A stretch of 64,000 nt of DNA from Candidatus Ruthia endofausta (GTDB taxonomy: Bacteria; Pseudomonadota; Gammaproteobacteria; PS1; Pseudothioglobaceae), in contig NZ_CP054490.1 of the NCBI RefSeq assembly GCF_013342985.1, positions 496,001 through 560,000 on the forward strand, read 5' to 3'. The notes under the pieces were generated by a model. That model did no database searches. It was not told where the DNA came from and saw nothing but the letters and a program-made list of their open reading frames with translations. Position 1 is the stretch's first letter. Every line of letters starts with the position of its first letter. Of this stretch, positions 1 to 64,000 are shown one piece after another. Made by a program: the position numbers and the translations under genes.

Positions 1-290
1 CCTGATTGTAGAGAGTCTTATATCAAAGCATTTAAAGTGATGGCTAATCTTGCCACCAAACAAGGTGTTGAAGGGAAAAAACTAACCGTTCACACACCAC
101 TAATTCATTTAAATAAAGCACAAATTATCAAAAAAGAGGCCTTTCTCTTGGTATTGTCTATTCACTGATAACAAGGTGTTATCAGGCGGATAAAAATGGA
201 AAAACTTGTGACATTTTTGATGCATGTGAATATAGAAAATTAGGCTTTAAAGAGGTGAAAATAACAGACCCAACCCAATATCAAATCTAG
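1..290 (+). pseudogene. queC: queC (7-cyano-7-deazaguanine synthase) 3' part, frameshifted
   Basis: The first 130 bases read as the C-terminal half of QueC ([11 protein letters not shown], then [17 protein letters not shown]). QueC makes preQ0 for queuosine tRNA modification. Reading then leaves frame at a run of six A (130-135) and stops at 166-168. One base out of register, the QueC sequence resumes ([19 protein letters not shown]) and runs to a TAG at 288-290. The C-terminal zinc site is also damaged: family members carry four cysteines, but here the segment reads CDIFDAC, with Phe where the third Cys is expected. The 5' part lies outside the window. I read this as a dead gene. A seventh A in the run would restore the frame, so transcript slippage is conceivable, but the lost cysteine argues against function. 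Confidence 0.8.
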
Positions 291-395
291 CATTATTTAT
301 ATAAAACACTTTAATAAAAAAATTAAAATTTAGTCTTGTATAACCTCTTTTTGACGATAAAATAATGATTTTAAAATAGTTAAGGAAATAGACAG

Positions 396-623
396 ATGAG
401 TATTGAACAAAGAGTAAAAAAAGTTGTAGCTGAACAATTAGATGTAAGCGGTGATATTGATAACAATGCTTCTTTTATTGATGATTTAGGTGCAGATTCT
501 TTGGATACTGTTGAATTGGTCATGTCTCTTGAAGAAGAATTTGACTGTGAAATTCCTGACAATCAAGCCGAAAACATTACCACAGTTCAACAAGCAATTG
601 ACTACATTAACAATAATTTGTAA
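396..623 (+). CDS. acpP: acyl carrier protein
   Basis: This 75-residue acidic protein is a typical AcpP. It carries growing acyl chains for fatty acid, lipid A and cofactor synthesis in the cytoplasm. The phosphopantetheine attachment motif is present as [11 protein letters not shown], with the modified Ser at about residue 37. The length matches the family (75-80 residues). The ATG at 396 follows an AAGGAA ribosome site (382-387). The next gene is fabF, the usual partner, but a strong hairpin at 646-682 separates the two. The ACP synthase that activates this protein (acpS) is also in the window at 51.7 kb. Confidence 0.97.
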
Positions 624-645
624 TTTCCGTTCATCAACTTAACGC

Positions 646-686
646 AATAAGGCGCTTCTTTCTTTGAATTAAGCGCCTTATTTATA
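646..686 (+). terminator. hairpin terminator/attenuator between acpP and fabF
   Basis: A perfect 12-bp stem (AATAAGGCGCTT at 646-657 pairing with 671-682) encloses a 13-base loop. The GC-rich core is GGCGC/GCGCC, and the downstream arm runs into a short T-rich stretch. It lies 22 bases after the acpP stop and about 20 bases before the fabF start. Partial termination here would give the much higher acpP expression known in other bacteria; that role is inferred. Confidence 0.75.
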
Positions 687-703
687 TTAAATTTTAAAAC
701 ATT

Positions 704-1942
704 ATGAGTAAAAGAAAGGTTGTTATTACAGGCATGGGTATGGTTTGTCCAGTGGGTTTAAGTGTAGACGAATCTTGGGATAATATTCTTAAAGGTCATT
801 CTGGCATTGCCCCACTCACTAATATTGATACCAAAGGTCAGTTAGTCACATTTGGTGGTTCGGTTAAGGATTTTGAAATTACTGACTACTTAAAACCTAA
901 AGATGCCAAAAAAATGGACACCTTTATCCATTACGGCATGGTCGCTGGCATTCAAGCTATTGAAGACAGTGGTATTGAGATTACTGAGCAAAATACTCAC
1001 CGCATCGGTGTTGCCATCGGTGCTGGCATTGGCGGTCTTGGCACAATTGAAAAAACTGCAGATCTATTCAGAGAAAAAGGTGCAAAGCGCATTTCACCTT
1101 TTTTCGTTCCTTCGTCAATCATTAATATGATTTCAGGCAATCTTTCTATCAAATATGGCTTAAAAGGCCCTAATTTTTCCATTGTTACCGCTTGCGCCAC
1201 AGGCACTCATAACATTGGTGATGCTTCTCGCTTAATTGAATACGACGATGCTGATGTGATGATTGCTGGTGGTGCTGAAATGTCAACCACTAATTGTGGG
1301 CTAGGTGGTTTTTCTGCGGCACGCGCATTATCCACTCGTAATGATGACCCGACAAGCGCTTCTTGCCCTTGGGATAAAGACAGAGATGGTTTTGTGCTTG
1401 GTGACGGTGCGGGTGTTGTGGTATTAGAAGAATTTAAACACGCTAAAGCACGTGGTGCAAAAATTTATGCACAAGTGTCAGGCTACGGTATGAGCGGGGA
1501 TGCTTATCACATGACACTACCTTCAAAAAAGGGGGAAGGGGCAGCCAGATGTATGCAAAATGCGCTGAGAAACTCAGGTATTAACGTTGATCAAATTGAT
1601 TACATTAACGCCCATGGCACCTCTACGCCAGCAGGTGACCAGGCAGAAACAGATGCTGCAAAATTAGCCCTTGGCAAGCATGCTTATAACATTGTCATGA
1701 GTTCAACCAAATCTATGACTGGGCATTTATTGGGCGCTGCCGGTGGCATTGAAGCCATTTTTACTGCACTTGCCATTCAAAATCAAATAGCACCACCTAC
1801 CATTAATATTATCAATCAAGACCCAAATTGTGATTTAGATTATTGTGCTAATGAAGCACGAGAAATGACAATCAATCATGCCATTTCTAACTCATTTGGG
1901 TTTGGTGGTGCTAATGGCTCAATTGTATTGAGCAAGATTTAA
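704..1942 (+). CDS. fabF: 3-oxoacyl-ACP synthase II (KAS II)
   Basis: This condensing enzyme extends acyl-ACP with malonyl-ACP in fatty acid elongation. The 412 residues match the family. The catalytic triad is visible: Cys at about residue 164 in VTACATGTHNIG, His in NAHGTSTPAGD, and His in KSMTGHLLGAAGG. The C-terminal glycine-rich motif FGFGGANGS is intact. The ATG at 704 gives the canonical N-terminus MSKRKVVITGMG. There is no clear Shine-Dalgarno sequence in the A/T-rich stretch before it, possibly because the acpP hairpin ends only about 20 bases upstream. The next gene is convergent. Confidence 0.97.
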   Translation: MSKRKVVITGMGMVCPVGLSVDESWDNILKGHSGIAPLTNIDTKGQLVTFGGSVKDFEITDYLKPKDAKKMDTFIHYGMVAGIQAIEDSGIEITEQNTHRIGVAIGAGIGGLGTIEKTADLFREKGAKRISPFFVPSSIINMISGNLSIKYGLKGPNFSIVTACATGTHNIGDASRLIEYDDADVMIAGGAEMSTTNCGLGGFSAARALSTRNDDPTSASCPWDKDRDGFVLGDGAGVVVLEEFKHAKARGAKIYAQVSGYGMSGDAYHMTLPSKKGEGAARCMQNALRNSGINVDQIDYINAHGTSTPAGDQAETDAAKLALGKHAYNIVMSSTKSMTGHLLGAAGGIEAIFTALAIQNQIAPPTINIINQDPNCDLDYCANEAREMTINHAISNSFGFGGANGSIVLSKI

Positions 1943-1977
1943 AAAAATCTTATTCTGAAAACAACTTAGAATATTAA

Positions 1978-2193
1978 CTATTTTGTTGTTGTTAAATCAA
2001 CGCCTTTAATTTTATCAGCATCAGAAATTAATACCTCAATAAACTCATAAATTGCAATTGCACCATTTTGAACACTACTAAGTGCAACTTCCTTATTCAT
2101 AACCAAAGACCAGCTTTCATCAGTTGCAATAAACTGTACAGCACCGCCAATTAATGCCAAAATAATAATAATACTGAGAATAAATCTAATCAT
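1978..2193 (-). CDS. small membrane-anchored protein of unknown function
   Basis: This 71-residue protein has one N-terminal hydrophobic segment (about residues 3-22, MIRFILSIIIILALIGG) followed by a short soluble tail. The start codon overlaps the 3' end of the upstream oligopeptidase gene by 8 bases, which implies translational coupling and supports a real gene. I do not recognise the family. The tail could sit in the periplasm (single-pass anchor) or the segment could be an uncleaved signal. Confidence 0.6.
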   Translation of the reverse strand: MIRFILSIIIILALIGGAVQFIATDESWSLVMNKEVALSSVQNGAIAIYEFIEVLISDADKIKGVDLTTTK

Positions 2194-4120
2194 GTTTTTT
2201 CCTTAGTTGAATGAATGTGCCGTTTGCTTTTAATAAGGCACTAATTGAGGGTTTTTCACCTCTAAATTTTATATATTGTTGCATAAAATCTAGACTGCCG
2301 CCTATTTGCAAAATATTATACAAGAAATCTTGAGAGGCATTAGAACCAATACCACCCTTCTTTTGCACATAGTAATAAGCATCAGCTGCTAAAACTTCTG
2401 CCCATTTGTAGCTAAAATATCCCGCGCCATAACCGCCTGAAAAAATATGCCCAAAAGTGTTTAAAAATCGATTTTCATCAATACCATCCATCAGAGCCGT
2501 TTCTAATCGAACTTGGGCTAATACTTCATAAGTGTCTGAATTGGACATGTGTGTTTTAAGATCCCACAATGAAAACTCACATTGTCGTAACATACTCAGT
2601 GCTGAGTGAAAATTTTTAGAAGCGATGAGTTTGTCAAACAAATCATTAGGCAAAGATTTTCCAGTTTTATAATGCTTTGAAATAAGCACAATCACTTGTT
2701 TTTCAAATGCATAAAACTCCATGTACTGACTGGGCAATTCCACGCCATCCCATGGCACACCAGATATGCCTGCAGCACAGGGATATTTAACTTTAGTCAA
2801 TAGATGATGTAACGCATGTCCAAACTCATGAAATAAAGTAACAATTTCATCAAATTCAAATAGGGCTGGTTTGTCTTTAGTAGGGGAATTAAGATTACAA
2901 ACCACAAAAGCAACTGGTTTTTTCTTATTAATCAAAGGCTGGTAATCCGCCATCCATGCACCAGAACGCTTATTTTCTCTGGCATATAAATCAAGATAAA
3001 TTCTACCAATGAGTTCATTTTTATCACTAACATTTAAAACTTTAACATCGACGTGATAGCTATCTTGCTGTATTTGCTTAATTTTAATCTGATATAAATT
3101 TTCAATGGTTGAAAACAACCCATTTAACACACTCTCTGCTGGAAAATACGGCGTTAAATCAGATTTTTTAAATCCAAATTTTTGTTCTTTAAGTTTTTCA
3201 CTATAAAACCCTAAATCCCACGGTTTTAAATCAATGCCTGAAAAATTTTCTAATTCTTCTAGCTCTAATTGCGCCTGAGGCTTTGAACACCCCACCAAAT
3301 TAGACAAAAACTGAAGTACTTCATCAACTGTACTAACCATTTTAGATGCAATAGACAACTGCGCATAATGCTCAAAACCTAAGATATTAGCCATCTCAGC
3401 ACGTAATGATAAAATCTCATCCATAATTGGCTTGTTGTTATAATTAGTTGAAGTAATGCCCAATTCTGAGGCTCTTGATACATAAGCTCTGTACACTTCT
3501 TCTCTTAAATCTCGGTTGTCTAAATAAGTCATAACATCCATATAAACAGGCATTTGCAAACTTAATTCATAACCCTTATTAGTTCTAATTTTTGCCAATT
3601 CATTATCACTATAGCCTTTTAACTCATTTTTACCTACATTTTTTTTCCACTCGTTAGTGGACTTTAAAGCGTTTTTAGAAAACTCATTGCTCAGTAAACT
3701 GAGTTTCTCCTTGATAGTTTTAAATCTATTTGCAGTCTTGCCTTTCAAGCCCACACCTGAAAGCTCAAAGCCCTCTATGGCGTCTTTAACGATGTGTTGT
3801 TGTTGCTTATTAAGGTTGGTCTTTTTGAGTGCTTCGTAAGCTTGATATAGAGCTTTATTGGTAGATATATCAGAATAAAAATTAGTAATAATTGGCAGCG
3901 TTTGTTCATATTGCTGATTAAATTCATCACTAAACATCACTGCATTTAAATGTGAATTAACACTGGTGAACTTACCCAACTCAAACTCCATTTGGTCAAT
4001 AGGTACAACCACACTATTCCAACTCCTACCAAGGCTTGCCTGTTCTACTACCTTAAGCCCGTCTTTGGTTAATTTTTTAATGGTTTTAACAATATTTTTA
4101 GGTTGAAAATTTGGTTTCAT
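2186..4120 (-). CDS. prlC: oligopeptidase A (M3 family metallopeptidase)
   Basis: This is a cytosolic zinc oligopeptidase that degrades short peptides, including cleaved signal peptides. The zinc motif is HEFGH, in TLFHEFGHALHHLLT near residue 435, with the third-ligand Glu region downstream. The length of 644 is slightly below the usual 680. The N-terminus (MKPNFQPKNIVKTI) is plausible for the family, and the C-terminal Tyr/Gly-rich substrate loop (FSGGYGAGYFSYKW) is intact. It is followed by a small overlapping membrane-protein gene and preceded by tRNA-Ser on the same strand. Confidence 0.93.
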   Translation of the reverse strand: MKPNFQPKNIVKTIKKLTKDGLKVVEQASLGRSWNSVVVPIDQMEFELGKFTSVNSHLNAVMFSDEFNQQYEQTLPIITNFYSDISTNKALYQAYEALKKTNLNKQQQHIVKDAIEGFELSGVGLKGKTANRFKTIKEKLSLLSNEFSKNALKSTNEWKKNVGKNELKGYSDNELAKIRTNKGYELSLQMPVYMDVMTYLDNRDLREEVYRAYVSRASELGITSTNYNNKPIMDEILSLRAEMANILGFEHYAQLSIASKMVSTVDEVLQFLSNLVGCSKPQAQLELEELENFSGIDLKPWDLGFYSEKLKEQKFGFKKSDLTPYFPAESVLNGLFSTIENLYQIKIKQIQQDSYHVDVKVLNVSDKNELIGRIYLDLYARENKRSGAWMADYQPLINKKKPVAFVVCNLNSPTKDKPALFEFDEIVTLFHEFGHALHHLLTKVKYPCAAGISGVPWDGVELPSQYMEFYAFEKQVIVLISKHYKTGKSLPNDLFDKLIASKNFHSALSMLRQCEFSLWDLKTHMSNSDTYEVLAQVRLETALMDGIDENRFLNTFGHIFSGGYGAGYFSYKWAEVLAADAYYYVQKKGGIGSNASQDFLYNILQIGGSLDFMQQYIKFRGEKPSISALLKANGTFIQLRKKHD

Positions 4121-4132
4121 AAGGAATTAATA

Positions 4133-4222
4133 TGGTGGAAGGAGTGGGATTCGAACCCACGGCACCCCCAAAGGTACACACACTTTCCAAGTGTGCTCAT
4201 TCGGCCGCTCTGACATCCTTCC
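4133..4222 (-). tRNA. tRNA-Ser (anticodon GGA)
   Basis: Read on the minus strand, the sequence folds as a class II tRNA with a long variable arm. The acceptor stem is GGAAGGA/TCCTTCC and the anticodon loop CTTGGAAAG gives GGA, which reads UCC/UCU. The T arm is GTGGGTTCGAATCCCAC and the CCA end is encoded. The discriminator base reads A (the base before CCA), whereas bacterial serine tRNAs normally have G at this position. It sits between prlC and metG. Confidence 0.93.
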
Positions 4223-4263
4223 GAAAAAAATTATTTTAATCAACAATGGTTAAGATTTCAAGG

Positions 4264-4577
4264 CTAACTAATTTTTATGCCTGGCTTAGCAGTAGAATCA
4301 ACTGACAAAATATGCAACGACTCACCATCACCTGCTGCAAGTGCCATCTCTTGTGAGATGCCCAAAGCGCATTTTTCTAGAGCTATAAGTTTGCAACCAT
4401 AATGTGGTAAGTCGCCCTTCTAAACCCTTTGTTGTGTAATGGGCTTTAATGCCTGCAAACACATTGCGTGTTTCTTGTTCGCCGATGTCTAATATTAATT
4501 GTAATAATTTATTAGCACCTTCTACATTTTGGGCTTTGATAATTTTGGCAACCCGTAAATCAATTTTTCTAAAGTCG
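4264..4577 (-). pseudogene. decayed C-terminal tRNA-binding domain of methionyl-tRNA synthetase
   Basis: Downstream of the intact metG reading frame, the sequence still encodes the MetG C-terminal EMAP/tRNA-binding domain, but spread over different frames. DFRKIDLRVAKIIKAQ through GLEGRLTT reads in one frame. MVANL, then SSRKMRFG, then ISQEMALAAGDGE to a stop at 4264-4266 need successive frame changes. This makes at least three indels. In other bacteria this domain dimerises the enzyme and aids tRNA binding but is not needed for catalysis. An ORF starting within metG (ATG near 4675) covers part of it and is a by-product of the shift. Confidence 0.85.
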
Positions 4578-6278
4578 TTATTCTGAATCATGACTCTGAG
4601 TTTTTTTCGTTCTTGCGTGGTTGATTGTTGCATACTTTCGCTTTGGATTCTTAATAACTTGCTCAATTTGTTCATCTTCGATACGTGACATTAACGGCTT
4701 AAAGGAGTTAATTTGGTGCTTGGTTAAGGGGTGTTGTTTTAAATCCTTCCAATTAAGCGCATCTATATTTAAAAACACTTCAACCTGCTCTGCCATAACG
4801 GGTAACACTGGTTTAAGATAAATCATCAACACTCTAAATAAATTAATAGCGAGTGAAGTTATATCATGCACTTGTGCTTGCTTGTCTTGTTCTTTTACCA
4901 ATTGCCATGGCTTATGCTCATCGATATATTGATTGGCTTTATCGGCTAATTTCATAATCTCGCGCATGGCTTGATTATAATTACGCGCCTCATAGTGTTT
5001 TTTAATAACATCACTACAAGCAACAAACTCATGATAAAGCTCAGGTTCAATAGCATAGGCAGATAAAGTTTTGTTAAATTTATTAACAATAAATCCCGCA
5101 CTACGTGAAGCAATATTAACCACTTTTCCCACCAAATCTGAATTTACACGTTGTTTAAAATCGGTCAAATTAAGATCTACATCATCAATTTTAGCAGACA
5201 GTTTATAGGCATAATAATAACGCAAACATTCAGGATTAAGATGATTAAGATAAGTTCTGGCCTGAATAAACGTACCGCGAGATTTGCTCATTTTTTGACC
5301 ATTCACAGTTAAAAAACCATGTGCAAAAATCGCGCTTGGCGTGCGATAATTCGCACCCATCAACATCGCTGGCCAAAAAAGTGCGTGAAAATAAACAATG
5401 TCTTTACCGATAAAATGATAAAGCTCGCTACTTGAGTCTTTGTTAAAGTACTCATCAAAATCTAACCCCTGCTCGTCGCAAAGCTTTTTAAAACTCGCCA
5501 TATAACCAATCGGTGCATCTAGCCAAACATAGAAATATTTACCTTCCATCCCAGGAATCTGGAAACCAAAATACGGTGCATCACGAGAAATATCCCATTG
5601 TTGAAGGCCTTGCTCAAACCACTCAGATAATTTATTTCTAACTTCATCTTGTAAATGCCCTGCTTTGGTCCACGCTTTAAGTTGCGCTTCAAATTGAGGC
5701 AAGTCAAAGAAATAGTGCTCTGAGTCTTTAGTGATTGGGGTTGTACCTGAAATGGCAGATTTGGCATTTTTCAGCTCTATTGGCGAATAGATTGCGCCAC
5801 AAACTTCACAATTATCACCATATTGGTCATTAGCACCACACTTAGGGCAATCACCTTTAATGAAGCGGTCGGGTAAAAACATTTGCTTCTCAGGGTCAAA
5901 TGCCTGAGAGATGGTACGTGTTTTAATAAAACCAGCGTCATTTAGCTTGCTATAAATATTGGCAGAAATGTCTTTATTTTCCTGGCTATGGGTTGAGTGA
6001 TATTGGCTAAAACCAATGGAGAACTCTTTAAAATCTGCCTGATGGCGCTCACTCACATCTTCAATTAACACTTCAGGCTTAATACCAAGCTCATCAGCTT
6101 TAAGCATAATGGGTGTACCATGTGCATCATCTGCACAAACATAATGACACTCATTACCCATCATTTTTTGAAAACGCACCCAGATATCAGTTTGAATGTA
6201 TTCCAATAAATGCCCCAGATGAATTTCACCATTGGCATAAGGCAGTGCTGAGGTAACGAGAATTTTTCGCGATGTCAT
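4578..6278 (-). CDS. metG: methionyl-tRNA synthetase, catalytic and anticodon-binding part
   Basis: This enzyme charges tRNA-Met. The Rossmann-fold signature EIHLGHL (HIGH-type), a zinc knuckle ([18 protein letters not shown]) and KMSKSRG are all intact, followed by the helical anticodon-binding region. The family product is about 670-680 residues. Here the frame ends at 566 residues, and about the last 30 residues are out-of-frame junk before a TAA. The dimerisation domain downstream is eroded. The core is very likely functional as a monomeric enzyme, as natural synthetases lacking this domain are known. It is divergent from mrp, the common gammaproteobacterial arrangement. Confidence 0.93.
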
Positions 6279-6362
6279 AATAAGCTTGGTAATATTAAGG
6301 GTGGCTTATATCGTTATACGATAAAATATCGCTATTATTTTACTTAATTGGATACAATAAAA

Positions 6363-7445
6363 ATGGCAGATTTAACGAACAAGCAAATTAAAGATACTTT
6401 ATCCAAAGTTGTTGATGTTTATACCGAACAAGATATTGTTTCTTCAAATGTCATTAATGATGTTAACATTGATGGTGACAAAGTGCAAATTGACATTGAA
6501 CTTAATTACCCTGCTAATAGTTATCACGCTACTTTATCTAGTGCTATTACTGATGCATTAGCAGAAGCCAATATTAACAATGTTAGCGTTGATATTAAAA
6601 CCAAAATTGTTAAATACACCACTCAAAAAGGAGTTGATGTCCTACCAGAAGTTAAAAACATTATTGCAGTTGCTTCAGGCAAAGGTGGTGTTGGCAAATC
6701 AACCACTGCGGTTAATTTAGCATTAGCATTACAAACAGAAGGCGCCAAAGTTGCTATTTTAGATGCCGATATTTATGGCCCTTCTCAACCTAGAATGCTA
6801 GGCGTTAGCAAAGCTAAGCCAGAATCCACCGCTGAGGGTAAATTATTACCTATTTTGGGTCATGGTATGCAAAGCATGTCAATTGGCTATTTGGTTGATG
6901 AAGACAATCCTATGATTTGGCGTGGTCCTATGGTCACCCAAGCTTTAGAGCAAATGCTAAGAGACACCTTATGGCGTGGTATTGATTATATGGTGATTGA
7001 CTTACCACCAGGCACAGGCGATACACAATTGACACTATCACAAAAAATACCAGTTAGTGGCTCTGTGATTGTAACAACCCCACAAGACATTGCACTAATT
7101 GATGCTAAAAAAGGCTTAAAAATGTTTGAAAAAGTCAATATTCCTATTTTAGGTATTGTTGAAAACATGTCGTTACATATTTGCTCTAAGTGCGGGCACG
7201 AAGAAGCTACTTTTGGTACAGGTGGCGGTGAAACCATGGCAGCTGATGCAGGTGTTGAGTTTTTAGGTGCACTCCCTTTAGAGATGGACATTCGAACTGA
7301 CGTTGACGAAGGCACACCAACCGTTGCCAAAAACCCAGAAGGCAGAGTAGCTGAGATTTATAAAGAAATCGCCAAAAAAGTTAGTGCCAAACTCACCCAA
7401 CAATCTCGCGCAACTAGTGCTTTCCCAAGTATTACCATTGAGTAG
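6363..7445 (+). CDS. mrp: Mrp/ApbC iron-sulfur cluster carrier ATPase
   Basis: This P-loop ATPase carries and delivers Fe-S clusters. An N-terminal MIP18-like domain (about residues 5-85) is followed by a deviant Walker A motif (SGKGGVGKSTT), the LDADIYGPSQP motif, and the CxxC cluster site in HICSKCGHEE. The ATG at 6363 is preferred over a TTG 15 bases upstream because it gives the usual MADLTNKQIKDTL start. It is transcribed away from metG. In this genome it would work alongside the isc operon 1.2 kb downstream. Confidence 0.95.
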   Translation: MADLTNKQIKDTLSKVVDVYTEQDIVSSNVINDVNIDGDKVQIDIELNYPANSYHATLSSAITDALAEANINNVSVDIKTKIVKYTTQKGVDVLPEVKNIIAVASGKGGVGKSTTAVNLALALQTEGAKVAILDADIYGPSQPRMLGVSKAKPESTAEGKLLPILGHGMQSMSIGYLVDEDNPMIWRGPMVTQALEQMLRDTLWRGIDYMVIDLPPGTGDTQLTLSQKIPVSGSVIVTTPQDIALIDAKKGLKMFEKVNIPILGIVENMSLHICSKCGHEEATFGTGGGETMAADAGVEFLGALPLEMDIRTDVDEGTPTVAKNPEGRVAEIYKEIAKKVSAKLTQQSRATSAFPSITIE

Positions 7446-7460
7446 CACTAAATAGGCAAA

Positions 7461-7869
7461 ATAGAGCGGCTTAAAGGCAGGTTTATTGACATCATTCAAT
7501 GGGATATGATTGGCCATGCACTTTTGTTTGACAAGCTTAACAGAAATCCAAGCGATTAGTACCTGTATGACACCTTAAAAGTTGCGCGAAAAGTAGTTAC
7601 TAATGCCAATGAATTTATTAAAACATTTAAGTGATATTAAAAAAGTCATTAAAATTGAGCGCCAAGAAAAATATTGCGGTGTTGTTTATACCAATGATTT
7701 AGACAACCCTGACTTTGTCAAAATATTTCACCCAAACAACCTAGGTAAAGTTTGTGGTAGTAGTAAAAATCCGCTAATACCACGATGATTATTGTCTAAA
7801 GACAAACCAATGGAGATAGGAACAGAATTCGAGTCCAAAAAAGCACAGGGCTTGGTTTCTGCTATTTAA
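7461..7869 (+). pseudogene. decayed locus of unknown function (one or two genes)
   Basis: A frame starting near 7461 (LKGRFIDIIQWDMIGHALLF) is cut by TAG and continues as YLYDTLKVARKVV to a TGA. Overlapping it, a second frame from ATG 7603 gives KIERQEKYCGVVYTND and KIFHPNNLGKVCGSS, reaches TGA at 7786-7788, then stays open as LLSKDKPMEIGTEFESKK to TAA at 7867-7869. The coding-like composition on both sides of the stops suggests one or two broken genes. I do not recognise the family. The ATG start and the 61-residue remnant could conceivably still be translated. Confidence 0.5.
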
Positions 7870-7949
7870 GCATTATCAGCTATACTTTTAATCCTTAATG
7901 CAATACACCTGAAGCGTCATATAGTATACAAGTAGCCCCTATTGTTTTT

Positions 7950-8560
7950 GTATTATACTCACCCAAAACAACTTTAATTTCACTATGGCAATAGGGACTT
8001 TCTCAATACGAATCTTGTTGGCTCGTTGAACCAAAGCAAGTGTGATTAAACCCATCACACTACTGGTTTTAAAGGCTTATCATCAATGGCAAAATTGGTG
8101 AGTTACTCGTTGTTATCGAATGGCAACTTAAGGCTTAATTTTCCATAGCTTTTACTGCTTGTATTGTTGTCTCCTTATCCAAATTCAAAACTGATTAAAG
8201 GCGTGAGTTCAACTTCTATACCGAGAATATTGCCTTTGATGTTGTCGTTTAGCTCAGAGATGGGTTGAATGGTTTTAATGCTATAATCTAGCTCTTTTGA
8301 ACTAAGTCCATGAATGCTGATTTGCATGCGACCAGAACCAAACTGATTAAAAAACTCATTGGCTTTGTCATTCATCAAGTTTTCGGCTTTATTAATGGCT
8401 TAAATCACTAGCATTGTCTGAGTTTGTAGAGCCTAGGGCGTTGCGTAGTGTGCTACCCTCTTCTTTGAGTAAGGTGGTTGTTTTGGGGTTTTTTTTGTTA
8501 ACAACGGTTTAACTGTACTTAGTGTTTAAATCTAGGTAAGTGGGTTTATCGAATTAAAAA
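7950..8560 (-). pseudogene. inverse autotransporter (intimin/invasin-type) beta-domain remnant
   Basis: On the minus strand an open piece reads AINKAENLMNDKANEFFNQFG, then RMQISIHGLSSKELDYSIK and IQPISELNDN. This matches the start of the inverse-autotransporter beta-barrel (linker helix, then first strands). Further along and out of frame, YGKLSLKLPFDNNE and LALVQRANKIRIEK resemble the barrel end. Upstream, LLKEEGSTLRNALGSTNSDN is in a third frame. Stops and shifts separate all the parts, and no passenger domain is left. It is a dead outer-membrane adhesin gene. The ends given are approximate. Confidence 0.6.
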
Positions 8561-8638
8561 ATATTAAATATGAACTTTATTGATGATAATATCATAATAT
8601 ATATTAAATTATAAGTCTTGCCTAAAAAAAATAAGGTC

Positions 8639-8977
8639 TTAATGGTTTTCAGAGACTTGATTGATTGTGTATTTTGGAATTTCAATCACCAAGTCAGTGT
8701 CACCTACAATTGTTTGACAAGATAGGCGCGATTCTGGGTCTAAGCCCCAAGCCTTATCCAATAAATCATCTTCGGTTTCATCTGACTCCTCTACTGAATC
8801 AAACCCTTCGCGCAGGTAAATATGGCAAGTTGTGCAAGCATTTGACATTTCGCAGGCGTGTTCGATTTCAACGTCATTGGCAAGTAGTGCATCACAAACA
8901 CTAATGCCTGATTGGGTTTCAATAACAGTGCCTTCTGGGCATAATTCATGATGGGGTAGTACAATAATTTGTGGCAT
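8639..8977 (-). CDS. fdx: ISC-system [2Fe-2S] ferredoxin
   Basis: This is the adrenodoxin-type ferredoxin that supplies electrons for Fe-S cluster assembly on IscU. The cluster ligands appear as CEMSNACTTC near residues 42-51, plus a fourth Cys in RLSCQTIVGD. The 112 residues fit the family. It closes the isc operon, 28 bases after hscA. In the E. coli operon iscX usually follows; here no iscX is visible before the decayed locus. Confidence 0.96.
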   Translation of the reverse strand: MPQIIVLPHHELCPEGTVIETQSGISVCDALLANDVEIEHACEMSNACTTCHIYLREGFDSVEESDETEDDLLDKAWGLDPESRLSCQTIVGDTDLVIEIPKYTINQVSENH

Positions 8978-9004
8978 ATAGTATAGGCTTTCTAAATATT
9001 TTTG

Positions 9005-10849
9005 TTAAAATTCATCAACATTATGGCCTTGCATGGCTTTCATAACAGCGTTGTTCATGCGCATCTCAACAAATTTTGAACAGCTGTTCTCAAGATTGTT
9101 AATGGCAGCTTTAATGGCTTTTTCATCATCAGAATGAGCAATGTCAAACAGTGTAGTTCTTACACTTAAAATATTATTAAGCATTTTATCATCAAGCATG
9201 TGCTTGTCTTTTTTAAGTGCTGAATCTATGGCTTGAATGCTTCTGTCTGCCTCTACTTGTGTTTCATGAAGCTGTCTGGTTTGAATGTCAGTTTTGGTAA
9301 ATAAAACAGAATCTTTAAGCATCTTCTCCATTTGCATATCTGTTAATCCATAAGATGGTTTGATGGTGATATTTGCTTTAACGCCTGATATTTGCTCAAT
9401 AGCACTCACAGATAACAAGCTATCAGCATCCACTTGAAACTCTATGCGAATACGAGCACTACCTGCTACCATTGGCGGAATACCTTGCAAATCGAATTTA
9501 GCCAATGAGCGACAATCTTTAACCAACTCCCTTTCACCTTGAAGTACATGAATACTCATGGCAGTTTGTCCGTCTTTAAAAGTGGTAAATTCTTGTGCAC
9601 GAATAATGGGAATTGTAGTGTTGCGATGAATGACTTTTTCCACCAATCCGCCCATGGTTTCAAGCCCAAGTGATAAGGGTAAAACATCTAATAAAAGCAT
9701 ATCATCTTGTGGTTTATTACCAGCCAAAATATTGGCTTGTATCGCCGCCCCTTTAGCAACCACTTCATCTGGGTTAATAGAGCATAAAACAGGTTTGTTA
9801 AATAAATTACTCACCATAGAACGAAGCAAAGGTATGCGTGTAGAGCCACCTACCATAATAATATCTTTAATGCTTTCAGTCTCAACTTGCGCGTCTCTAA
9901 TGGCTCGTTTGGTTAAAAGTAAAGTGCGTTTAATAAGTACTTTGGCTAGCGTTTCAAATTTTTTCTTAGTAATGCGATAAGGCTTTTCAATACAGTCAAA
10001 TTCTGCAAACTCATGACTACTCAAAGTTTCTTTGGCGGTACGCGAAAATTGCTTAATCTTTTGCATTTGAGTAAGTGTCAGTTTATTAATACCTAGTTGC
10101 TCAATGCAATCATCAATAATCAGTGCATCAAAATCATCACCACCCAAGGTAGTATCACCGCCTGTTGCTAATACCTTGAACACACCTTTACTAAAGTTTA
10201 AAATTGAGATATCAAACGTACCACCGCCTAAATCATAAATTGCATGCACACCCTCTTCACCCGACTCCAAGCCATAAGCAACTGCTGCTGCTGTTGGTTC
10301 ATTAAGCAAACGTAAAGTTTTAAGGCCAGCCAAGGTTGCTGCATCTTTGGTTGCTTGGCGCTGTGCATCGTTGAAATAAGCAGGCACTGTAATTACTGCG
10401 CCAGATAACGCATCACCTAGTGATTTTTCAGCGCGTTGCTTAAGTGAAGATAAAATACCAGCAGAAATTTCAACCGCAGATAAGTCCCCCATAGCAGTGT
10501 GAAACAATACATTATTACCATTTTCAAGCAATTGGTAAGGACAATTTTTAAATGTACTAACTTCTTTATAGCTCATGCCCATAAAGCGTTTGACTGAAAT
10601 AATGGTATTGGTCGGATCAGTGTTTGCATAAGGACAAGCATCACAACCAACCGTTAGTTTATCATCCTTACCACAATGCACAACTGAGGGCAAAATTGCC
10701 TTGTTATTCTCATCCATGAGAATTTTGCTTTGACCATTCATCACAGATGCAACCAATGAATTAGTCGTGCCTAAATCAATACCAATCGTTAATTTATGCT
10801 GATGTGGTTCAGATGTTTGACCGGGTTCTGATATTTGTAGTAAAGCCAT
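9005..10849 (-). CDS. hscA: HscA, Hsp70-type chaperone for Fe-S cluster transfer
   Basis: This specialised DnaK paralogue works with HscB to release clusters from IscU. The ATPase motifs are intact: [24 protein letters not shown] and [12 protein letters not shown] substrate-binding domain and helical lid follow, and 614 residues matches HscA (about 616). Unlike a general DnaK it lacks the acidic C-terminal tail. Its ATG overlaps the stop of the upstream zeta-like gene (TAATG), so translation is probably coupled through the inserted gene. Confidence 0.96.
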
Positions 10850-11166
10850 TATTTTGTAGAAGGGACCACAGAATTTAAAATTTTATTAAAAGTATTGTTA
10901 AATATAATCTCAGAGCAAGGGTTATGGTCTTTGTAGAGTTTGACCTTATACTTATTTTTATTTTTTATACACTCATTACGCTTTTTTGCCGCTTCAATAA
11001 AAGATTTTTTGCTATTCCAGCCACCAAATTTTTCTTGTGCAATAATGTCTGGATTGATATAAGTTGTATTATCAAGCCATGAATGAGTTAATAACTGTTC
11101 AGTAATAGTTGTTTTCCCAGTACCATTCGGACCTGCAATAATAATTAAAACTGGTTTTGACTGCAT
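10849..11166 (-). CDS. truncated zeta-toxin-like P-loop kinase inserted in the isc operon
   Basis: The 105 residues begin like a zeta-type kinase: [20 protein letters not shown] (Walker A), then [19 protein letters not shown]. Relatives of this group are about 190-200 residues. Here the middle, with the nucleotide/substrate lid, is missing, and after about residue 75 the protein ends in a short tail. An internal deletion is likely. It is preceded by a 41-residue ORF and ends in a one-base overlap with hscA. It is either a degenerate toxin or kinase held in place by translational coupling, or a shortened protein with another role. Confidence 0.65.
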
Positions 11167-11180
11167 TTCTTATTTATTTT

Positions 11181-11306
11181 TTAGGATTTTAACTGCATTT
11201 TTTCTATCGCTTGTTTATTGGCAATCTCAGCATTTTTATCAAAACTCTTGAACAATTTATCCAATTCAAAAATAGATTTTTCTTTTTTATCAAATTTCTT
11301 TTTCAT
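11181..11306 (-). CDS. 41-residue charged protein paired with the zeta-like gene
   Basis: This small ORF (MKKKFDKKEKSIFELDKLF...) is rich in Lys and Asp/Glu and predicted helical. Its ATG overlaps the hscB stop codon as ATGA (11303-11306), a classic coupling arrangement, and it ends 15 bases before the zeta-like gene. The order, small gene then kinase-like gene, resembles an antitoxin-toxin pair. That role is inferred from position and size only. I do not recognise a family. Confidence 0.5.
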   Translation of the reverse strand: MKKKFDKKEKSIFELDKLFKSFDKNAEIANKQAIEKMQLKS

Positions 11307-11815
11307 AGCCATTCATCTATTAATTGATTTGCTTGCATGCTTAACTGTTTATAAAATTTCAGCTCTCTAACCAGACTCTTAATTTGTACAAGATTATTTT
11401 CCTCGAAAAAAGTCTGAATTTGTTTAATATTTTGACTAATTTTTAGATTTATATTGTCAATAAAATTGTCCAATTTCAGCTCATCTTTACTAGCTCGAAT
11501 TATCTCTAAAGCCTCTCTTAATTCAATTTGAGCCATTAAAAAATCAACATCCATTTGAGTATCTGTTTCATCAAATGCGTTAATACCATTTAGTTCTAAT
11601 AAATAATTAGCACGATTAAGTGGAGATTTTAAGGTGTTAAATGCTGTGTTAATTAACGAGGTATTTTGTAATGCTAAAACCCTTTCTTTATCACTATTAG
11701 AGGCAAATTTATCAGGGTGAAATTTTGCGACTTGTTGTTGGTATTCAGTGTTAAGCTTAGTGATATTTATATCAAAGTCAACTGCTAATGAAAACAACTC
11801 AAAATAGTTTTCCAT
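11303..11815 (-). CDS. hscB: HscB, J-domain co-chaperone
   Basis: HscB brings IscU to HscA. The N-terminal J domain has the HPDKF motif (KFHPDKFASNSD, near residues 32-43), followed by the C-terminal three-helix IscU-binding domain. The length is 170, as expected. It lies 11 bases downstream of iscA on the minus strand. Its stop overlaps the start of the inserted 41-residue ORF. Confidence 0.95.
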   Translation of the reverse strand: MENYFELFSLAVDFDINITKLNTEYQQQVAKFHPDKFASNSDKERVLALQNTSLINTAFNTLKSPLNRANYLLELNGINAFDETDTQMDVDFLMAQIELREALEIIRASKDELKLDNFIDNINLKISQNIKQIQTFFEENNLVQIKSLVRELKFYKQLSMQANQLIDEWL

Positions 11816-11826
11816 TTTTTAAACAA

Positions 11827-12150
11827 CTAAACCGTAAAAGATTCGCCACAGCCACATTCAGCTTTAGCATTTGGGTTGTTAAACTCAAAACCCTCATTTA
11901 AACCTTCTTTAACATGATCAATTTGCGTACCATCTAAATAAATCAAACTCTTTGCATCAACAATAACTTTAACACCATTGCCTTCAAACACAGTGTCATC
12001 ATCGTTAGTATTATCAACAAATTCTATGTTGTAACCAAGACCAGAACAACCTGTAGTTTGCACACTAAGGCGAATACCCATACCAAAACCGCGATTGGTT
12101 AAAAAATCAACAATACGCCCTGCTGCACGGTCAGTTAAAGTAATTGCCAT
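11827..12150 (-). CDS. iscA: IscA, A-type Fe-S carrier
   Basis: This 107-residue A-type carrier accepts clusters from the scaffold and passes them on. The three conserved cysteines are present: [10 protein letters not shown] near residue 35 and the C-terminal CGCGESF pair. It lies 2 bases after iscU within the isc operon and is intact. Confidence 0.96.
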
Positions 12151-12152
12151 TA

Positions 12153-12530
12153 TTAAACTTTACTTTTAATGTTATTAATAGCTGCTTTAATAGCATCTTC
12201 AGCCAAGACTGAGCAATGTATTTTAACGGGTGGTAAAGATAACTCTTCTGCAATGTCAGAATTTTTAATTTCTGCCGCTTCATCTAGTGTTTTTCCTTTA
12301 ACCCATTCTGTTAATAATGAACTTGATGCAATGGCAGAGCCACAACCATAAGTTTTAAACTTGGCATCTTCAATTATGCCATTATCATCAATCTGAATTT
12401 GCAAACGCATCACATCACCACATGCGGGCGCACCCACCATGCCTGTACCAACATTTTTAGCATCTTTATCTAGCACACCCACGTTACGTGGATTTTCATA
12501 ATGATCCATTACTTTTTTGCCATACGCCAT
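12153..12530 (-). CDS. iscU: IscU, Fe-S cluster assembly scaffold
   Basis: IscU is the scaffold on which IscS builds [2Fe-2S] and [4Fe-4S] clusters. The three ligand cysteines are seen in [17 protein letters not shown] and [13 protein letters not shown]. The HscA-recognition motif is LPPVK. The length of 125 is typical. It is followed closely by iscA and preceded by iscS with a gap of about 70 bases. Confidence 0.97.
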
Positions 12531-12603
12531 CTCTTTCCTCCTTTTAAGTGTTTATTGCCATTCTAGTCTTGTTGTGAACCCTTAACCCGTGTATTTGTTA
12601 CGC

Positions 12604-13824
12604 TTATTTAATGTGTGCTGCCCACTCAACTTTATTGATATCAATTCCATCTTTAAACATATCCCAAAGTGGTGATAAATCACGTAATTTATCAACTTTA
12701 GAGCGTACCAAATCAATGGCTTTATCAACTTGCGTTTCAGTTGTATAGCGTCCAATGGTAAATCTAATTGACGAGTGTGCCAATTCATCACTCAAGCCCA
12801 ATGCACGTAAAACATACGACGGCTCAAGACTTGAACTGGTACAAGCTGAACCTGAAGACACGGCAATATCATTAATAGCCATCATCAGCGATTCACCTTC
12901 AACATAGTTAAAACTGATGTTTAAATTTCCTGAAATACGATTTTCCATATCACCATTAACCACAACTTCTTCCATGTCAACAAAACCTGCCAACAAGCGA
13001 TCACGTAATTGTCTAATTTTTTCATTTTCTTCAACCATTTCGGCTTGAGCAATCGCAAAAGCCTCACCCATACCAACAATTTGATGTGTGGCTAAAGTAC
13101 CTGAACGCATACCTCGTTCATGACCACCACCATGCATTTGCGCCTCAATACGTACACGCGGCTTACGACGCACATAAAGTGCACCTATACCTTTGGGTCC
13201 ATAAATTTTATGAGCTGAAAAGCTCATCAAATCAACGGATAATTTTGATAAATCAATCGCTACTTTACCTGCTGATTGTGCTGCATCAACATGGAAAAAA
13301 ATCTTATTCTCACGACATAGATTGCCAATGGCTCCAATATCTTGAATCACGCCAATTTCGTTATTAACATGCATGATTGACACCAATATGGTATCTTCAC
13401 GTATCGCATCTTCTAAAACATTCAAATCTAACAAGCCATTTGGCATTGGGTCTAAATATGTCACCTCAAAGTCTTCACGCTCTAGTTGTCGACAAGTATC
13501 CAACACCGCCTTGTGTTCAGTTTTTAATGTAATAATATGCTTGCTTTTTTTATGATAAAAATGCGCAATACCTTTAATAGCTAAATTATCAGATTCGGTT
13601 GCACCCGAAGTCCAAACAATTTCTTTTGGATTGGCACCTATCAAATCAGCCACTTGCTGTCTGGCTTTTTTAACAGCCTCATCAGCTTGCCAACCGTAAT
13701 AATGAGAATTTGATGCTGGATTACCAAAATCACCATCCATGGTTAAGTGTTGCATCATTTTCTGGGCAACACGCTCGTCAACGGGTGTTGTTGCTGAATA
13801 ATCCATATAAGTAGGTGTTAACAT
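12604..13824 (-). CDS. iscS: IscS cysteine desulfurase
   Basis: This PLP enzyme takes sulfur from cysteine for Fe-S clusters and tRNA thiolation (including TtcA, encoded nearby). The PLP Lys is in [13 protein letters not shown], and the persulfide Cys is in [21 protein letters not shown] near residue 328. The 406 residues and the N-terminus [16 protein letters not shown] are standard. It is second in the operon, 2 bases after iscR. Confidence 0.97.
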
Positions 13825-13826
13825 AT

Positions 13827-14246
13827 TTATATTCCTTTATTTGAGTTATGATCGTCAATCACCATTTGCAAGGTTTTACCGTTCAAAAATGTTCTAATTT
13901 GTTCACTAACTTCACACCACAACTGGTGGGAAATACATTGACGCCCATTATTGCACCCTCTAATACCTTTACAACGACGCAAATCAATATTTTCATCCAC
14001 TGCCTCAATGATTTGAGTTAAATTAATATCACAGGCTTTAGCATCAAGCAAGTAACCACCACCTGGGCCACGCACACTTTTAACCAATTCAGCGCGACGC
14101 AACTTGGCGAATAATTGCTCCAGGTAAGACAATGAAATATTCTGTCTTTGAGAGATAATGTCCAAGGTAACAGGCTTTCCAGTATCGTTAGATGCCAAAT
14201 CTAACATTGCAGTTATTGCATAACGACCTTTGGTTGTTAATTGCAT
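13827..14246 (-). CDS. iscR: IscR, Rrf2-family [2Fe-2S] regulator of the isc operon
   Basis: This transcription factor binds DNA through an N-terminal winged helix ([18 protein letters not shown]) and senses Fe-S status. The cluster ligands are visible as [18 protein letters not shown] (three Cys and a His, about residues 92-107). In relatives, cluster-bound IscR represses its own operon. The palindromic operator seen just upstream (14285-14309) fits that. It is first gene of the operon. Confidence 0.96.
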
Positions 14247-14277
14247 ATCAGTCCATTCTAGTTAATAACGAGAGATG

Positions 14278-14309
14278 ATTATACACTTAACCAAGTTATT
14301 TAGTCAAGT
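14278..14309 (-). promoter_or_regulatory. iscR promoter with overlapping IscR-type operator
   Basis: On the minus strand, TTGACT (14307-14302) and TATAAT (14283-14278) are 18 bases apart. The start point falls about 25 bases before the iscR ATG. Overlapping the -35 is an imperfect palindrome at 14285-14309 with outer arms ACTT...AAGT and a central A/T block. It resembles type 1 IscR sites, which bind the cluster-loaded regulator. Autoregulation is inferred from this and from E. coli precedent. Confidence 0.75.
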
Positions 14310-14331
14310 AAATAACCTTAATATTAGTTGG

Positions 14332-15030
14332 TTATTTACTTTCAATTTCCAAATCATTCACAGAGGTGTCTTTTTGGTCTTTGATGTTCAATTCTTTTGA
14401 AACTTTGTGCAATTGCGAATCCACATCGTGTAAATGTACCAAGATAGAATTGATAGCTTTAACAGTAGGGTCATCAACATCACCACCCACAGCATAAGAA
14501 TCAAAATGGTCTGATTTAATTTGGTTATTTTTCAGAACACGGCCAGGCACACCAACAACCGTTTGAGATTCATCAATAGATTTAACCACAACAGAGTTTG
14601 AGCCTACTCTAACGTTATCAGCAAGTGTAATCGGACCTAGTATCTTTGCACCAGCACCAATCACAACATTATTACCCAGAGTGGGATGGCGTTTACCTTT
14701 TTGCCAAGTTGTCCCACCAAGTGTCACTCCGTGATATAAAGTACAATCATCCCCAATTTTAGCAGTTTCACCAATCACCACACCCATGCCGTGGTCAATA
14801 AAAAAACGCCGACCGATAACAGCGCTTGGATGAATTTCAACACCTGTGAACCATCTTGCTAATGATGATATAAATCTTGCCAACCATTTAAATTCTAAAC
14901 GCCATAATCGATGTGCTAAACGATAAAACAACATGGCTTGCACGCCTGAGTAGCAAGTTACAATTTCAAAGATGTTTCTAGCAGCAGGGTCACGATCAAA
15001 AATACTTTGAATATCTTCAATAAATTTCAT
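14332..15030 (-). CDS. cysE: serine O-acetyltransferase
   Basis: CysE makes O-acetylserine for cysteine synthesis. The left-handed beta-helix acyltransferase core shows hexapeptide repeats ([20 protein letters not shown], then [16 protein letters not shown]). The catalytic His and Asp lie in FIDHGMG and the loop [14 protein letters not shown] prefer the ATG at 15030 ([11 protein letters not shown]) over one 24 bases upstream. It follows iscR in the opposite direction of supply: cysteine feeds IscS. The length (about 232) is that of the short CysE forms, often found beside iscR. Confidence 0.94.
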
Positions 15031-15088
15031 GGCTAGAATTATATCATACAGCACTAATGTCTTAAATTACGTTTATACGCAAAAATCC

Positions 15089-15928
15089 TTAGTAATTAAT
15101 AACCGATTTAAAACGCTTATAATTCCATAAATACTGCTCTGGCTGGGTTGTAATCAAATCTTCAATGACTTTATTCATCAGCAATGCGTCATCTTCAAGT
15201 GTGTTGGCGCTAGACAGCACTTTTACTGGTTTAAGATTAAGCTCGTAACCTTTAGCATCTGGCAAGCGTTTTGTCCATGCCATAACCACTTGAGCATCAT
15301 TCTTCCTAGCAAGTCTTACCAATAAAGTCATCGTGTGTACATTTTGTGAAAAAAATGGCGCTAAAACACTCCCCACTTCACCCGGATCTTGGTCGGGTAA
15401 TATGGCAATGAGTTGTTTGTTGTTAATTGCTCTTTGCAATTTGATAACACCTTTTTTATTGGCTGACGCCATTAGCAAATCGCCCTGCTGTCGTTTTGAG
15501 AGTAATAATGTGTTTTTCTGTTTATCTTTTAACTCCTTGTACATAAACACGACTGGCTCAGATAATGATACCATTCTAGCCACCAATTCCCAACAGCCAA
15601 AATGAGGTACTAATAAAATAACGGCTTTGTTGCTTTTAAGATGCTCCATGCCTATTCTTTTTGTCACGTATTTGGCATTATCATCAAAATTTCTAAACCA
15701 AATAAGCCCAGACTCACTTAAACCCTTGCCTGACTCTATGAGTGATTTTTTAATCAATGTTTGTTGTTGTTCTGGATTTAATTTTGGAAAACAAAGTTGA
15801 ATATTTTTACTCACCACAGCCTTGGAGTTAGACTTTATTAAATACAGATATTGGCCAATCAATGTGCCAACAAAATGGTTTAACCTCAGTGGCATGATTG
15901 AAAAAATCCAAAGAATAAATCTAATCAT
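15089..15928 (-). CDS. LpxL/HtrB-type lipid A late acyltransferase
   Basis: This is a membrane-associated acyltransferase of the lipid A biosynthesis family, which adds secondary acyl chains to Kdo2-lipid IVA. One N-terminal hydrophobic segment (IRFILWIFSIMPLRL) anchors it. The catalytic HX4E motif appears as VPHFGCWEL near residue 110. The 279 residues are a little short of E. coli LpxL (306), closer to the LpxL/LpxM-like forms of other bacteria. Its start overlaps the ttcA stop by 8 bases. Which acyl position it serves cannot be told. Confidence 0.85.
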   Translation of the reverse strand: MIRFILWIFSIMPLRLNHFVGTLIGQYLYLIKSNSKAVVSKNIQLCFPKLNPEQQQTLIKKSLIESGKGLSESGLIWFRNFDDNAKYVTKRIGMEHLKSNKAVILLVPHFGCWELVARMVSLSEPVVFMYKELKDKQKNTLLLSKRQQGDLLMASANKKGVIKLQRAINNKQLIAILPDQDPGEVGSVLAPFFSQNVHTMTLLVRLARKNDAQVVMAWTKRLPDAKGYELNLKPVKVLSSANTLEDDALLMNKVIEDLITTQPEQYLWNYKRFKSVINY

Positions 15929-16712
15929 TCAAGTCTTCCTTGGTTTCATCTAGCATGGGCTTCATGGCCCTTAGTAGGTTTTTATACAAATTAGGCGTGC
16001 GCTTTTCTTCAGTTAACAACCACTGTTTAAAATGTGCTCGTTCGGTGGGCATTTGATAGCAAGCTGGACAGGAATCTTTAATCACGGGCAAGTATATTGT
16101 TTTGGCAAAATCAGCCACTTGTCTTTCTCGAACATACACTAGTGGTCGAATAATACGTAAATCTTTTGCGTCGTTAATGTAATGTGCTTTCATAGTTTGA
16201 ATTTTGCCATTATGACACATTGACATCATTAGTGATTCAGCTAAGTCGTCTAAATGCTGCCCCAATGCTAAAACATTGTAGCCTTCACGCCGTGCCACTT
16301 GGTACATTAGTCCTCGCTTAATGCGTGCACAAAAAGAACAATATGAATTACCCTTTATACTTTTTTCAGCTTGCTTCACAATAGGAAAGGTTTCAAAAAA
16401 ATAAGGCGTGTCAAATTTTTTAAAAAAACTTTCCAAGACTTGTGGCTCAAAACCATTCACTTGAGGGTCAATCGTCACCACGCCAAGTTCAAAATGAATT
16501 GGCGCAGAGATAAGAAAATGGCGCAAGATATGGAATAAGCTCAGCGAGTCTTTACCTCCAGACACTGCTAAAAGTACCTTATCATCCTCTTTAATCATTT
16601 TAAAATCACTCATTGCACGCCCGACTGGCTTGAGCAATAATTTTAGCGAAATTATTCTAGGCTTAACAGCGCGTATTTTTTTAGGGTTATTTATTTTGCT
16701 TGTGAAAACCAT
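15921..16712 (-). CDS. ttcA: TtcA, tRNA 2-thiocytidine(32) synthetase
   Basis: TtcA thiolates cytidine 32 in tRNA using an Fe-S cluster. The PP-loop SGGKDSLSLFH is intact, as are the cysteine pairs CSFC and CPAC that hold the cluster. The ATG at 16712 gives a helical lead (RIISLKLLLKPVGRAMSDF) matching the family start, and it overlaps the 3' end of the decayed M61 gene. Sulfur comes from IscS, encoded 2 kb away. Confidence 0.93.
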   Translation of the reverse strand: MVFTSKINNPKKIRAVKPRIISLKLLLKPVGRAMSDFKMIKEDDKVLLAVSGGKDSLSLFHILRHFLISAPIHFELGVVTIDPQVNGFEPQVLESFFKKFDTPYFFETFPIVKQAEKSIKGNSYCSFCARIKRGLMYQVARREGYNVLALGQHLDDLAESLMMSMCHNGKIQTMKAHYINDAKDLRIIRPLVYVRERQVADFAKTIYLPVIKDSCPACYQMPTERAHFKQWLLTEEKRTPNLYKNLLRAMKPMLDETKEDLND

Positions 16713-18284
16713 TTCTTTTGTCTTCCTAAGGTTTCTACACTCACTTCTTCATGGTTAATGGTGACGATTTTATCACCTACATACAGCCCAGATTTTTGTG
16801 CACAAGTGCCTGAAAATACAGTTGTAATTTGAGCAAACTCTCCTTTGGTATTAATGTTAATACCGGAATTAGACACCTCTTTTTTATTAACGTTAAAGAC
16901 GCAATCTACACCAACATAGGCAAAGGTTTTTTGTAGTGGCAACTCTTTTACGCCATATAAATAATCATTTAAAAAATCAGACAAATCGCCCCTAACCAAA
17001 TCATTGACAATACGCCGTATAGTGTTGTCCTCCAGTCCAAACTTTTGATAATTCTCCCAAGCAAATTTTAAAACACCATTCAACGATACTTTGTCATTGG
17101 TGCATTGTCTAATATTGATATCAAGTACAAAAGCAAGTAATGCGCCTTTGGTGTAATAACTAACAATAACATTAGGAGCATTTTCGTCTTGTTGGTAAAA
17201 CTTAGTCCAAGTGTCATAACTAGATTCTAGCAAGGATTGTTTTTGCCTGCCTTTGGATTGTTGCACTCGCGTTATGGTTTGGGCAAAAAGGGTTAAATAT
17301 TGCTTTAGCGTTAAGATTTTAGTGCGCAATAAAGACAGTTCATCATAATATGAGGTAAAGCCTTCAAAAATCCACAACTGCTGAGTGTAGTTTTCTGTGT
17401 TCAAATCTAATTGATGAAAGTTAGCAGGTTTAATGGTTTTAATCCAGCAAGCATAGAAATATTCATGCAAGCATAAGACTAAAAATCTTGTGTATTCTGG
17501 TGTTATATCATCTTCACCAGATACTGGCATTTCTTTCCTAGAACAAATAAGACTTGAAGAATTTTTATGCTCCAATCCATCATAAGCATTTGTCCTAACC
17601 AAGGTTAAAAATAAGTACTCATCAAATGGAATAGCGCCGTTAAAGAAATTAATATGGTGAGTGCATATAATCGCCAAATCCTTTGCTAGACGTTTAATAT
17701 CTGCGTTGTGCTTTCCAGTGATTGCCATTTTGTGGCTAATGCCTCTTGCATCAAACTCTAGCTTAGTAAAAGCTATCATTTCTACAGGATGGTCAATCAA
17801 ATCTTGATAATTATGAGTAATAAAACTCATAATTATCTAACGCAGTCAAGCCCATAGCACATGACCAATTGCCTAATGTTTAATTTTGATTGGTAAATTT
17901 TATGTTTAGTTCGCATGAATCTGACTCAAATCCTAAAGGTAATAAAACAAACTACTGCCATTAAAAAGGCACGTTTGTTATCTAAACAAGCCAGCCTAAC
18001 TGATAATCAAAGGCATAAACTCCGTATTTAATACTTAGTACATTTTCACAAGGATAAGCAATCCAATGGTTTTTATCGAGTTTTTTAATTGGTATTTGTT
18101 GGTGGTTACTTCTAGCCTTAATCCTGATGATATTTTTAGTAAAATCGCGAATCAGATAACTATCAGGAATCCAGCTGGGTAATGAAAATACTTGTTCTAA
18201 TAAATTAGGGTTGTTTAGTGTTAATACAACCTTGAAAATATGAGTATGAAGATCTTTAATAGCAACTGTGTATTTAATGTTCAT
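16691..18284 (-). pseudogene. M61 glycyl aminopeptidase-type protein, broken
   Basis: The N-terminal 100 residues (MNIKYTVAIKDLHTHIF...) stop at 17982. Then about 150 bases carry recognisable pieces in changing frames. A 379-residue frame follows, with the catalytic domain and a C-terminal PDZ domain. The zinc motif HEYFH reads HEYFY in LHEYFYACW, so the second His ligand is lost. The distal Glu (LWIFEGFTSYYDE) and GLEHKNSSS remain. Both the split reading frame and the missing ligand mark a dead peptidase. The long 3' frame could still make a protein, but not a normal zinc enzyme. Confidence 0.85.
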
Positions 18285-18360
18285 AAGGCGTTTTTTGTTC
18301 TTTTTAATACCTTAAAAAATAAAATGCTGGTATCGTTCATATCACCCAAAGCAAAATTTG

Positions 18361-19752
18361 TCATGGCAATAATTGGTCAATAGTTGCCTTAAAATCAAGC
18401 ACTGATTGTTGATAACTTTTCGCCACTTGAATGTGGTTAAGACTTGCACTTTGCTCATTATTTTGTGCTGAAATAACAAAACTTGCTTGAGAGTTGGCAT
18501 TGTTGTATCTTCGTTTTTCCTCTTTGGTGCGTGCCTTAGCAATTTCGATTTGCATTTTATTGGATTCAAGTATTTCCACCAAATATTGAATTTTTTGCTT
18601 TAATGCGTTCGCCTTGGCGTGGATATTTAATAATTGCTCTTGCTTTTGTTCTCTAGCTCTAGCAAGTTTTATTTGTGTTTTTTCAATGGCTGACTTGGCT
18701 TGCATACCGCCAATAGGATAACTCAAATCTAAGCCAATATTCCACGATGAACTCTGGCTAGAAATAGAGCTTGTATAGCGACTATTTTCACCTTCGCTGC
18801 TAATACCAAGTTTTAAGTCAAGCTGTATTTTTGAATTATTTTTGTCACTCTTTAACTGACGTTCTAACAAATCTTGATTTAAATCAGCTATTTTTAATAC
18901 TCTAGAATTAGTCAATAAGTATTGTTTAAGATTATCATCATTGGTTGTATAGCCTTGATATAAATCAAATTCAGCCCTAACATTAGAAAAATCAATATCT
19001 AAAGTAATGGCCATTTCATGACGCAAAAAATTTAAATCTTGTTGGGTTTGGAGTTGTTGTTGCTTAGCACTTTGATAAGCATCTTCTTGCAGCAATACAT
19101 CAACTTTATCAACCACTGACATAGTAAATTTTTGTTTAACCAAAGTCAATTCCTGAGTGGCTAAATCTAGGCGTTGATTATTAATCATTAAGCGCTCTTG
19201 AGCGTAAGCCAAGTCAATAAATTTCTTCAATTGAGTAAGTATAAAAATCTCTTGTTGTTCAGCAATCTCAAGCCTAGATATTTGCACATCAATATTGGAT
19301 AAATCTGTATTTAGTTGATCATTAATGCCACTTGCATCTTTCAATAATGGATAAAAATAATCAATAGAAAATTTATTTCTTTTGATATTTAAACTGGCGA
19401 TTTCAGCTTTGCTTTTGTTTTTCCAATTGTGTTTGACAGTAATACCAGCGCCTGAGCTTACTATTTTTTTAGTTGCTGAAAAGTCAATTGAAGTGGTGTT
19501 TAAATTATTATAAGTCGTTATAGATGAAATATCGCTTACATCTTCATTCTTAAAATTAGTTTTTACACCAACGAGCCAATCTTGATTAGCTCTGGTTGCT
19601 TGTTGATCAATTTGCTTAATTTGTAGAGATAAATCAAGTTGTGTAAAAAAAGGATGTGTATTTTTTAAACGTTCAATAAATTTATTTTGTGTCATTGCTT
19701 GAGCATCAAGACAAATGGCAAAAATCAACACAGTGATTAGATTCTCTTTCAT
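18361..19752 (-). CDS. TolC-family outer membrane channel protein
   Basis: A 463-residue protein with an N-terminal signal peptide (MKENLITVLIFAICLDAQA) and two long helical repeat regions typical of TolC/OEP channels. Such proteins form the trimeric outer-membrane duct of efflux or type I secretion systems. No inner-membrane pump or adaptor is adjacent; the only RND-type gene nearby (22.8-24.2 kb) is dead and of another kind. Its start overlaps the aroK stop (ATGA). The partner is unknown. Confidence 0.82.
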   Translation of the reverse strand: MKENLITVLIFAICLDAQAMTQNKFIERLKNTHPFFTQLDLSLQIKQIDQQATRANQDWLVGVKTNFKNEDVSDISSITTYNNLNTTSIDFSATKKIVSSGAGITVKHNWKNKSKAEIASLNIKRNKFSIDYFYPLLKDASGINDQLNTDLSNIDVQISRLEIAEQQEIFILTQLKKFIDLAYAQERLMINNQRLDLATQELTLVKQKFTMSVVDKVDVLLQEDAYQSAKQQQLQTQQDLNFLRHEMAITLDIDFSNVRAEFDLYQGYTTNDDNLKQYLLTNSRVLKIADLNQDLLERQLKSDKNNSKIQLDLKLGISSEGENSRYTSSISSQSSSWNIGLDLSYPIGGMQAKSAIEKTQIKLARAREQKQEQLLNIHAKANALKQKIQYLVEILESNKMQIEIAKARTKEEKRRYNNANSQASFVISAQNNEQSASLNHIQVAKSYQQSVLDFKATIDQLLP

Positions 19753-20270
19753 ATTGGAATGGCTTTTTTAATCTCATTAATAATAGCGTATAACTTCTTA
19801 CCTGTGGTGTCAATCACCACATCTGCCACTTCTTGATATAAAGATTCGCGCTTTGATACCAAGTCACGAATGGTTTTCTCTCGATTGCTTGATTGTTCAA
19901 GTAGTGGCCTAGATCTAGAATTTATGGTGCGTTTAAGTAACTGTTCAACCGTTGACGATAGATACACCACAAAACTATTGTGCTTAAGCATTTCTCGATT
20001 TTCAACCTTAATAACAACACCACCACCAGTGGCGATGACAATATTTTTAATCTCGTACAAATCAGCCAACATTTGTGTTTCGCGCTTGCGAAAGCCTTGT
20101 TCGCCCTCTACATCAAAAATATGATCAATAGCCACACCTGTACGCGCTACTATTTCGAAATCTGAATCAAAGAAATCACGCTTAAGAACACAGGCCAAAC
20201 GGCGACCAACCGATGTCTTGCCAGAGCCCATTGGTCCAACTAAAACAACATTTGGTGAGTTACTACTCAT
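19749..20270 (-). CDS. aroK: shikimate kinase
   Basis: This enzyme phosphorylates shikimate in aromatic amino-acid synthesis. The Walker A motif is GPMGSGKTSVGRRLA, with the shikimate-binding DSDFEIVARTG and GGGVV motifs and the lid Arg in SRPLLE. The 173 residues fit. The substrate for the next steps is taken up by AroA, encoded at the right edge of the window. It is translated in a chain ilvE - zinc protein - aroK - tolC-like. Confidence 0.95.
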   Translation of the reverse strand: MSSNSPNVVLVGPMGSGKTSVGRRLACVLKRDFFDSDFEIVARTGVAIDHIFDVEGEQGFRKRETQMLADLYEIKNIVIATGGGVVIKVENREMLKHNSFVVYLSSTVEQLLKRTINSRSRPLLEQSSNREKTIRDLVSKRESLYQEVADVVIDTTGKKLYAIINEIKKAIPI

Positions 20271-20275
20271 TAAGT

Positions 20276-20452
20276 TTATGCCAATTCGTAGCTGGCACTA
20301 CAGTACGGACAAGATGCTTTACCATTTTTGTCGAATTTTAAAAATACCTTGGGGTGCATATTCCACTTTTGCGCCTCTGGCGGTGGGCAATGAAATGGCA
20401 AATCTTTTTCTTCCACAACGCTAAAACTAACATGCTTTTTTTTGAAAATCAT
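20276..20452 (-). CDS. small CHCC zinc-finger protein
   Basis: This 58-residue ORF reads [16 protein letters not shown], then [17 protein letters not shown], then [13 protein letters not shown]. It has the C-x-H-x-C-x2-C pattern of the small zf-CHCC family related to the NDUFS6 subunit of respiratory complex I. Its ATG overlaps the ilvE stop (ATGA, 20449-20452), and it ends 5 bases before aroK, so it is translated within the operon. The exact role of bacterial members is not known to me. Confidence 0.85.
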
Positions 20453-21384
20453 CTACGGATAAATTCATTGGCAATCCAGTGTTGGTATTGCTTATTCCTG
20501 CCATAAACACAATCAAAATATAAGGTTTGTAACTGCTCAGTCACTGGACCACGAGTACCTAAACCGATTGTACGATTATCAAGTTCGCGAATGGGGGTTA
20601 TCTCCGCTGCTGTACCTGTAAAAAATGCTTCATCTGCAATGTACACTTCATCACGAGTGATGCGTTTTTCAATCACTTTATAACCCAAATCAGTTGCCAA
20701 TTTAAATACGGTATCACGAGTAATACCTGCTAGTGCTGAGGTCAAATCAGGTGTGTAAATAATACCATCTCGCACAATAAAAATATTTTCACCACTGCCT
20801 TCAGCCACAAAACCATCAACATCTAACATTAATGCCTCATCATAATCATCAGTTAACGCTTCTTGTAAGGCTAACATTGAATTAATATAGTTGCCATTGG
20901 CCTTAGCTTTAGTCATGGCAATATTAACATGGTGGCGTGCATAACTTGAAGTGCGAATGCGAATACCGTTTTTCATATTGTCCTCGCCTAAATACGACCC
21001 CCACTCCCAAGCAGCAATAATAGTATGCACCTTAAGTCCATCAGCACGTAATCCCATGCCTTCTGAGCCGTAAAAGCACATGGGGCGAATGTAGGCGCTA
21101 TCAAGATTATTTTTAGCAACTGCATCTTCTTGAGCTTGATTAAGCTCGTCTTTGGAAAAGCCAATATCCATGTTCATAATCTTGGCAGAATTAAACAGTC
21201 TGTTAGTGTGCTCTTCAAGACGAAAAATTGTGGGTCCTTTTTTGGTTTCGTATGCACGAACCCCTTCAAACACACCCATACCATAATGCAAAGTATGAGT
21301 CAATACATGAACTTTAGCTTCACGCCAATCTACCCACTTACCATCAAACCAAATTAAACCATCTCTATCGTCAAATGTATGCAT
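20449..21384 (-). CDS. ilvE: branched-chain amino acid aminotransferase
   Basis: This PLP-dependent class IV aminotransferase performs the last step of Ile, Leu and Val synthesis. The PLP Lys is in [12 protein letters not shown] near residue 160, and the pocket motif GSGENIFIV is intact. The 311 residues are typical. It sits 2 bases after lysC and overlaps the small zinc-protein gene at its end. Confidence 0.95.
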
Positions 21385-21386
21385 TT

Positions 21387-22610
21387 TTATTCCTTATCCA
21401 ATTCAAACACAGCATGTAATGAACGCACTGCTAATTCTAAATACTTCTCATCAATCACCACTGAAATTTTAATTTCGCTAGTGGAAATCATCTGAATATT
21501 AATACCCTCATTATGCAACACCTCAAACATCTGTGTGGCAATACCCGCATGAGAACGCATACCAATACCCACCAATGATACTTTAACCACTTTGTCGTCA
21601 CTTTGGACAATCATTGCGCCTAATTCTTGACACAAACGATCTAGGATTTTACTAGCAGTTTTAAAATCATTCCTATGCACAGTAAAAGCAAAGTTAGTCA
21701 GACCCTCACGTGCAGATACACTTTGCACAATCATATCAACTTCGATATTGGCTATGCTAATTAGGCCTAGAATTTTAAATGCAATACCAGGCTCATCTGG
21801 CACACCGATTAAACTTAGCTTTGCCTCATCTTTATTATGAGCGATGCCTGAAATAAGGGCTTGTTCCACAATATTCTCCTCATTGGTAATTAATGTACCT
21901 ACTGGATTATCAATCAAAGATGATAGCACTCTTAACGGCACTTTATATTTTGATGCAAACTCCACAGAACGAATTTGCAAGACTTTTGAGCCAAGTGATG
22001 CCATTTCTAACATCTCTTCATAACTCACAACATTCATTTTTCTAGCATTTGGCTCAATGCGAGGGTCGGTTGTGAACACCCCATCTACATCAGTATAAAT
22101 CTGGCATTCGTCAGCCTTAAGTGCAGCCGCAAGTGCCACAGCAGTAGTATCAGAACCACCACGACCTAATGTGGTAATGTGCCCATCTTCATCCACACCT
22201 TGAAACCCTGCCACAACCACAACTTTACCTTGTGTCAAACTTTGACGAATACGATGATCATCAATCGACTTGATGCGCGCTTTACCGTGCTCAGAATCAG
22301 TCATAATGCGCACTTGCGCACCCGTATAAGAAATCGCATCACAACCTAATTGTTGCAACGCCATAGTAAGCAAAGCAATCGTCACTTGCTCACCAGTCGT
22401 TAGTAAAACATCCATCTCTCTTAAAGAAGGCGTATCTTGAATAGTTTGTGCAAGTGCAGTCATTCGATTAGTTTCACCACTCATAGCAGATACACTCACC
22501 ACCAGCTGATCACCAGTCTCTTTAAATGCTTTAATTTTTTGTGCAACCGCCCGAATACGCTCAGCCGAAGCGACTGAAGTACCGCCATATTTTTGTACAA
22601 TTAATGCCAT
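21387..22610 (-). CDS. lysC: aspartate kinase
   Basis: This enzyme phosphorylates aspartate at the start of Lys, Thr and Met synthesis. The kinase start is [15 protein letters not shown], with [16 protein letters not shown] in the Asp-binding loop. Two C-terminal ACT domains (about residues 260-400) indicate feedback control by end products. The length of 407 is that of monofunctional Ask enzymes. It is first in the lysC-ilvE-zinc protein-aroK-tolC-like run. Confidence 0.95.
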
Positions 22611-22774
22611 TAATCATAGTTCAATTAATAATTATCAATATTATACATTAACAACTGCATTTTCAGTAATAAAAAAGCACCCTGTCCATTATTAAAATAA
22701 GTCTTGTTTGTTAGTCAAAAGCCTATCAAAGCAAAAAAAAATAAAAGTATTTAACGTTTAATTACTACTTATTA

Positions 22775-24240
22775 TTAAAAATATATTTTGGCTTGAAAGT
22801 ATAAGCTAGCAATTGGAATGATTGTTAGCGCAACCACCACATCAATAATTAATGCCTTAAAGATAAAAATAGCCAATGTTCAAGTATTTGCTAATTGTGT
22901 CATCAATAATAGAACAAAACTTGCTAATAATACTAAAAATAGATACAAATACCCGCCGGCACCTGTTGCTTCTAACGTATTTTTAAGAGAACCAAACCCA
23001 CATTATCCATACAGTAGCGAGCATCTCTTCTTGTAAGACGAGATATCATATAAATATCATAATCCACACCTAAGCCCATAGCAATCGACAATGACACTAA
23101 AGCAGCAAAATACAAATTACCTGATCAATTTTCAACACTAGTATAATATGCGCCTAAACCATATTGTGCAAACAAAGTAACCAGCAACGTGGAGGTTAAA
23201 ATATCTGCAATGAGCGGTGAGGCAAAAATCAGTGCAGCAATCACAAAAATAGCAAGCGTAGTTACTAGTGATGACTTAATATATTCCACCTCTGCCATAT
23301 CTCATGTATTGCTTCTGTAGTACCTAAAAAAACCACCCACTGACATTGTCGTGTCACCACTTTGCTCAATGGTTATAACCTTGCCTGTCTCAGACATATG
23401 AAGCACATCACCGGATTTAAAGCCCCAAGTTACCAAATCAAAACCTAGCTCATCTTTATTATCTTCAAACCACTGTTGAATATCTTTAACAGTTTGGTGT
23501 GTTTTTACTGGATCCATGGTATTAACAAAGCCCATAATCACACCTTCATTTCAATTTTTGACAACAAATGAATCCAAATCCTCCTGACTGGTATTGGCCT
23601 CTAACAAGCCATTAAAGCTTGTGACAATTTCATTAGCATTTGGCACGTGAAAATATTTAAAGTTTGGCTCTTGCCCTTCAGGTGTTTATCATTAACATAT
23701 TGACAATTTTTAAGGACTGAATATATGATCCTGTAAAACCAATATTTGGATGTGTGTGTATCCAATCTTCAGTTTTTTCAATTACTGTCATAACCTCAGC
23801 ATTGCTAAATGCACCTTGAGGATTGTCCTCGTCCCAACACCGAGTTCCTTCTGCCATTGTGCCGTCATACGCACAAGCCGGCAACATTGGAAAATACTCT
23901 GGTTTACCTTTAATTGGAATGTTGACTGATATTACAACCTGGCATTATCTCACCCAGACGACGTAAATCAATATTAGCGTCAGAATCATACTTAAACGCA
24001 GCACGAAAATAGTTAATTCCTATTTCAATTCCTGGCATTGCAGATTCTGCAGTGGGTGTTAATATTTTAGTTTGTGCAGTCGAGTACTTATAATTAACCT
24101 TAAGTAGTACTAGAGGGAATAAATACCAATGTTTCATGCCCTGTTGACAAGATTTTGCCATACCAATCCAATAGCCCCACAATAATTAGCACGTTTATCA
24201 GCTAAATTGCTCGAAACCCAACTCCTGTCAATTACTTTAA
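22775..24240 (-). pseudogene. RND-superfamily (MMPL-type) exporter, multiply broken
   Basis: Read on the minus strand, a continuous exporter of the RND/MMPL type can be pieced together across at least five frame breaks. The pieces run from an N-terminal region (LADKRANYCGAIGLV), a large periplasmic loop (CAYDGTMAEG, GFTGSYIQSLK, MDPVKTHQTVK), and membrane segments including MGLGVDYDIYMISRL, to the end ALTIIPIASLYFQAK with a stop at 22775-22777. Such exporters move lipids or hydrophobic molecules. No piece is long enough to work. Small ORFs in this region are fragments of it. Confidence 0.85.
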
Positions 24241-24289
24241 CCTTATCCATCTTTAAAGTATTCAGTACGGTAATCAACAAATGTTGTCG

Positions 24290-24708
24290 TACCATCAATT
24301 AGATTCTTTAGCAGTTAACTTGAGTTTATAAACTTTTTACCATCAACAGAACAATCTGTTTTAATATTGGTATTTTGAGTGTGCTTATTACGTTTCACGT
24401 TTTTCATCACGCCTAAACAGCCAGAAAAGCTATCTATGCCCAATAATTCATGAGTTTCGTGTTTAAGTTTACGTAGAGTAACATCACCAAAAGTAAAAAA
24501 GGAATAAAAATTTCATACGACTGCAAATCTTTAAAATCAGTAATCAGCATGCCCGTACCTTTAAGCTTCTCTGAACAGAAAATTGCCAAGTCTTGTGCAT
24601 TAACATTGGCAGATTTTTGTTTATTATTTAAATAATATCTAATGTTAGTGGGTTTGAGTCTTTTGACCTTAAAATAAGTGCAGTAATATCTTTCCCTTGT
24701 CTGATCAT
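24290..24708 (-). pseudogene. possible outer-membrane lipoprotein-sorting-type protein, decayed
   Basis: Just upstream of the dead exporter on the same strand, pieces in two or three frames read KLKGTGMLITDFKDLQSYE, then FFTFGDVTLRKLKHETHE and SFSGCLGVMKNVKR. The motif KGTG followed by a dense charged strand resembles the LolA-like proteins often encoded with RND exporters. The match is by pattern only. Stops interrupt every frame. Confidence 0.4.
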
Positions 24709-24890
24709 GGTATAATTATTAAAACTGTAAAAATGGTTAAGCAACTTACTTGGGTAACCCCCTGCCAATTAAAACAATTGTTAAACAATGTTTGATAGTA
24801 CCTGCCTTATGTATAAAAATATCGTAATATTCTAATATTTATTAACACCTATTTATCTAGGTAAAATAATAATAATTTTTTTAAAAAAAC

Positions 24891-26156
24891 ATGGCATTTA
24901 ATCTATTTACCTTAATTTTTCTAATAGCCGCTTTTAGCTATGTTATCACCTTGTTGTGGCTAAACCTCAGACAAAGCAAGGTGATTATTCAATCGTTTGA
25001 TAAAATACCTAGCGAATTTAGCAAAAAAATTACGCTAAAAGAACACCAAAAAGCAGCTAAATACACACAAGCTAAGCTCAAATTAAATCATTTTGAAATT
25101 ATATTTTCAACTGGCATATTGCTACTATGGACACTTGGTGGCGGATTGGACTACTTAGACAACGCTTGGCAAGCGCAAACTGACAACGCTTTGTACATAG
25201 GTGTGGGTTTTGTAGTGAGCTTGATGGTGTTAGGTAGTTTGATTGATTTACCATTTGGTGTGTATCGGACTTTTGTATTAGAACAAAAATTTGGGTTTAA
25301 TCAAACCGATGTGAAAACCTTTATCATGGATTTACTCAAAGGCACGTTACTTATGCTGATTATTGGTTTGCCACTGATTTATGCCATTCTTTATTTAATG
25401 GGTGCCATGGGTGGATATTGGTGGATTTATGTTTGGCTGGTTCTCACTGGATTTTCATTATTGATGTTTTGGCTTTATCCCACTTATATTGCACCCATTT
25501 TTAATCAATTTAAGCCGCTAGATAATGCTGAGTTAAAAACTAAAATTAACAATCTGCTTAAACGCACAGGGTTTAAAAGTGACGGCGTATTTGTGATGAA
25601 CGGGTCTAAAAGGTCATCGCATGGCAATGCCTACTTTACAGGCATTGGTAAAAACAAACGCATTGTGTTTTTTGATACATTACTCAAAAGCATGAGTGAT
25701 GATGAAGTTCAAGCAATTCTTGCTCATGAACTGGGGCATTTTCATCACAAACATATTCGCAAACACATGTTCAATTCGTTTGCAATTTCTTTATTTAGTT
25801 TGACGTTGCTTGGCTATTTGATTAATCAGGACTGGTTTTTTCATGGACTTGGTATTAGCCATCCTTCAAATCATACAGCTCTTATTTTGTTTACACTAAC
25901 CATACCAGTGTTTAGTTTTTTTATTGCACCTATTAATAATTACCTATCACGAAGGCATGAGTTTGAAGCCGATCTCTTCGCCGCTAAACATACCAATGCA
26001 GATGATTTAATATCTTCGCTGGTGAAGTTATATAAAGACAATGCCGCAACCCTCACACCAGATTATTTATACTCTGCTTTCCATGATTCTCATCCAAGTG
26101 CTTCAATTCGCATTAATCAGCTTAAGACTTATAAAAGCAATAAACGATATACTTAA
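24891..26156 (+). CDS. M48-family (Ste24-type) membrane metallopeptidase
   Basis: This 421-residue integral membrane zinc peptidase shows several hydrophobic segments around residues 5-25, 65-85, 100-125, 150-200 and 295-350. The zinc motif HELGH lies in ILAHELGHFHHKHI near residue 280, and the third-ligand region RRHEFEADLFAA lies near residue 360. The layout matches eukaryotic-like CAAX-protease homologues found in many proteobacteria. It begins a run with the small cytochrome and rsgA. The likely role is membrane-protein quality control. Confidence 0.9.
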   Translation: MAFNLFTLIFLIAAFSYVITLLWLNLRQSKVIIQSFDKIPSEFSKKITLKEHQKAAKYTQAKLKLNHFEIIFSTGILLLWTLGGGLDYLDNAWQAQTDNALYIGVGFVVSLMVLGSLIDLPFGVYRTFVLEQKFGFNQTDVKTFIMDLLKGTLLMLIIGLPLIYAILYLMGAMGGYWWIYVWLVLTGFSLLMFWLYPTYIAPIFNQFKPLDNAELKTKINNLLKRTGFKSDGVFVMNGSKRSSHGNAYFTGIGKNKRIVFFDTLLKSMSDDEVQAILAHELGHFHHKHIRKHMFNSFAISLFSLTLLGYLINQDWFFHGLGISHPSNHTALILFTLTIPVFSFFIAPINNYLSRRHEFEADLFAAKHTNADDLISSLVKLYKDNAATLTPDYLYSAFHDSHPSASIRINQLKTYKSNKRYT

Positions 26157-26178
26157 AAACTAGCTAGAGGGAAAATTT

Positions 26179-26457
26179 ATGAATCAATTATTACTAACCA
26201 CAATGCTAATCGCATCAAGTGCTACATTTGCCAATGAAGAGGGTAAGGAATTACACAAAGAATCTTGTATTGCTTGTCATATTATTGAGCATGATGATGC
26301 TTTTTATACACGGGATAACTCACGTTTGCACAATCACTTTGATTTACGTCTCCAAGTGAGTAATTGTGTCAGTGCACTCAACATTAATTGGTTTCCTGAT
26401 GAGAAAAAATCAGTTGTAAATCACTTAAACAATGAATATTATAAGTTCAAAAAATAG
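26179..26457 (+). CDS. small secreted c-type cytochrome
   Basis: This 92-residue protein has a signal peptide (MNQLLLTTMLIASSATFA, cut near residue 19) and one heme-binding motif, CIACH. There is no Met after the heme motif, so the sixth heme ligand must be something else, for example a His in LHNHF. A small family with the pattern CxxCH...W-F-P-D...YLN is known in sulfur-oxidising bacteria; the segment NWFPDEKKSVVNHLN fits. It is a probable periplasmic electron carrier. It lies 22 bases after the M48 gene. Confidence 0.8.
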   Translation: MNQLLLTTMLIASSATFANEEGKELHKESCIACHIIEHDDAFYTRDNSRLHNHFDLRLQVSNCVSALNINWFPDEKKSVVNHLNNEYYKFKK

Positions 26458-26466
26458 CATGCAGTT

Positions 26467-27432
26467 TTGCTTTTAACGCACCGCAAAAAATGGCGACTTG
26501 AAAAGATTCAAGCTGAGCGTATTACTAGAGCAAATAAAGCCTCAGACAATTTTGAAGAATCACCCCTTAACTCTGACAAAGCACAAATAGGCTTGGTGAT
26601 TACTCGCTATGGACAGCGTTTATTAGTTAAAGCAAAATCAGGCGAGTTATATCAATGCACTGCTAGACGTAATATTGACTTACCTGTTGCTGGCGATCAA
26701 GTCATCTTTCAAATAACGCAATCCAATCAAGATATTGTCACTGCCCTACTTGAGCGTCATAATCAACTACATCGCGCGCACAAACTCATTGCTGCTAATA
26801 TCGACCAACTGTGGTTGGTGGTTGCCATTGAGCCACATTACCAGTTTGAATTAATCGATCGTTATTTAGTGGTGGCTGAAAATGCCAAACTACCTATTAA
26901 TATTGTGGTTAATAAAATTGAATTAGCAGGTGATATTGGACACATTAAATCTGATTTTTCTATGTATGAAAATATTGGTTATTCAGTGAACTATTTAAGC
27001 ATTAAAGAGCAAATCAATATTAATCAATTAAAAACTCAACTTAATAACAAGGCTCATGTCTTTCTAGGTCAATCTGGCGTGGGAAAATCCTCGCTCATTA
27101 ATGAACTAATACCTAATTTAAATTTGCGCATTAATGAAATATCCAAAAAAAGTAAGCTTGGTAAACACACGACAACCAATACCACACTGTACCACATTCC
27201 TTCAGGTGGTAATTTAATTGATTCCCCGGGTATTCGTGAATTTCAGTTAGATGAGCTCACTAATCAAGAAATTTTGAGTGGATTTAAAGAGTTTAAATCA
27301 CTCATTAACGCTTGTAAATTTCGAAACTGTACTCATATTAACGAACCAAAATGCGCAATTAAATCGGCAGTCAAATCAGGAGAAATTCACAAAAAACGCT
27401 ACCAGTCTTACTTAACCCTAGTTTCAGCATAA
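26467..27432 (+). CDS. rsgA: RsgA, small-subunit biogenesis GTPase
   Basis: RsgA acts in late 30S subunit maturation. It is a circularly permuted GTPase: the order is NKIE (G4), then GQSGVGKSSL (G1), then DSPG (G3). An OB fold precedes it and a C-terminal zinc site follows (CKFRNCTHINEPKC). The reading frame opens with a TTG at 26467 (LLLTHRKKWRLEKIQ). The nearest ATG (26459) is out of frame, so an older start may have been lost or shifted. All domains after the start are intact. Confidence 0.93.
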   Translation: MLLTHRKKWRLEKIQAERITRANKASDNFEESPLNSDKAQIGLVITRYGQRLLVKAKSGELYQCTARRNIDLPVAGDQVIFQITQSNQDIVTALLERHNQLHRAHKLIAANIDQLWLVVAIEPHYQFELIDRYLVVAENAKLPINIVVNKIELAGDIGHIKSDFSMYENIGYSVNYLSIKEQININQLKTQLNNKAHVFLGQSGVGKSSLINELIPNLNLRINEISKKSKLGKHTTTNTTLYHIPSGGNLIDSPGIREFQLDELTNQEILSGFKEFKSLINACKFRNCTHINEPKCAIKSAVKSGEIHKKRYQSYLTLVSA

Positions 27433-27433
27433 A

Positions 27434-28408
27434 CAAGATTAATGATTCAAATTCCATTTGTTTAAAAATACGCTCAGCATTTTGTTTGTGCAGTTCATTA
27501 TAAAGTACCCCAATTTTAGTAAGCATCAAGTAAACCACCATCATCCTGGCAGCCAAAGTTGGATATCATCAAGCAAATGAGAGGCACCAAGGAGCAACAA
27601 TCAATCGTGATGCCGCCCATATTCAAAATCATTTTATCTTCTTGTGTTCTCAATACAGGTGCGTAGATATCCTCAGACCGATGTTGAATTTCTTTGTAGG
27701 CTTTGGTATGTGCAATTAAAGTCGCCCCTTGTTCTTTCCAGTAATTTGAGCCCAAAATAACATGCCCTTGTAAATTTTCTAACACCAGGTATTTAACAGA
27801 TTGAGAAGTAATTTTTTTAATCTACTCATGCATAGCCTTTGCAATTAAGTAGCTACTGCCTGCATTAAACACCAAAACACCGTCTGTTGTTACAACGAAT
27901 GATAAGTTGTTATTATAGTTTGAGTTCTCATAAGTAGGTGGCTGAGTAGCACTATCGTAGAATAAATATTTTTAGCGATTTGAATAGGCTTTCTATATAA
28001 AATATTGTCTGTTTCAGAATCACTAATTTTGACAGAGTCAGATACCTTTTTCCATACAAAATAGCCATCAACATAATTTTTAACACTAGTATAGCCCATA
28101 TTCTCTAAGGTCTTTGGCTAATAGAATAGCGAGCGTAGATTCTTGCCACAATAAACAATAATTGGCGTGTCCTTTAACTCGACATAATCACCCACTTGAA
28201 ACTCTAACCAGCCTCTAATAATATTCACATTCTAGCCACGCTTAATTGTGCCTAATTTAGCCAATTCAGAAGGTGTGCGTACGTCTATTAAAATCACATT
28301 GGGTTCAGTATCAAGAATGGCTTTTAATTCATCTGTGTCAATATTGACTATTTTCTTGTTAACCGATTCTAGCATTTGATTGCCACTAATAAATGCCAAT
28401 ATCAGCAT
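27434..28408 (-). pseudogene. rhodanese plus MBL-fold metallo-hydrolase fusion, broken
   Basis: The minus strand from an ATG at 28406-28408 encodes a signal-like start, then a rhodanese domain (VILIDVRTPSELAKLGTI) with its active Cys in IIVYCGKNLRS, interrupted by TAG twice. It continues into GYTSVKNYVDGYFVWKK and a metallo-hydrolase-like part (NLQGHVILGSNYWKEQGATL) with further frame changes. The two-domain order is seen in sulfur-oxidiser proteins linked to sulfane sulfur or thiosulfate handling. No intact product is possible. Confidence 0.8.
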
Positions 28409-28537
28409 AAATGTTAATCAATATAAAAATGTAGCTAATTGCTAAAAAAAATAACAACGCATCACTCTATTCCTTGGGTGAAAAAATATCTAACGATTAT
28501 GACAGATAAGAACTTAGCATACTGAGATTATCTTTTG

Positions 28538-28915
28538 TTATTTTGGTTTGACAAAAACAAAAGCAAGTCTTGTCACGCTTAACCAGCCAAGCATCAATAG
28601 CACACCACCTACTGGTGTAACAAAAACAAAGCCATGTAGTTTGGTCAAAGTGTATAAATACAAACTACCTGAAAATAGCACAATACCTACTATAAAAAGC
28701 CAAATACTTTGGTCGATAGACCTAAACGAAATACGCTGCGAACACGTAGCTAATATTGCAATCATTAAAGTGTGGTACATTTGGTAAGTAGCCGCTGTAT
28801 GTATGCGTGTAATATCTTCTGCTTGCATAATATCCTTTAAAACATGTGCTGACATTGCGCCCATTATTACTGCTAAAACACCGCTTAACGCTATAAATAT
28901 CCAAAAAAAATTCAT
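28538..28915 (-). CDS. DUF423-family small membrane protein
   Basis: This 125-residue protein has four hydrophobic segments (about residues 3-23, 45-60, 68-88 and 98-118). The pattern NFFWIFIALSGVLAVIMGA, with HTAATYQMYHTL and GSLYLYTLT, is that of the DUF423/YgdD family of inner-membrane proteins. Its function is unknown. It stands alone between two decayed stretches and is intact, so it is likely kept under selection. Confidence 0.85.
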   Translation of the reverse strand: MNFFWIFIALSGVLAVIMGAMSAHVLKDIMQAEDITRIHTAATYQMYHTLMIAILATCSQRISFRSIDQSIWLFIVGIVLFSGSLYLYTLTKLHGFVFVTPVGGVLLMLGWLSVTRLAFVFVKPK

Positions 28916-28968
28916 CAGTTTCGTTTTCTTGTTTATATATAATTATACGCTTAGATTAAATAAATTGG

Positions 28969-29610
28969 CTACTTGAATTTCATTAAGAACAAAACAACAT
29001 CATCACCATAAAACTTAACCACACCCTATTTATTGGCAAGATAGTTCATAGTCATTTGGCTAAAAAACAGATATGCGTTGAACCGTCCTTATAATGCCAA
29101 TATTCAAAATTAGTATCACTGTTTAGCATATTGGTCATAATGGATAAGATATATACCCTTACCGCCATCGTTGCAAAAAGTCTATCTAACTCAAATCCAG
29201 GCTTCTCAAAATGGCTCCACCACTTCACTTAAAGTAATAAAATCATAGTGATTATTGAAAATTGAAGTGTCATTTGCATAGAATTTATCAAACAAATCTA
29301 TGGCAGTATCCTCGTTCTAAAAACATAACACAGAGTGTAAATCCTGGACCAGAAGCAAAATCAAGCCCAATAGCATTTAGTGAAATATGTCTTAATACTG
29401 GCTTGAAAACTTTGGATAGAAATTGTCGATAATGTAAATCTTAGGATTATTCTGACATGAATTATACTTAGATTTTTCTTGAATACCAGTTAAATGATAT
29501 TCAACAGGTGCGGAAAACCAACTCGCATTAGGCGCAAATAAAATGATCTAAATCTTTGTTCTTAGAATAGCGCTTTAAATCAGTTGATTAGCATAATGGA
29601 GAATGACTTT
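28969..29610 (-). pseudogene. SAM-dependent methyltransferase, broken
   Basis: The minus-strand pieces, in changing frames, read YSKNKDLDHFICA*CELVF (a CxxC-type start), VEYHLTGIQEKSKYNS, then a glycine-rich SAM-binding piece GLDF-SGPGFTL, HYDFITLSEVVE, and the end FEYWHYKDGSTHICF and YGDDVVLFLMKFK with a TAG at 28969-28971. The order matches a class I methyltransferase with a small N-terminal zinc-like ribbon. At least four disruptions separate the parts. The 5' boundary is approximate. Confidence 0.7.
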
Positions 29611-29635
29611 CTACGTGCTAATCTAGAAAAAACGC

Positions 29636-29960
29636 CTAATGAGAGCAAGAACTAGAATGCACATGACTGTGTTCCAACTCATCCTTACTTGTAGGCCCCT
29701 ATTATGCTTTCAATACTCACATTAAAATACAATATTTCGCCCGCCAAAAGATGATTTAGCGTCAACCGTTACTTGTTTTCTTATTAATGGTTTTAACACG
29801 AACAATAAATGGATTTCCTTGTTCATCTTGATGATTGCAATTCCATGCCCACTGTCAAATTATCAATACCTTACAAGGCTCTCTCATAGAAATGTCTTAA
29901 ATGGCTTCCGAGTGATGAACACCATAGCATCCTTCTGGGGTTCTCCTTACCCCTATGTGT
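29636..29960 (-). pseudogene. FKBP-type peptidyl-prolyl isomerase (SlyD-like), broken
   Basis: Pieces of a SlyD-type isomerase can be read on the minus strand: CYGVHHSEAI, then QDEQGNPFIVRVKTINKK, then GEILYFNVSIESIIGA and the His-rich tail DELEHSHVHSSSCSH with a TAG at 29636-29638. The pieces lie in three frames. SlyD-like proteins fold others and bind nickel via this His-rich tail. It directly follows the dead methyltransferase; the N-terminal part is not seen. Confidence 0.65.
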
Positions 29961-30022
29961 ATTTAAATTTTTATTAATGCGAAAAAAAAGACTCAATAAT
30001 TTTGAATCCCTTTAATATAGTA

Positions 30023-30098
30023 TGGTGGGGCGTGAGCGATTTGAACGCTCGACCAGCGGATTAAAAGTCCGATGCTCTACCAACTGAGCTAACGCCCC
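30023..30098 (-). tRNA. tRNA-Lys (anticodon TTT)
   Basis: A 76-base cloverleaf reads on the minus strand from GGGGCGTTAGCTCAG. The anticodon arm CGGACTTTTAATCCG gives TTT, which decodes AAA/AAG. The T arm is GAGCGTTCAAATCGCTC, which carries TTCAAAT rather than the usual TTCGAAT/TTCAAGT form but is acceptable. The CCA end is encoded. It sits just downstream of the ihfB-rpsA group. Confidence 0.96.
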
Positions 30099-30185
30099 TA
30101 TTTATTTAACACTCTAACGGTTTTAACACTTCACGTAAAAAAAATAAAATTATACATTAATCATACTTTGTAAATCAATCAAAAA

Positions 30186-30464
30186 CTAGGCTTTATTAAC
30201 GATTTCTTTAAGTAATTTACCTGGCTTAAAAAATGGTACAAACTTCTCACTTACTTGTGTTCTTTCGCTAGTTTTAGGGTTAATACCCTGACGAGCCTTG
30301 CGGTGTTTCTTGTAAAAACCACCAAAACCTCTTATTTCAACACCTTGACCAGAAATAATGCCTTGCATTATTTCTTGCAAAATCACTTCAACCACTATTT
30401 TGGCATCAATTTTAGATAAATCAGAACTGTCTGATAAATTTAAAATAAGGTCGGTCTTTTTCAT
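30186..30464 (-). CDS. ihfB: integration host factor beta subunit
   Basis: This DNA-bending protein acts with IhfA in recombination, replication and transcription. The HU/IHF arm is visible as GFGGFYKKHRKARQGINP with the Pro that intercalates in DNA. I chose the ATG at 30464 (MKKTDLILNL), giving 92 residues like other IhfB proteins; a start 21 bases upstream is less family-like. No Shine-Dalgarno is present: the ATG directly follows the T-rich tail of the hairpin at 30473-30501. cmk-rpsA-ihfB is a standard order. Confidence 0.94.
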   Translation of the reverse strand: MKKTDLILNLSDSSDLSKIDAKIVVEVILQEIMQGIISGQGVEIRGFGGFYKKHRKARQGINPKTSERTQVSEKFVPFFKPGKLLKEIVNKA

Positions 30465-30472
30465 AAAAAACA

Positions 30473-30501
30473 AAAAAACAATCACTACATGATTGTTTTT
30501 T
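30473..30501 (-). terminator. hairpin between rpsA and ihfB (terminator or attenuator)
   Basis: A perfect 12-bp inverted repeat (AAAAAACAATCA at 30473-30484 with 30490-30501) has a 5-base loop and a T-rich tail on the minus strand. It lies 7 bases after the rpsA stop and directly before the ihfB start. The core stem is only moderately stable. It could end part of the rpsA transcripts and set the rpsA:ihfB ratio. Confidence 0.6.
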
Positions 30502-30507
30502 AAAGTG

Positions 30508-32187
30508 TTATTTATTGTCTTTTGCTTCTTTTAGCAAATCGCCCAATGTAGAGCTAGTTGCTGCATCAGAAGATTGTTTATTGTAATCTTTCATTGCTGC
30601 TTTTTCTTTCACTGAGTTTTTAGCATTAATACTGACTAAGATATTACGAGTTCTTCTGTCAACATTCACAATTGCAACTTCTACTTCTTCTCCAGTTTTT
30701 AATACCAAGGTTGCATCAACAACACGATCTTCTGAAATTTCCCCTGCTTTCAAATAGCCTGTAATATTTTCACCTAAACTAATGGCTGCACCATGTGGAT
30801 CAACTTCCATAATCACGCCTTTAACAATTGAACCCTTTCTATTGGCAGATGCATACTGCATAAAGTCATCTTCTAAAAGCTGCTTAATACCTAAAGAAAT
30901 ACGCTCTTTTTCAGCATCAATATTCAAAATAATCACTTCCAATTCTTGTCCTTTAGAATAACTAGATACCAACTGGTCTGAGGATTGTTTTTCCCATGAA
31001 ATATCAGCTAAGTGAATCAAACCATCAATACCACCTGGAAGACCGACAAACAAGCCAAAGTCAGTGATTGATTTAACACTAACAGGGACTTTATCACCCT
31101 TGTTATGTGTTGCCTCAAACGCTTCCCAAGGGTTTTCTTGAGCTTGCTTCATGGATAATGAAATACGGTGCTTGGACTCTTGAATATCTAATACAACCAC
31201 TTCAACTTCTTGACCTAATTTAACAATCTTAGAAGGACGAACATTGGCATTTGTCCAATCCATTTCACTCACGTGAACCAAGCCTTCAACACCCTCTTCA
31301 ATACGCACAAACGCACCATAGTCTGTTAAGTTAGAAACTGTACCTGATACTTTCTTGCCGATAGGCAAGCGGTCTGAAATGTTGTCCCAAGGGCTGGCAG
31401 TTAACTGTTTAAGTCCTAATGATACACGCATTTTTTCTTTATCGTAATTAAGCACTTTAACAATAATTTTATCGCCAATTGTTAATTTTTCAGATGGATG
31501 ATTAACACGTTGCCAAGAAATATCTGTAATGTGCAACAAGCCATCAACACCACCAAGATCAACAAACGCACCATAATCTGCAAGATTTTTAACAATACCT
31601 TCAATTTTCTTACCCTCTTCAAGACCTTCAAGTAGCGCCTCTCTATCAGCAGAGTTAGCTTCTTGTAATACAGCTTTTCTAGAAATCACAATATTGTTTC
31701 TAACTTCATCCATCTTAATAACAATAGCTCCAATTTCTTGACCTGTTAAGTATGAGAAATCTTTCACAGGACGTATATCCACTAATGAACCAGGTAAGAA
31801 TGCTTTAACTATACCAATGTCAACTGTCAAACCACCCTTAACAGCGCCAGTTACAACGCCTGTCACGACTTCCTTAGAGTTCATTGCCAATTCAAGTGAT
31901 TGCCATAGCTTAATACGCTTAGCGTCTGTATGTGACAACAAGGTATTGCCCAAACCATCATCAATTGATTTAAGTGCAACTTCAACAATGTCGCCCTCTT
32001 CAACTTCTAATTCTCCTTGTGGATTTTTAAATTCGTCTAGAGAGATAAAACCCTCTGATTTAAGTCCAACATTAATAATCGCTTTTTCACGATTAATACT
32101 AACAATGGTTCCCATTAAAAGAGCGCCAACTTTTACGTTTTGTTGTTCTATGCTATTTTCAAATAGCTCAGCAAATGATTCTGACAT
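30508..32187 (-). CDS. rpsA: 30S ribosomal protein S1
   Basis: S1 binds mRNA and brings it to the 30S subunit. The 559 residues contain six S1 OB-fold domains; the repeated motif LADYGAFVDLGGVDGLLHI and its relatives are easily seen from about residue 20 to 525. The N-terminal domain binds protein S2. All repeats appear intact. The weak or absent Shine-Dalgarno sequences seen before several genes here (fabF, ihfB, ctpA) fit strong use of S1-mediated initiation; this is an inference. Confidence 0.97.
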   Translation of the reverse strand: MSESFAELFENSIEQQNVKVGALLMGTIVSINREKAIINVGLKSEGFISLDEFKNPQGELEVEEGDIVEVALKSIDDGLGNTLLSHTDAKRIKLWQSLELAMNSKEVVTGVVTGAVKGGLTVDIGIVKAFLPGSLVDIRPVKDFSYLTGQEIGAIVIKMDEVRNNIVISRKAVLQEANSADREALLEGLEEGKKIEGIVKNLADYGAFVDLGGVDGLLHITDISWQRVNHPSEKLTIGDKIIVKVLNYDKEKMRVSLGLKQLTASPWDNISDRLPIGKKVSGTVSNLTDYGAFVRIEEGVEGLVHVSEMDWTNANVRPSKIVKLGQEVEVVVLDIQESKHRISLSMKQAQENPWEAFEATHNKGDKVPVSVKSITDFGLFVGLPGGIDGLIHLADISWEKQSSDQLVSSYSKGQELEVIILNIDAEKERISLGIKQLLEDDFMQYASANRKGSIVKGVIMEVDPHGAAISLGENITGYLKAGEISEDRVVDATLVLKTGEEVEVAIVNVDRRTRNILVSINAKNSVKEKAAMKDYNKQSSDAATSSTLGDLLKEAKDNK

Positions 32188-32282
32188 ATTATTATTTTTT
32201 TGGTATTGACCGGTAATTCTTAAGCTATTTACGGTATACGCCTAGTACATTATCGGGTTAATTTATTTAAGAGGTTAACCGC

Positions 32283-32960
32283 TTAAGCCTCAATTAATGC
32301 TACCACCTGAGTGACAACCTCATCAATAGATAACTCAGTGGTATCAATGATAAGTGCATCTTTAGCAGGTTTAAGTGGAGAGTGTTTACGTGAACTATCA
32401 CACTCATCTCTTGCTTTCACTTTTGCCAGGATTTGCAAAATTATACCCTTACTGCCTTGCGCTTGCAATTGTTTTAAGCGCCTATTAGCTCGCTCATCAG
32501 CACTTGCAATTAAATATACTTTAAATGGTGCATCAGGAAAAACAATTGTGCCCATATCCCTACCATCTGCCACCAATCCTGGTGGTTTTGCAAAGTCTTT
32601 CTGACGCTTTAAAAGAGCGGCACGAACCACGCCAATAGAAGCAATTTTTGAAGCCACCTCGCCTGTTTTCTCTGTGCGTAAAATCGTAGACACATCTTTA
32701 CCATCAAGATAAACACTCACAAGTTCATTGCCTAATTGGGTTTTAAATTCTAAATCAAGGGTTTGTGCAATCTTTCCTAAGGCTTTTTCATCAGTAATAT
32801 CAACCTCTCTAGCATCAACCGCCAAAGCAAAAGCACGATAAATCGCACCAGAATCTAACAAATGCCAGTTTTGTTTTTTCGCCACAATTCTTGCCACAGT
32901 GCCTTTTCCAACCCCACTTGGACCATCAATGGTTAAAACTGACATTGTATTCTGACTCAT
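32283..32960 (-). CDS. cmk: cytidylate kinase
   Basis: Cmk phosphorylates CMP and dCMP. The P-loop IDGPSGVGKGTVAR and the CMP-binding segment DGRDMGTIVFPDA are intact. The C-terminal lid DECDSSRKHSPLKPA is also present. The length of 225 fits. Its start overlaps the stop of the MazG-type gene (ATGA), and rpsA follows after about 95 bases, a conserved order. Confidence 0.96.
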   Translation of the reverse strand: MSQNTMSVLTIDGPSGVGKGTVARIVAKKQNWHLLDSGAIYRAFALAVDAREVDITDEKALGKIAQTLDLEFKTQLGNELVSVYLDGKDVSTILRTEKTGEVASKIASIGVVRAALLKRQKDFAKPPGLVADGRDMGTIVFPDAPFKVYLIASADERANRRLKQLQAQGSKGIILQILAKVKARDECDSSRKHSPLKPAKDALIIDTTELSIDEVVTQVVALIEA

Positions 32961-33295
32961 TTATCCATACCTCGAAATTCAGACACCCTAATTTTTCCAT
33001 TAACCATTCTTGATTGACGTTTGTTAAGTTTTTCCATTTTTTTCCAAAAGGCTTGATTAAGGTCAAAATTAGCACTAATCGCCGTACCTATCAATAAAAT
33101 CAATAAATCTGCTGATTCTTCCGCCAAATCTTCATTAGACTTTCCCTTGGTCACACAAGCAGATATCTCACCCAACTCTTCTGCCATTAATGCCACACGA
33201 TAAGCCAAATCTTCGCCGCCATGATTTCTAAAATCATGCTTATCGTGAAATGATTGCACAATTGCCAGCATAGACTGATAAGAATCTTGATTCAT
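32957..33295 (-). CDS. MazG-type nucleotide pyrophosphohydrolase
   Basis: This 112-residue all-alpha NTP-PPase shows the metal-binding pattern EELGEIS followed by EESADLLILLIGTA (ExxE then ExxD). The family hydrolyses nucleoside triphosphates to monophosphates, for example to clean up damaged nucleotides. It is one of the short single-domain forms rather than full-length MazG (about 260 residues). It is coupled to cmk by a 4-base overlap and lies about 40 bases after lysS. Confidence 0.85.
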   Translation of the reverse strand: MNQDSYQSMLAIVQSFHDKHDFRNHGGEDLAYRVALMAEELGEISACVTKGKSNEDLAEESADLLILLIGTAISANFDLNQAFWKKMEKLNKRQSRMVNGKIRVSEFRGMDK

Positions 33296-33332
33296 TTACT
33301 GACGCCAATAAACCTAAATAATTGGTATTTTT

Positions 33333-34823
33333 TCACTTTACTCCGGGGCGCATATGTGGAAATAAAAGCACATCACGAATTGATGGTGAATCAGTAAATA
33401 GCATCACCAATCTATCAATGCCGATGCCCTCGCCTGCTGTGGGTGGCATGCCATATTCTAGGGCGCGAATATAATCAGCATCATAGTGCATGGCCTCATC
33501 GTCACCTGCGTCTCTTTCTACAACTTGTTTTTTAAAACGTTCAGCTTGGTCTTGTGCATCATTAAGTTCAGAAAATCCATTGGCAATTTCACGACCACCA
33601 ATGAACAGTTCGAATCGATCGGTAATAAACGGGTTGTCGTCATTACGCCGTGCTAGTGGTGATACTTCAGTTGGATACTGCATGACAAAAGTGGGCTGAA
33701 TGAGTTTTTCTTCAACAGTGGCTTCGAAGATTTCAATTTGAATTCTACCTAAACCCCAATTTTCTTTGACTTGAATGCCTAATTTTTCTGCTATTTTTTT
33801 AGCGTTATCCTGGTTTAAATCAGTTACTACTAGGTCTAGATTATATTGCAAAATTGAATCAAACATACTAATACGCTCAAATGATTTTGAAAAATCAAAA
33901 TCATCACCTTGGTAGTGAATATTAGCACTGCCGCAGACATCAAGTGCAATATCGCGGAATAATTTTTCTGTCAAATCCATTAAATCATGATACGTAGCGT
34001 AGGCTTGGTAAAATTCAATCATAGTGAATTCTGGATTGTGCCTTGTGGAAAGCCCTTCGTTTCTAAAGTTACGATTAATTTCAAACACCCTGTCCATACC
34101 GCCAACAATTAAGCGCTTCAAATAAAGCTCAGGCGCAATACGCAAATATATAGGCATGTCTAATGCATTATGATGAGTCTCGAATGGTTTGGCTGTTGCG
34201 CCGCCTGAAATGGTTTGCAACATGGGTGTTTCTACCTCGATAAAATCATGATTATTAAAAAAATTGCGAATATAGCCTACAATTCGACTGCGACGCTTAA
34301 ACGTATTGCGTGAATTTTCATTCATAATTAAATCAATATAACGCTGACGGTAACGAGTTTCTTGATTGCTTAATCCATGAAATTTTTCAGGCAGTGGACG
34401 TAATGACTTAGTCAGCAACTTAATATCACTAACACGAATTGATAATTCACCCACATTGGTTTTAAACAAAACACCCGTAGTACCAATAATATCACCAATA
34501 TCCCATTTTTTAAATTGCTCATTATAAAAACTTTCGGGCAACTCATCACGAGTGATAAAAAGCTGAATTTGTCCACTAGAATCTTGCACATGCGCAAAAC
34601 TAGCTTTGCCCATCACACGCTTGAGCATCATCCGCCCTGCTATAGATACTTGCACATTTTTTTGCGCCAGTGCTTCTTTAGAAAAACCATCAAATTTTTG
34701 AATAATATCTTGTGCTAAATTTTCAGGCTTAAAATTATTAACAAATGGATTGCCAGTTTCTCTTAATAAAGCCAATTTTGATTTTCTTTCAATCATTAAT
34801 TTGTTGTTATCTTGGTCGCTCAC
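33333..34823 (-). CDS. lysS: lysyl-tRNA synthetase, class II
   Basis: This enzyme charges tRNA-Lys, whose gene is at 30.0 kb. The N-terminal OB anticodon-binding domain ([17 protein letters not shown] region) precedes the class II core: motif 1 (FIEVETPML), motif 2 ([20 protein letters not shown]) and motif 3 ([11 protein letters not shown]). The 496 residues match the family. It is intact. Confidence 0.97.
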
Positions 34824-34831
34824 TGGACTCC

Positions 34832-35480
34832 TTAATGTGTTTTTTGTTCTAGTTCTGCTTGTGCCAATGCCAAATCTTGTTTGGATTGCTCCAAGCGCTC
34901 TAATTGGGCTAATAAAGTGCCACGATTATAATAGACTTAATAAAAATTTGCGTCTAATTCAAGCACCAAAGTTAAATCTTTTAAAGCCAATTGAGGCTCA
35001 TTGGTTTTCATATAAACATTACCATAATTGTAAATGGCAGCAACGTATTGATTGTTAATGGCGATGGCTTGTGTATAAGCACTAATTGCCCTAGTTGTTT
35101 GGTTGAGTTGATCATAACAATTGCCTAAATTATTATAAGCACCACTGTACAGTATTATTTAATGCCAAAGCCTGTTCAAAATAGCCAATAGTCCGTTCAA
35201 AAGATTGCTTTTCTTGTGCCATATAAGCCAAGCAAATAGTACGCCTCTGAACTATTTGGATTGACTTTTAATGACATTTGACATGCTCTGAATCGCCAAC
35301 TCATCACTACCTTCTAATTGATGTAAATTGCCTAAGTTTAAATGCGCATTGGCCTTTAAATCTTTATCAGAAATTGATGATTGAGCAAATTATTTCAAAC
35401 TGTAATTGCCTTTGATGATTCACCATTTTTTTGATGTGCATAAGCTTTAATGATTAAATCACTTAGTTCGGTTTACTATT
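34832..35480 (-). pseudogene. TPR-repeat protein, broken
   Basis: Upstream of lysS on the same strand, several frames encode tetratricopeptide-like pieces (SLKVNPNSSEAYYL, AISAYTQAIAI-type segments, and the C-terminal coiled stretch [20 protein letters not shown]). Stops and frame changes separate them. The end lies at a TAA at 34832-34834. Its role is unknown; TPR proteins scaffold other proteins. The 5' end, near the yjbQ stop, is approximate. Confidence 0.7.
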
Positions 35481-35887
35481 CACGATAGCGTTATAATCAA
35501 TTTTCTAGTGTTTTCACCGGATCGATGTTCGTATAAAAACAACCCTTGAAATTGACCCAACCCCAATTTGTTGTCAATAATAGGAATGGTTTTAGCCTCA
35601 CCAGTCAAAATTGTGCGAATATGCCCTGACATATCAAAATCATCTTCGTTGTTGTGTCGATATTTAGGACTTGCATCCAACACTATTTTTTGCAGATAAT
35701 CTTCAACATCCAACAATATATCTGAGTCTTCACTACCAGTAATCATGAGTGATGCTGAACTGTGAGCAACAAACACATGGCACAACTCAACTAAATGACC
35801 TTGTATAACAATAATATCATTCACTTTTTGTGTAATTTCAACAGCTCCACGTTGGTGGGTTTTAATAAATAGTTGCTGTTGACTCAT
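35480..35887 (-). CDS. YjbQ/UPF0047-family protein
   Basis: The 135-residue single-domain protein has the conserved features of the UPF0047 (YjbQ) family: HSSASLMI near residue 43 and the closing pattern LGLGQFQGLFLYEHR. Some family members show thiamine-phosphate synthase activity in tests, but the native role is unsure. Its start overlaps the ccmH stop by 4 bases (ATGA). Confidence 0.85.
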   Translation of the reverse strand: MSQQQLFIKTHQRGAVEITQKVNDIIVIQGHLVELCHVFVAHSSASLMITGSEDSDILLDVEDYLQKIVLDASPKYRHNNEDDFDMSGHIRTILTGEAKTIPIIDNKLGLGQFQGLFLYEHRSGENTRKLIITLS

Positions 35888-36324
35888 TTTAATAAATCTT
35901 TAGCTTTGATTGTATCTACAGTACTTTTAACATTAGATTTTTGAGTTGATAAAGAACGCATTAAAAAGAACAAACCTAAAGCCAAAAATATAAAAGGTGC
36001 AAACCACAACAAATAGGTATTTTTGTTAACCGGTGGTTTAAACACGACAAAATCGCCATATCGGTCAGTCATAAATTTTCGAATGCTATCATCAGTATTT
36101 TGTTTTAATATTAATTCTCTGACTTTCTCGCGTAAATCTTTAGCCAATCCCGCATTTGAACCGCCAATGCTTTGACCTAAACAAACTGGACAGCGAATTT
36201 CGTTAATTAACGCCTGATAGCGCTGTTGTTGCTGATTATTAACAAAACTTTTAGCTTCAATACTCTCAGCATAAGCAGGATTAATAAGTTCTAATAGTAA
36301 TAAAAATTGAATAAAATGATGCAC
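35884..36324 (-). CDS. ccmH: CcmH, cytochrome c maturation thiol protein
   Basis: CcmH keeps apocytochrome c cysteines reduced during heme attachment in the periplasm. A signal peptide (MHHFIQFLLLLELINPAYA) is followed by the redox motif RCPVCLGQS (consensus LRCPVC) and a C-terminal membrane anchor (LLWFAPFIFLALGLFFLM). The 146 residues match CcmH. Other ccm genes are not in the window. The small cytochrome at 26.2 kb is a possible client. Confidence 0.93.
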   Translation of the reverse strand: MHHFIQFLLLLELINPAYAESIEAKSFVNNQQQQRYQALINEIRCPVCLGQSIGGSNAGLAKDLREKVRELILKQNTDDSIRKFMTDRYGDFVVFKPPVNKNTYLLWFAPFIFLALGLFFLMRSLSTQKSNVKSTVDTIKAKDLLK

Positions 36325-36361
36325 AATAAAATTTTGTTTAAATAAAAAATAATTTTAACCC

Positions 36362-38206
36362 ATGCCACTTATTACGCTTGACAATATTTCTTTTAGTTTT
36401 TCTGACAAACCTATCTTAAACAAGGTAAGTTCAACTATCCATAAAGGCGATAAAATCGCACTCATTGGTAAAAATGGTGAAGGAAAATCTACTTTTATGC
36501 GCATTCTTGCTGGTACAATTGATCCAGATGATGGCAAATTAAAAATTAAAAAGGGCACCAGAATTAGCTACTTAGAGCAAACACTACCACAAGATAATGA
36601 CAAAAATCTATTTGATATTGTGGCAGAAGGCTTGGGAGAAATTGGCATTATTCTCAAACAGTACCAGCATTTAATTAACGATGTAAAACTAGAGCAAGCT
36701 AGTGAAGTGCAAGAGAAAATTGATCAGTTGAATGGCTGGCAATATTTGCATAAAATCCAAGCCATTCTTAATCGCTTTACACTCAATGCTGATACAATTT
36801 TATCCACACTTTCTGGCGGTTGGAGAAGGCGAGTAATGCTGGCTCAAGCGTTAATCCAAGAACCAGATGTGTTATTGCTTGATGAGCCAACTAATCACAT
36901 GGACATTACTGCTATTCTTGACCTTGAGTGTATGCTAAAAGATTATCATGGCACTTTAGTGCTTATTAGTCATGATCGTTCATTTATTAAAAATATTGTT
37001 AATTGCGTGTTTGACCTTGATCGTGGCAATTTATCAGTATTTAATTGTGGTTATGTTGATTACATCAAACGCAAAGATGAACAACTGCACGCTGAAGAAA
37101 TTGCCAATGCACGATTTGACAAAAAACTTGCGCAAGAAGAAACTTGGATTAGGCAAGGCATTAAAGCCAGACGTACTCGCAACGAAGGGCGTGTTCGTAC
37201 TTTACAATCTATGCGTGAATCGTTTATAAATCGCCGTGCAAAAAAAGGCCAAGTTAAAATCCACGCACTGGATGATGAAAACTGCGTCTCCAAATTGGTT
37301 TTTGAAGTTAAAAAAATTAACTACCAAATTGCTGACATTAAGCTGATTGAAAGATTTTCTATGCTGGTTTTAAAAGGTGAAAAAATCGGCATTATTGGTG
37401 GTAATGGCACAGGAAAATCTACTTTCATTAAACTCCTGCTTGATGAATTACAACCTGATAGTGGCTCTATTCGTAGGTCAAAAACCATTAAACTAGCCTA
37501 CTTTGACCAAATGCGAGAGCATCTTGACCCTAACATGAAAGCCATGGATTTCGTCTCTGAAGGTCGTGAACGTATTGATATTGGTGGAAAAAGTAAGCAC
37601 ATTATTGGTTACTTGCGTCAATTCTTATTTACTGGAAAGCAAGCCATGGCACCGATTAGAATGTTTTCTGGTGGTGAAAAAAATCGCCTCATGTTGGCCA
37701 AAATTTTATCCCAGCCCGCTAATTTATTGGTGCTTGATGAGCCAACCAATGACCTTGATGTTGAAACACTTGAATTATTAGAAGAAATGCTGGTAGATTA
37801 CAGTGGCACTTTAATTCTAATCTCGCATGATAGAACTTTCTTAAATAATGTTATTGGCTCTACAGTTGTTATGGATGGTAATGGCATTATCAACCAATAT
37901 GCTGGTGGTTATGATGATTACTTGATTCAAAAACAAGACAAATTGAGTCAACAAAAAGACAAATCCAAAGTTAAAACAACTAAAAAAACAGAAAATACTA
38001 AAAAATTAAGCTACAAACAACAGCAAACACTTAAAGATTTGCAAAAAAAAATTGAACAAATTGAAATAAAAATTGCTCAAATTCAATTACAATTATCAGG
38101 CCCTGAGTTTTTTCAACAAGAAAAATCTCAAGATGCCTTAACCACACTTGCCAGATTAGAGGCTGACCTTGAAAGATATTATGAAAAATGGGAAGCCTTA
38201 GAATGA
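36362..38206 (+). CDS. uup: Uup-type ABC-F ATPase
   Basis: This soluble protein has two ABC ATPase domains in one chain. Domain 1 has GKNGEGKSTFM, LSGGWRRRVMLAQAL and LLLDEPTNH; domain 2 has GGNGTGKSTFI, FSGGEKNRLMLAKI and LVLDEPTND. A Lys-rich linker and C-terminal coiled coil (about residues 535-610) end it, as in Uup. ABC-F proteins bind ribosomes or DNA. Its stop overlaps the next gene's start. Confidence 0.94.
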   Translation: MPLITLDNISFSFSDKPILNKVSSTIHKGDKIALIGKNGEGKSTFMRILAGTIDPDDGKLKIKKGTRISYLEQTLPQDNDKNLFDIVAEGLGEIGIILKQYQHLINDVKLEQASEVQEKIDQLNGWQYLHKIQAILNRFTLNADTILSTLSGGWRRRVMLAQALIQEPDVLLLDEPTNHMDITAILDLECMLKDYHGTLVLISHDRSFIKNIVNCVFDLDRGNLSVFNCGYVDYIKRKDEQLHAEEIANARFDKKLAQEETWIRQGIKARRTRNEGRVRTLQSMRESFINRRAKKGQVKIHALDDENCVSKLVFEVKKINYQIADIKLIERFSMLVLKGEKIGIIGGNGTGKSTFIKLLLDELQPDSGSIRRSKTIKLAYFDQMREHLDPNMKAMDFVSEGRERIDIGGKSKHIIGYLRQFLFTGKQAMAPIRMFSGGEKNRLMLAKILSQPANLLVLDEPTNDLDVETLELLEEMLVDYSGTLILISHDRTFLNNVIGSTVVMDGNGIINQYAGGYDDYLIQKQDKLSQQKDKSKVKTTKKTENTKKLSYKQQQTLKDLQKKIEQIEIKIAQIQLQLSGPEFFQQEKSQDALTTLARLEADLERYYEKWEALE

Positions 38207-38841
38207 CACCATTAATCGTTGACTTAGACCATACATTAATTAATACAGATTTATTGTATGAGTCTTCAGTGGGTGTATTAAAAAAAAATCCACTGCTTAT
38301 TTTTATTTATCCCTTTTGGTTCTTGCATGGAAAAGGATACTTAAAAGAACAATTAACCAAGCGATTTTCTATTGATGTCAGTACTTTGCCTTACAATCAA
38401 ATCGTCATTGACTATATCAAAAAACGTAAAAAACAAGGTGACAAAATCATCCTTGCTACCGCTTCACACAAACTATACGCTTTTGCCGTTAGCAATTATC
38501 TTAAAATGGAAAAAACTCAGGCAAAAAACAAGCAACAAGATTTTGATCTTTTTACCCACAGCAGCCAACAAATAATCGTTAAAAAAGTTAATTTATTTGA
38601 TGACGTCATGGCAAGCAACAAAAACTTTAATCTATCTTCACGCAATAAAGCAGAAAAACTAATCGAACGCTTTGGTGATAAAGGTTTTGATTATATGGGT
38701 GATCATATGCGTGATTTACCTATTTGGGAAGCGTCCAATCTGTCAATTTTAGTTACTGTTTCAAAAAAAGTAACTAAAAAAACTAAGCATCTTAATGTGT
38801 TAGTTTTAACAAAAAAAGTGCACTATCATCTTAAAGGATGA
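38203..38841 (+). CDS. HAD-superfamily phosphatase, UbiA-associated type
   Basis: The protein begins with the HAD motif I as IVDLDHTLINTD, and motif II/III features follow (KIILATASHKLY; DYMGDHMRDLPIWE with the acidic pair). Its C-terminal part, after the second Asp, is basic. The sequence is like the N-terminal half of HAD-UbiA prenyltransferase fusions, but no UbiA domain follows. I prefer the ATG at 38203, overlapping the uup stop as ATGA, over one 15 bases upstream. The substrate is unknown. Confidence 0.8.
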   Translation: MTPLIVDLDHTLINTDLLYESSVGVLKKNPLLIFIYPFWFLHGKGYLKEQLTKRFSIDVSTLPYNQIVIDYIKKRKKQGDKIILATASHKLYAFAVSNYLKMEKTQAKNKQQDFDLFTHSSQQIIVKKVNLFDDVMASNKNFNLSSRNKAEKLIERFGDKGFDYMGDHMRDLPIWEASNLSILVTVSKKVTKKTKHLNVLVLTKKVHYHLKG

Positions 38842-38936
38842 CTATTTTTTTAGTGTAATACTACCAAGATAGTGTGTTAATTTACGTAACTTAGTGTTCA
38901 CTTTTTTAGATAAAAAAAGTTCAAATTATTATATCT

Positions 38937-39113
38937 TTAGACCCTTTCAATTAAATATGACAAACTACCTAAAAACAAGTATATCACGCTTGTAACAACA
39001 AGTGTGGCAGCAATTACTTTGGCTATTTTTAAATTTTTTCCCAGAACTCGACTGTTAATCCACCACACAAAGTAGCCAATAACAAAAGCAATGATAAGTA
39101 TTCTTATAAACAT
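38937..39113 (-). CDS. 58-residue two-segment membrane protein after uvrC
   Basis: This small ORF starts one base after the uvrC stop and reads MFIRILIIAFVIGYFVWWIN, then a short basic loop (SRVLGKNLKI) and a second hydrophobic segment (VIAATLVVTSVIYLFLG). It has two predicted membrane spans. It has no stops and appears co-transcribed with uvrC. I do not recognise the family. Confidence 0.55.
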   Translation of the reverse strand: MFIRILIIAFVIGYFVWWINSRVLGKNLKIAKVIAATLVVTSVIYLFLGSLSYLIERV

Positions 39114-39114
39114 A

Positions 39115-40899
39115 TTAATCTTTTAGTTTTTCAACTATTTTAGTCGCTAATGTTAAATTAATACCACTGACTTTTTGAATTTCATGAATCGATGCTTTTT
39201 TCACTTCTTGAAAACCACCAAAATAATTCAGCAATGTCATTCCACGTAATTTTCCTACACCTATAATAGATTCTAGTATTGAGATTGTGCGTCTTGACGC
39301 ACATTTCTTTCGATAATTTTTAATCGCAAAACGGTGTGATTCGTCTCGAATGCGCTTGACTAACATAAGCGCAGGGTCGTAAGGTGGTAGATTAATTTTA
39401 TTGACCTTATCATCTTTAACCGTAATTAAGGTCTCAAGCCCTGTCTTTAGATTCTCTCCCTTGGCAATGCCTACCAATTGTACATCATCCACGCCGATTG
39501 AATTCATCACCATAATAACCTGATTGAACTGCCCTAATCCCCCATCAATAAAGATAATGTCTGGTAAAGGCTTTTTATCCTTTAGTAGTTTAGAATAACG
39601 CCGATACACGACTTGATTCATTGCAGCATAGTCATCACCAGAGGTAATATTTTTAATGTCAAATTGGCAATATTGACTCACTTCTAGCACGCCTTTTTCA
39701 AACACTACGCACGAAGCAACTGTTGCCTCGCCCATCATATGGTTAATATCAAAACATTCAATATAATTAGGTAGTTTATCCAATCCTAAAGTAACTTGCA
39801 AGTGAACAAGTGTTGATTTTTTTCTAAATCTTGATAATAAATTTTGATTAAGATTTTCCTTGGCAGTTAAATTAGCAATATTTAGATAATGCTGTTTATC
39901 CTTATTTGACGTGTCAATAATGTGCGTATTTAAAGCCGAAGCAATTGTTTTTTTATCACTCAACTTCTGGCTAATTAATATTTGTTTTGGGATGTTTTTA
40001 TCCAAATAATACAAAGGCAAAAAAGCAGATAAAACTTGTTTAATGTCTTGGTTGTTTGAGTTTTTAGGCAAAATAAACACTTGTCCAATTTGCTTACCAG
40101 AGCGTATAAATAACACCTCAACACCACTTACCCCATCTTGTTGAGCGATACTAACCACATCCAAGTCATTACTGGCACTCGAAGTGTGTTGTTCTTGAAT
40201 GGTGCGCAAATCAATTAATTGATCACGCAAGCGTGCTGCCAATTCAAACTCTAAATTTTGAGAGGCAAGTTGCATTTTCTTTGACACCTTTTCTAGGGTT
40301 TTCCTACCTTTGCCAGATAAAAACAAAGACATCATTAATACATCTGATTGATAATTTTCATCGCTAATTTTGCTAACACAAGGTGCACTACACAGCCCTA
40401 TTTGATATTCTAAACAAGGCTTGGAGCGTGATTGGTAAGTACTATTAGTACATTGTCTAACTTTAAAGATTTTTTTAAGTAAATTAAGCGAATCTCTGAC
40501 CATATGAGCTGAAGGGTAGGGGCCAAAATATTGAGCATTCTGATGCCTTTTGCCTCGATAAAAATCCACTCTAGGATGTTTGTCATGACTGATAAAGATA
40601 TAGGGATAACTTTTTGAATCTTTTAACAAGATGTTATATCTTGGCATGTGCTGCTTAATTAGTTCAGATTCTAATAACAAAGCCTGAGTTTCCGTTGCAG
40701 TAACGATTACTTTAAAGTCTTTAGTATTTGCAACTAAAACTCTAGTCTTGTTCTGCTCATGTGTTTTAACAAAATAGTTTGATACTCTATTTTTTAGGTT
40801 TTTAGCCTTGCCCACATAAATCACTTGGTCTTGCTTATCAAACATTTGATAAACGCCAGGATTGGTGGTTAAATTCTTTAGCTTTTCTTTAATTGACAT
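39115..40899 (-). CDS. uvrC: UvrC, nucleotide-excision repair endonuclease
   Basis: UvrC makes the two incisions in UvrABC repair. The N-terminal GIY-YIG domain reads PGVYQMFDKQDQVIYVGKAK. Then come a cysteine-rich region (CLEYQIGLCSAPC), a UVR motif, the RNase H-like C-terminal nuclease with its Asp residues (CFDINHMMGE and FIDGGLGQ), and a helix-hairpin-helix tail. The 594 residues are complete. It shows that at least part of excision repair is retained. Confidence 0.96.
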   Translation of the reverse strand: MSIKEKLKNLTTNPGVYQMFDKQDQVIYVGKAKNLKNRVSNYFVKTHEQNKTRVLVANTKDFKVIVTATETQALLLESELIKQHMPRYNILLKDSKSYPYIFISHDKHPRVDFYRGKRHQNAQYFGPYPSAHMVRDSLNLLKKIFKVRQCTNSTYQSRSKPCLEYQIGLCSAPCVSKISDENYQSDVLMMSLFLSGKGRKTLEKVSKKMQLASQNLEFELAARLRDQLIDLRTIQEQHTSSASNDLDVVSIAQQDGVSGVEVLFIRSGKQIGQVFILPKNSNNQDIKQVLSAFLPLYYLDKNIPKQILISQKLSDKKTIASALNTHIIDTSNKDKQHYLNIANLTAKENLNQNLLSRFRKKSTLVHLQVTLGLDKLPNYIECFDINHMMGEATVASCVVFEKGVLEVSQYCQFDIKNITSGDDYAAMNQVVYRRYSKLLKDKKPLPDIIFIDGGLGQFNQVIMVMNSIGVDDVQLVGIAKGENLKTGLETLITVKDDKVNKINLPPYDPALMLVKRIRDESHRFAIKNYRKKCASRRTISILESIIGVGKLRGMTLLNYFGGFQEVKKASIHEIQKVSGINLTLATKIVEKLKD

Positions 40900-40939
40900 C
40901 TATACAAAAAACACTTACAAAGGTAAAATTTAATTTAAA

Positions 40940-41611
40940 TTGATTTCTCTTTTAAAAATTGTGATTAAAGCACTACTCATTATATTGTCTATTTTGCCTA
41001 TAAATTCTGCTTTAGCAATAGATAAAGCATCCAATATAACTCATCAAGCAATTGTGGATATTATTGACCCGCCTAATTCGGCTGCGCTTAACATTATGGT
41101 TAGCGCCCTAAGTTCTTTAAAAGAATTAAAAAAACAAAAAAAAGCCACCAAACAAAATATTGGAGCCTTAATTCGATTAAAACTCCTGCCCAATATTGCT
41201 GTGGGTGTATCCACTAAAATTGCATTAAGCAAACATTGGGATGGCTTGAACATTCAACAAAAACAGTTTTTTCAATACTATGTCTCAGAGTCTTTAATTC
41301 AAGATTATCTAGGTATTTTATCTAGTTATGGCAAACTTGATAGTGTTCACATCTCAGTAGACCCTGACGTTAAACGCAAAGGTGATAAAGCCATTGTAAA
41401 ATTAATTATTAACGTTAATGATGACCCAAAATCCAGTATTATTTCTCTAAAAATGATACGTCTTAACACTTGGCATGTATATGACATCGTATTTTCTGGC
41501 GTAAGTATTGTTAAAAATTATCGCGCTCAATTTAACTCATATATTAGACGTAAAGGTGTTAATAGCTTGATTTCAAAATCAAAAAAGAAACTTGAAAAAT
41601 TGGCTAAATAA
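40940..41611 (+). CDS. mlaC: MlaC-type phospholipid transport protein
   Basis: This periplasmic lipid carrier shuttles phospholipids between the membranes. It has a signal peptide (KIVIKALLIILSILPINSALA) and the MlaC/Ttg2D domain (DFSKYLLPNIAV-like stretch; QKQFFQYYVSESLIQDYLGIL; WHVYDIVFSGVS). The reading frame opens with TTG at 40940 or GTG at 40961; the true start is unsure. It is translationally coupled to murA (TAATG), as in mla operons, but no mlaFED genes precede it here. Confidence 0.85.
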   Translation: MISLLKIVIKALLIILSILPINSALAIDKASNITHQAIVDIIDPPNSAALNIMVSALSSLKELKKQKKATKQNIGALIRLKLLPNIAVGVSTKIALSKHWDGLNIQQKQFFQYYVSESLIQDYLGILSSYGKLDSVHISVDPDVKRKGDKAIVKLIINVNDDPKSSIISLKMIRLNTWHVYDIVFSGVSIVKNYRAQFNSYIRRKGVNSLISKSKKKLEKLAK

Positions 41612-42870
41612 TGTATAAGCTTATTATTAATGGTGGCATTATGCTAAATGGCCACGTTAAAACCTCAGGATCAAAAAACTCATCTTTACCTATTTTATTT
41701 GCCTCAATATTGGCCAATGGTCCCATTACTTTAACTAACACACCACATTTAAGTGATATTTCAACCACGCTTAGGTTGTTAATGGATATGGGCGCAGAAT
41801 TTATACTAGAATCAGACAATTCTTTGTTTATAGATAGCTCAAAGTTAACCAGCTTGGTTGCTCAATACAATTTAGTTAAAACCATGCGTGCTTCAATTTT
41901 AGCACTTGGACCAATACTTGTTAAATATGGCAAAGCAAAAATATCCCTGCCTGGTGGCTGTGCAATTGGCTCACGTCCTGTTAATTTACACTTAAAGGCA
42001 TTAGAAGATTTAGGTGCTTTTATTAAAGTTGAAAATGGCTATATTTACGCCAGAGCTAAAAAACTCATTGGCACTGAAATACATTTTGACCAAATTTCAG
42101 TGACTGCCACTGAAAACATCATCATGGCAGCAACTTTGGCAACAGGCATAACCACAATTCATAATGCAGCACAAGAGCCTGAAATTGTAGATTTGGTTAA
42201 TTGCTTGATTAAAATGGGTGCTAAAATTTCTGGTGCTGGCAGTTCAATTATCACCATTGAAGGGGTTGATGAATTATCAGGCGTGACTTATGCAGTTTGC
42301 CCTGATCGAATTGAAGCAGGCACTTATCTTGTTGCTGCAGCCATCACAGGTGGCAAAATTACAATTAAAAATGTACGCTATCAATCAATGCGCGCCATTC
42401 TTGCAAAATTACTTGAAACCGGTGCAGACATTAAAACTGAAAAAAATTCAATCACACTTGATATGCAAGGAAAACGACCCAAGGCTGTTAATATCAGAAC
42501 CAGTACTTATCCAAATTTCCCCACAGACATGCAAGCACAATTTACAGCTCTCAATGCTATTGCTGATGGGCATAGTACTATCACCGAAACCATTTTTGAA
42601 AATAGGTTTATGCACATCCCTGAATTATCACGCATGGGTGCAAGCCTCACTTTAGAAGGTAACACCGTTGTTTGTAAAGGGGTAAAATCTTTAGCGGGTG
42701 CGCATTTAATGGCAACTGATTTAAGAGCTTCGGCATCCTTGGTATTGGCAGGACTAGTAGCAACAGGCACCACAACAATTGAACGTGTTTATCACCTAGA
42801 TCGTGGTTACGAAACCATTGAAGAAAAATTAAAACTATTAGGCGCTCAAATTGAACGTGTACAGGATTAA
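41611..42870 (+). CDS. murA: MurA, UDP-GlcNAc enolpyruvyl transferase
   Basis: MurA performs the first committed step in peptidoglycan synthesis. The catalytic, fosfomycin-sensitive Cys is seen in LPGGCAIGSRPVNLH near residue 117. The two inside-out alpha/beta domains are complete at 419 residues, with ATENIIMAA and RASASLVLAGL motifs present. It is followed by hisG with a 6-base gap, an order shared by many gammaproteobacteria. It shows that cell-wall synthesis is retained. Confidence 0.97.
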   Translation: MYKLIINGGIMLNGHVKTSGSKNSSLPILFASILANGPITLTNTPHLSDISTTLRLLMDMGAEFILESDNSLFIDSSKLTSLVAQYNLVKTMRASILALGPILVKYGKAKISLPGGCAIGSRPVNLHLKALEDLGAFIKVENGYIYARAKKLIGTEIHFDQISVTATENIIMAATLATGITTIHNAAQEPEIVDLVNCLIKMGAKISGAGSSIITIEGVDELSGVTYAVCPDRIEAGTYLVAAAITGGKITIKNVRYQSMRAILAKLLETGADIKTEKNSITLDMQGKRPKAVNIRTSTYPNFPTDMQAQFTALNAIADGHSTITETIFENRFMHIPELSRMGASLTLEGNTVVCKGVKSLAGAHLMATDLRASASLVLAGLVATGTTTIERVYHLDRGYETIEEKLKLLGAQIERVQD

Positions 42871-42876
42871 AAACTT

Positions 42877-43494
42877 ATGCTAACAATTGCATTATCCAAA
42901 GGTAGAATTTTAGAACAAACACTACCTTTACTTGAAAAAGCAGGTTTAACTATTGCTAAAAAAGAGCTAAGCTCACGTAAATTAATTCTTGATACCAGTC
43001 TTACTGACGTTCAGGTTATTATCATTCGTGCAACTGATGTACCTGTATTTGTACAACACGGTGCTGCTGATGTGGGCATTGTTGGCAAAGATGTCTTGCT
43101 TGAGCATGGCTCTAATAATTTATTCGAAGTACTGGATTTAGGCATTGCTAAATGCAAACTGATGGTGGCTGCTGAATCAAAAGATAAACTCAAACAAAAT
43201 ACACTTAAAATCGCCACTAAATATGTCAATTTAGCCAAACGTTATTTTCAAAATAAAGATCAATCTTGTGAAATAATCAAACTTTATGGTGCAATGGAAT
43301 TAGCACCTAAGGTTGGTTTGGCACATTGTATTGTTGATTTGGTTGATACTGGCAATACTTTAAAAGCCAATGGCCTTATTCCACTTGAGCACATTGAAGA
43401 GATTAGCTCGCGCTTGGTGGTAAATGCCGCCTCATTTAAAACCAAAAATGTACAAATTAAGTCTTGGACTCAAAATATTGAGCACAGCTTGTGA
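42877..43494 (+). CDS. hisG: HisG, ATP phosphoribosyltransferase (short form)
   Basis: HisG starts histidine synthesis. The 205-residue protein is the short form without the regulatory ACT domain; such enzymes need HisZ as partner, which is not in the window. The N-terminus [19 protein letters not shown] and the PRPP-binding [14 protein letters not shown] motif are typical. It overlaps hisD by 4 bases. Confidence 0.94.
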
Positions 43495-44786
43495 TTACTA
43501 AATTAACCTCCACACAATCTGATTTTCAAGAAAAACTTGCTTCATTGCTTGCATGGGATAACGTTTCTAACAAAGAGGTTGCCCAAACGGTTGATGATAT
43601 TATTGCCAATGTTCGTAATAGTGGCGATAGTGCTTTAATTGACTACACAAATAAATTTGATGGTGTTAATGCCTCTAGCATGAAAGATTTAACCATTAAA
43701 CTGCCTGCACTTAAACAAGCATTTGACGCCCTTAATAAAAAGCAGAAATCTGCACTAACCATAGCGGCAGACCGTATACGCCTTTACCACGAAAAACAAA
43801 AACAAAGCACTTGGAACTATACAGAAGATGATAGCACAATGTTGGGGCAAAAAATCACACCACTTGATCACGTCGGTTTGTATGTTCCTGGTGGTAAAGC
43901 AGCTTACCCTTCCTCTGTTTTAATGAACGCTATTCCAGCCAAAGTTGCTGATGTAGAATCATTAATTATGGTTGTGCCAACGCCCAATGGTATCAGCAAT
44001 CCATTGGTATTAGCAGCAGCATATATTTCAGGCATCACTCAAGTATTTACAGTAGGTGGCGCACAAGCAATAGCAGCACTTGCCTATGGTACAAAAACCA
44101 TACCAAAAGTAGATAAGATTGTAGGTCCTGGTAATATTTATGTAGCAACAGCCAAGCGTGCAGTGTTTGGCCAAGTTGGCATTGATATGATTGCTGGTCC
44201 TAGTGAGATTTTAATTATTTGTGATGGAAAAACCAATCCTGATTGGATTGCCATGGATTTATTCTCTCAAGCAGAGCACGATGAAGATGCACAGTCAATT
44301 TTGCTGTGTCCAGACTCAAACTTTATTAACCAAGTTGAAATAAGTATTAAAAAATTACTACCAACCATGGATAGGCAAGCCATCATTAAAATTGCACTCA
44401 AAGAACGTGGCGCACTCATTCAAACTCAAGACATGAATGAAGCCATTACTTTATCTAATCAAATTGCCCCTGAACATTTGGAGCTATCCGTTGAAGACCC
44501 ACAAATCTTGCTAGATAATATTAAACATGCAGGCGCAATTTTTATGGGTCGTCACACTTGTGAATCCTTAGGGGATTATTGTGCAGGGCCAAATCACGTG
44601 CTACCCACCTCAGGTACAGCGCGTTTTTCATCCCCTTTGGGTGTGTACGATTTTCAAAAGAAATCAAGCTTAATTATGGTATCACGCCAAGGCGCAAATA
44701 CATTAGGCAAAGTGGCTGCTATCTTGGCGGATGGTGAGGGTTTGCAGGCGCATGCTCAATCTGCCAAATATCGAATAAGTCACTAA
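43491..44786 (+). CDS. hisD: HisD, histidinol dehydrogenase
   Basis: HisD does the last two oxidation steps to histidine. The start is the GTG at 43491 in the overlap with hisG. The domains with [12 protein letters not shown], the catalytic-site region [10 protein letters not shown], and the zinc ligand region [11 protein letters not shown] and [14 protein letters not shown] are present. The 431 residues are complete. Confidence 0.96.
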
Positions 44787-44802
44787 TTCATCAACGCAAA
44801 AT

Positions 44803-45562
44803 ATGGCATTAACCATCTATCAAATTGATGTCTTTGAAAACAAACTATTTGAAGATAATCCTGCAGCAGTTTGTCCACTTGAAAAATGGCTGCCTGATGA
44901 ACTTATGCAATCAATAGCAAGTGAAAATAATCTTTCTGAAACAGCATCTTTTATCCCCACTGGATAATTTATCAAATCAGGTGGTTCCACACCTATCTAA
45001 GAGGTTAACTTATGCGCTCATGCTACACTTGCCGCTGCATTTGTATTGTTCAATATTCTTGAATATGAGTTTCATCAAAGAGTGGCACTCTAATTGTCAC
45101 TAAAAATAAAGAATGATTAGAAATAGATTATCCAGCCCAACCTCCAATATTATCTCCAACACCCCTGCAAATCCTAAAAGCGTTTTCCGTAGCACCCGTT
45201 TCATGTCTCAAATCTGAAGATTATATTGTCGTTTTTGAAGACGAACAGAGGATATTAACTGTAAAACCAAACATTACTAAGTCCAATTGGATTTAAGAAA
45301 GATTGTAATTACAGAAAAAGGAAGTGATTTTGATTTTGTTATTCGGTGTCTTTCACCAAAATATGGCTTCGATGAAGATCCTGTTACAGGTTCTGCATTC
45401 ACCCAGCTTGTTTCGTATTGGTCAAAAAAACTTGATAAAAATAACCTAATTGCAAAACAATTCTCAAAACGAGATGGCAGAGTTAAATGTCAACACTTAG
45501 ATTAAAGAGTAAAAATCTCTGGCAAATCCATCAAATACATGACAGGCACTATTGAAGTTTAG
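44803..45562 (+). pseudogene. PhzF-family isomerase-like protein, broken
   Basis: Starting at ATG 44803 (MALTIYQIDVFENKLFEDNP), the PhzF fold can be followed: AVCPLEKWLPDELMQSIA and NNLSETASF, then a TAG. It resumes with LCAHATLAAAFVLFNILEYEF and LKSEDYIVVFEDEQ, and in another frame YGFDEDPVTGSAFT and the end VKISGKSIKYMTGTIEV with a TAG at 45560-45562. At least four breaks are present. Family members are dimers with isomerase-like activity of unclear native role. It lies after hisD on the same strand. Confidence 0.85.
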
Positions 45563-45568
45563 CAAATC

Positions 45569-46972
45569 TTAAAAAGGAAACTTATTACCACCACCCATAT
45601 TAAGTAATTTCATTTTAGAAAAATCAGGTATACCATCAACGCCTGCCATTTTAGCCATCATTTTTTGCATCTTCCCGCCACCCATCTTTTTCATTTGTTT
45701 TTGCATTTTTTCAAACTGTTTGATGAGTTTGTTAACAGCTTGAACGTTCGTACCAGAGCCATTAGCAATGCGTGCCTTACGCGAGCCTTTAATTAGCTTA
45801 ATGTGGCTACGTTCTTTAGGTGTCATAGAATTAATGATAGCGACCATTTCCTTAGTTCCAGCCTCGCCCATCATTTGGTTTTTAACATTTTGTGGAATTT
45901 GACCCATGCCTGGAAGTTTGTCCATTAAGACTTCCATTCCGCCCATTTGCTCCATTTGCAAAAGTTGGTCGCGCATATCGGATAAATCAAATTGACCTCT
46001 GACTATTTTTTGGACGGACTTTTGTGCTTTTTTATGATCAAGCTTGCGTGAAATCTCCTCCACCAATGAAAGCACATCCCCCATGCCCAAAAGCCTTGAG
46101 ACCACACGCTCTGGATGAAACGGTTCTAAGGCATCAATTTTCTCACCAACACCTAAAAACTTAATCGGCTTACCAGTAATATGGCGTACAGATAATGCTG
46201 CACCACCTCTAGCGTCACCATCAGTTTTGGTAAGAATAATGCCTGTTAATGGTAACGCATCAGCAAATGCTTTGGCAGTATGCGCCGCATCCTGACCCGT
46301 CATAGAATCAACCACAAACAAGGTTTCAATTGGGTTGACTTTCTTCTGTAAGGTTTTAATTTCATCCATCATTTGCTCATCTATATGCAAACGACCTGCG
46401 GTATCAACCAATAAAACATCAAAAAACTGTTTCTGTGCGTGCTTTTTAGCGCTAGTGACAATATCTGAAGGCTTGTCATCAATCGTTGATGGGAAAAAAT
46501 CCACCTCAACTTGCTTGGCTAATACTTCTAATTGCTCAATGGCAGCAGGACGATAAACATCAGCACTGACTACTAATACTTTTTTATTCTCACGCTGTTT
46601 TAAATAAAGCGCAAGCTTAGCAATTGAGGTGGTTTTACCCGCACCTTGCAAACCTGCCACCATAACAACTGCCGGTGGCTGGGTTTTTAAATCAAGCGAT
46701 TCACTCTCACCACCAATAATCTCAGTTAATTCAGTTTCAACCAGTTTAATAAATGCTTGTGATGGTGTTAACCCTTGTCCAACTTTAAGCCCTAAGGCCT
46801 TGGTTTGAACTTGGTCCAAAAACACCTTAATCACCCCAAGTGCAACATCAGCCTCAAGCAGTGCACGACGCACTTCACGAATTGCCTCTTTAATATTGGA
46901 TTCAGATAGTTTGTTTTTTCCTTGTAAAACTTTAAAACTATTTTGTAGACGCTCGGTTAAATTATCAAACAT
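45569..46972 (-). CDS. ffh: Ffh, signal recognition particle GTPase
   Basis: Ffh targets nascent membrane proteins to the translocon with 4.5S RNA and FtsY. The NG domain has GLQGAGKTTSIAKLA, DTAGRLHID and TKTDGDARGGAAL. The C-terminal M domain is Met-rich (LLQMEQMGGMEVLMDKLPG) and has the RNA-binding helix-turn-helix GSRKARIANGSGTNVQ. The 467 residues match. It is convergent to the dead PhzF gene. Confidence 0.97.
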   Translation of the reverse strand: MFDNLTERLQNSFKVLQGKNKLSESNIKEAIREVRRALLEADVALGVIKVFLDQVQTKALGLKVGQGLTPSQAFIKLVETELTEIIGGESESLDLKTQPPAVVMVAGLQGAGKTTSIAKLALYLKQRENKKVLVVSADVYRPAAIEQLEVLAKQVEVDFFPSTIDDKPSDIVTSAKKHAQKQFFDVLLVDTAGRLHIDEQMMDEIKTLQKKVNPIETLFVVDSMTGQDAAHTAKAFADALPLTGIILTKTDGDARGGAALSVRHITGKPIKFLGVGEKIDALEPFHPERVVSRLLGMGDVLSLVEEISRKLDHKKAQKSVQKIVRGQFDLSDMRDQLLQMEQMGGMEVLMDKLPGMGQIPQNVKNQMMGEAGTKEMVAIINSMTPKERSHIKLIKGSRKARIANGSGTNVQAVNKLIKQFEKMQKQMKKMGGGKMQKMMAKMAGVDGIPDFSKMKLLNMGGGNKFPF

Positions 46973-47034
46973 TTTTAAATAAATATAACGAAAGTATCGT
47001 ATTATAGTGTTTTATATTAATTCAAAAGTTGATT

Positions 47035-47820
47035 ATGCTTTTATCTTACCTTGCAATAGCCTTGTATTTGGCTGTAGCCCTTTTGTTAATGCGTTATTTT
47101 GTAAAAAATGAAACTCAACACCAACACCAAAAAACCATTTTTTTATTGATCAGTTTTGCCATAATTGCACAAGCGCTCACCTTTAACCATTTTTGGAGTG
47201 ACAAAGGCGTTGTTTTTGGCTTGGCAAATAGCGCTTCATTTGTTGCTTGGTTGATTGCTGTTTTGTTGTTTTTATCCTCATTATCCAAACCTGTGCACGC
47301 ATTGGGTATATTAGTTTATCCATTAGTGGCATTCACGCTAGTCTTTAGTATCACCTTTCCAGATACAACAAACAAAGTCATTCCACTAAATATTACTTCG
47401 CACGTATTTTTATCAATCACTGCCTATGCCCTGCTAGCCCTAGCAGTATGTCAATCTGTATTGTTAAAAATCCAAGAAAAGCACTTACACGCAAGAAAGG
47501 TTAATGGCTTTATCAACAAACTGCCAGCGCTACAAACCATGGAGGCGTTGCTGTTTCAAAGTCTTAGGATTGGTTTTTATTTATTAACCTTATCACTACT
47601 TTCTGGCTTTATTTTTATACAAGATATATTTGCCCAACACTTGATACATAAAACCACCCTTTCAATTATCGCATGGATTATTTTTGCCACACTTGTGTTT
47701 GGAAGAAAGACCTTTGGCTGGCGTGGAAAACAAGCCATCACCGCCACACAAATTGGCTTTGGTATCTTGGTTATTGCTTATTTTGGCTCTAAACTCGTCT
47801 TAGAAAGGCTTTTGAATTAG
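47035..47820 (+). CDS. CcsA/YpjD-type cytochrome c assembly protein
   Basis: This integral membrane protein has eight hydrophobic segments across about 261 residues and the conserved heme-handling signature of the CcsA/HemX family: GWRGKQAI with the preceding WIIFATLVFGRKTFGW. It lies upstream of the dead toxin genes and next to ffh, as in other gammaproteobacteria where ypjD is divergent from ffh. The ATG at 47035 is preferred over a TTG 6 bases upstream. A role in heme or cytochrome assembly is known from relatives but not certain here. Confidence 0.85.
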   Translation: MLLSYLAIALYLAVALLLMRYFVKNETQHQHQKTIFLLISFAIIAQALTFNHFWSDKGVVFGLANSASFVAWLIAVLLFLSSLSKPVHALGILVYPLVAFTLVFSITFPDTTNKVIPLNITSHVFLSITAYALLALAVCQSVLLKIQEKHLHARKVNGFINKLPALQTMEALLFQSLRIGFYLLTLSLLSGFIFIQDIFAQHLIHKTTLSIIAWIIFATLVFGRKTFGWRGKQAITATQIGFGILVIAYFGSKLVLERLLN

Positions 47821-48085
47821 AATAATTCGCTGTGACTACCAATTCTAATAAGTTTAAGCTCAACAAAACTAGTTTGATAAACAAGTAATAAATCAGGCTT
47901 GATAGGCATTTTCGAAAATCAATATAATGACCACTAAGACAATGGTCTTTGTATTCTCCCTGTAACCTTCGTTGCTTTTCTAAAGCTTGAATCACTTCAA
48001 AAACAGCCTTTAAATCAGGTAATAGTAATTTCCTAACTTTTTTAAAATCCTTTTTAAATTGTGTTGAATAAACAATTTCCAACAT
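47817..48085 (-). pseudogene. YafQ-type mRNA interferase toxin, frameshifted
   Basis: The first 60 residues are YafQ-like: MLEIVYSTQFKKDFKKVRKL and YKDHCLSGHYIDFRKC. The expected His of the active site (CHIKPDLLL in the family) is lost with a frame change just after FRKC. In another frame the ending continues as KPDLLLVYQTSFVELKLIR and IGSHSELF, with a stop at 47817-47819 that overlaps the CcsA stop. As it stands the 98-residue product has a scrambled C-terminus without the catalytic His. It is a dead toxin. Confidence 0.85.
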
Positions 48086-48350
48086 TACATCTCAATATCA
48101 AGCTCTTTAAATAATGCTTTAACTCCGCCAACTTTAATACCATTACCACTTTCTAATTCTTGCATAGCTTTTATAATTTCTTGGTTGGACTGTTTAGCGA
48201 TTAATTTAAATGAAATTGAGCCAGAATTAATAACCGCTATGGGGAATAGTTTAATGGCTTGAGAAGGATTATAAGCCCAATTTGTTCACAAGTTTGAACA
48301 AATTTGATTTTTGTATCATTGTCAATTCTTGCACTGAGTAAAGTCGTCAT
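48085..48350 (-). pseudogene. DinJ/RelB-type antitoxin, frameshifted
   Basis: The gene begins MTTLLSARIDNDTKIKFVQT, as in DinJ, and after CEQIGL loses frame to a stop. In the next frame the antitoxin continues as NPSQAIKLFPIAVINSGSI and KAMQELESGNGIKVGG and ends at TAA 48085-48087, overlapping the toxin start by one base (TAATG). With its partner this was a type II toxin-antitoxin pair. Both members carry an independent frameshift. Confidence 0.85.
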
Positions 48351-48424
48351 AATAACAACACTTGATTAGTTACAGAATGATGCCAATCATAATATAATTG
48401 TATATCTTTTTGTAAGTGATATTA

Positions 48425-50212
48425 TCAATCAATATGCAAAACTGCTAAAAATGCCTCCTGAGGCATGTCCACTCTACCCACGCTACGCATACGTTTTTTG
48501 CCTTTTCTCTGTTTATCAAGTAGTTTTCGTTTACGCGAAACGTCGCCACCATAGCATTTAGCGGTTACATTTTTTCTAAGTGCTTTTACGTTTGAACGTG
48601 AAATAATTTTAGAACCGATACAAGCTTGAATGGCAACATCAAACATTTGCCTTGGAATAAGTTCTTTCATTTTTTCGGCTAGCTCTCGTCCTTTACGCAC
48701 AGAATCGTCTCGGTGAATAATCAGTGCTAGCGCATCTACTGGCTCTTGGTTAATCATGATATCTAGGCGAATTAAATCAGATTCTTGATAACGCTCAAAA
48801 TGATAATCCATGGAGGCAAAACCGCGTGATACAGATTTTAATCGATCAAAAAAATCCAGCACAACTTCATTGAGTGGTAATTCATAAATAAGGGACACTT
48901 GCCTACCCGTATAAGTGATGTTCTTTTGCACGCCACGTTTTTCAACACATAAGCTAATTACTGCACCTACATATTCGTCAGTTACTAGAATGTTTGCTGT
49001 AATAATTGGCTCTCTAAATTCAGCAATGCCTTGATTAGTTGGCATTTTTGAGGGGCTATCCACCCTGTGAATATTACCCTTTATGTCAAGAATTTCATAA
49101 ATCACAGTGGGTGCTGTAGTGATAATATCAAGATCATATTCACGCTCTAGACGTTCTTGAACAATCTCCATGTGCAACAAGCCTAAAAATCCAATGCGGA
49201 AACCAAAACCCAATGCATCTGAATTTTCAGGCTCATATTGCAACGCCGCATCGTTTAGGCGAAGTTTTGCTAGTGCATCGCGAAACTTCTCATAGTCTTC
49301 GCCAGAAATAGGGAAAATACCTGCAAATACACGAGGTTGTACTGGCTTAAAACCTTCCAGAGCTTCTGATGCAGGGTTTTTGGCACTGGTAATAGTATCT
49401 CCTACTGGTGCACCATCAATGTTTTTAATACTGGCAATTAAAAACCCAACTTCTCCTGCCTTTAAACTGTCTGTTTTTTTACGTTTTGGGGTAAACACAC
49501 CAACTTCATCTACTAAATGTTCTTCTCCATTTGAGAAAATTTTGATTTTTGTTTTGGTTTTAATTTCACCATCAATCACACGAATTAGAGACACCACGCC
49601 TAAATAATTATCAAACCAAGAGTCAATAATTAAAGCTTTAATGGATGCGTCAATCTCACCTTTTGGAGCAGGGATTTTTTCTACAATTTGTTCTAAAATA
49701 TCCTCAATACCAATGCCTGATTTAGCACTAGAATGAACTGCATCATGCGCCTCAACGCCAATTACATCTTCAATTTCATCCACCACACGCTCAGGGTCTG
49801 CTGCTGGCAAGTCAATTTTGTTAAGTACAGGTACTACTTCTAAGCCTTGGTCTAGCGCCGTATAGCAATTTGCAACCGTTTGCGCTTCAACCCCTTGTGA
49901 TGCATCAACAATCAGTAGTGCACCCTCGCAAGCAGAAAGCGAGCGAGATACTTCATAAGAAAAATCCACATGACCTGGTGTATCAATAAAATTTAATTGA
50001 TAAGTTTCACCATTTCTAGCCTGATAATCAAGCGTAACACTTTGCGATTTAATGGTAATACCTCGTTCTTTTTCAATATCCATAGAATCCAGCACTTGTG
50101 CTGACATTTCCCGATCACTTAAACCACCACAAAACTGAATAAAGCGATCAGCAATGGTTGATTTACCGTGGTCAATATGAGCAATAATTGAGAAATTACG
50201 AATGTTTTTCAT
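48425..50212 (-). CDS. lepA: LepA (elongation factor 4)
   Basis: LepA is a ribosome-associated GTPase. The G1 motif [10 protein letters not shown]3 [12 protein letters not shown] and G4 NKIDLP are intact. The C-terminal domain carries the LepA tail ([18 protein letters not shown]). I place the start at ATG 50212 ([10 protein letters not shown]); the frame is open 57 bases further upstream but that part is not family-like. It is divergent from bcp and is not next to lepB, unlike in E. coli. Confidence 0.96.
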
Positions 50213-50254
50213 GTGATAAAATAGATTTTTTTTAAGCACATGTATTATACAGTT

Positions 50255-50704
50255 ATGAATAAAGTTCAACCAACTACCTGCATTGCTACAAGCGATTTAG
50301 AAATAAGCATTCCTGATACTCAAGGACGTAACATCGTATTGTATTTTTACCCCAAAGACGCCACCCCAGGATGCACCACCGAAGGGCAAGATTTTAGAAA
50401 CAATCACCAAGCCTTTGTAGATGCTAATACAGTGATTTATGGCGTTTCAAAAGATGATCTAATCAAACATGAAAAATTTAAAGCCAAGCAAAAATTTCCT
50501 TTTGAACTGATTGCTGATGTTGATGGTACTTTGTGCGAATTCTTTAACGTTTGGCAATTAAAAAAGTTTATGGGGCGTGAATATATGGGTATTGTAAGAT
50601 CAACTTTTTTAATTGATGTTGATGGTAATATCCTCAAACATTGGGACAAGGTTAAGGTCAAAGGTCATGCTGAAACAGTTTTAGCTTACTCTCAAGCACT
50701 ATGA
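50255..50704 (+). CDS. bcp: Bcp/PrxQ thioredoxin-dependent peroxiredoxin
   Basis: This peroxiredoxin reduces peroxides. The catalytic Cys is in [13 protein letters not shown]. The second Cys in the family (five residues later) is replaced, since TTEGQD has none; hence a 1-Cys type mechanism is likely. The start is taken at ATG 50255 (MNKVQPTTC); an ATG 15 bases upstream is also open. It ends in a 4-base overlap with ubiG (ATGA). Confidence 0.9.
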
Positions 50705-51399
50705 GCAACGTAGATTTTAACGAAATTGATAAATTCGCCGCCCTAGCATCACACTGGTGGAATAAAAATTCTGAATTTAAACCCCTGCACGACATTAATC
50801 CACTTAGGCTAAATTACATCAAACAGCAATGTGGCGGCTCACTCGAAGATAAAAGAATCCTTGATGTTGGCTGTGGTGGTGGCATCTTAGCAGAGTCCCT
50901 TGCTTTAGAAGGCGCAATTGTGACAGGTATTGACATGGCAAAAGCTTCTCTTGAAGTTGCCAAACTACACTTGCTTGAATCGGGCTTGGAAGTGGATTAT
51001 CAAAAAATCCCTGTAGAAGAATTTGCCGAGCAACACCCTGAAAAATTTGACATTGTTACCTGTTTAGAAATGCTAGAACACGTACCTGACCTTAATTCAA
51101 TTATCAAAGCTTGTAGCAAATTAGTCAAACCTAGCGGACAAGCCTTCTTTTCAACCATCAATCGTAATGCGAAGTCCTATTTATTCGCCATTATCGGTGC
51201 AGAATACATCCTAAAACTCCTACCCCGAGGCACTCACGACTGGGATAAATTCATCCAACCTAGCGAAATGGACAAATGGGCAAGACACTCAAGTTTAACC
51301 CTAAAAGGTATGATTGGTATGACTTATAACCCCTTTACAAGAACCTACAAACTTGAAGATGATGTGAGTGTGAATTATTTGTCTTATTATCAAAAATAA
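50701..51399 (+). CDS. ubiG: UbiG, ubiquinone O-methyltransferase
   Basis: UbiG performs both O-methylations in ubiquinone synthesis. The SAM motif ILDVGCGGGILAESLA is intact, followed by VTCLEMLEHVPDL and the C-terminal LPRGTHDWDKFIQPSEM motif characteristic of UbiG. The length (232) is typical. It is coupled to bcp. It implies that a quinone-based respiratory chain is made. Confidence 0.96.
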   Translation: MSNVDFNEIDKFAALASHWWNKNSEFKPLHDINPLRLNYIKQQCGGSLEDKRILDVGCGGGILAESLALEGAIVTGIDMAKASLEVAKLHLLESGLEVDYQKIPVEEFAEQHPEKFDIVTCLEMLEHVPDLNSIIKACSKLVKPSGQAFFSTINRNAKSYLFAIIGAEYILKLLPRGTHDWDKFIQPSEMDKWARHSSLTLKGMIGMTYNPFTRTYKLEDDVSVNYLSYYQK

Positions 51400-51436
51400 C
51401 AGCTATAAATCATAAAAACAACTACAGGTAAATAAA

Positions 51437-51742
51437 ATGAAAAAAATACTCACTTTTCTATTACTTGCTGCTAATTTTAGTACGTTAGCTCTCTCACCTA
51501 ATGAAATGCTGGTAATTATTGGTGCGGTGAAATATTACAATGAAGACTGTGGCGGGTTAAATCCAGCAGGGTTTCAACGAATGAACAAAGGCTTAAAACG
51601 CTTTAAAATGCATAAAACCCCTATACCTGTATTGGAACAACACCCTCTAGCCATATCTAGTTATCAAACAGCAGAAAAATTTGGTTGTGTTAGTACTAAG
51701 AATGAGGCTTATAAAGCAGGGTTTGGTCAATATATCAATTAG
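51437..51742 (+). CDS. small secreted protein of unknown function
   Basis: The 101-residue protein has a signal peptide (MKKILTFLLLAANFSTLALS, cut near residue 20). The mature part is compact with two Cys (NEDCGGLN and FGCVST) that could form a disulfide. I do not recognise the family. A GGTAAATAA site precedes the ATG. It converges on acpS, and their ends overlap by 4 bases. Confidence 0.7.
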   Translation: MKKILTFLLLAANFSTLALSPNEMLVIIGAVKYYNEDCGGLNPAGFQRMNKGLKRFKMHKTPIPVLEQHPLAISSYQTAEKFGCVSTKNEAYKAGFGQYIN

Positions 51743-52122
51743 TTTTCTGTTTCTAAAACAACAAACGCCACAGCGTTAAATTTTTCATCTGACAAACTAA
51801 GATGCGCCTGTTTAATGTTTTTATTCACAAGATATAAGCGTAATTTTTCGCTAGGAATAAAATACGGCTTGCCGTTTTCATTATTACGCACGGTTAAATC
51901 TTGAAAACTAACAATCTTACCAATACCCTTACCCAAAGCTTTTGCAAAAGCTTCTTTGGCGGCAAAACGCTTGGCATAATAAGCGGCACTGTCGCCTTTA
52001 TTGGCGAATAAGGCTTGTTCATGCTCAGACAATACGCGCTTGACAAAGCCTTGTTTGTTTTTGCTTAATATGTGTTCAACACGTTTGATGTTGATAATAT
52101 CAGTGCCTACGCCATAAATCAT
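51739..52122 (-). CDS. acpS: AcpS, holo-ACP synthase
   Basis: AcpS attaches phosphopantetheine to AcpP, encoded at 0.4 kb. The Mg-binding motif is visible: [13 protein letters not shown], then [15 protein letters not shown]. The length (127) is typical. Its start overlaps pdxJ by 4 bases. It ends the rnc-era-recO-pdxJ-acpS operon, a widely conserved order. Confidence 0.96.
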
Positions 52123-52844
52123 TCTCTTACCTCTAGCATTAGTGTTTTCATTTCACGAGTGGCGGCTTCAAGCCCGATAAACATAGCTCTGGCAATAATT
52201 GAATGTCCGATATTAAGCTCAACAATTTCAGGTAATTTAGCAATAGCAGTTGTATTTTCTAAAGTCAATCCATGGCCTGCATTGACTTGCAAACCAATTG
52301 AGTGTGCATAAGTGGTCATGGTTTTAATTTTTTCAAGTTCTGTTAGTTGTGCCTCATTAGTTGCATTGGCATAGTGCCCAGTATGTAGCTCAATCACAGG
52401 CGCGCCACACTCACGTACTGCATCAATTTGATTCTTTTGTGCGTCAATAAACAAAGAAACAATAATGTGTGATTCGCTCAAGCACAGGCAAACGTCTTTC
52501 ATTCTAGGTATTTGCGATACTACATCAAGCCCACCTTCGGTGGTTAGCTCCTCACGCTTTTCAGGCACTAGGCAACAATCCTGAGGTTTGATTTTGCTAG
52601 CAATGGCAATCATTTCATCTGTTGCTGCCATTTCTAAGTTCATTTTTGTGGTGAGTTGGTTGCGTAGAATTTTCACATCAGCATCTTGAATATGACGCCT
52701 GTCTTCACGCAAATGTAGTGTAATGCTGTCTGCGCCTGATTTTTCACACAATAAAGCTGCCTCTATTGGTGAGGGATAGTTTGTACCTCTGGCTTGCCTG
52801 ATGGTGGCAATGTGATCAATATTAATACCTAAATAAATACTCAT
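52119..52844 (-). CDS. pdxJ: PdxJ, pyridoxine 5'-phosphate synthase
   Basis: PdxJ makes the pyridoxine ring from DXP and amino-acetone phosphate. This gives the PLP needed by IscS and IlvE in this window. The TIM-barrel features ([44 protein letters not shown]) are conserved. The length (241) is complete. It sits between recO and acpS. Confidence 0.96.
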
Positions 52845-52850
52845 TGTTTG

Positions 52851-53543
52851 TTATTGTTTAATAAAAAATAAAGACCGACTTTTTAAAGGCTTGTCGCCCA
52901 AAAGCACACTTAGGCGCTGTCTGTTTAAATCTCGGCAAACTTTTAATTGTTGCGCATCTAGTACATCTTCAATCGCTTCTATGAGTAATTGGTTGATTAA
53001 TTTTCCTGATATTTTACCCAAAGAATTGCGCATAAATCCTGCTTGGGGTTGATATTCATAATGGCTGTTTTGGTCAATTTTATTACCATTAATATCTTCT
53101 GTAAAACTAATGCCATAACCCAATTCGGTTAATAAGTTATTTTCAAATATTCTTAAATGCCAATACTTAGCACTTTGCTTTAAACGCCCCATTTGGCTTA
53201 CAAATTTCTGATACTGTGCAAACAACTCAGAATATGGGTCTTGCTCATGTAATAGTCTTGATACAAGTTCATTCACATACATACCCAATATCAACTCTTC
53301 GCCTTTAAAATTCCTAGGCACATCATCAATTTCCCAATAACTTAGTGCTTTTAGCTCGCCTCTACCTGCAAATGAAATGCTCAAATTTTGGAACATTTGA
53401 ATGTTGGTTTTTGACCCTCTAAGCCCTCTACCAACTAGACGAATTTTGCCAAAATCACGAGTAAAAAAATCAAGTAGTAGTGATGAATTTTTAAAAGCTC
53501 GACGATGAATTAAAAAAGCAGGGGTTAGCTCAACTTTAATCAT
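52851..53543 (-). CDS. recO: RecO, DNA repair/recombination mediator
   Basis: RecO helps load RecA onto single-stranded DNA. The N-terminal OB fold is seen in AFLIHRRAFKNSSLLLDFFTRDFG, and the helical C-terminal domain follows. The 230 residues are typical. Four-Cys zinc sites of other RecO proteins are not seen, as is usual in gammaproteobacteria. Its start overlaps the era stop by 8 bases. Confidence 0.92.
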   Translation of the reverse strand: MIKVELTPAFLIHRRAFKNSSLLLDFFTRDFGKIRLVGRGLRGSKTNIQMFQNLSISFAGRGELKALSYWEIDDVPRNFKGEELILGMYVNELVSRLLHEQDPYSELFAQYQKFVSQMGRLKQSAKYWHLRIFENNLLTELGYGISFTEDINGNKIDQNSHYEYQPQAGFMRNSLGKISGKLINQLLIEAIEDVLDAQQLKVCRDLNRQRLSVLLGDKPLKSRSLFFIKQ

Positions 53544-54462
53544 ACCCTAATAAGACCAACGCGCGCTTATCGTCAGCCCAGCCTTGTTTGACTTTAACCC
53601 AAAGCTTTAAGAATACTTTTCTGTCTAAAAAGCCTTCGATACTTTTTCGTGCTTCAGTGCCAATTAGTTTGAGCATATCACCTTTATTACCAATCACGAT
53701 ATTTTTTTGTGAAGCTTTGTCAACAAAAATACAGGCAGAAATTCGCTGCAGATTACCATCTTGTTCAAATTGTTCAATTTCAACGGTTAAATCATAAGGC
53801 AATTCATCTTCTAAATGGCGCATGAGTTTTTCTCGAATGAATTCAGTAATAATAAATTTTTCACTTCTATCGGTTATATAATTAGCATCAAAAATAAGGG
53901 CTTGTTTTGGTAGGTATTGAAAAACTAACTCACGTAATGCACAAATATCTTTCTTTTTAAATACCGACAAAGGGAACAAATCTGTTGGCTGGTATTTTTG
54001 AGAAACTTTATCCAAAAATGGTAATACCTCTTGCGCAGATTTTAATTTATCAATTTTGTTAATACATAAAATAACAGGCACCTTAACTTGCCTAATGTGT
54101 TCCAAAACCCTTGAATCCTCTTTGGTCCATTTGCCCACTTCTGTTAGCCATAAAATAATATCCACATCCGCTATGGTTGAACTGGCCGCTCTGTTCATAT
54201 AAGAATTAATGGCTTTGGAATTACCTATATGAATGCCTGGTGTATCCACAAATACCATTTGATAATCATCAGTTGTATCAATAGCGTGGATGCGGTGGCG
54301 CGTGGTTTGTGGACGATGTGAAGTGATGGATAATTTCTGCTCAATTAATTCATTAATAAGTGTAGATTTACCAACATTAGGCCGCCCAACAACTGCAATA
54401 AAGCCTGACTTAAAATTTGGCTTAATAGTTTTATTGCTTGTTGTAAGTTGTTTGAGATTCAT
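53536..54462 (-). CDS. era: Era, 16S rRNA-binding GTPase
   Basis: Era is needed for 30S maturation. The GTPase motifs GRPNVGKSTLIN, DTPGIH and NKIDKL are intact, and the C-terminal KH domain with the sequence VIGNKGDMLKLIGTEARKS binds 16S rRNA. I place the start at ATG 54462 (MNLKQLTTS), overlapping the rnc stop as ATGA. A frame extension of 36 bases upstream lies inside rnc and is not family-like. Confidence 0.96.
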   Translation of the reverse strand: MNLKQLTTSNKTIKPNFKSGFIAVVGRPNVGKSTLINELIEQKLSITSHRPQTTRHRIHAIDTTDDYQMVFVDTPGIHIGNSKAINSYMNRAASSTIADVDIILWLTEVGKWTKEDSRVLEHIRQVKVPVILCINKIDKLKSAQEVLPFLDKVSQKYQPTDLFPLSVFKKKDICALRELVFQYLPKQALIFDANYITDRSEKFIITEFIREKLMRHLEDELPYDLTVEIEQFEQDGNLQRISACIFVDKASQKNIVIGNKGDMLKLIGTEARKSIEGFLDRKVFLKLWVKVKQGWADDKRALVLLGYD

Positions 54463-55124
54463 GATTTTTTTAGTTTTTTTAATAAGGTTTGTGCACAAGA
54501 TTGTTCTGCTTTTTTAATACTTTTGGCAGATTCGCTAACTTGCAAGTTTTGCTCCTTTAAAAGACAGTTTATTGTAAATATTGCATTATGATCTTTGCCT
54601 ACTATCTCACTAAGCTCATATTTTGGCAAAACGTTGCCACGCTTTTGTAAGTATTCTTGTAATTGTGTCTTTGGGTCTTTTAGCGAATTATCTGAACTGA
54701 TATTGCTTAATAACGTCTCAAAAAGGCCTAGAATAACCGTACTCGTGGTTTCAAAATTAGAATCCAATAACACCGCACCAAATATTGCCTCAACAGCATC
54801 TGCTTGAATAGATTCACGTCTGTAACCACCACTTTTAAATTCACCAGAGCCTAAAATCAAATTGTTTGACAATTCTAATGCTACGCCTAGTTGTGCCAAA
54901 GTTTGCCCTCTAACCAAGTGTGATCTTAATCGAGAAAGCTTACCCTCGTCAATATGAGCAAAGCGCTGATAAAGCTCTTTTGAAATGACCATACCTAAAA
55001 TACTATCGCCCAAAAATTCCAAACGTTCGTTATTATTTTTACCCATAGAGCGATGCGTCAAAGCAAGCTTTAATAAAGATAAATCTTTAAATTGATAATT
55101 AATTTTTTTTTGTAATTTTTCCAT
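54459..55124 (-). CDS. rnc: RNase III
   Basis: RNase III cuts double-stranded RNA in rRNA and mRNA processing. The signature NNERLEFLGDSILGMVIS holds the catalytic acidic residues; the second site is DAVEAIFGAVLLD. A C-terminal double-stranded RNA-binding domain follows (about residues 152-218). The length (221) fits. It heads the rnc-era-recO-pdxJ-acpS operon. Confidence 0.96.
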   Translation of the reverse strand: MEKLQKKINYQFKDLSLLKLALTHRSMGKNNNERLEFLGDSILGMVISKELYQRFAHIDEGKLSRLRSHLVRGQTLAQLGVALELSNNLILGSGEFKSGGYRRESIQADAVEAIFGAVLLDSNFETTSTVILGLFETLLSNISSDNSLKDPKTQLQEYLQKRGNVLPKYELSEIVGKDHNAIFTINCLLKEQNLQVSESAKSIKKAEQSCAQTLLKKLKKS

Positions 55125-55205
55125 TACGTTTGTGTTGGGTTTTATAACGATAAATAAGTTTATAATATCTACCTATTATAACTTAAGCTGATAATTTACT
55201 ATTTT

Positions 55206-55868
55206 ATGTTCTGGCAAGAAGACGCTAAAAAAGAACATTTTACGCTGCCTGAAACCATACAAAATGCAGTGTTCAATATTTATGCTAGAATTTTACCCAT
55301 TGATCATGGCTTTTTACTAGCACAAGCACTACTTAAACATTTGCCATGGCTTGATAAGGTGGGTGCTGGCATATTTAACATCAGTGTCGCAGATGGTAAC
55401 GGCTGGATGCAAAACCACGAAGATGGATTTTATTACCCCTCTAAACGCTCAAAACTAACCATTAGAGTGCCAAAAAATAAGCTAAACAAGGTCCAGCAAT
55501 TACTTGGAAAAACACTAGATTTAGGCGAATACCAAATAGACGTTATTAAATCTTTAAAGCCAAAATTACTTAGCGACATGCCTGTATTGTTTGCAAAAAG
55601 TATTGCTTGTGACAAGGAAATGAGTGAGGAGGATTTCTTGCAAGTTACTTTTGAAGACCTAAAAATGCTTGGTATTTCTGTTAAAAAAATAATGGCTGGT
55701 CTTGAGAATAACATTAAAACTGACACTAGTACTATCCACACCCGCTCGCTAATGGTGGCTGATTTAAAAAAAGATGAATCAGTATTATTACAAGAAAAAG
55801 GTCTTGGTGATTATCGGTTATTAGGTTGTGGTTTGTTTATTCCACACAAAGACATCACAAACATCTAA
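55206..55868 (+). CDS. Cas6-like (Cmx6-type) protein with no CRISPR locus nearby
   Basis: The 220-residue protein resembles the Cas6/Cmx6 group. It opens with a strand and a conserved DHG motif (ILPIDHGFLLAQALLKHLPWL), has a central RSKLTIRVPKNKL strand, and ends with a glycine-rich loop (GLGDYRLLGCGLFIPHK). Cas6 proteins process CRISPR RNA. No repeat array and no other cas gene is visible in the 64 kb. Orphan relatives of this type occur in free-living sulfur oxidisers by my recollection. The family call is by pattern. It stands alone, divergent from rnc. Confidence 0.6.
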   Translation: MFWQEDAKKEHFTLPETIQNAVFNIYARILPIDHGFLLAQALLKHLPWLDKVGAGIFNISVADGNGWMQNHEDGFYYPSKRSKLTIRVPKNKLNKVQQLLGKTLDLGEYQIDVIKSLKPKLLSDMPVLFAKSIACDKEMSEEDFLQVTFEDLKMLGISVKKIMAGLENNIKTDTSTIHTRSLMVADLKKDESVLLQEKGLGDYRLLGCGLFIPHKDITNI

Positions 55869-55928
55869 CTTGCACTAGAAAGCATTTTAGTACTAAAATT
55901 AAGCCATTAAGCAACTTCTAAAGATACA

Positions 55929-56542
55929 TTGTGTATACTTTGATACTATTATTTTCTTTAGCTTGTCTCATTTTCATCTGTTGCAATTGAACTCTCGAAA
56001 GAAGGTGAATTTTTAGGTGCCAAGGTCGTTGATGAGGCGCCTAATCGGTTCAAAGCTTCTTTTATGAATTTTTCTGAAGATTTAGAAGAGACGACAGACA
56101 ATAATAACCATGTGATGATTTACTTTCATCAAAATAGTTGTCCTTATTGCGTCAAATTGGTTAAAGATAATTTTCATAATCTCTCTCTTTGGTCGCCAAA
56201 TTACAAAAAGATAAAACAGGCAATCTTAATCAAGACCCATTATCTGAAACACCACCACACATGCTATCTCGCAATAAAATCTTGCCTGCGCAAAATTATT
56301 ACCCCATCAAGAAAAGGAACTACTGCTAAAATGGTATGAGAATCTGAAACTTAATTTATAAATCGGCCATTATGTTTTACGTTATCAGGAAAGATGCTTT
56401 TAAGAGCTTATCACTTCCACAGTATTATGACTTATACGTCACTTCAGGGGATTACAAATATCAGCCAAACTTTCAGCGTTATATAGAAGATAAGTCAGAT
56501 AAACTTCGTGCTCAAGGCATTACAATGGATATTTGGAAATAA
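55929..56542 (+). pseudogene. secreted thioredoxin-like (SoxW-type) protein, broken
   Basis: After a hydrophobic leader interrupted by a frame change (LILLFSLAC), the frame reads ELSKEGEFLGAKVVDEAPN and DLEETTDNNNHVMIYFHQN, then the active-site motif SCPYCVKLVK. Then the frame is lost. A final open piece (YDLYVTSGDYKYQPNFQRYIEDK) runs to a TAA at 56540-56542. The CPYC motif and leader suggest a periplasmic thioredoxin of the SoxW kind. The middle cannot be reconstructed. Confidence 0.65.
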
Positions 56543-56543
56543 T

Positions 56544-57338
56544 TTAAATCGCAACTAGTGCTTTAATAGGTGCATCAAATACGTAATTTATAAACTCAAA
56601 ATATTCAAAACTATAATCAAAAATACTCTCAGGTTTACGCTTGATTTTAAGGGTTGTTAATGCTTTTGGGCTACGAGCTAATTGTGTTTCTACTTGCTGG
56701 GTATGATTGGAATAAATATGACAATCACCACCACTCCAAATAAAATCACCCACTTCCAAATCACACTGTTGCGCCATCATGTGCGTTAATAATGCATATG
56801 AAGCAATATTAAATGGCACACCAAGAAAAATATCTGCACTTCTTTGGTACAACTGGCAAGACAGCTTTCCATCAGCTACGTAAAACTGAAAAAATACATG
56901 ACAAGGTGGTAATGCCATATTTTCTAATTCACCAACATTCCAAGCTGAAACAATAATTCTACGAGAATCTGGTGTGCTTTTGATTTGCGCTACCACTTGC
57001 GTGATCTGATCAATACTTTCGCCTCTAGCATTTTGCCAATTTCGCCACTGTGCGCCGTAAACTGGACCCAAATCTCCATTTTTATCTGCCCATTCATTCC
57101 AAATTCGCACGCCATTTTCTTGCAAATATTTAATGTTAGTGTCACCACTAAGAAACCACAACAACTCGTGCACGACCGAAAGCAAATGTACACGCTTGGT
57201 AGTAACAAGTGGAAAACCCTTAGATAAATCAAAACGCATTTGGTGTCCAAACAAGCTGGTTGTTCCTGTGCCTGTTCTGTCAGTTTTGTTGATACCAGTA
57301 TTTTTAACCAGTCTTAAAAAATCTAAGTATTGTTTCAT
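56544..57338 (-). CDS. thyA: ThyA, thymidylate synthase
   Basis: ThyA makes dTMP from dUMP with methylene-tetrahydrofolate. The catalytic Cys is in [14 protein letters not shown]. The motif [17 protein letters not shown] and the ending with [16 protein letters not shown] are conserved. The length of 264 equals the usual size. It is coupled to the lgt stop (4-base overlap). Confidence 0.97.
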
Positions 57339-58114
57339 ATTACCTTCTTTTTAAAATATGCTTTTCGCAATAGCACAATGCCAAACGCTACCATTGGTAG
57401 ACTTAATAATTGCCCCATGGTAAGCCAACCAAAAGCCAAATAACCCAACCGCACATCTGGCACTCGAACAAACTCAATTATAAATCTAAACAAACCATAG
57501 AAAATCAAAAATAATGCTGAAATTGACATGGACGGGCGCAATTTGTTACTAAACATCCAAAGAATAATAAATAAAATTAAACCCTCTAAAAATGCTTCAA
57601 ACAGTTGTGATGGATATCGGCTTACTCCTTGTTGTTCAATATACATACCAAATGGACTGGTGGTTATTTTACCCCAAAGTTCACTATTAATAAAATTACC
57701 CATTCTACCAAAACCTAATCCTAAAGGCACAAGTGGTGCAACAAAATCCATTGTGGTAAAAAAAGTTTTATTATATTTTCGATTAAACAAAACCATTGCC
57801 AACAACACACCTAAAAAACCACCGTGGAATGACATGCCACCATCTTGAATGGCAAAAATTAATAAAAGATCAGATAAAAAATTTGGCAAATTATAAAATA
57901 ACATATAACCCAAACGACCACCAGCAACCACACCAATTGCACCATAAAAAATTAAATCTTCAATTTGTTGCGTATGCCAATTTTTGAGCTGCTTGGCACG
58001 ATAATTCGCCAATAAATAAGCCGCTAAAAAAGCCATCAAATACATCAACCCATACCAATAGATTTGTACAAAACCTAAATCTAGTGCAATTGGACTAATG
58101 ATTGGATAAGTCAT
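57335..58114 (-). CDS. lgt: Lgt, prolipoprotein diacylglyceryl transferase
   Basis: Lgt attaches diacylglycerol to the lipobox Cys of lipoproteins. It is an inner-membrane protein with seven segments; the signature [13 protein letters not shown] and [13 protein letters not shown] are intact, and the sequence SFHGGFLG is conserved. I place the start at ATG 58114 ([13 protein letters not shown]); the longer frame would run back through the tRNA-Arg gene. About 259 residues is normal. It is followed by thyA. Confidence 0.95.
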
Positions 58115-58129
58115 GCTTAATATTCCTAA

Positions 58130-58206
58130 TGGTGCGCTCGAGGTGATTCGAACACCCGACATTTAGCTTCGGAGGCTAACACTCTATCCAGCTGAGCTAC
58201 GAGCGC
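58130..58206 (-). tRNA. tRNA-Arg (anticodon CCG)
   Basis: A 77-base cloverleaf reads on the minus strand from GCGCTCGTAGCTCAG. The anticodon arm TTAGCCTCCGAAGCTAA gives CCG, which decodes CGG. The acceptor stem GCGCTCG/CGAGCGC is perfect and CCA is encoded. It lies 15 bases before the lgt start codon. Confidence 0.96.
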
Positions 58207-58232
58207 ATAGAGAAAAGTTGTTAAAATTAACC

Positions 58233-58538
58233 TTATTCAGAGCAGAACACTGTTTGTATATTAGACACCAATTTTAGAACTTTTGCGTCTTTAACTTTGC
58301 ATAATATTTTATTACCATCACGCCGAGATTCGACAATATTCTTAGTTCTAAGAATGTCAATATGTTGTGAAATATTAGATTGTGAAGAGCCAACTTTTTT
58401 TACAATTTCTAATACGGGTAATTCGTCATTTTTTAGTGCGCATAAAATCTTTAAACGCAGCGGATGTGCCATTGCTTTTAAAGCTCTTGTTGCTTTTTCA
58501 ATATCTTCTTCTTTTTCTAATAATGTTATTTTGCTCAT
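58233..58538 (-). CDS. ArsR-family regulator with a possible persulfide-sensing Cys pair
   Basis: This 101-residue winged-helix repressor has the ArsR fold: ALKAMAHPLRLKILCAL, then VGSSQSNISQHIDILRTKN (recognition helix) and the wing RRDGNKILCKV. It lacks the metal ligands of ArsR/SmtB in helix 3. Two Cys, one in LKILCALKND near residue 32 and one in QTVFCSE near the end, match the pair that senses persulfide in SqrR/BigR regulators. A third Cys in the wing is extra. The target is unknown. The MlaC-like gene lies 28 bases upstream on the same strand. Confidence 0.8.
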   Translation of the reverse strand: MSKITLLEKEEDIEKATRALKAMAHPLRLKILCALKNDELPVLEIVKKVGSSQSNISQHIDILRTKNIVESRRDGNKILCKVKDAKVLKLVSNIQTVFCSE

Positions 58539-58566
58539 AATTAATCCTCTATTTCTTTAAAATTAA

Positions 58567-59148
58567 TTAAAGTCTGCCCAACATGCCATAAATACCATAT
58601 CGCCTAACTTTGATTAATACCATCTTTTGATAATAGTTAATCAGGCTGTCATTATTAAGCACAATATCAAAAATTTGCCACTGTTTATCCTCGTTTTGAT
58701 GGAATAACAAATCAAGATAAATACCGCTAAATGAAGTATATCCATTGACTTTAAGTTGTACTGCAATTGAACTGTCTATCATTGGCCTAGCAGATATAAA
58801 TTGAAACGAGGTAGAATTTACTTGAGACAATCTTGCCAATAAAGTGCTCATCATATTGTTTTTCAGCCTGTTAACAAAAAACTTGGTTTCTTCTTCGCCC
58901 AAGCGATTATTACTCACTAGCAAAACTTCACTGGCAATATAGTTAAAGTCAAATAATGGTGCAATTTCTTTTTCAACGAAAAAATTAAGCATTTTTGGTG
59001 AATATGCCATGGTTGCTAACTGATTAAGCTTTACAATCGCTATTTGTATTGCCTGAACTGGGCCATTGTCTTGTGCTACTCTTTCCGCAAAAGCACTTAA
59101 TGAGGTAAACATCATTAAAGCCAACAAAATTACATTTAGTCTTCTCAT
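58567..59148 (-). CDS. MlaC/Ttg2D-family periplasmic protein
   Basis: This is the second MlaC-like protein in the window. After a signal peptide (MRRLNVILLALMMFTSLSAFA) comes the domain with IAPLFDFNYIASEVL and the closing WQIFDIVLNNDSLINYY. The ATG at 59148 follows GGAG by 5 bases and is preferred over one 42 bases upstream. It shares little with the first copy beyond the fold. Its role may be lipid or hopanoid-like carrier, or other. It is divergent from ctpA. Confidence 0.75.
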   Translation of the reverse strand: MRRLNVILLALMMFTSLSAFAERVAQDNGPVQAIQIAIVKLNQLATMAYSPKMLNFFVEKEIAPLFDFNYIASEVLLVSNNRLGEEETKFFVNRLKNNMMSTLLARLSQVNSTSFQFISARPMIDSSIAVQLKVNGYTSFSGIYLDLLFHQNEDKQWQIFDIVLNNDSLINYYQKMVLIKVRRYGIYGMLGRL

Positions 59149-59213
59149 TTTTTTCTCCATTTTTTTAAAAAAAACCAATGTAAAATTCAAAATAATAATA
59201 TTGGTTTCATAGT

Positions 59214-59279
59214 ATTATATTTAAACTTTCTATAAACAAATTATTATATTTAAACTTTCTATAAACAAATTATTATATT
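59214..59279. repeat. 29-bp tandem duplication upstream of ctpA
   Basis: Two perfect 29-bp copies (59214-59242 and 59243-59271) lie head to tail, with an 8-base start of a third copy ending directly at the ctpA ATG. Each copy carries an A/T-rich TATAAAC-type element. No spacer separates the copies, so it is not a CRISPR. An inverted repeat (AAACCAAT at 59172-59179, ATTGGTTT at 59200-59207) lies beside it in the same divergent promoter region. Confidence 0.9.
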
Positions 59280-60620
59280 ATGACTTTTTTGAACTTTTTT
59301 AAATATTCACTATTTTTAACGCTTTTTTATACACTTTTTGGCATTTATACACCCACATTAGCTAAAAGCGATGCTGAAAAACAAAAAATAGAAGCTTTTT
59401 TCAAAGATCTTGAGACATTTACGGCTGTTTTTAGCAATATTAAACAGTTGTACGTTGATAATGTCGATAATAAAAAACTATTTAACCATGCTATTAAAGG
59501 TATGGTCAGTGGATTAGACCCGCATTCAAGCTATCTTGAGCCCAAAGAACAGAAAAATCTGCTTGAAAGTGCCTTAGGTAAATTTGGAGGTCTTGGTATT
59601 GTTATTGGCATGAAAAATGAGGCCATTCAAGTTATTTCTCCTATTGACGATACGCCCGCCTATAGAGCCGGCATCCAAGCGGGCGATTTAATCGTAAAAA
59701 TTGGTGATAAGCCAGTACGTGGCATGACTTTGGAGGATGGTGTTGAGTTAATGCGTGGCAAAGCAGGTACTGATATCCAAATTACCATTGTGCGTAAAAA
59801 TAAGAAACCGTTTGTTGTTAATATTACTAGAGAAATTATTACCATTATCTCGGTTAAAGGCTATTTACTGGAAAAAAATATTGGCTATATACGTATCTCT
59901 AGCTTTCAAGATCCAACAGCAGAACTATTCAAACAGACTTTTAATGATTTGATTGAAGAAAATAATGCCCAACTTAGCTCATTAATTCTTGATTTGAGGA
60001 ACAATCCAGGCGGTATTTTGGATAGTGCAGTTGATATATCAAATTTATTTCTTGACAAGAAAGGACTGGTGGTTTACACCAAAGGTAGAATTCCAAGCTC
60101 AAATCTTAAATTCAAAATAAAATCAGGTGACATCATGCAAGGATTACCTATTGTTGTACTAATCAATGAAGGCTCAGCTTCTGCATCAGAAATTGTTGCA
60201 GGCGCATTGCAAGACCACAAACGCGCCATTATTATGGGCAGTACTTCGTTTGGAAAAGGCTCGGTGCAAACCATTCTTGAGTTTCAAAAAGGCTATGGAC
60301 TTAAACTTACAACTGCCAGATATTACACACCAAATGGACGCTCTATTCAAGCCAAAGGTATTGTGCCTGATATTGAACTAAAGAACATTAGTCTAGAAAA
60401 TGAAGCAGAAAAATCAGTGATTGAGACTAAAGAAAAAGACCTTGATGGTCACTTGGAAGTTGAGGATCCTTCTAAACTCTCTTCTAAAGAAATACTAAGC
60501 GCCCAAGAAAAAAACAAAGAAAAACAAAACAGAATAAGTATTGAAAAATTAAAAAAAGATTATTTTGTACACGAGGCCACAATTTTATTAAAAGCTTTAA
60601 CGGTTTTAAACAGCCAATAA
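59280..60620 (+). CDS. CtpA/Prc carboxyl-terminal processing protease
   Basis: This is a secreted S41 serine protease that trims C-termini in the periplasm. A signal segment (LFLTLFYTLFGIYTPTLA) precedes a PDZ domain (about residues 85-165, with GFGGLGIVIG). The catalytic Ser-Lys pair lies in NEGSASASEIVAGAL and TSFGKGSVQTI. The 446 residues match the short CtpA group. No Shine-Dalgarno site is seen: the ATG follows the tandem repeat directly. A Lys/Glu-rich tail closes it. The dead parA follows. Confidence 0.93.
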   Translation: MTFLNFFKYSLFLTLFYTLFGIYTPTLAKSDAEKQKIEAFFKDLETFTAVFSNIKQLYVDNVDNKKLFNHAIKGMVSGLDPHSSYLEPKEQKNLLESALGKFGGLGIVIGMKNEAIQVISPIDDTPAYRAGIQAGDLIVKIGDKPVRGMTLEDGVELMRGKAGTDIQITIVRKNKKPFVVNITREIITIISVKGYLLEKNIGYIRISSFQDPTAELFKQTFNDLIEENNAQLSSLILDLRNNPGGILDSAVDISNLFLDKKGLVVYTKGRIPSSNLKFKIKSGDIMQGLPIVVLINEGSASASEIVAGALQDHKRAIIMGSTSFGKGSVQTILEFQKGYGLKLTTARYYTPNGRSIQAKGIVPDIELKNISLENEAEKSVIETKEKDLDGHLEVEDPSKLSSKEILSAQEKNKEKQNRISIEKLKKDYFVHEATILLKALTVLNSQ

Positions 60621-61130
60621 TAGCAATTACACTTTCTGTTGCAAACCAAAAAGGCGGCGTCGGTAAGATAACAACAACTGTCAATCTAAGTGGGGCATTA
60701 AAAGCCATTAAAAAGCGCATATTGCTTGTTGATACCAGTTCTCAAGGTAATGCAACGATGGGTTGTAGCGTAGATAAATATAACCTTAATATTCTATTTG
60801 TGAGTTGCAGTGTAAGTACTACGCATTAGAAGGTTTAAGTGCATTGATACAAACGATTGATAAAATCAAATCAACTAATCACAATCCTAACTTGAAGATT
60901 ACAGGTTCAATACGCACAATATTTGACACAAGGAATAACTTATTCAATGAAGCGCCTATTCAGTTGCTTCAATATTTTTTTTCACACAAAGTCTTTAAAA
61001 CATCACCCCTAGAAATGTATTAACAGAAGCGCCGAGTTTTGTAGAAAATGTAATTAACTATGTAAGATTATTCAGAGGGGCAATTTCTTATATCTCCTTA
61101 GCCAGTGGAGTGCTGGAAAACGTTAATTAA
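60620..61130 (+). pseudogene. parA/soj partition ATPase, broken
   Basis: The frame begins right at the ctpA stop with no start codon and reads ITLSVANQKGGVGKITTTVN. The Walker-type Lys motif KGGVGKTTT has Thr changed to Ile at the first Thr. ILLVDTSSQGNATMG follows, then the frame is lost. It resumes as ALEGLSALIQTIDKIKS and SIRTIFDTRNNLFNE, with further breaks to ISYISLASGVLENVN and a TAA at 61128-61130. ParA drives chromosome segregation with ParB and parS. It is clearly dead. Confidence 0.9.
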
Positions 61131-61135
61131 TTAAT

Positions 61136-61501
61136 ATGGAAAAGATTTCAAAACTAGGGCGTAGATTGGATATATTATCAGGACAAGTGCCTGCTAAAAG
61201 CAAGCAAGCTGCTTCCGAAAACAACTTAAAAATGTTAAATATTGGTTGGTTGTAAACAAAGAAAGTTCCAGTCTAGAAAGGACATTGACCCCGATACGCT
61301 AAATGAATTAGCCAAAAAAGTGTTTAATCCACTCCCTAAAAATCAACTTCAATCGAGCCATGTATTTTAGAGCTAATACAAACTTTAAGTAAAAAGCTAG
61401 CCTCAAAAACTGAAATTAAACCAAATGACAATCAAGGAAAAATTATTATTCATTATCAATCAATAGATGAGTTGGATAATATTCCAAATTACATTAACTA
61501 A
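61136..61501 (+). pseudogene. parB partition protein, broken
   Basis: It starts MEKISKLGRRLDILSGQ, as expected for a ParB N-terminus. Only scraps of the central part remain (a shifted DIDPDTLNELAKKVFNPL). It ends in frame with DNQGKIIIHYQSIDELDN, close to the ParB C-terminus, at a TAA at 61499-61501 that overlaps the lepB stop. Most of the DNA-binding middle (about 200 residues in the family) is deleted. It follows the dead parA. Confidence 0.8.
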
Positions 61502-62382
61502 TCAAAGCCACCGATTCTATCAAGCTTTAAAGATTCATCCCAGTGCATCCAAATACCAAACGCTTTACCAATAATGTATGATTCTGGCACAAAACCCCAA
61601 AAACGAGAATCACTACTACGAGCACGATTATCACCCATCACAAAGTAATGCTTTTCTGGTACAGTTAGTTCTACACTTTTAGAGTGTTGATTTGGATCTA
61701 GCAAAATATGATGCGGGTTATTGTCTAATAATTCACGCTTATGCTTAAAGCCCGTCATGATTAAGCCCGATTCAACACCTTGATACACACCAATATTTTT
61801 ATTATTAATTTTTACACCATTCACATACAAACTATCTGCACGGTAAATTATCTTATCACCCGGAATGCCAATGACACGCTTAATAAAATCAGCACCCTGA
61901 TATTTTGATTTTTTTTCATAATTAGGATACCTAAATACAACAACATCGCCCCTTTCAGGCTTTGAAAACTCGATTATCTTTTTATTTAAAATTGGAATAC
62001 TAACACCATAATCAAACTTTGATACCAAAATAAAATCGCCTGTTAATAAGGTTGGCATCATTGAATTTGAAGGAATTCTAAAAGGCTCAATAACAAAGCC
62101 TCGAAGTACAAACACTAATAGCAATACTGGAAAAAACTCAGCCGACCATTGTACTATTTTAGGGCGATCTAGATATTTTTCAAATTTGTTAAAACGTAAA
62201 AATAAGGCAAAATGGACAAACCTCCCCAAGGTTGATTTTTTCGTTTTATCTGCAACTGGCGTTTGCGTATGACTAAAGAATAATTGATCAATCATCACAA
62301 TAACAAAAGCCAGTGTTAAAAATAAAGCCAAGAATGAAGAAACATCCCATGCAAAAAAAGGTGAAGCGTTTTCAATTGTCAT
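61498..62382 (-). CDS. lepB: LepB, signal peptidase I
   Basis: This membrane protease removes signal peptides. Two N-terminal membrane segments (FLALFLTLAFVIVMI and FFPVLLLVFVLRGFVI) are followed by the catalytic Ser in IPSNSMMPTLLTGD (near residue 105) and the catalytic Lys in GADFIKRVIGIPGDK. The C-terminal GDNRARSSDSRFWG motif is intact. The ATG at 62382 is preferred over an in-frame TTG 21 bases upstream. It is divergent from the DsrC-like gene. Confidence 0.95.
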   Translation of the reverse strand: MTIENASPFFAWDVSSFLALFLTLAFVIVMIDQLFFSHTQTPVADKTKKSTLGRFVHFALFLRFNKFEKYLDRPKIVQWSAEFFPVLLLVFVLRGFVIEPFRIPSNSMMPTLLTGDFILVSKFDYGVSIPILNKKIIEFSKPERGDVVVFRYPNYEKKSKYQGADFIKRVIGIPGDKIIYRADSLYVNGVKINNKNIGVYQGVESGLIMTGFKHKRELLDNNPHHILLDPNQHSKSVELTVPEKHYFVMGDNRARSSDSRFWGFVPESYIIGKAFGIWMHWDESLKLDRIGGFD

Positions 62383-62401
62383 AATAAAAATAAGCGAATT
62401 C

Positions 62402-62433
62402 AAAAAGTAATTATTATATAATAATTACTTTTT
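62402..62433. promoter_or_regulatory. perfect 32-base palindrome between lepB and the DsrC-like gene
   Basis: A perfect inverted repeat (15-base arms AAAAAGTAATTATTA at 62402-62416 and its complement at 62419-62433, with a 2-base centre) lies between two divergent genes. It could be a shared operator. It may also form a cruciform or RNA hairpin, but the A/T content makes it weak as a terminator. Its centre is about 30 bases before both start codons. Confidence 0.6.
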
Positions 62434-62450
62434 AATTGATGGAGAAAGAA

Positions 62451-62777
62451 ATGGCATTAGCTGATTTAGAAAGAGATAATTATGGTTACCTAAAAGATCT
62501 TAATGAATGGAATGAAGACATTGCTCGTGAGTTAGCAGAAGAAGAAGGTGTCAACTTAACAGATAACAGCTTTAAATTAATTAATTTTTTACGTGGTGAA
62601 TACATCAATAACAACGCCAACCAGCCTAACGAGCGCAACATGGTCAAAGGCTTAAAAGATGACTGGAAAGGTAAATTAAGCACTAAAGAGTTATACGTAT
62701 TATTTCCAAAAGGTCCTGCCAAGCAAGCAGGTAAAATTGCTGGACTGCCTGAAACTAAACGCAAAGGTGGCTACTAA
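62451..62777 (+). CDS. DsrC/TusE-superfamily protein lacking both conserved cysteines (RspA-like)
   Basis: The 108-residue protein follows the DsrC fold over its whole length (LNEWNEDIARELAEEEGV near residue 20; FLRGEYINNN). In DsrC a Cys lies in the motif KQACKIAGLPKP and a second is next to last. Here the motif reads FPKGPAKQAGKIAGLPETK and the tail ends KRKGGY, so both are absent. It therefore cannot carry sulfur as DsrC or TusE do. Cys-free relatives (named RspA) are thought to be regulators. The ATG at 62451 follows a GGAG site. Confidence 0.85.
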   Translation: MALADLERDNYGYLKDLNEWNEDIARELAEEEGVNLTDNSFKLINFLRGEYINNNANQPNERNMVKGLKDDWKGKLSTKELYVLFPKGPAKQAGKIAGLPETKRKGGY

Positions 62778-62828
62778 ATTTTAACCTCCTTTGTTAAAAA
62801 ACACCTATTCAAGCGTCTTTTTTTATAA

Positions 62829-64000
62829 TTAAATTTCTGTAATATTCATGCCCGAAAAATTAGCCAATTCAACAAAATTGGGAAACGAAGTTTTGACATT
62901 ATCCACACCTTCAATTTCAATGTCGTGATGACACCTTAAAGAGGCAATGGCGAATGACATAGAAATGCGGTGGTCATGGTGAGATTTAATCGCAACATTA
63001 GGCTTTAAAAAAACACCGCCTTGAATTTTAATACCATCCTCAAGCACTTCATTCTCAATACTAAGAATATTCAAACCATCTGCCATCACTTGAATACGAT
63101 CAGATTCCTTAACTCTTAGTTCTTTGGCACCAGTCAGTATGGTTTCACCCTTGGCACAGCTGGCTGCAATAAAAATAACGGGAAGTTCATCAATGGCTAG
63201 TGGCACTAAATTTTCAGGAATGTGGATACCTTTTAGTCGCGCTGATTGAATGCGAATATCGGCTAACAACTCTCCACCAATCTCACGTTTATTTGATAAG
63301 CTTAAATTAGCACCCATTAACTTCAAAATATCAATAACACCTGTTCGTGTTGGATTAATATTAACACCAGTAAGGGTTATATCTGCTTTTGGTGCAATTG
63401 ATGCAGCTACCATAAAAAATGCAGCTGATGATATATCGCTTGGCACTTGTATTGCAAAAGCACTTAACTGAGCACCACCTGTTAAACATATTTTATTTCT
63501 ATTAACACCCACCTTGTAACCCAAGCCTTTTAACATGCGTTCAGTGTGGTCTCGTGTGGGTGCTGTCTCTTTAATGCAAGTTTCACCTTGTGCATATAAA
63601 CCCGCTAAAAGCACACAAGATTTTACTTGCGCTGAAGCCACTGGCAAATCATAATGAATGCCTTTTAATATTTGCCCGCCTTTAATTTTAAGGGGTAATT
63701 TGCCATCATTACTTTCAATCACCGCACCCATTTTAGTTAAAGGATTAATAACCCTACTCATCGGACGCTTTGATAGTGATTCATCACCACACAATTCACT
63801 AGCAAACGTTTGCGCCGCTAATATGCCAGATATTAAACGAATAGAAGTGCCAGAATTACCTAAATTAAGTGGTGCTAAAGGTTTTTTTAGCCCATTAAGA
63901 CCCACTCCATAAATAGTAACATTATCACCATTACGCTCAATTTTAACCCCCATAGCTTGAAAGGCTTTTAAGGTTGACAATGCATCCTCTCCTTCTAAAA
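62829..64000 (-). CDS. aroA: AroA, EPSP synthase (N-terminal part outside the window)
   Basis: AroA joins shikimate-3-phosphate with PEP, two steps after AroK encoded here at 19.7 kb. The frame runs off the right edge; about 390 of the usual 430 residues are present. NLGNSGTSIRLISGIL, MSRVINPLTKMGAVIE and the catalytic-region ITLTGVNINPTRTG are conserved, as are the KESDRI and PDGMAI-type motifs (LRVKESDRIQV). It is intact as far as seen and ends at TAA 62829-62831. Confidence 0.95.
   Translation of the reverse strand, partial: LEGEDALSTLKAFQAMGVKIERNGDNVTIYGVGLNGLKKPLAPLNLGNSGTSIRLISGILAAQTFASELCGDESLSKRPMSRVINPLTKMGAVIESNDGKLPLKIKGGQILKGIHYDLPVASAQVKSCVLLAGLYAQGETCIKETAPTRDHTERMLKGLGYKVGVNRNKICLTGGAQLSAFAIQVPSDISSAAFFMVAASIAPKADITLTGVNINPTRTGVIDILKLMGANLSLSNKREIGGELLADIRIQSARLKGIHIPENLVPLAIDELPVIFIAASCAKGETILTGAKELRVKESDRIQVMADGLNILSIENEVLEDGIKIQGGVFLKPNVAIKSHHDHRISMSFAIASLRCHHDIEIEGVDNVKTSFPNFVELANFSGMNITEI

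Follow-up and report, generated by a model that had tools for sequence, protein, structure and literature searches.

The closest described relatives of the protein reported here are the Cas6 protein of a type I-B CAST (solved structures 8fcj and 8fcu) and the Cas6/Cmx6 protein of type I-MYXAN systems, which are recognized by adjoining cas genes together with a repeat array. Two further points of reference come from sulfur metabolism: the rDsr system of sulfur oxidation (dsrABEFHCMKLJOPNRS), and the DsrC/TusE family, whose DsrC members have two conserved C-terminal cysteines (Cys). DsrC binds DsrAB. Venceslau and coworkers in 2014 are said to have given the name RspA to relatives of DsrC that lack these Cys residues, and to have proposed a regulatory role for them. 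Binding of DsrC to DsrEFH is the subject of a title in the reference list of PMC3368242, and the accessible part of that paper mentions four further DsrC-family genes whose role is unsettled. A link between Cas6 and dsr genes was not found in the literature searched, where subscription papers were mostly outside the scope, so that such a report may exist; it is not described in the accessible parts of PMC5728499, PMC10952691, PMC3368242, and PMC3575380.

In the 64-kb stretch of DNA analyzed here (the window), we examined a gene for a Cas6-like protein, referred to as Cas6L. Its features are collected in table 1, together with those of a second gene of the same strand that encodes a Cys-less member of the DsrC family.

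Table 1. Features of Cas6L and of the Cys-less DsrC-family protein in the window
Feature	Position	Strand	Remark
Cas6-like protein (Cas6L)	55206..55868	+	220 aa, ORF uninterrupted from its ATG
N-terminal M-[FY]-W-x-E type motif of the Dsr-linked lineage	55206..55223	+	W3 invariant in 23 rows of alignment A1
His34 of D-H motif, candidate catalytic His	55305..55307	+	His in 154/155 Dsr-linked rows
Phe57, site mostly His across the lineage	55374..55376	+	H 135/155, F 17/155
G-N-G-W loop of the Dsr-linked lineage	55395..55406	+	G66 and W67 in 155/155 rows
C-terminal glycine-rich loop of Cas6L (GLGDYRLLGCGLF)	55800..55838	+	Conserved glycines in alignment
Cys-less DsrC-family protein	62451..62777	+	108 aa, end PETKRKGGY; PF04358 101.8 bits; homologue of the usual Cas6L neighbour elsewhere
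RKGGY tail replacing the DsrC redox-cysteine tail	62760..62774	+	RKGGY in 20/20 rows of A3

Profile searches placed Cas6L within the Cas6 family. It scored 151.3 bits against PF09559 (Cas6; cut-off 26.7), 106.5 bits against the NCBIfam profile TIGR02807 (cas6_cmx6; cut-off 98.85), and 214 bits against the Cas6 model of PADLOC. The AlphaFold2 model, built with 58 sequences, had a pLDDT of 90.8 and a pTM of 0.86. Its closest solved fold is the CAST Cas6 8fcj_B (Z 24.7, rmsd 2.3, 198 residues aligned), the best Foldseek match is 8fcu, the Cas6 of a type I-B CAST (E 6.7e-16), and five further Cas6 entries match at Z 14–16. The likeness to the CAST and I-MYXAN proteins thus comprises the fold over nearly the full length, the family profiles, and the glycine-rich loop. 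In this loop, G199, G207, and G209 are present in all 155 distinct Dsr-linked rows of our alignment and G201 in 154 of them, and all four glycines are also found in the four cyanobacterial Cas6 rows aligned. Profile scores, fold match, and conservation exclude chance as the source of the Cas6 match. The preliminary description of this DNA had proposed an intact protein of the Cas6/Cmx6 group that keeps the C-terminal glycine-rich loop, and both points are borne out by the profile and structure comparisons, by the uninterrupted reading frame, and by the conserved glycines.

The gene was found as a single copy in a single-contig genome of 1.19 Mb, whose size, gene content, and dsrAB suggest a clam symbiont of the Ruthia/Vesicomyosocius type as the host. 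Among ten genomes of its own genus, the median dN/dS was 0.19 over 45 pairs (range 0.14–0.33). Cas6L is therefore kept under purifying selection and is not a leftover, in agreement with the earlier suggestion that the gene has been retained.

We then considered the CRISPR context, for which Cas1 was searched across the genome and arrays and other cas genes within the window. The earlier statement that the window holds neither array nor other cas gene proved correct. No CRISPR-like array was found in the 64 kb when repeats of at least 20 nt, at most 200 nt apart, were considered; these settings returned seven families of direct repeats with two copies each. At gathering scores, an Rfam scan of the window yielded three tRNAs only. 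Besides Cas6L, a simple caller kept 63 ORFs of 90 aa or more in the window, and among the 60 of these scanned with PADLOC no cas gene was detected, apart from ArsR-type matches of one protein. This protein (58236–58538, 101 aa) accounts for the only CRISPR-labeled matches, to Csa3, CasR, and CARF models (best 60.8 bits), which we read as hits to the DNA-binding domain of an ArsR-type regulator and not as a cas gene. Matches of other ORFs to AAA, GTPase, methyltransferase, and cysteine-desulfurase models were taken for housekeeping relatives. Adjoining cas genes (60 of the 63 other ORFs scanned) and a repeat array, by which type I-MYXAN is recognized, were thus not found in the window. A CRISPR-cas locus elsewhere in the genome had been named as a point to check; for its Cas1 part, the profile search of the genome found none, and the same search was positive in 9 of 14 control genomes. 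With respect to mobile elements, no copies of Cas6L were found in phages or in viral contigs (19 pattern matches, none confirmed). Seven plasmid records contain Cas6L relatives, all of them cyanobacterial.

To define the distribution of this protein, we used PF09559 to search a class sample of 369 genomes and a family sample of 83 genomes, with matches in 118 and 49 genomes, respectively. The matches lie in one place per genome, except in G344, where the gene is in two pieces, and in G070, which has two places. DsrA was counted as present when its best E-value was below 1e-30. In the class sample, 111 genomes contain both Cas6L and DsrA, 7 only Cas6L, 8 only DsrA, and 243 neither (phi 0.91, Fisher 7e-75; shared ancestry of the genomes means that such co-occurrence P-values overstate the independent evidence). 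No association was seen with Cas1, for which the corresponding numbers are 50 (both), 68 (Cas6 alone), 85 (Cas1 alone), and 166 (neither; P-value = 0.13). The proposal that Cas6L has a role other than defense agrees with this pattern of tracking dsrA and not Cas1. Similarly, in the window's own family both genes are present in 45 genomes, each is alone in 4, and neither is found in 30.

Contig ends explain the missing Cas6L in four of the eight DsrA-only genomes of the class: in G204 the contig stops within the gene cluster, right ahead of Cas6L, and in G191, G288, and G152 dsrA lies about 650 bases or less from a contig end. In another DsrA-only genome (G434), 1.75 kb upstream of dsrA were available and do not contain the cluster. 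Conversely, in the Cas6L-only genome G208 the contig stops inside the dioxygenase gene, past which dsrA would come. A separately drawn phylum sample, searched with alignment A1, was positive in 4 of 299 genomes, one of which is the window's own genome. In the three others, a more distant Cas6L is flanked by dsrA and by a DsrC relative with a GKGGY end; the tail of this relative has no Cys in two of these loci and retains one in L194.

Outside the window's own family, stretches of about 17 kb from the class revealed that Cas6L is usually part of a cluster divergent from dsrA. On one strand the usual order is dsrC, dsrH, dsrF, dsrE, dsrB, and dsrA; on the opposite strand follow a TauD-family dioxygenase, a 64-aa protein, sometimes a protein of about 250 aa, Cas6L, a DsrC-family protein, and a protein of about 70 aa. 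Names of the dioxygenase, the DsrC-type proteins, and DsrA were taken from Pfam and NCBIfam, and dsrE, dsrF, dsrH, as well as rnc, era, recO, pdxJ, and acpS around the window gene, were named by reading the sequences. Among the best 80 of 581 confirmed loci, all with named records, the 64-aa protein was found in 74, the DsrC relative in 73, the dioxygenase in 70, DsrA in 65, the 250-aa protein in 38, and the 70-aa protein in 35. Of these best 80 loci, 60 offered at least 4.5 kb ahead of Cas6L, and dsrA was found there in 52 of the 60. Examples of class stretches that lack dsrA are L075, L080, and the Beggiatoa-type loci L135, L157, and L161. In the same best 80 of 581 loci, the genes for the 250-aa protein, which precedes Cas6L, and for the 70-aa protein, which follows the Cys-less DsrC, are nearly mutually exclusive, occurring alone in 37 and 34 loci, together in one, and not at all in eight. 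With respect to the rDsr system as described, this module shares its inheritance with dsrA and in most lineages is oriented divergently to it, and its genes are not named among the dsr genes in the accessible part of PMC3368242.

In the window's own family, the Cas6L gene is unlinked from the dsr genes. The window genome nevertheless contains Cas6L, the Cys-less DsrC, the 64-aa gene, a homologue of the 250-aa gene (251 bits), and the dioxygenase gene, the last three intact at about C1:948.7–957.9 kb. The parts are intact and lie apart, so this lineage has broken up the cluster without losing them. Within the own genus, Cas6L, DsrA, the Cys-less DsrC, the 64-aa protein, and the dioxygenase are all present in 12 of 12 genomes. 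In genus g5 (29 genomes, DsrA absent at our threshold), Cas6L, the Cys-less DsrC, and the 64-aa protein are likewise absent from all genomes at our thresholds and the dioxygenase is found in three. The model of the 64-aa protein has three helices and a pLDDT of 86. Over 61 loci, protein distances of Cas6L correlated with those of the dioxygenase (0.78), DsrA (0.55), and the Cys-less DsrC (0.40, a modest value); the DsrA–DsrB correlation, for comparison, was 0.85. The preliminary description had called Cas6L an orphan. This holds for the CRISPR context, none of which was found, and does not hold for the gene neighborhood, considering the constant dsrA context outside the own family and the presence of the partner gene in the window. 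Taken together, Cas6L represents a Cas6-family branch that is inherited along with the rDsr sulfur-oxidation genes and in most cases lies next to them, and it is almost certainly one part of an accessory module of the rDsr system.

Some other features of the surroundings were also recorded. Directly after Cas6L (56064–56539), a thioredoxin-like gene remains in fragments; its relatives in L089 and L090 encode about 343 aa. L088 and L091 likewise have this gene in pieces, and little of it survives in L087 and L092, in contrast to the conserved Cas6L. Two tandem 29-nt copies, 93 percent alike, lie at 59208–59265 ahead of the gene at 59280. A comparison of 41 stretches showed the ArsR-type regulator retained close to Cas6L in 18 of them.

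The Cys-less DsrC of the window lies 6.6 kb from Cas6L and is one of three DsrC-family genes in the genome. It scores above the cut-offs of both PF04358 and TIGR03342, and it differs from the DsrC/TusE family by its RKGGY end and by the loss of the two conserved C-terminal redox Cys, which are absent from its tail. This loss is general: among the best 80 of 581 loci, the last 25 residues are free of Cys in all 71 DsrC-relative matches above 100 bits. When the protein was counted as present at an A3 match of at least 110 bits, 48 of the 83 genomes of the family sample contained both Cas6L and the Cys-less DsrC and 33 contained neither, with one exception each way. Its median dN/dS was 0.08 (range 0.014–0.55; 36 pairs, nine genomes). 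The Cys-less gene might be among the four further DsrC-family genes mentioned in PMC3368242. A perfect A+T-rich palindrome of 32 nt (62402–62433) is located in the divergent gap that separates the Cys-less DsrC gene of the window from a signal peptidase I-like gene (61498–62403, minus strand).

To compare the lineage with known Cas6 proteins, we aligned the 155 distinct Dsr-linked sequences and four cyanobacterial ones, with three distant relatives excluded. In an unrooted tree of 49 proteins (42 Dsr-linked, two of them distant, and seven cyanobacterial, with the CAST protein outside the set), the Dsr-linked proteins are split from the seven cyanobacterial ones by a branch with support 100/99. 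Of these seven, all from plasmid records, six adjoin cas3; around the seventh (Gloeobacter), the 6 kb shown on either side carry no annotated cas gene. In contrast to the CAST and I-MYXAN proteins, Cas6L is tied to dsr and not to cas genes, its lineage is mostly acidic, and it has a GNGW loop and an M-[FY]-W start of its own. Residues typical of the lineage (n = 155) are W48 (151), G66 (155), W67 (155), R81 (155), and K215 (154). W48, W67, and K215 occur in none of the four cyanobacterial rows, which have gaps at the site of W67, and G66 and R81 occur in three and one of them, respectively. The GNGW loop is missing from the distant relatives L186–L188, which lie outside the 155.

The candidate catalytic residues are distributed unevenly. 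His34 is also present in all four cyanobacterial rows, and Asn is found at the aligned place in the CAST Cas6 8fcj. At site 57, besides the His and Phe of table 1, the lineage has Leu, Gln, and Pro once each; all 17 Phe rows, including that of the window, come from genomes of the window's family. The CAST Cas6 has His at this place and none of the four cyanobacterial rows does. His57 had been suggested as the catalytic residue by the CAST alignment and was dropped, since the cyanobacterial proteins lack it. Cyanobacterial and CAST Cas6 therefore differ in which His is kept, and the window protein has His34 together with Phe57. Because this His34/His57 pattern conflicts among relatives, RNA cutting by the window protein is only a candidate activity. 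With respect to charge, median values across the Dsr-linked proteins are 5.9 for pI (4.8–9.4; above 7.5 in 17 of 155) and -5 for net charge, and the whole window protein has pI 7.0 and net charge 0, versus pI 9.3–9.5 and charges of +6 to +10 in the seven cyanobacterial Cas6 proteins.

We also analyzed the regions upstream of dsrA. In 60 of 83 loci, the 420 nt ahead of dsrA contain a dyad, TATCCC-N4-GGGATA (at most two mismatches), versus 0.9 expected from base shuffles. For the window's family, 12 promoters were read, and the dyad precedes dsrA in all of them; it does so in none of the three distant loci. In the loci inspected, CACCCCAWGGGTAGG-like and CTAGACT words commonly come after the dyad, with CTAGACT exact in 36 of 77. 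The layout recurring upstream of dsrA in L062–L181 is TATCCC-N4-GGGATA, CACCCCAWGGGTAGG, CTAGACT, a leader of about 90–320 nt, and dsrA. A related element, CCCAWWKGGGATATRG, is present ahead of the 70-aa gene that follows the DsrC relative, and GGGATAT occurs in 18 of 46 unique gaps before this gene, with 0 expected. Given the dyad before dsrA and the related element in the module, the module and the dsr genes look co-regulated. As the sites precede promoter-like words, the dyad looks like a DNA and not an RNA element, most likely a DNA operator. In the window, it was not found directly before Cas6L or the Cys-less DsrC; the 64 kb contain no site that matches with at most two mismatches. It is possible that the ArsR-type regulator at 58236–58538 reads the dsr operator. 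Upstream of dsrA in the window's own genome (L203), there is an inverted repeat with perfect arms of 28–30 bp that doubles this operator-like dyad; in eleven other promoters of the family, the longest such arm is 15 bp (L207), and none reaches 10 bp in the other ten.

The dsrA leaders (n = 54) were folded and found to be little better than shuffles on average, with a mean z of -0.6, and hairpins differ between clades, so that these leaders revealed no RNA target common to the family. Eight of the 54 reach a z of -2 or below (L065, L070, L073, L108, L111, L131, L136, and L150). The leaders of L065, L126, L139, and L148 have a common long hairpin whose arms differ in sequence yet pair. In the first rows of the other module gaps, no shared hairpin was seen by eye.

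These results suggest that the window protein belongs to an exapted Cas6 lineage serving sulfur oxidation, in which a CRISPR-processing part was taken over for energy metabolism. The best overall explanation, which we hold tentatively and at just under an even chance, is that Cas6L and the Cys-less DsrC form a pair that tunes dsr expression by acting on dsr-related RNA. For the separate parts of this explanation, a regulatory role of Cas6L is evenly balanced, and action through RNA is possible and falls somewhat short of that. Both Cys are gone from the partner, which therefore cannot carry sulfur now; it may sense the state of DsrEFH and DsrAB as a dummy ligand. Cas6L, presumably paired with it, would bind and perhaps cut dsr-related RNA, and the pair would adjust dsr expression to the sulfur supply. 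The change of job would be reflected in the missing cas context and in the lower basic charge. The RNA reading is based on the Cas6 fold, the glycine-rich loop, and the kept His34. Against the pair and its action on RNA stand the change of charge, the weakly structured dsrA leaders, the DNA-like character of the dyad, the conflicting His pattern, the modest correlation of Cas6L with the Cys-less DsrC, and, in the window's family, the missing linkage to dsr. The preliminary description had suggested another RNA target for Cas6L; the acidic lineage and the dsrA leaders do not bear this out. The loop and His34 would be needless for a pure scaffold and argue against a role of Cas6L as a scaffolding or chaperone protein for the Dsr machinery that has no RNA job and takes part, with the Cys-less DsrC and the dioxygenase, in the assembly, maturation, or inhibition of Dsr enzymes. 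Taken by itself such a role is rather unlikely, and it is still a serious rival, nearly as likely as the RNA reading, because most Dsr-linked proteins are acidic (pI at most 7.5 in 138 of 155 rows) and CRISPR-type Cas6 proteins, such as the cyanobacterial ones, are basic. It is also favored by the lineage-specific W48, W67, and K215, and by a partner that shares the fold family of DsrC, a binder of DsrEFH and DsrAB.

Two other explanations appear less probable. The module might act on tRNA or another RNA tied to sulfur transfer, as in Tus-type thiolation, with Cas6L holding the RNA and the DsrC/TusE-like partner docking sulfur-relay proteins. The membership of the partner in the TusE/DsrC/DsvC family and the homology of DsrEFH to TusBCD are consistent with this idea, which is made improbable by the Cys-free tails of the partner, by the tracking of DsrA, and by the fact that tRNA thiolation is not confined to Dsr genomes. 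That Cas6L is a CRISPR remnant, or a Cas6 working in trans on a distant array, would account for its Cas6 sequence and fold and for the cas3 genes beside its cyanobacterial relatives. It is very improbable in view of the missing association with Cas1, which was also not found in the own genome, of the dsr gene context, and of purifying selection within a reduced genome.

If the preferred reading of a regulatory pair is followed, a CRISPR-processing fold was captured by sulfur lithotrophs and forms, together with a sulfur-incapable DsrC, an unrecognized control unit of the rDsr pathway, important enough to be kept, though dispersed, in reduced symbiont-type genomes of 1.0–1.6 Mb; we give this view an even chance of being right. 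Because the naming model TIGR02807 scores Cas6L above its cut-off, a sulfur oxidizer may be credited with a CRISPR part, and Cas6L is instead a marker of the rDsr pathway. The module adds a conserved, uncharacterized gene set to a main route of sulfur oxidation and makes dsr regulation testable through a few knock-outs and one promoter motif, and Cas6L provides a clear case of a CRISPR-type protein exapted for metabolism.
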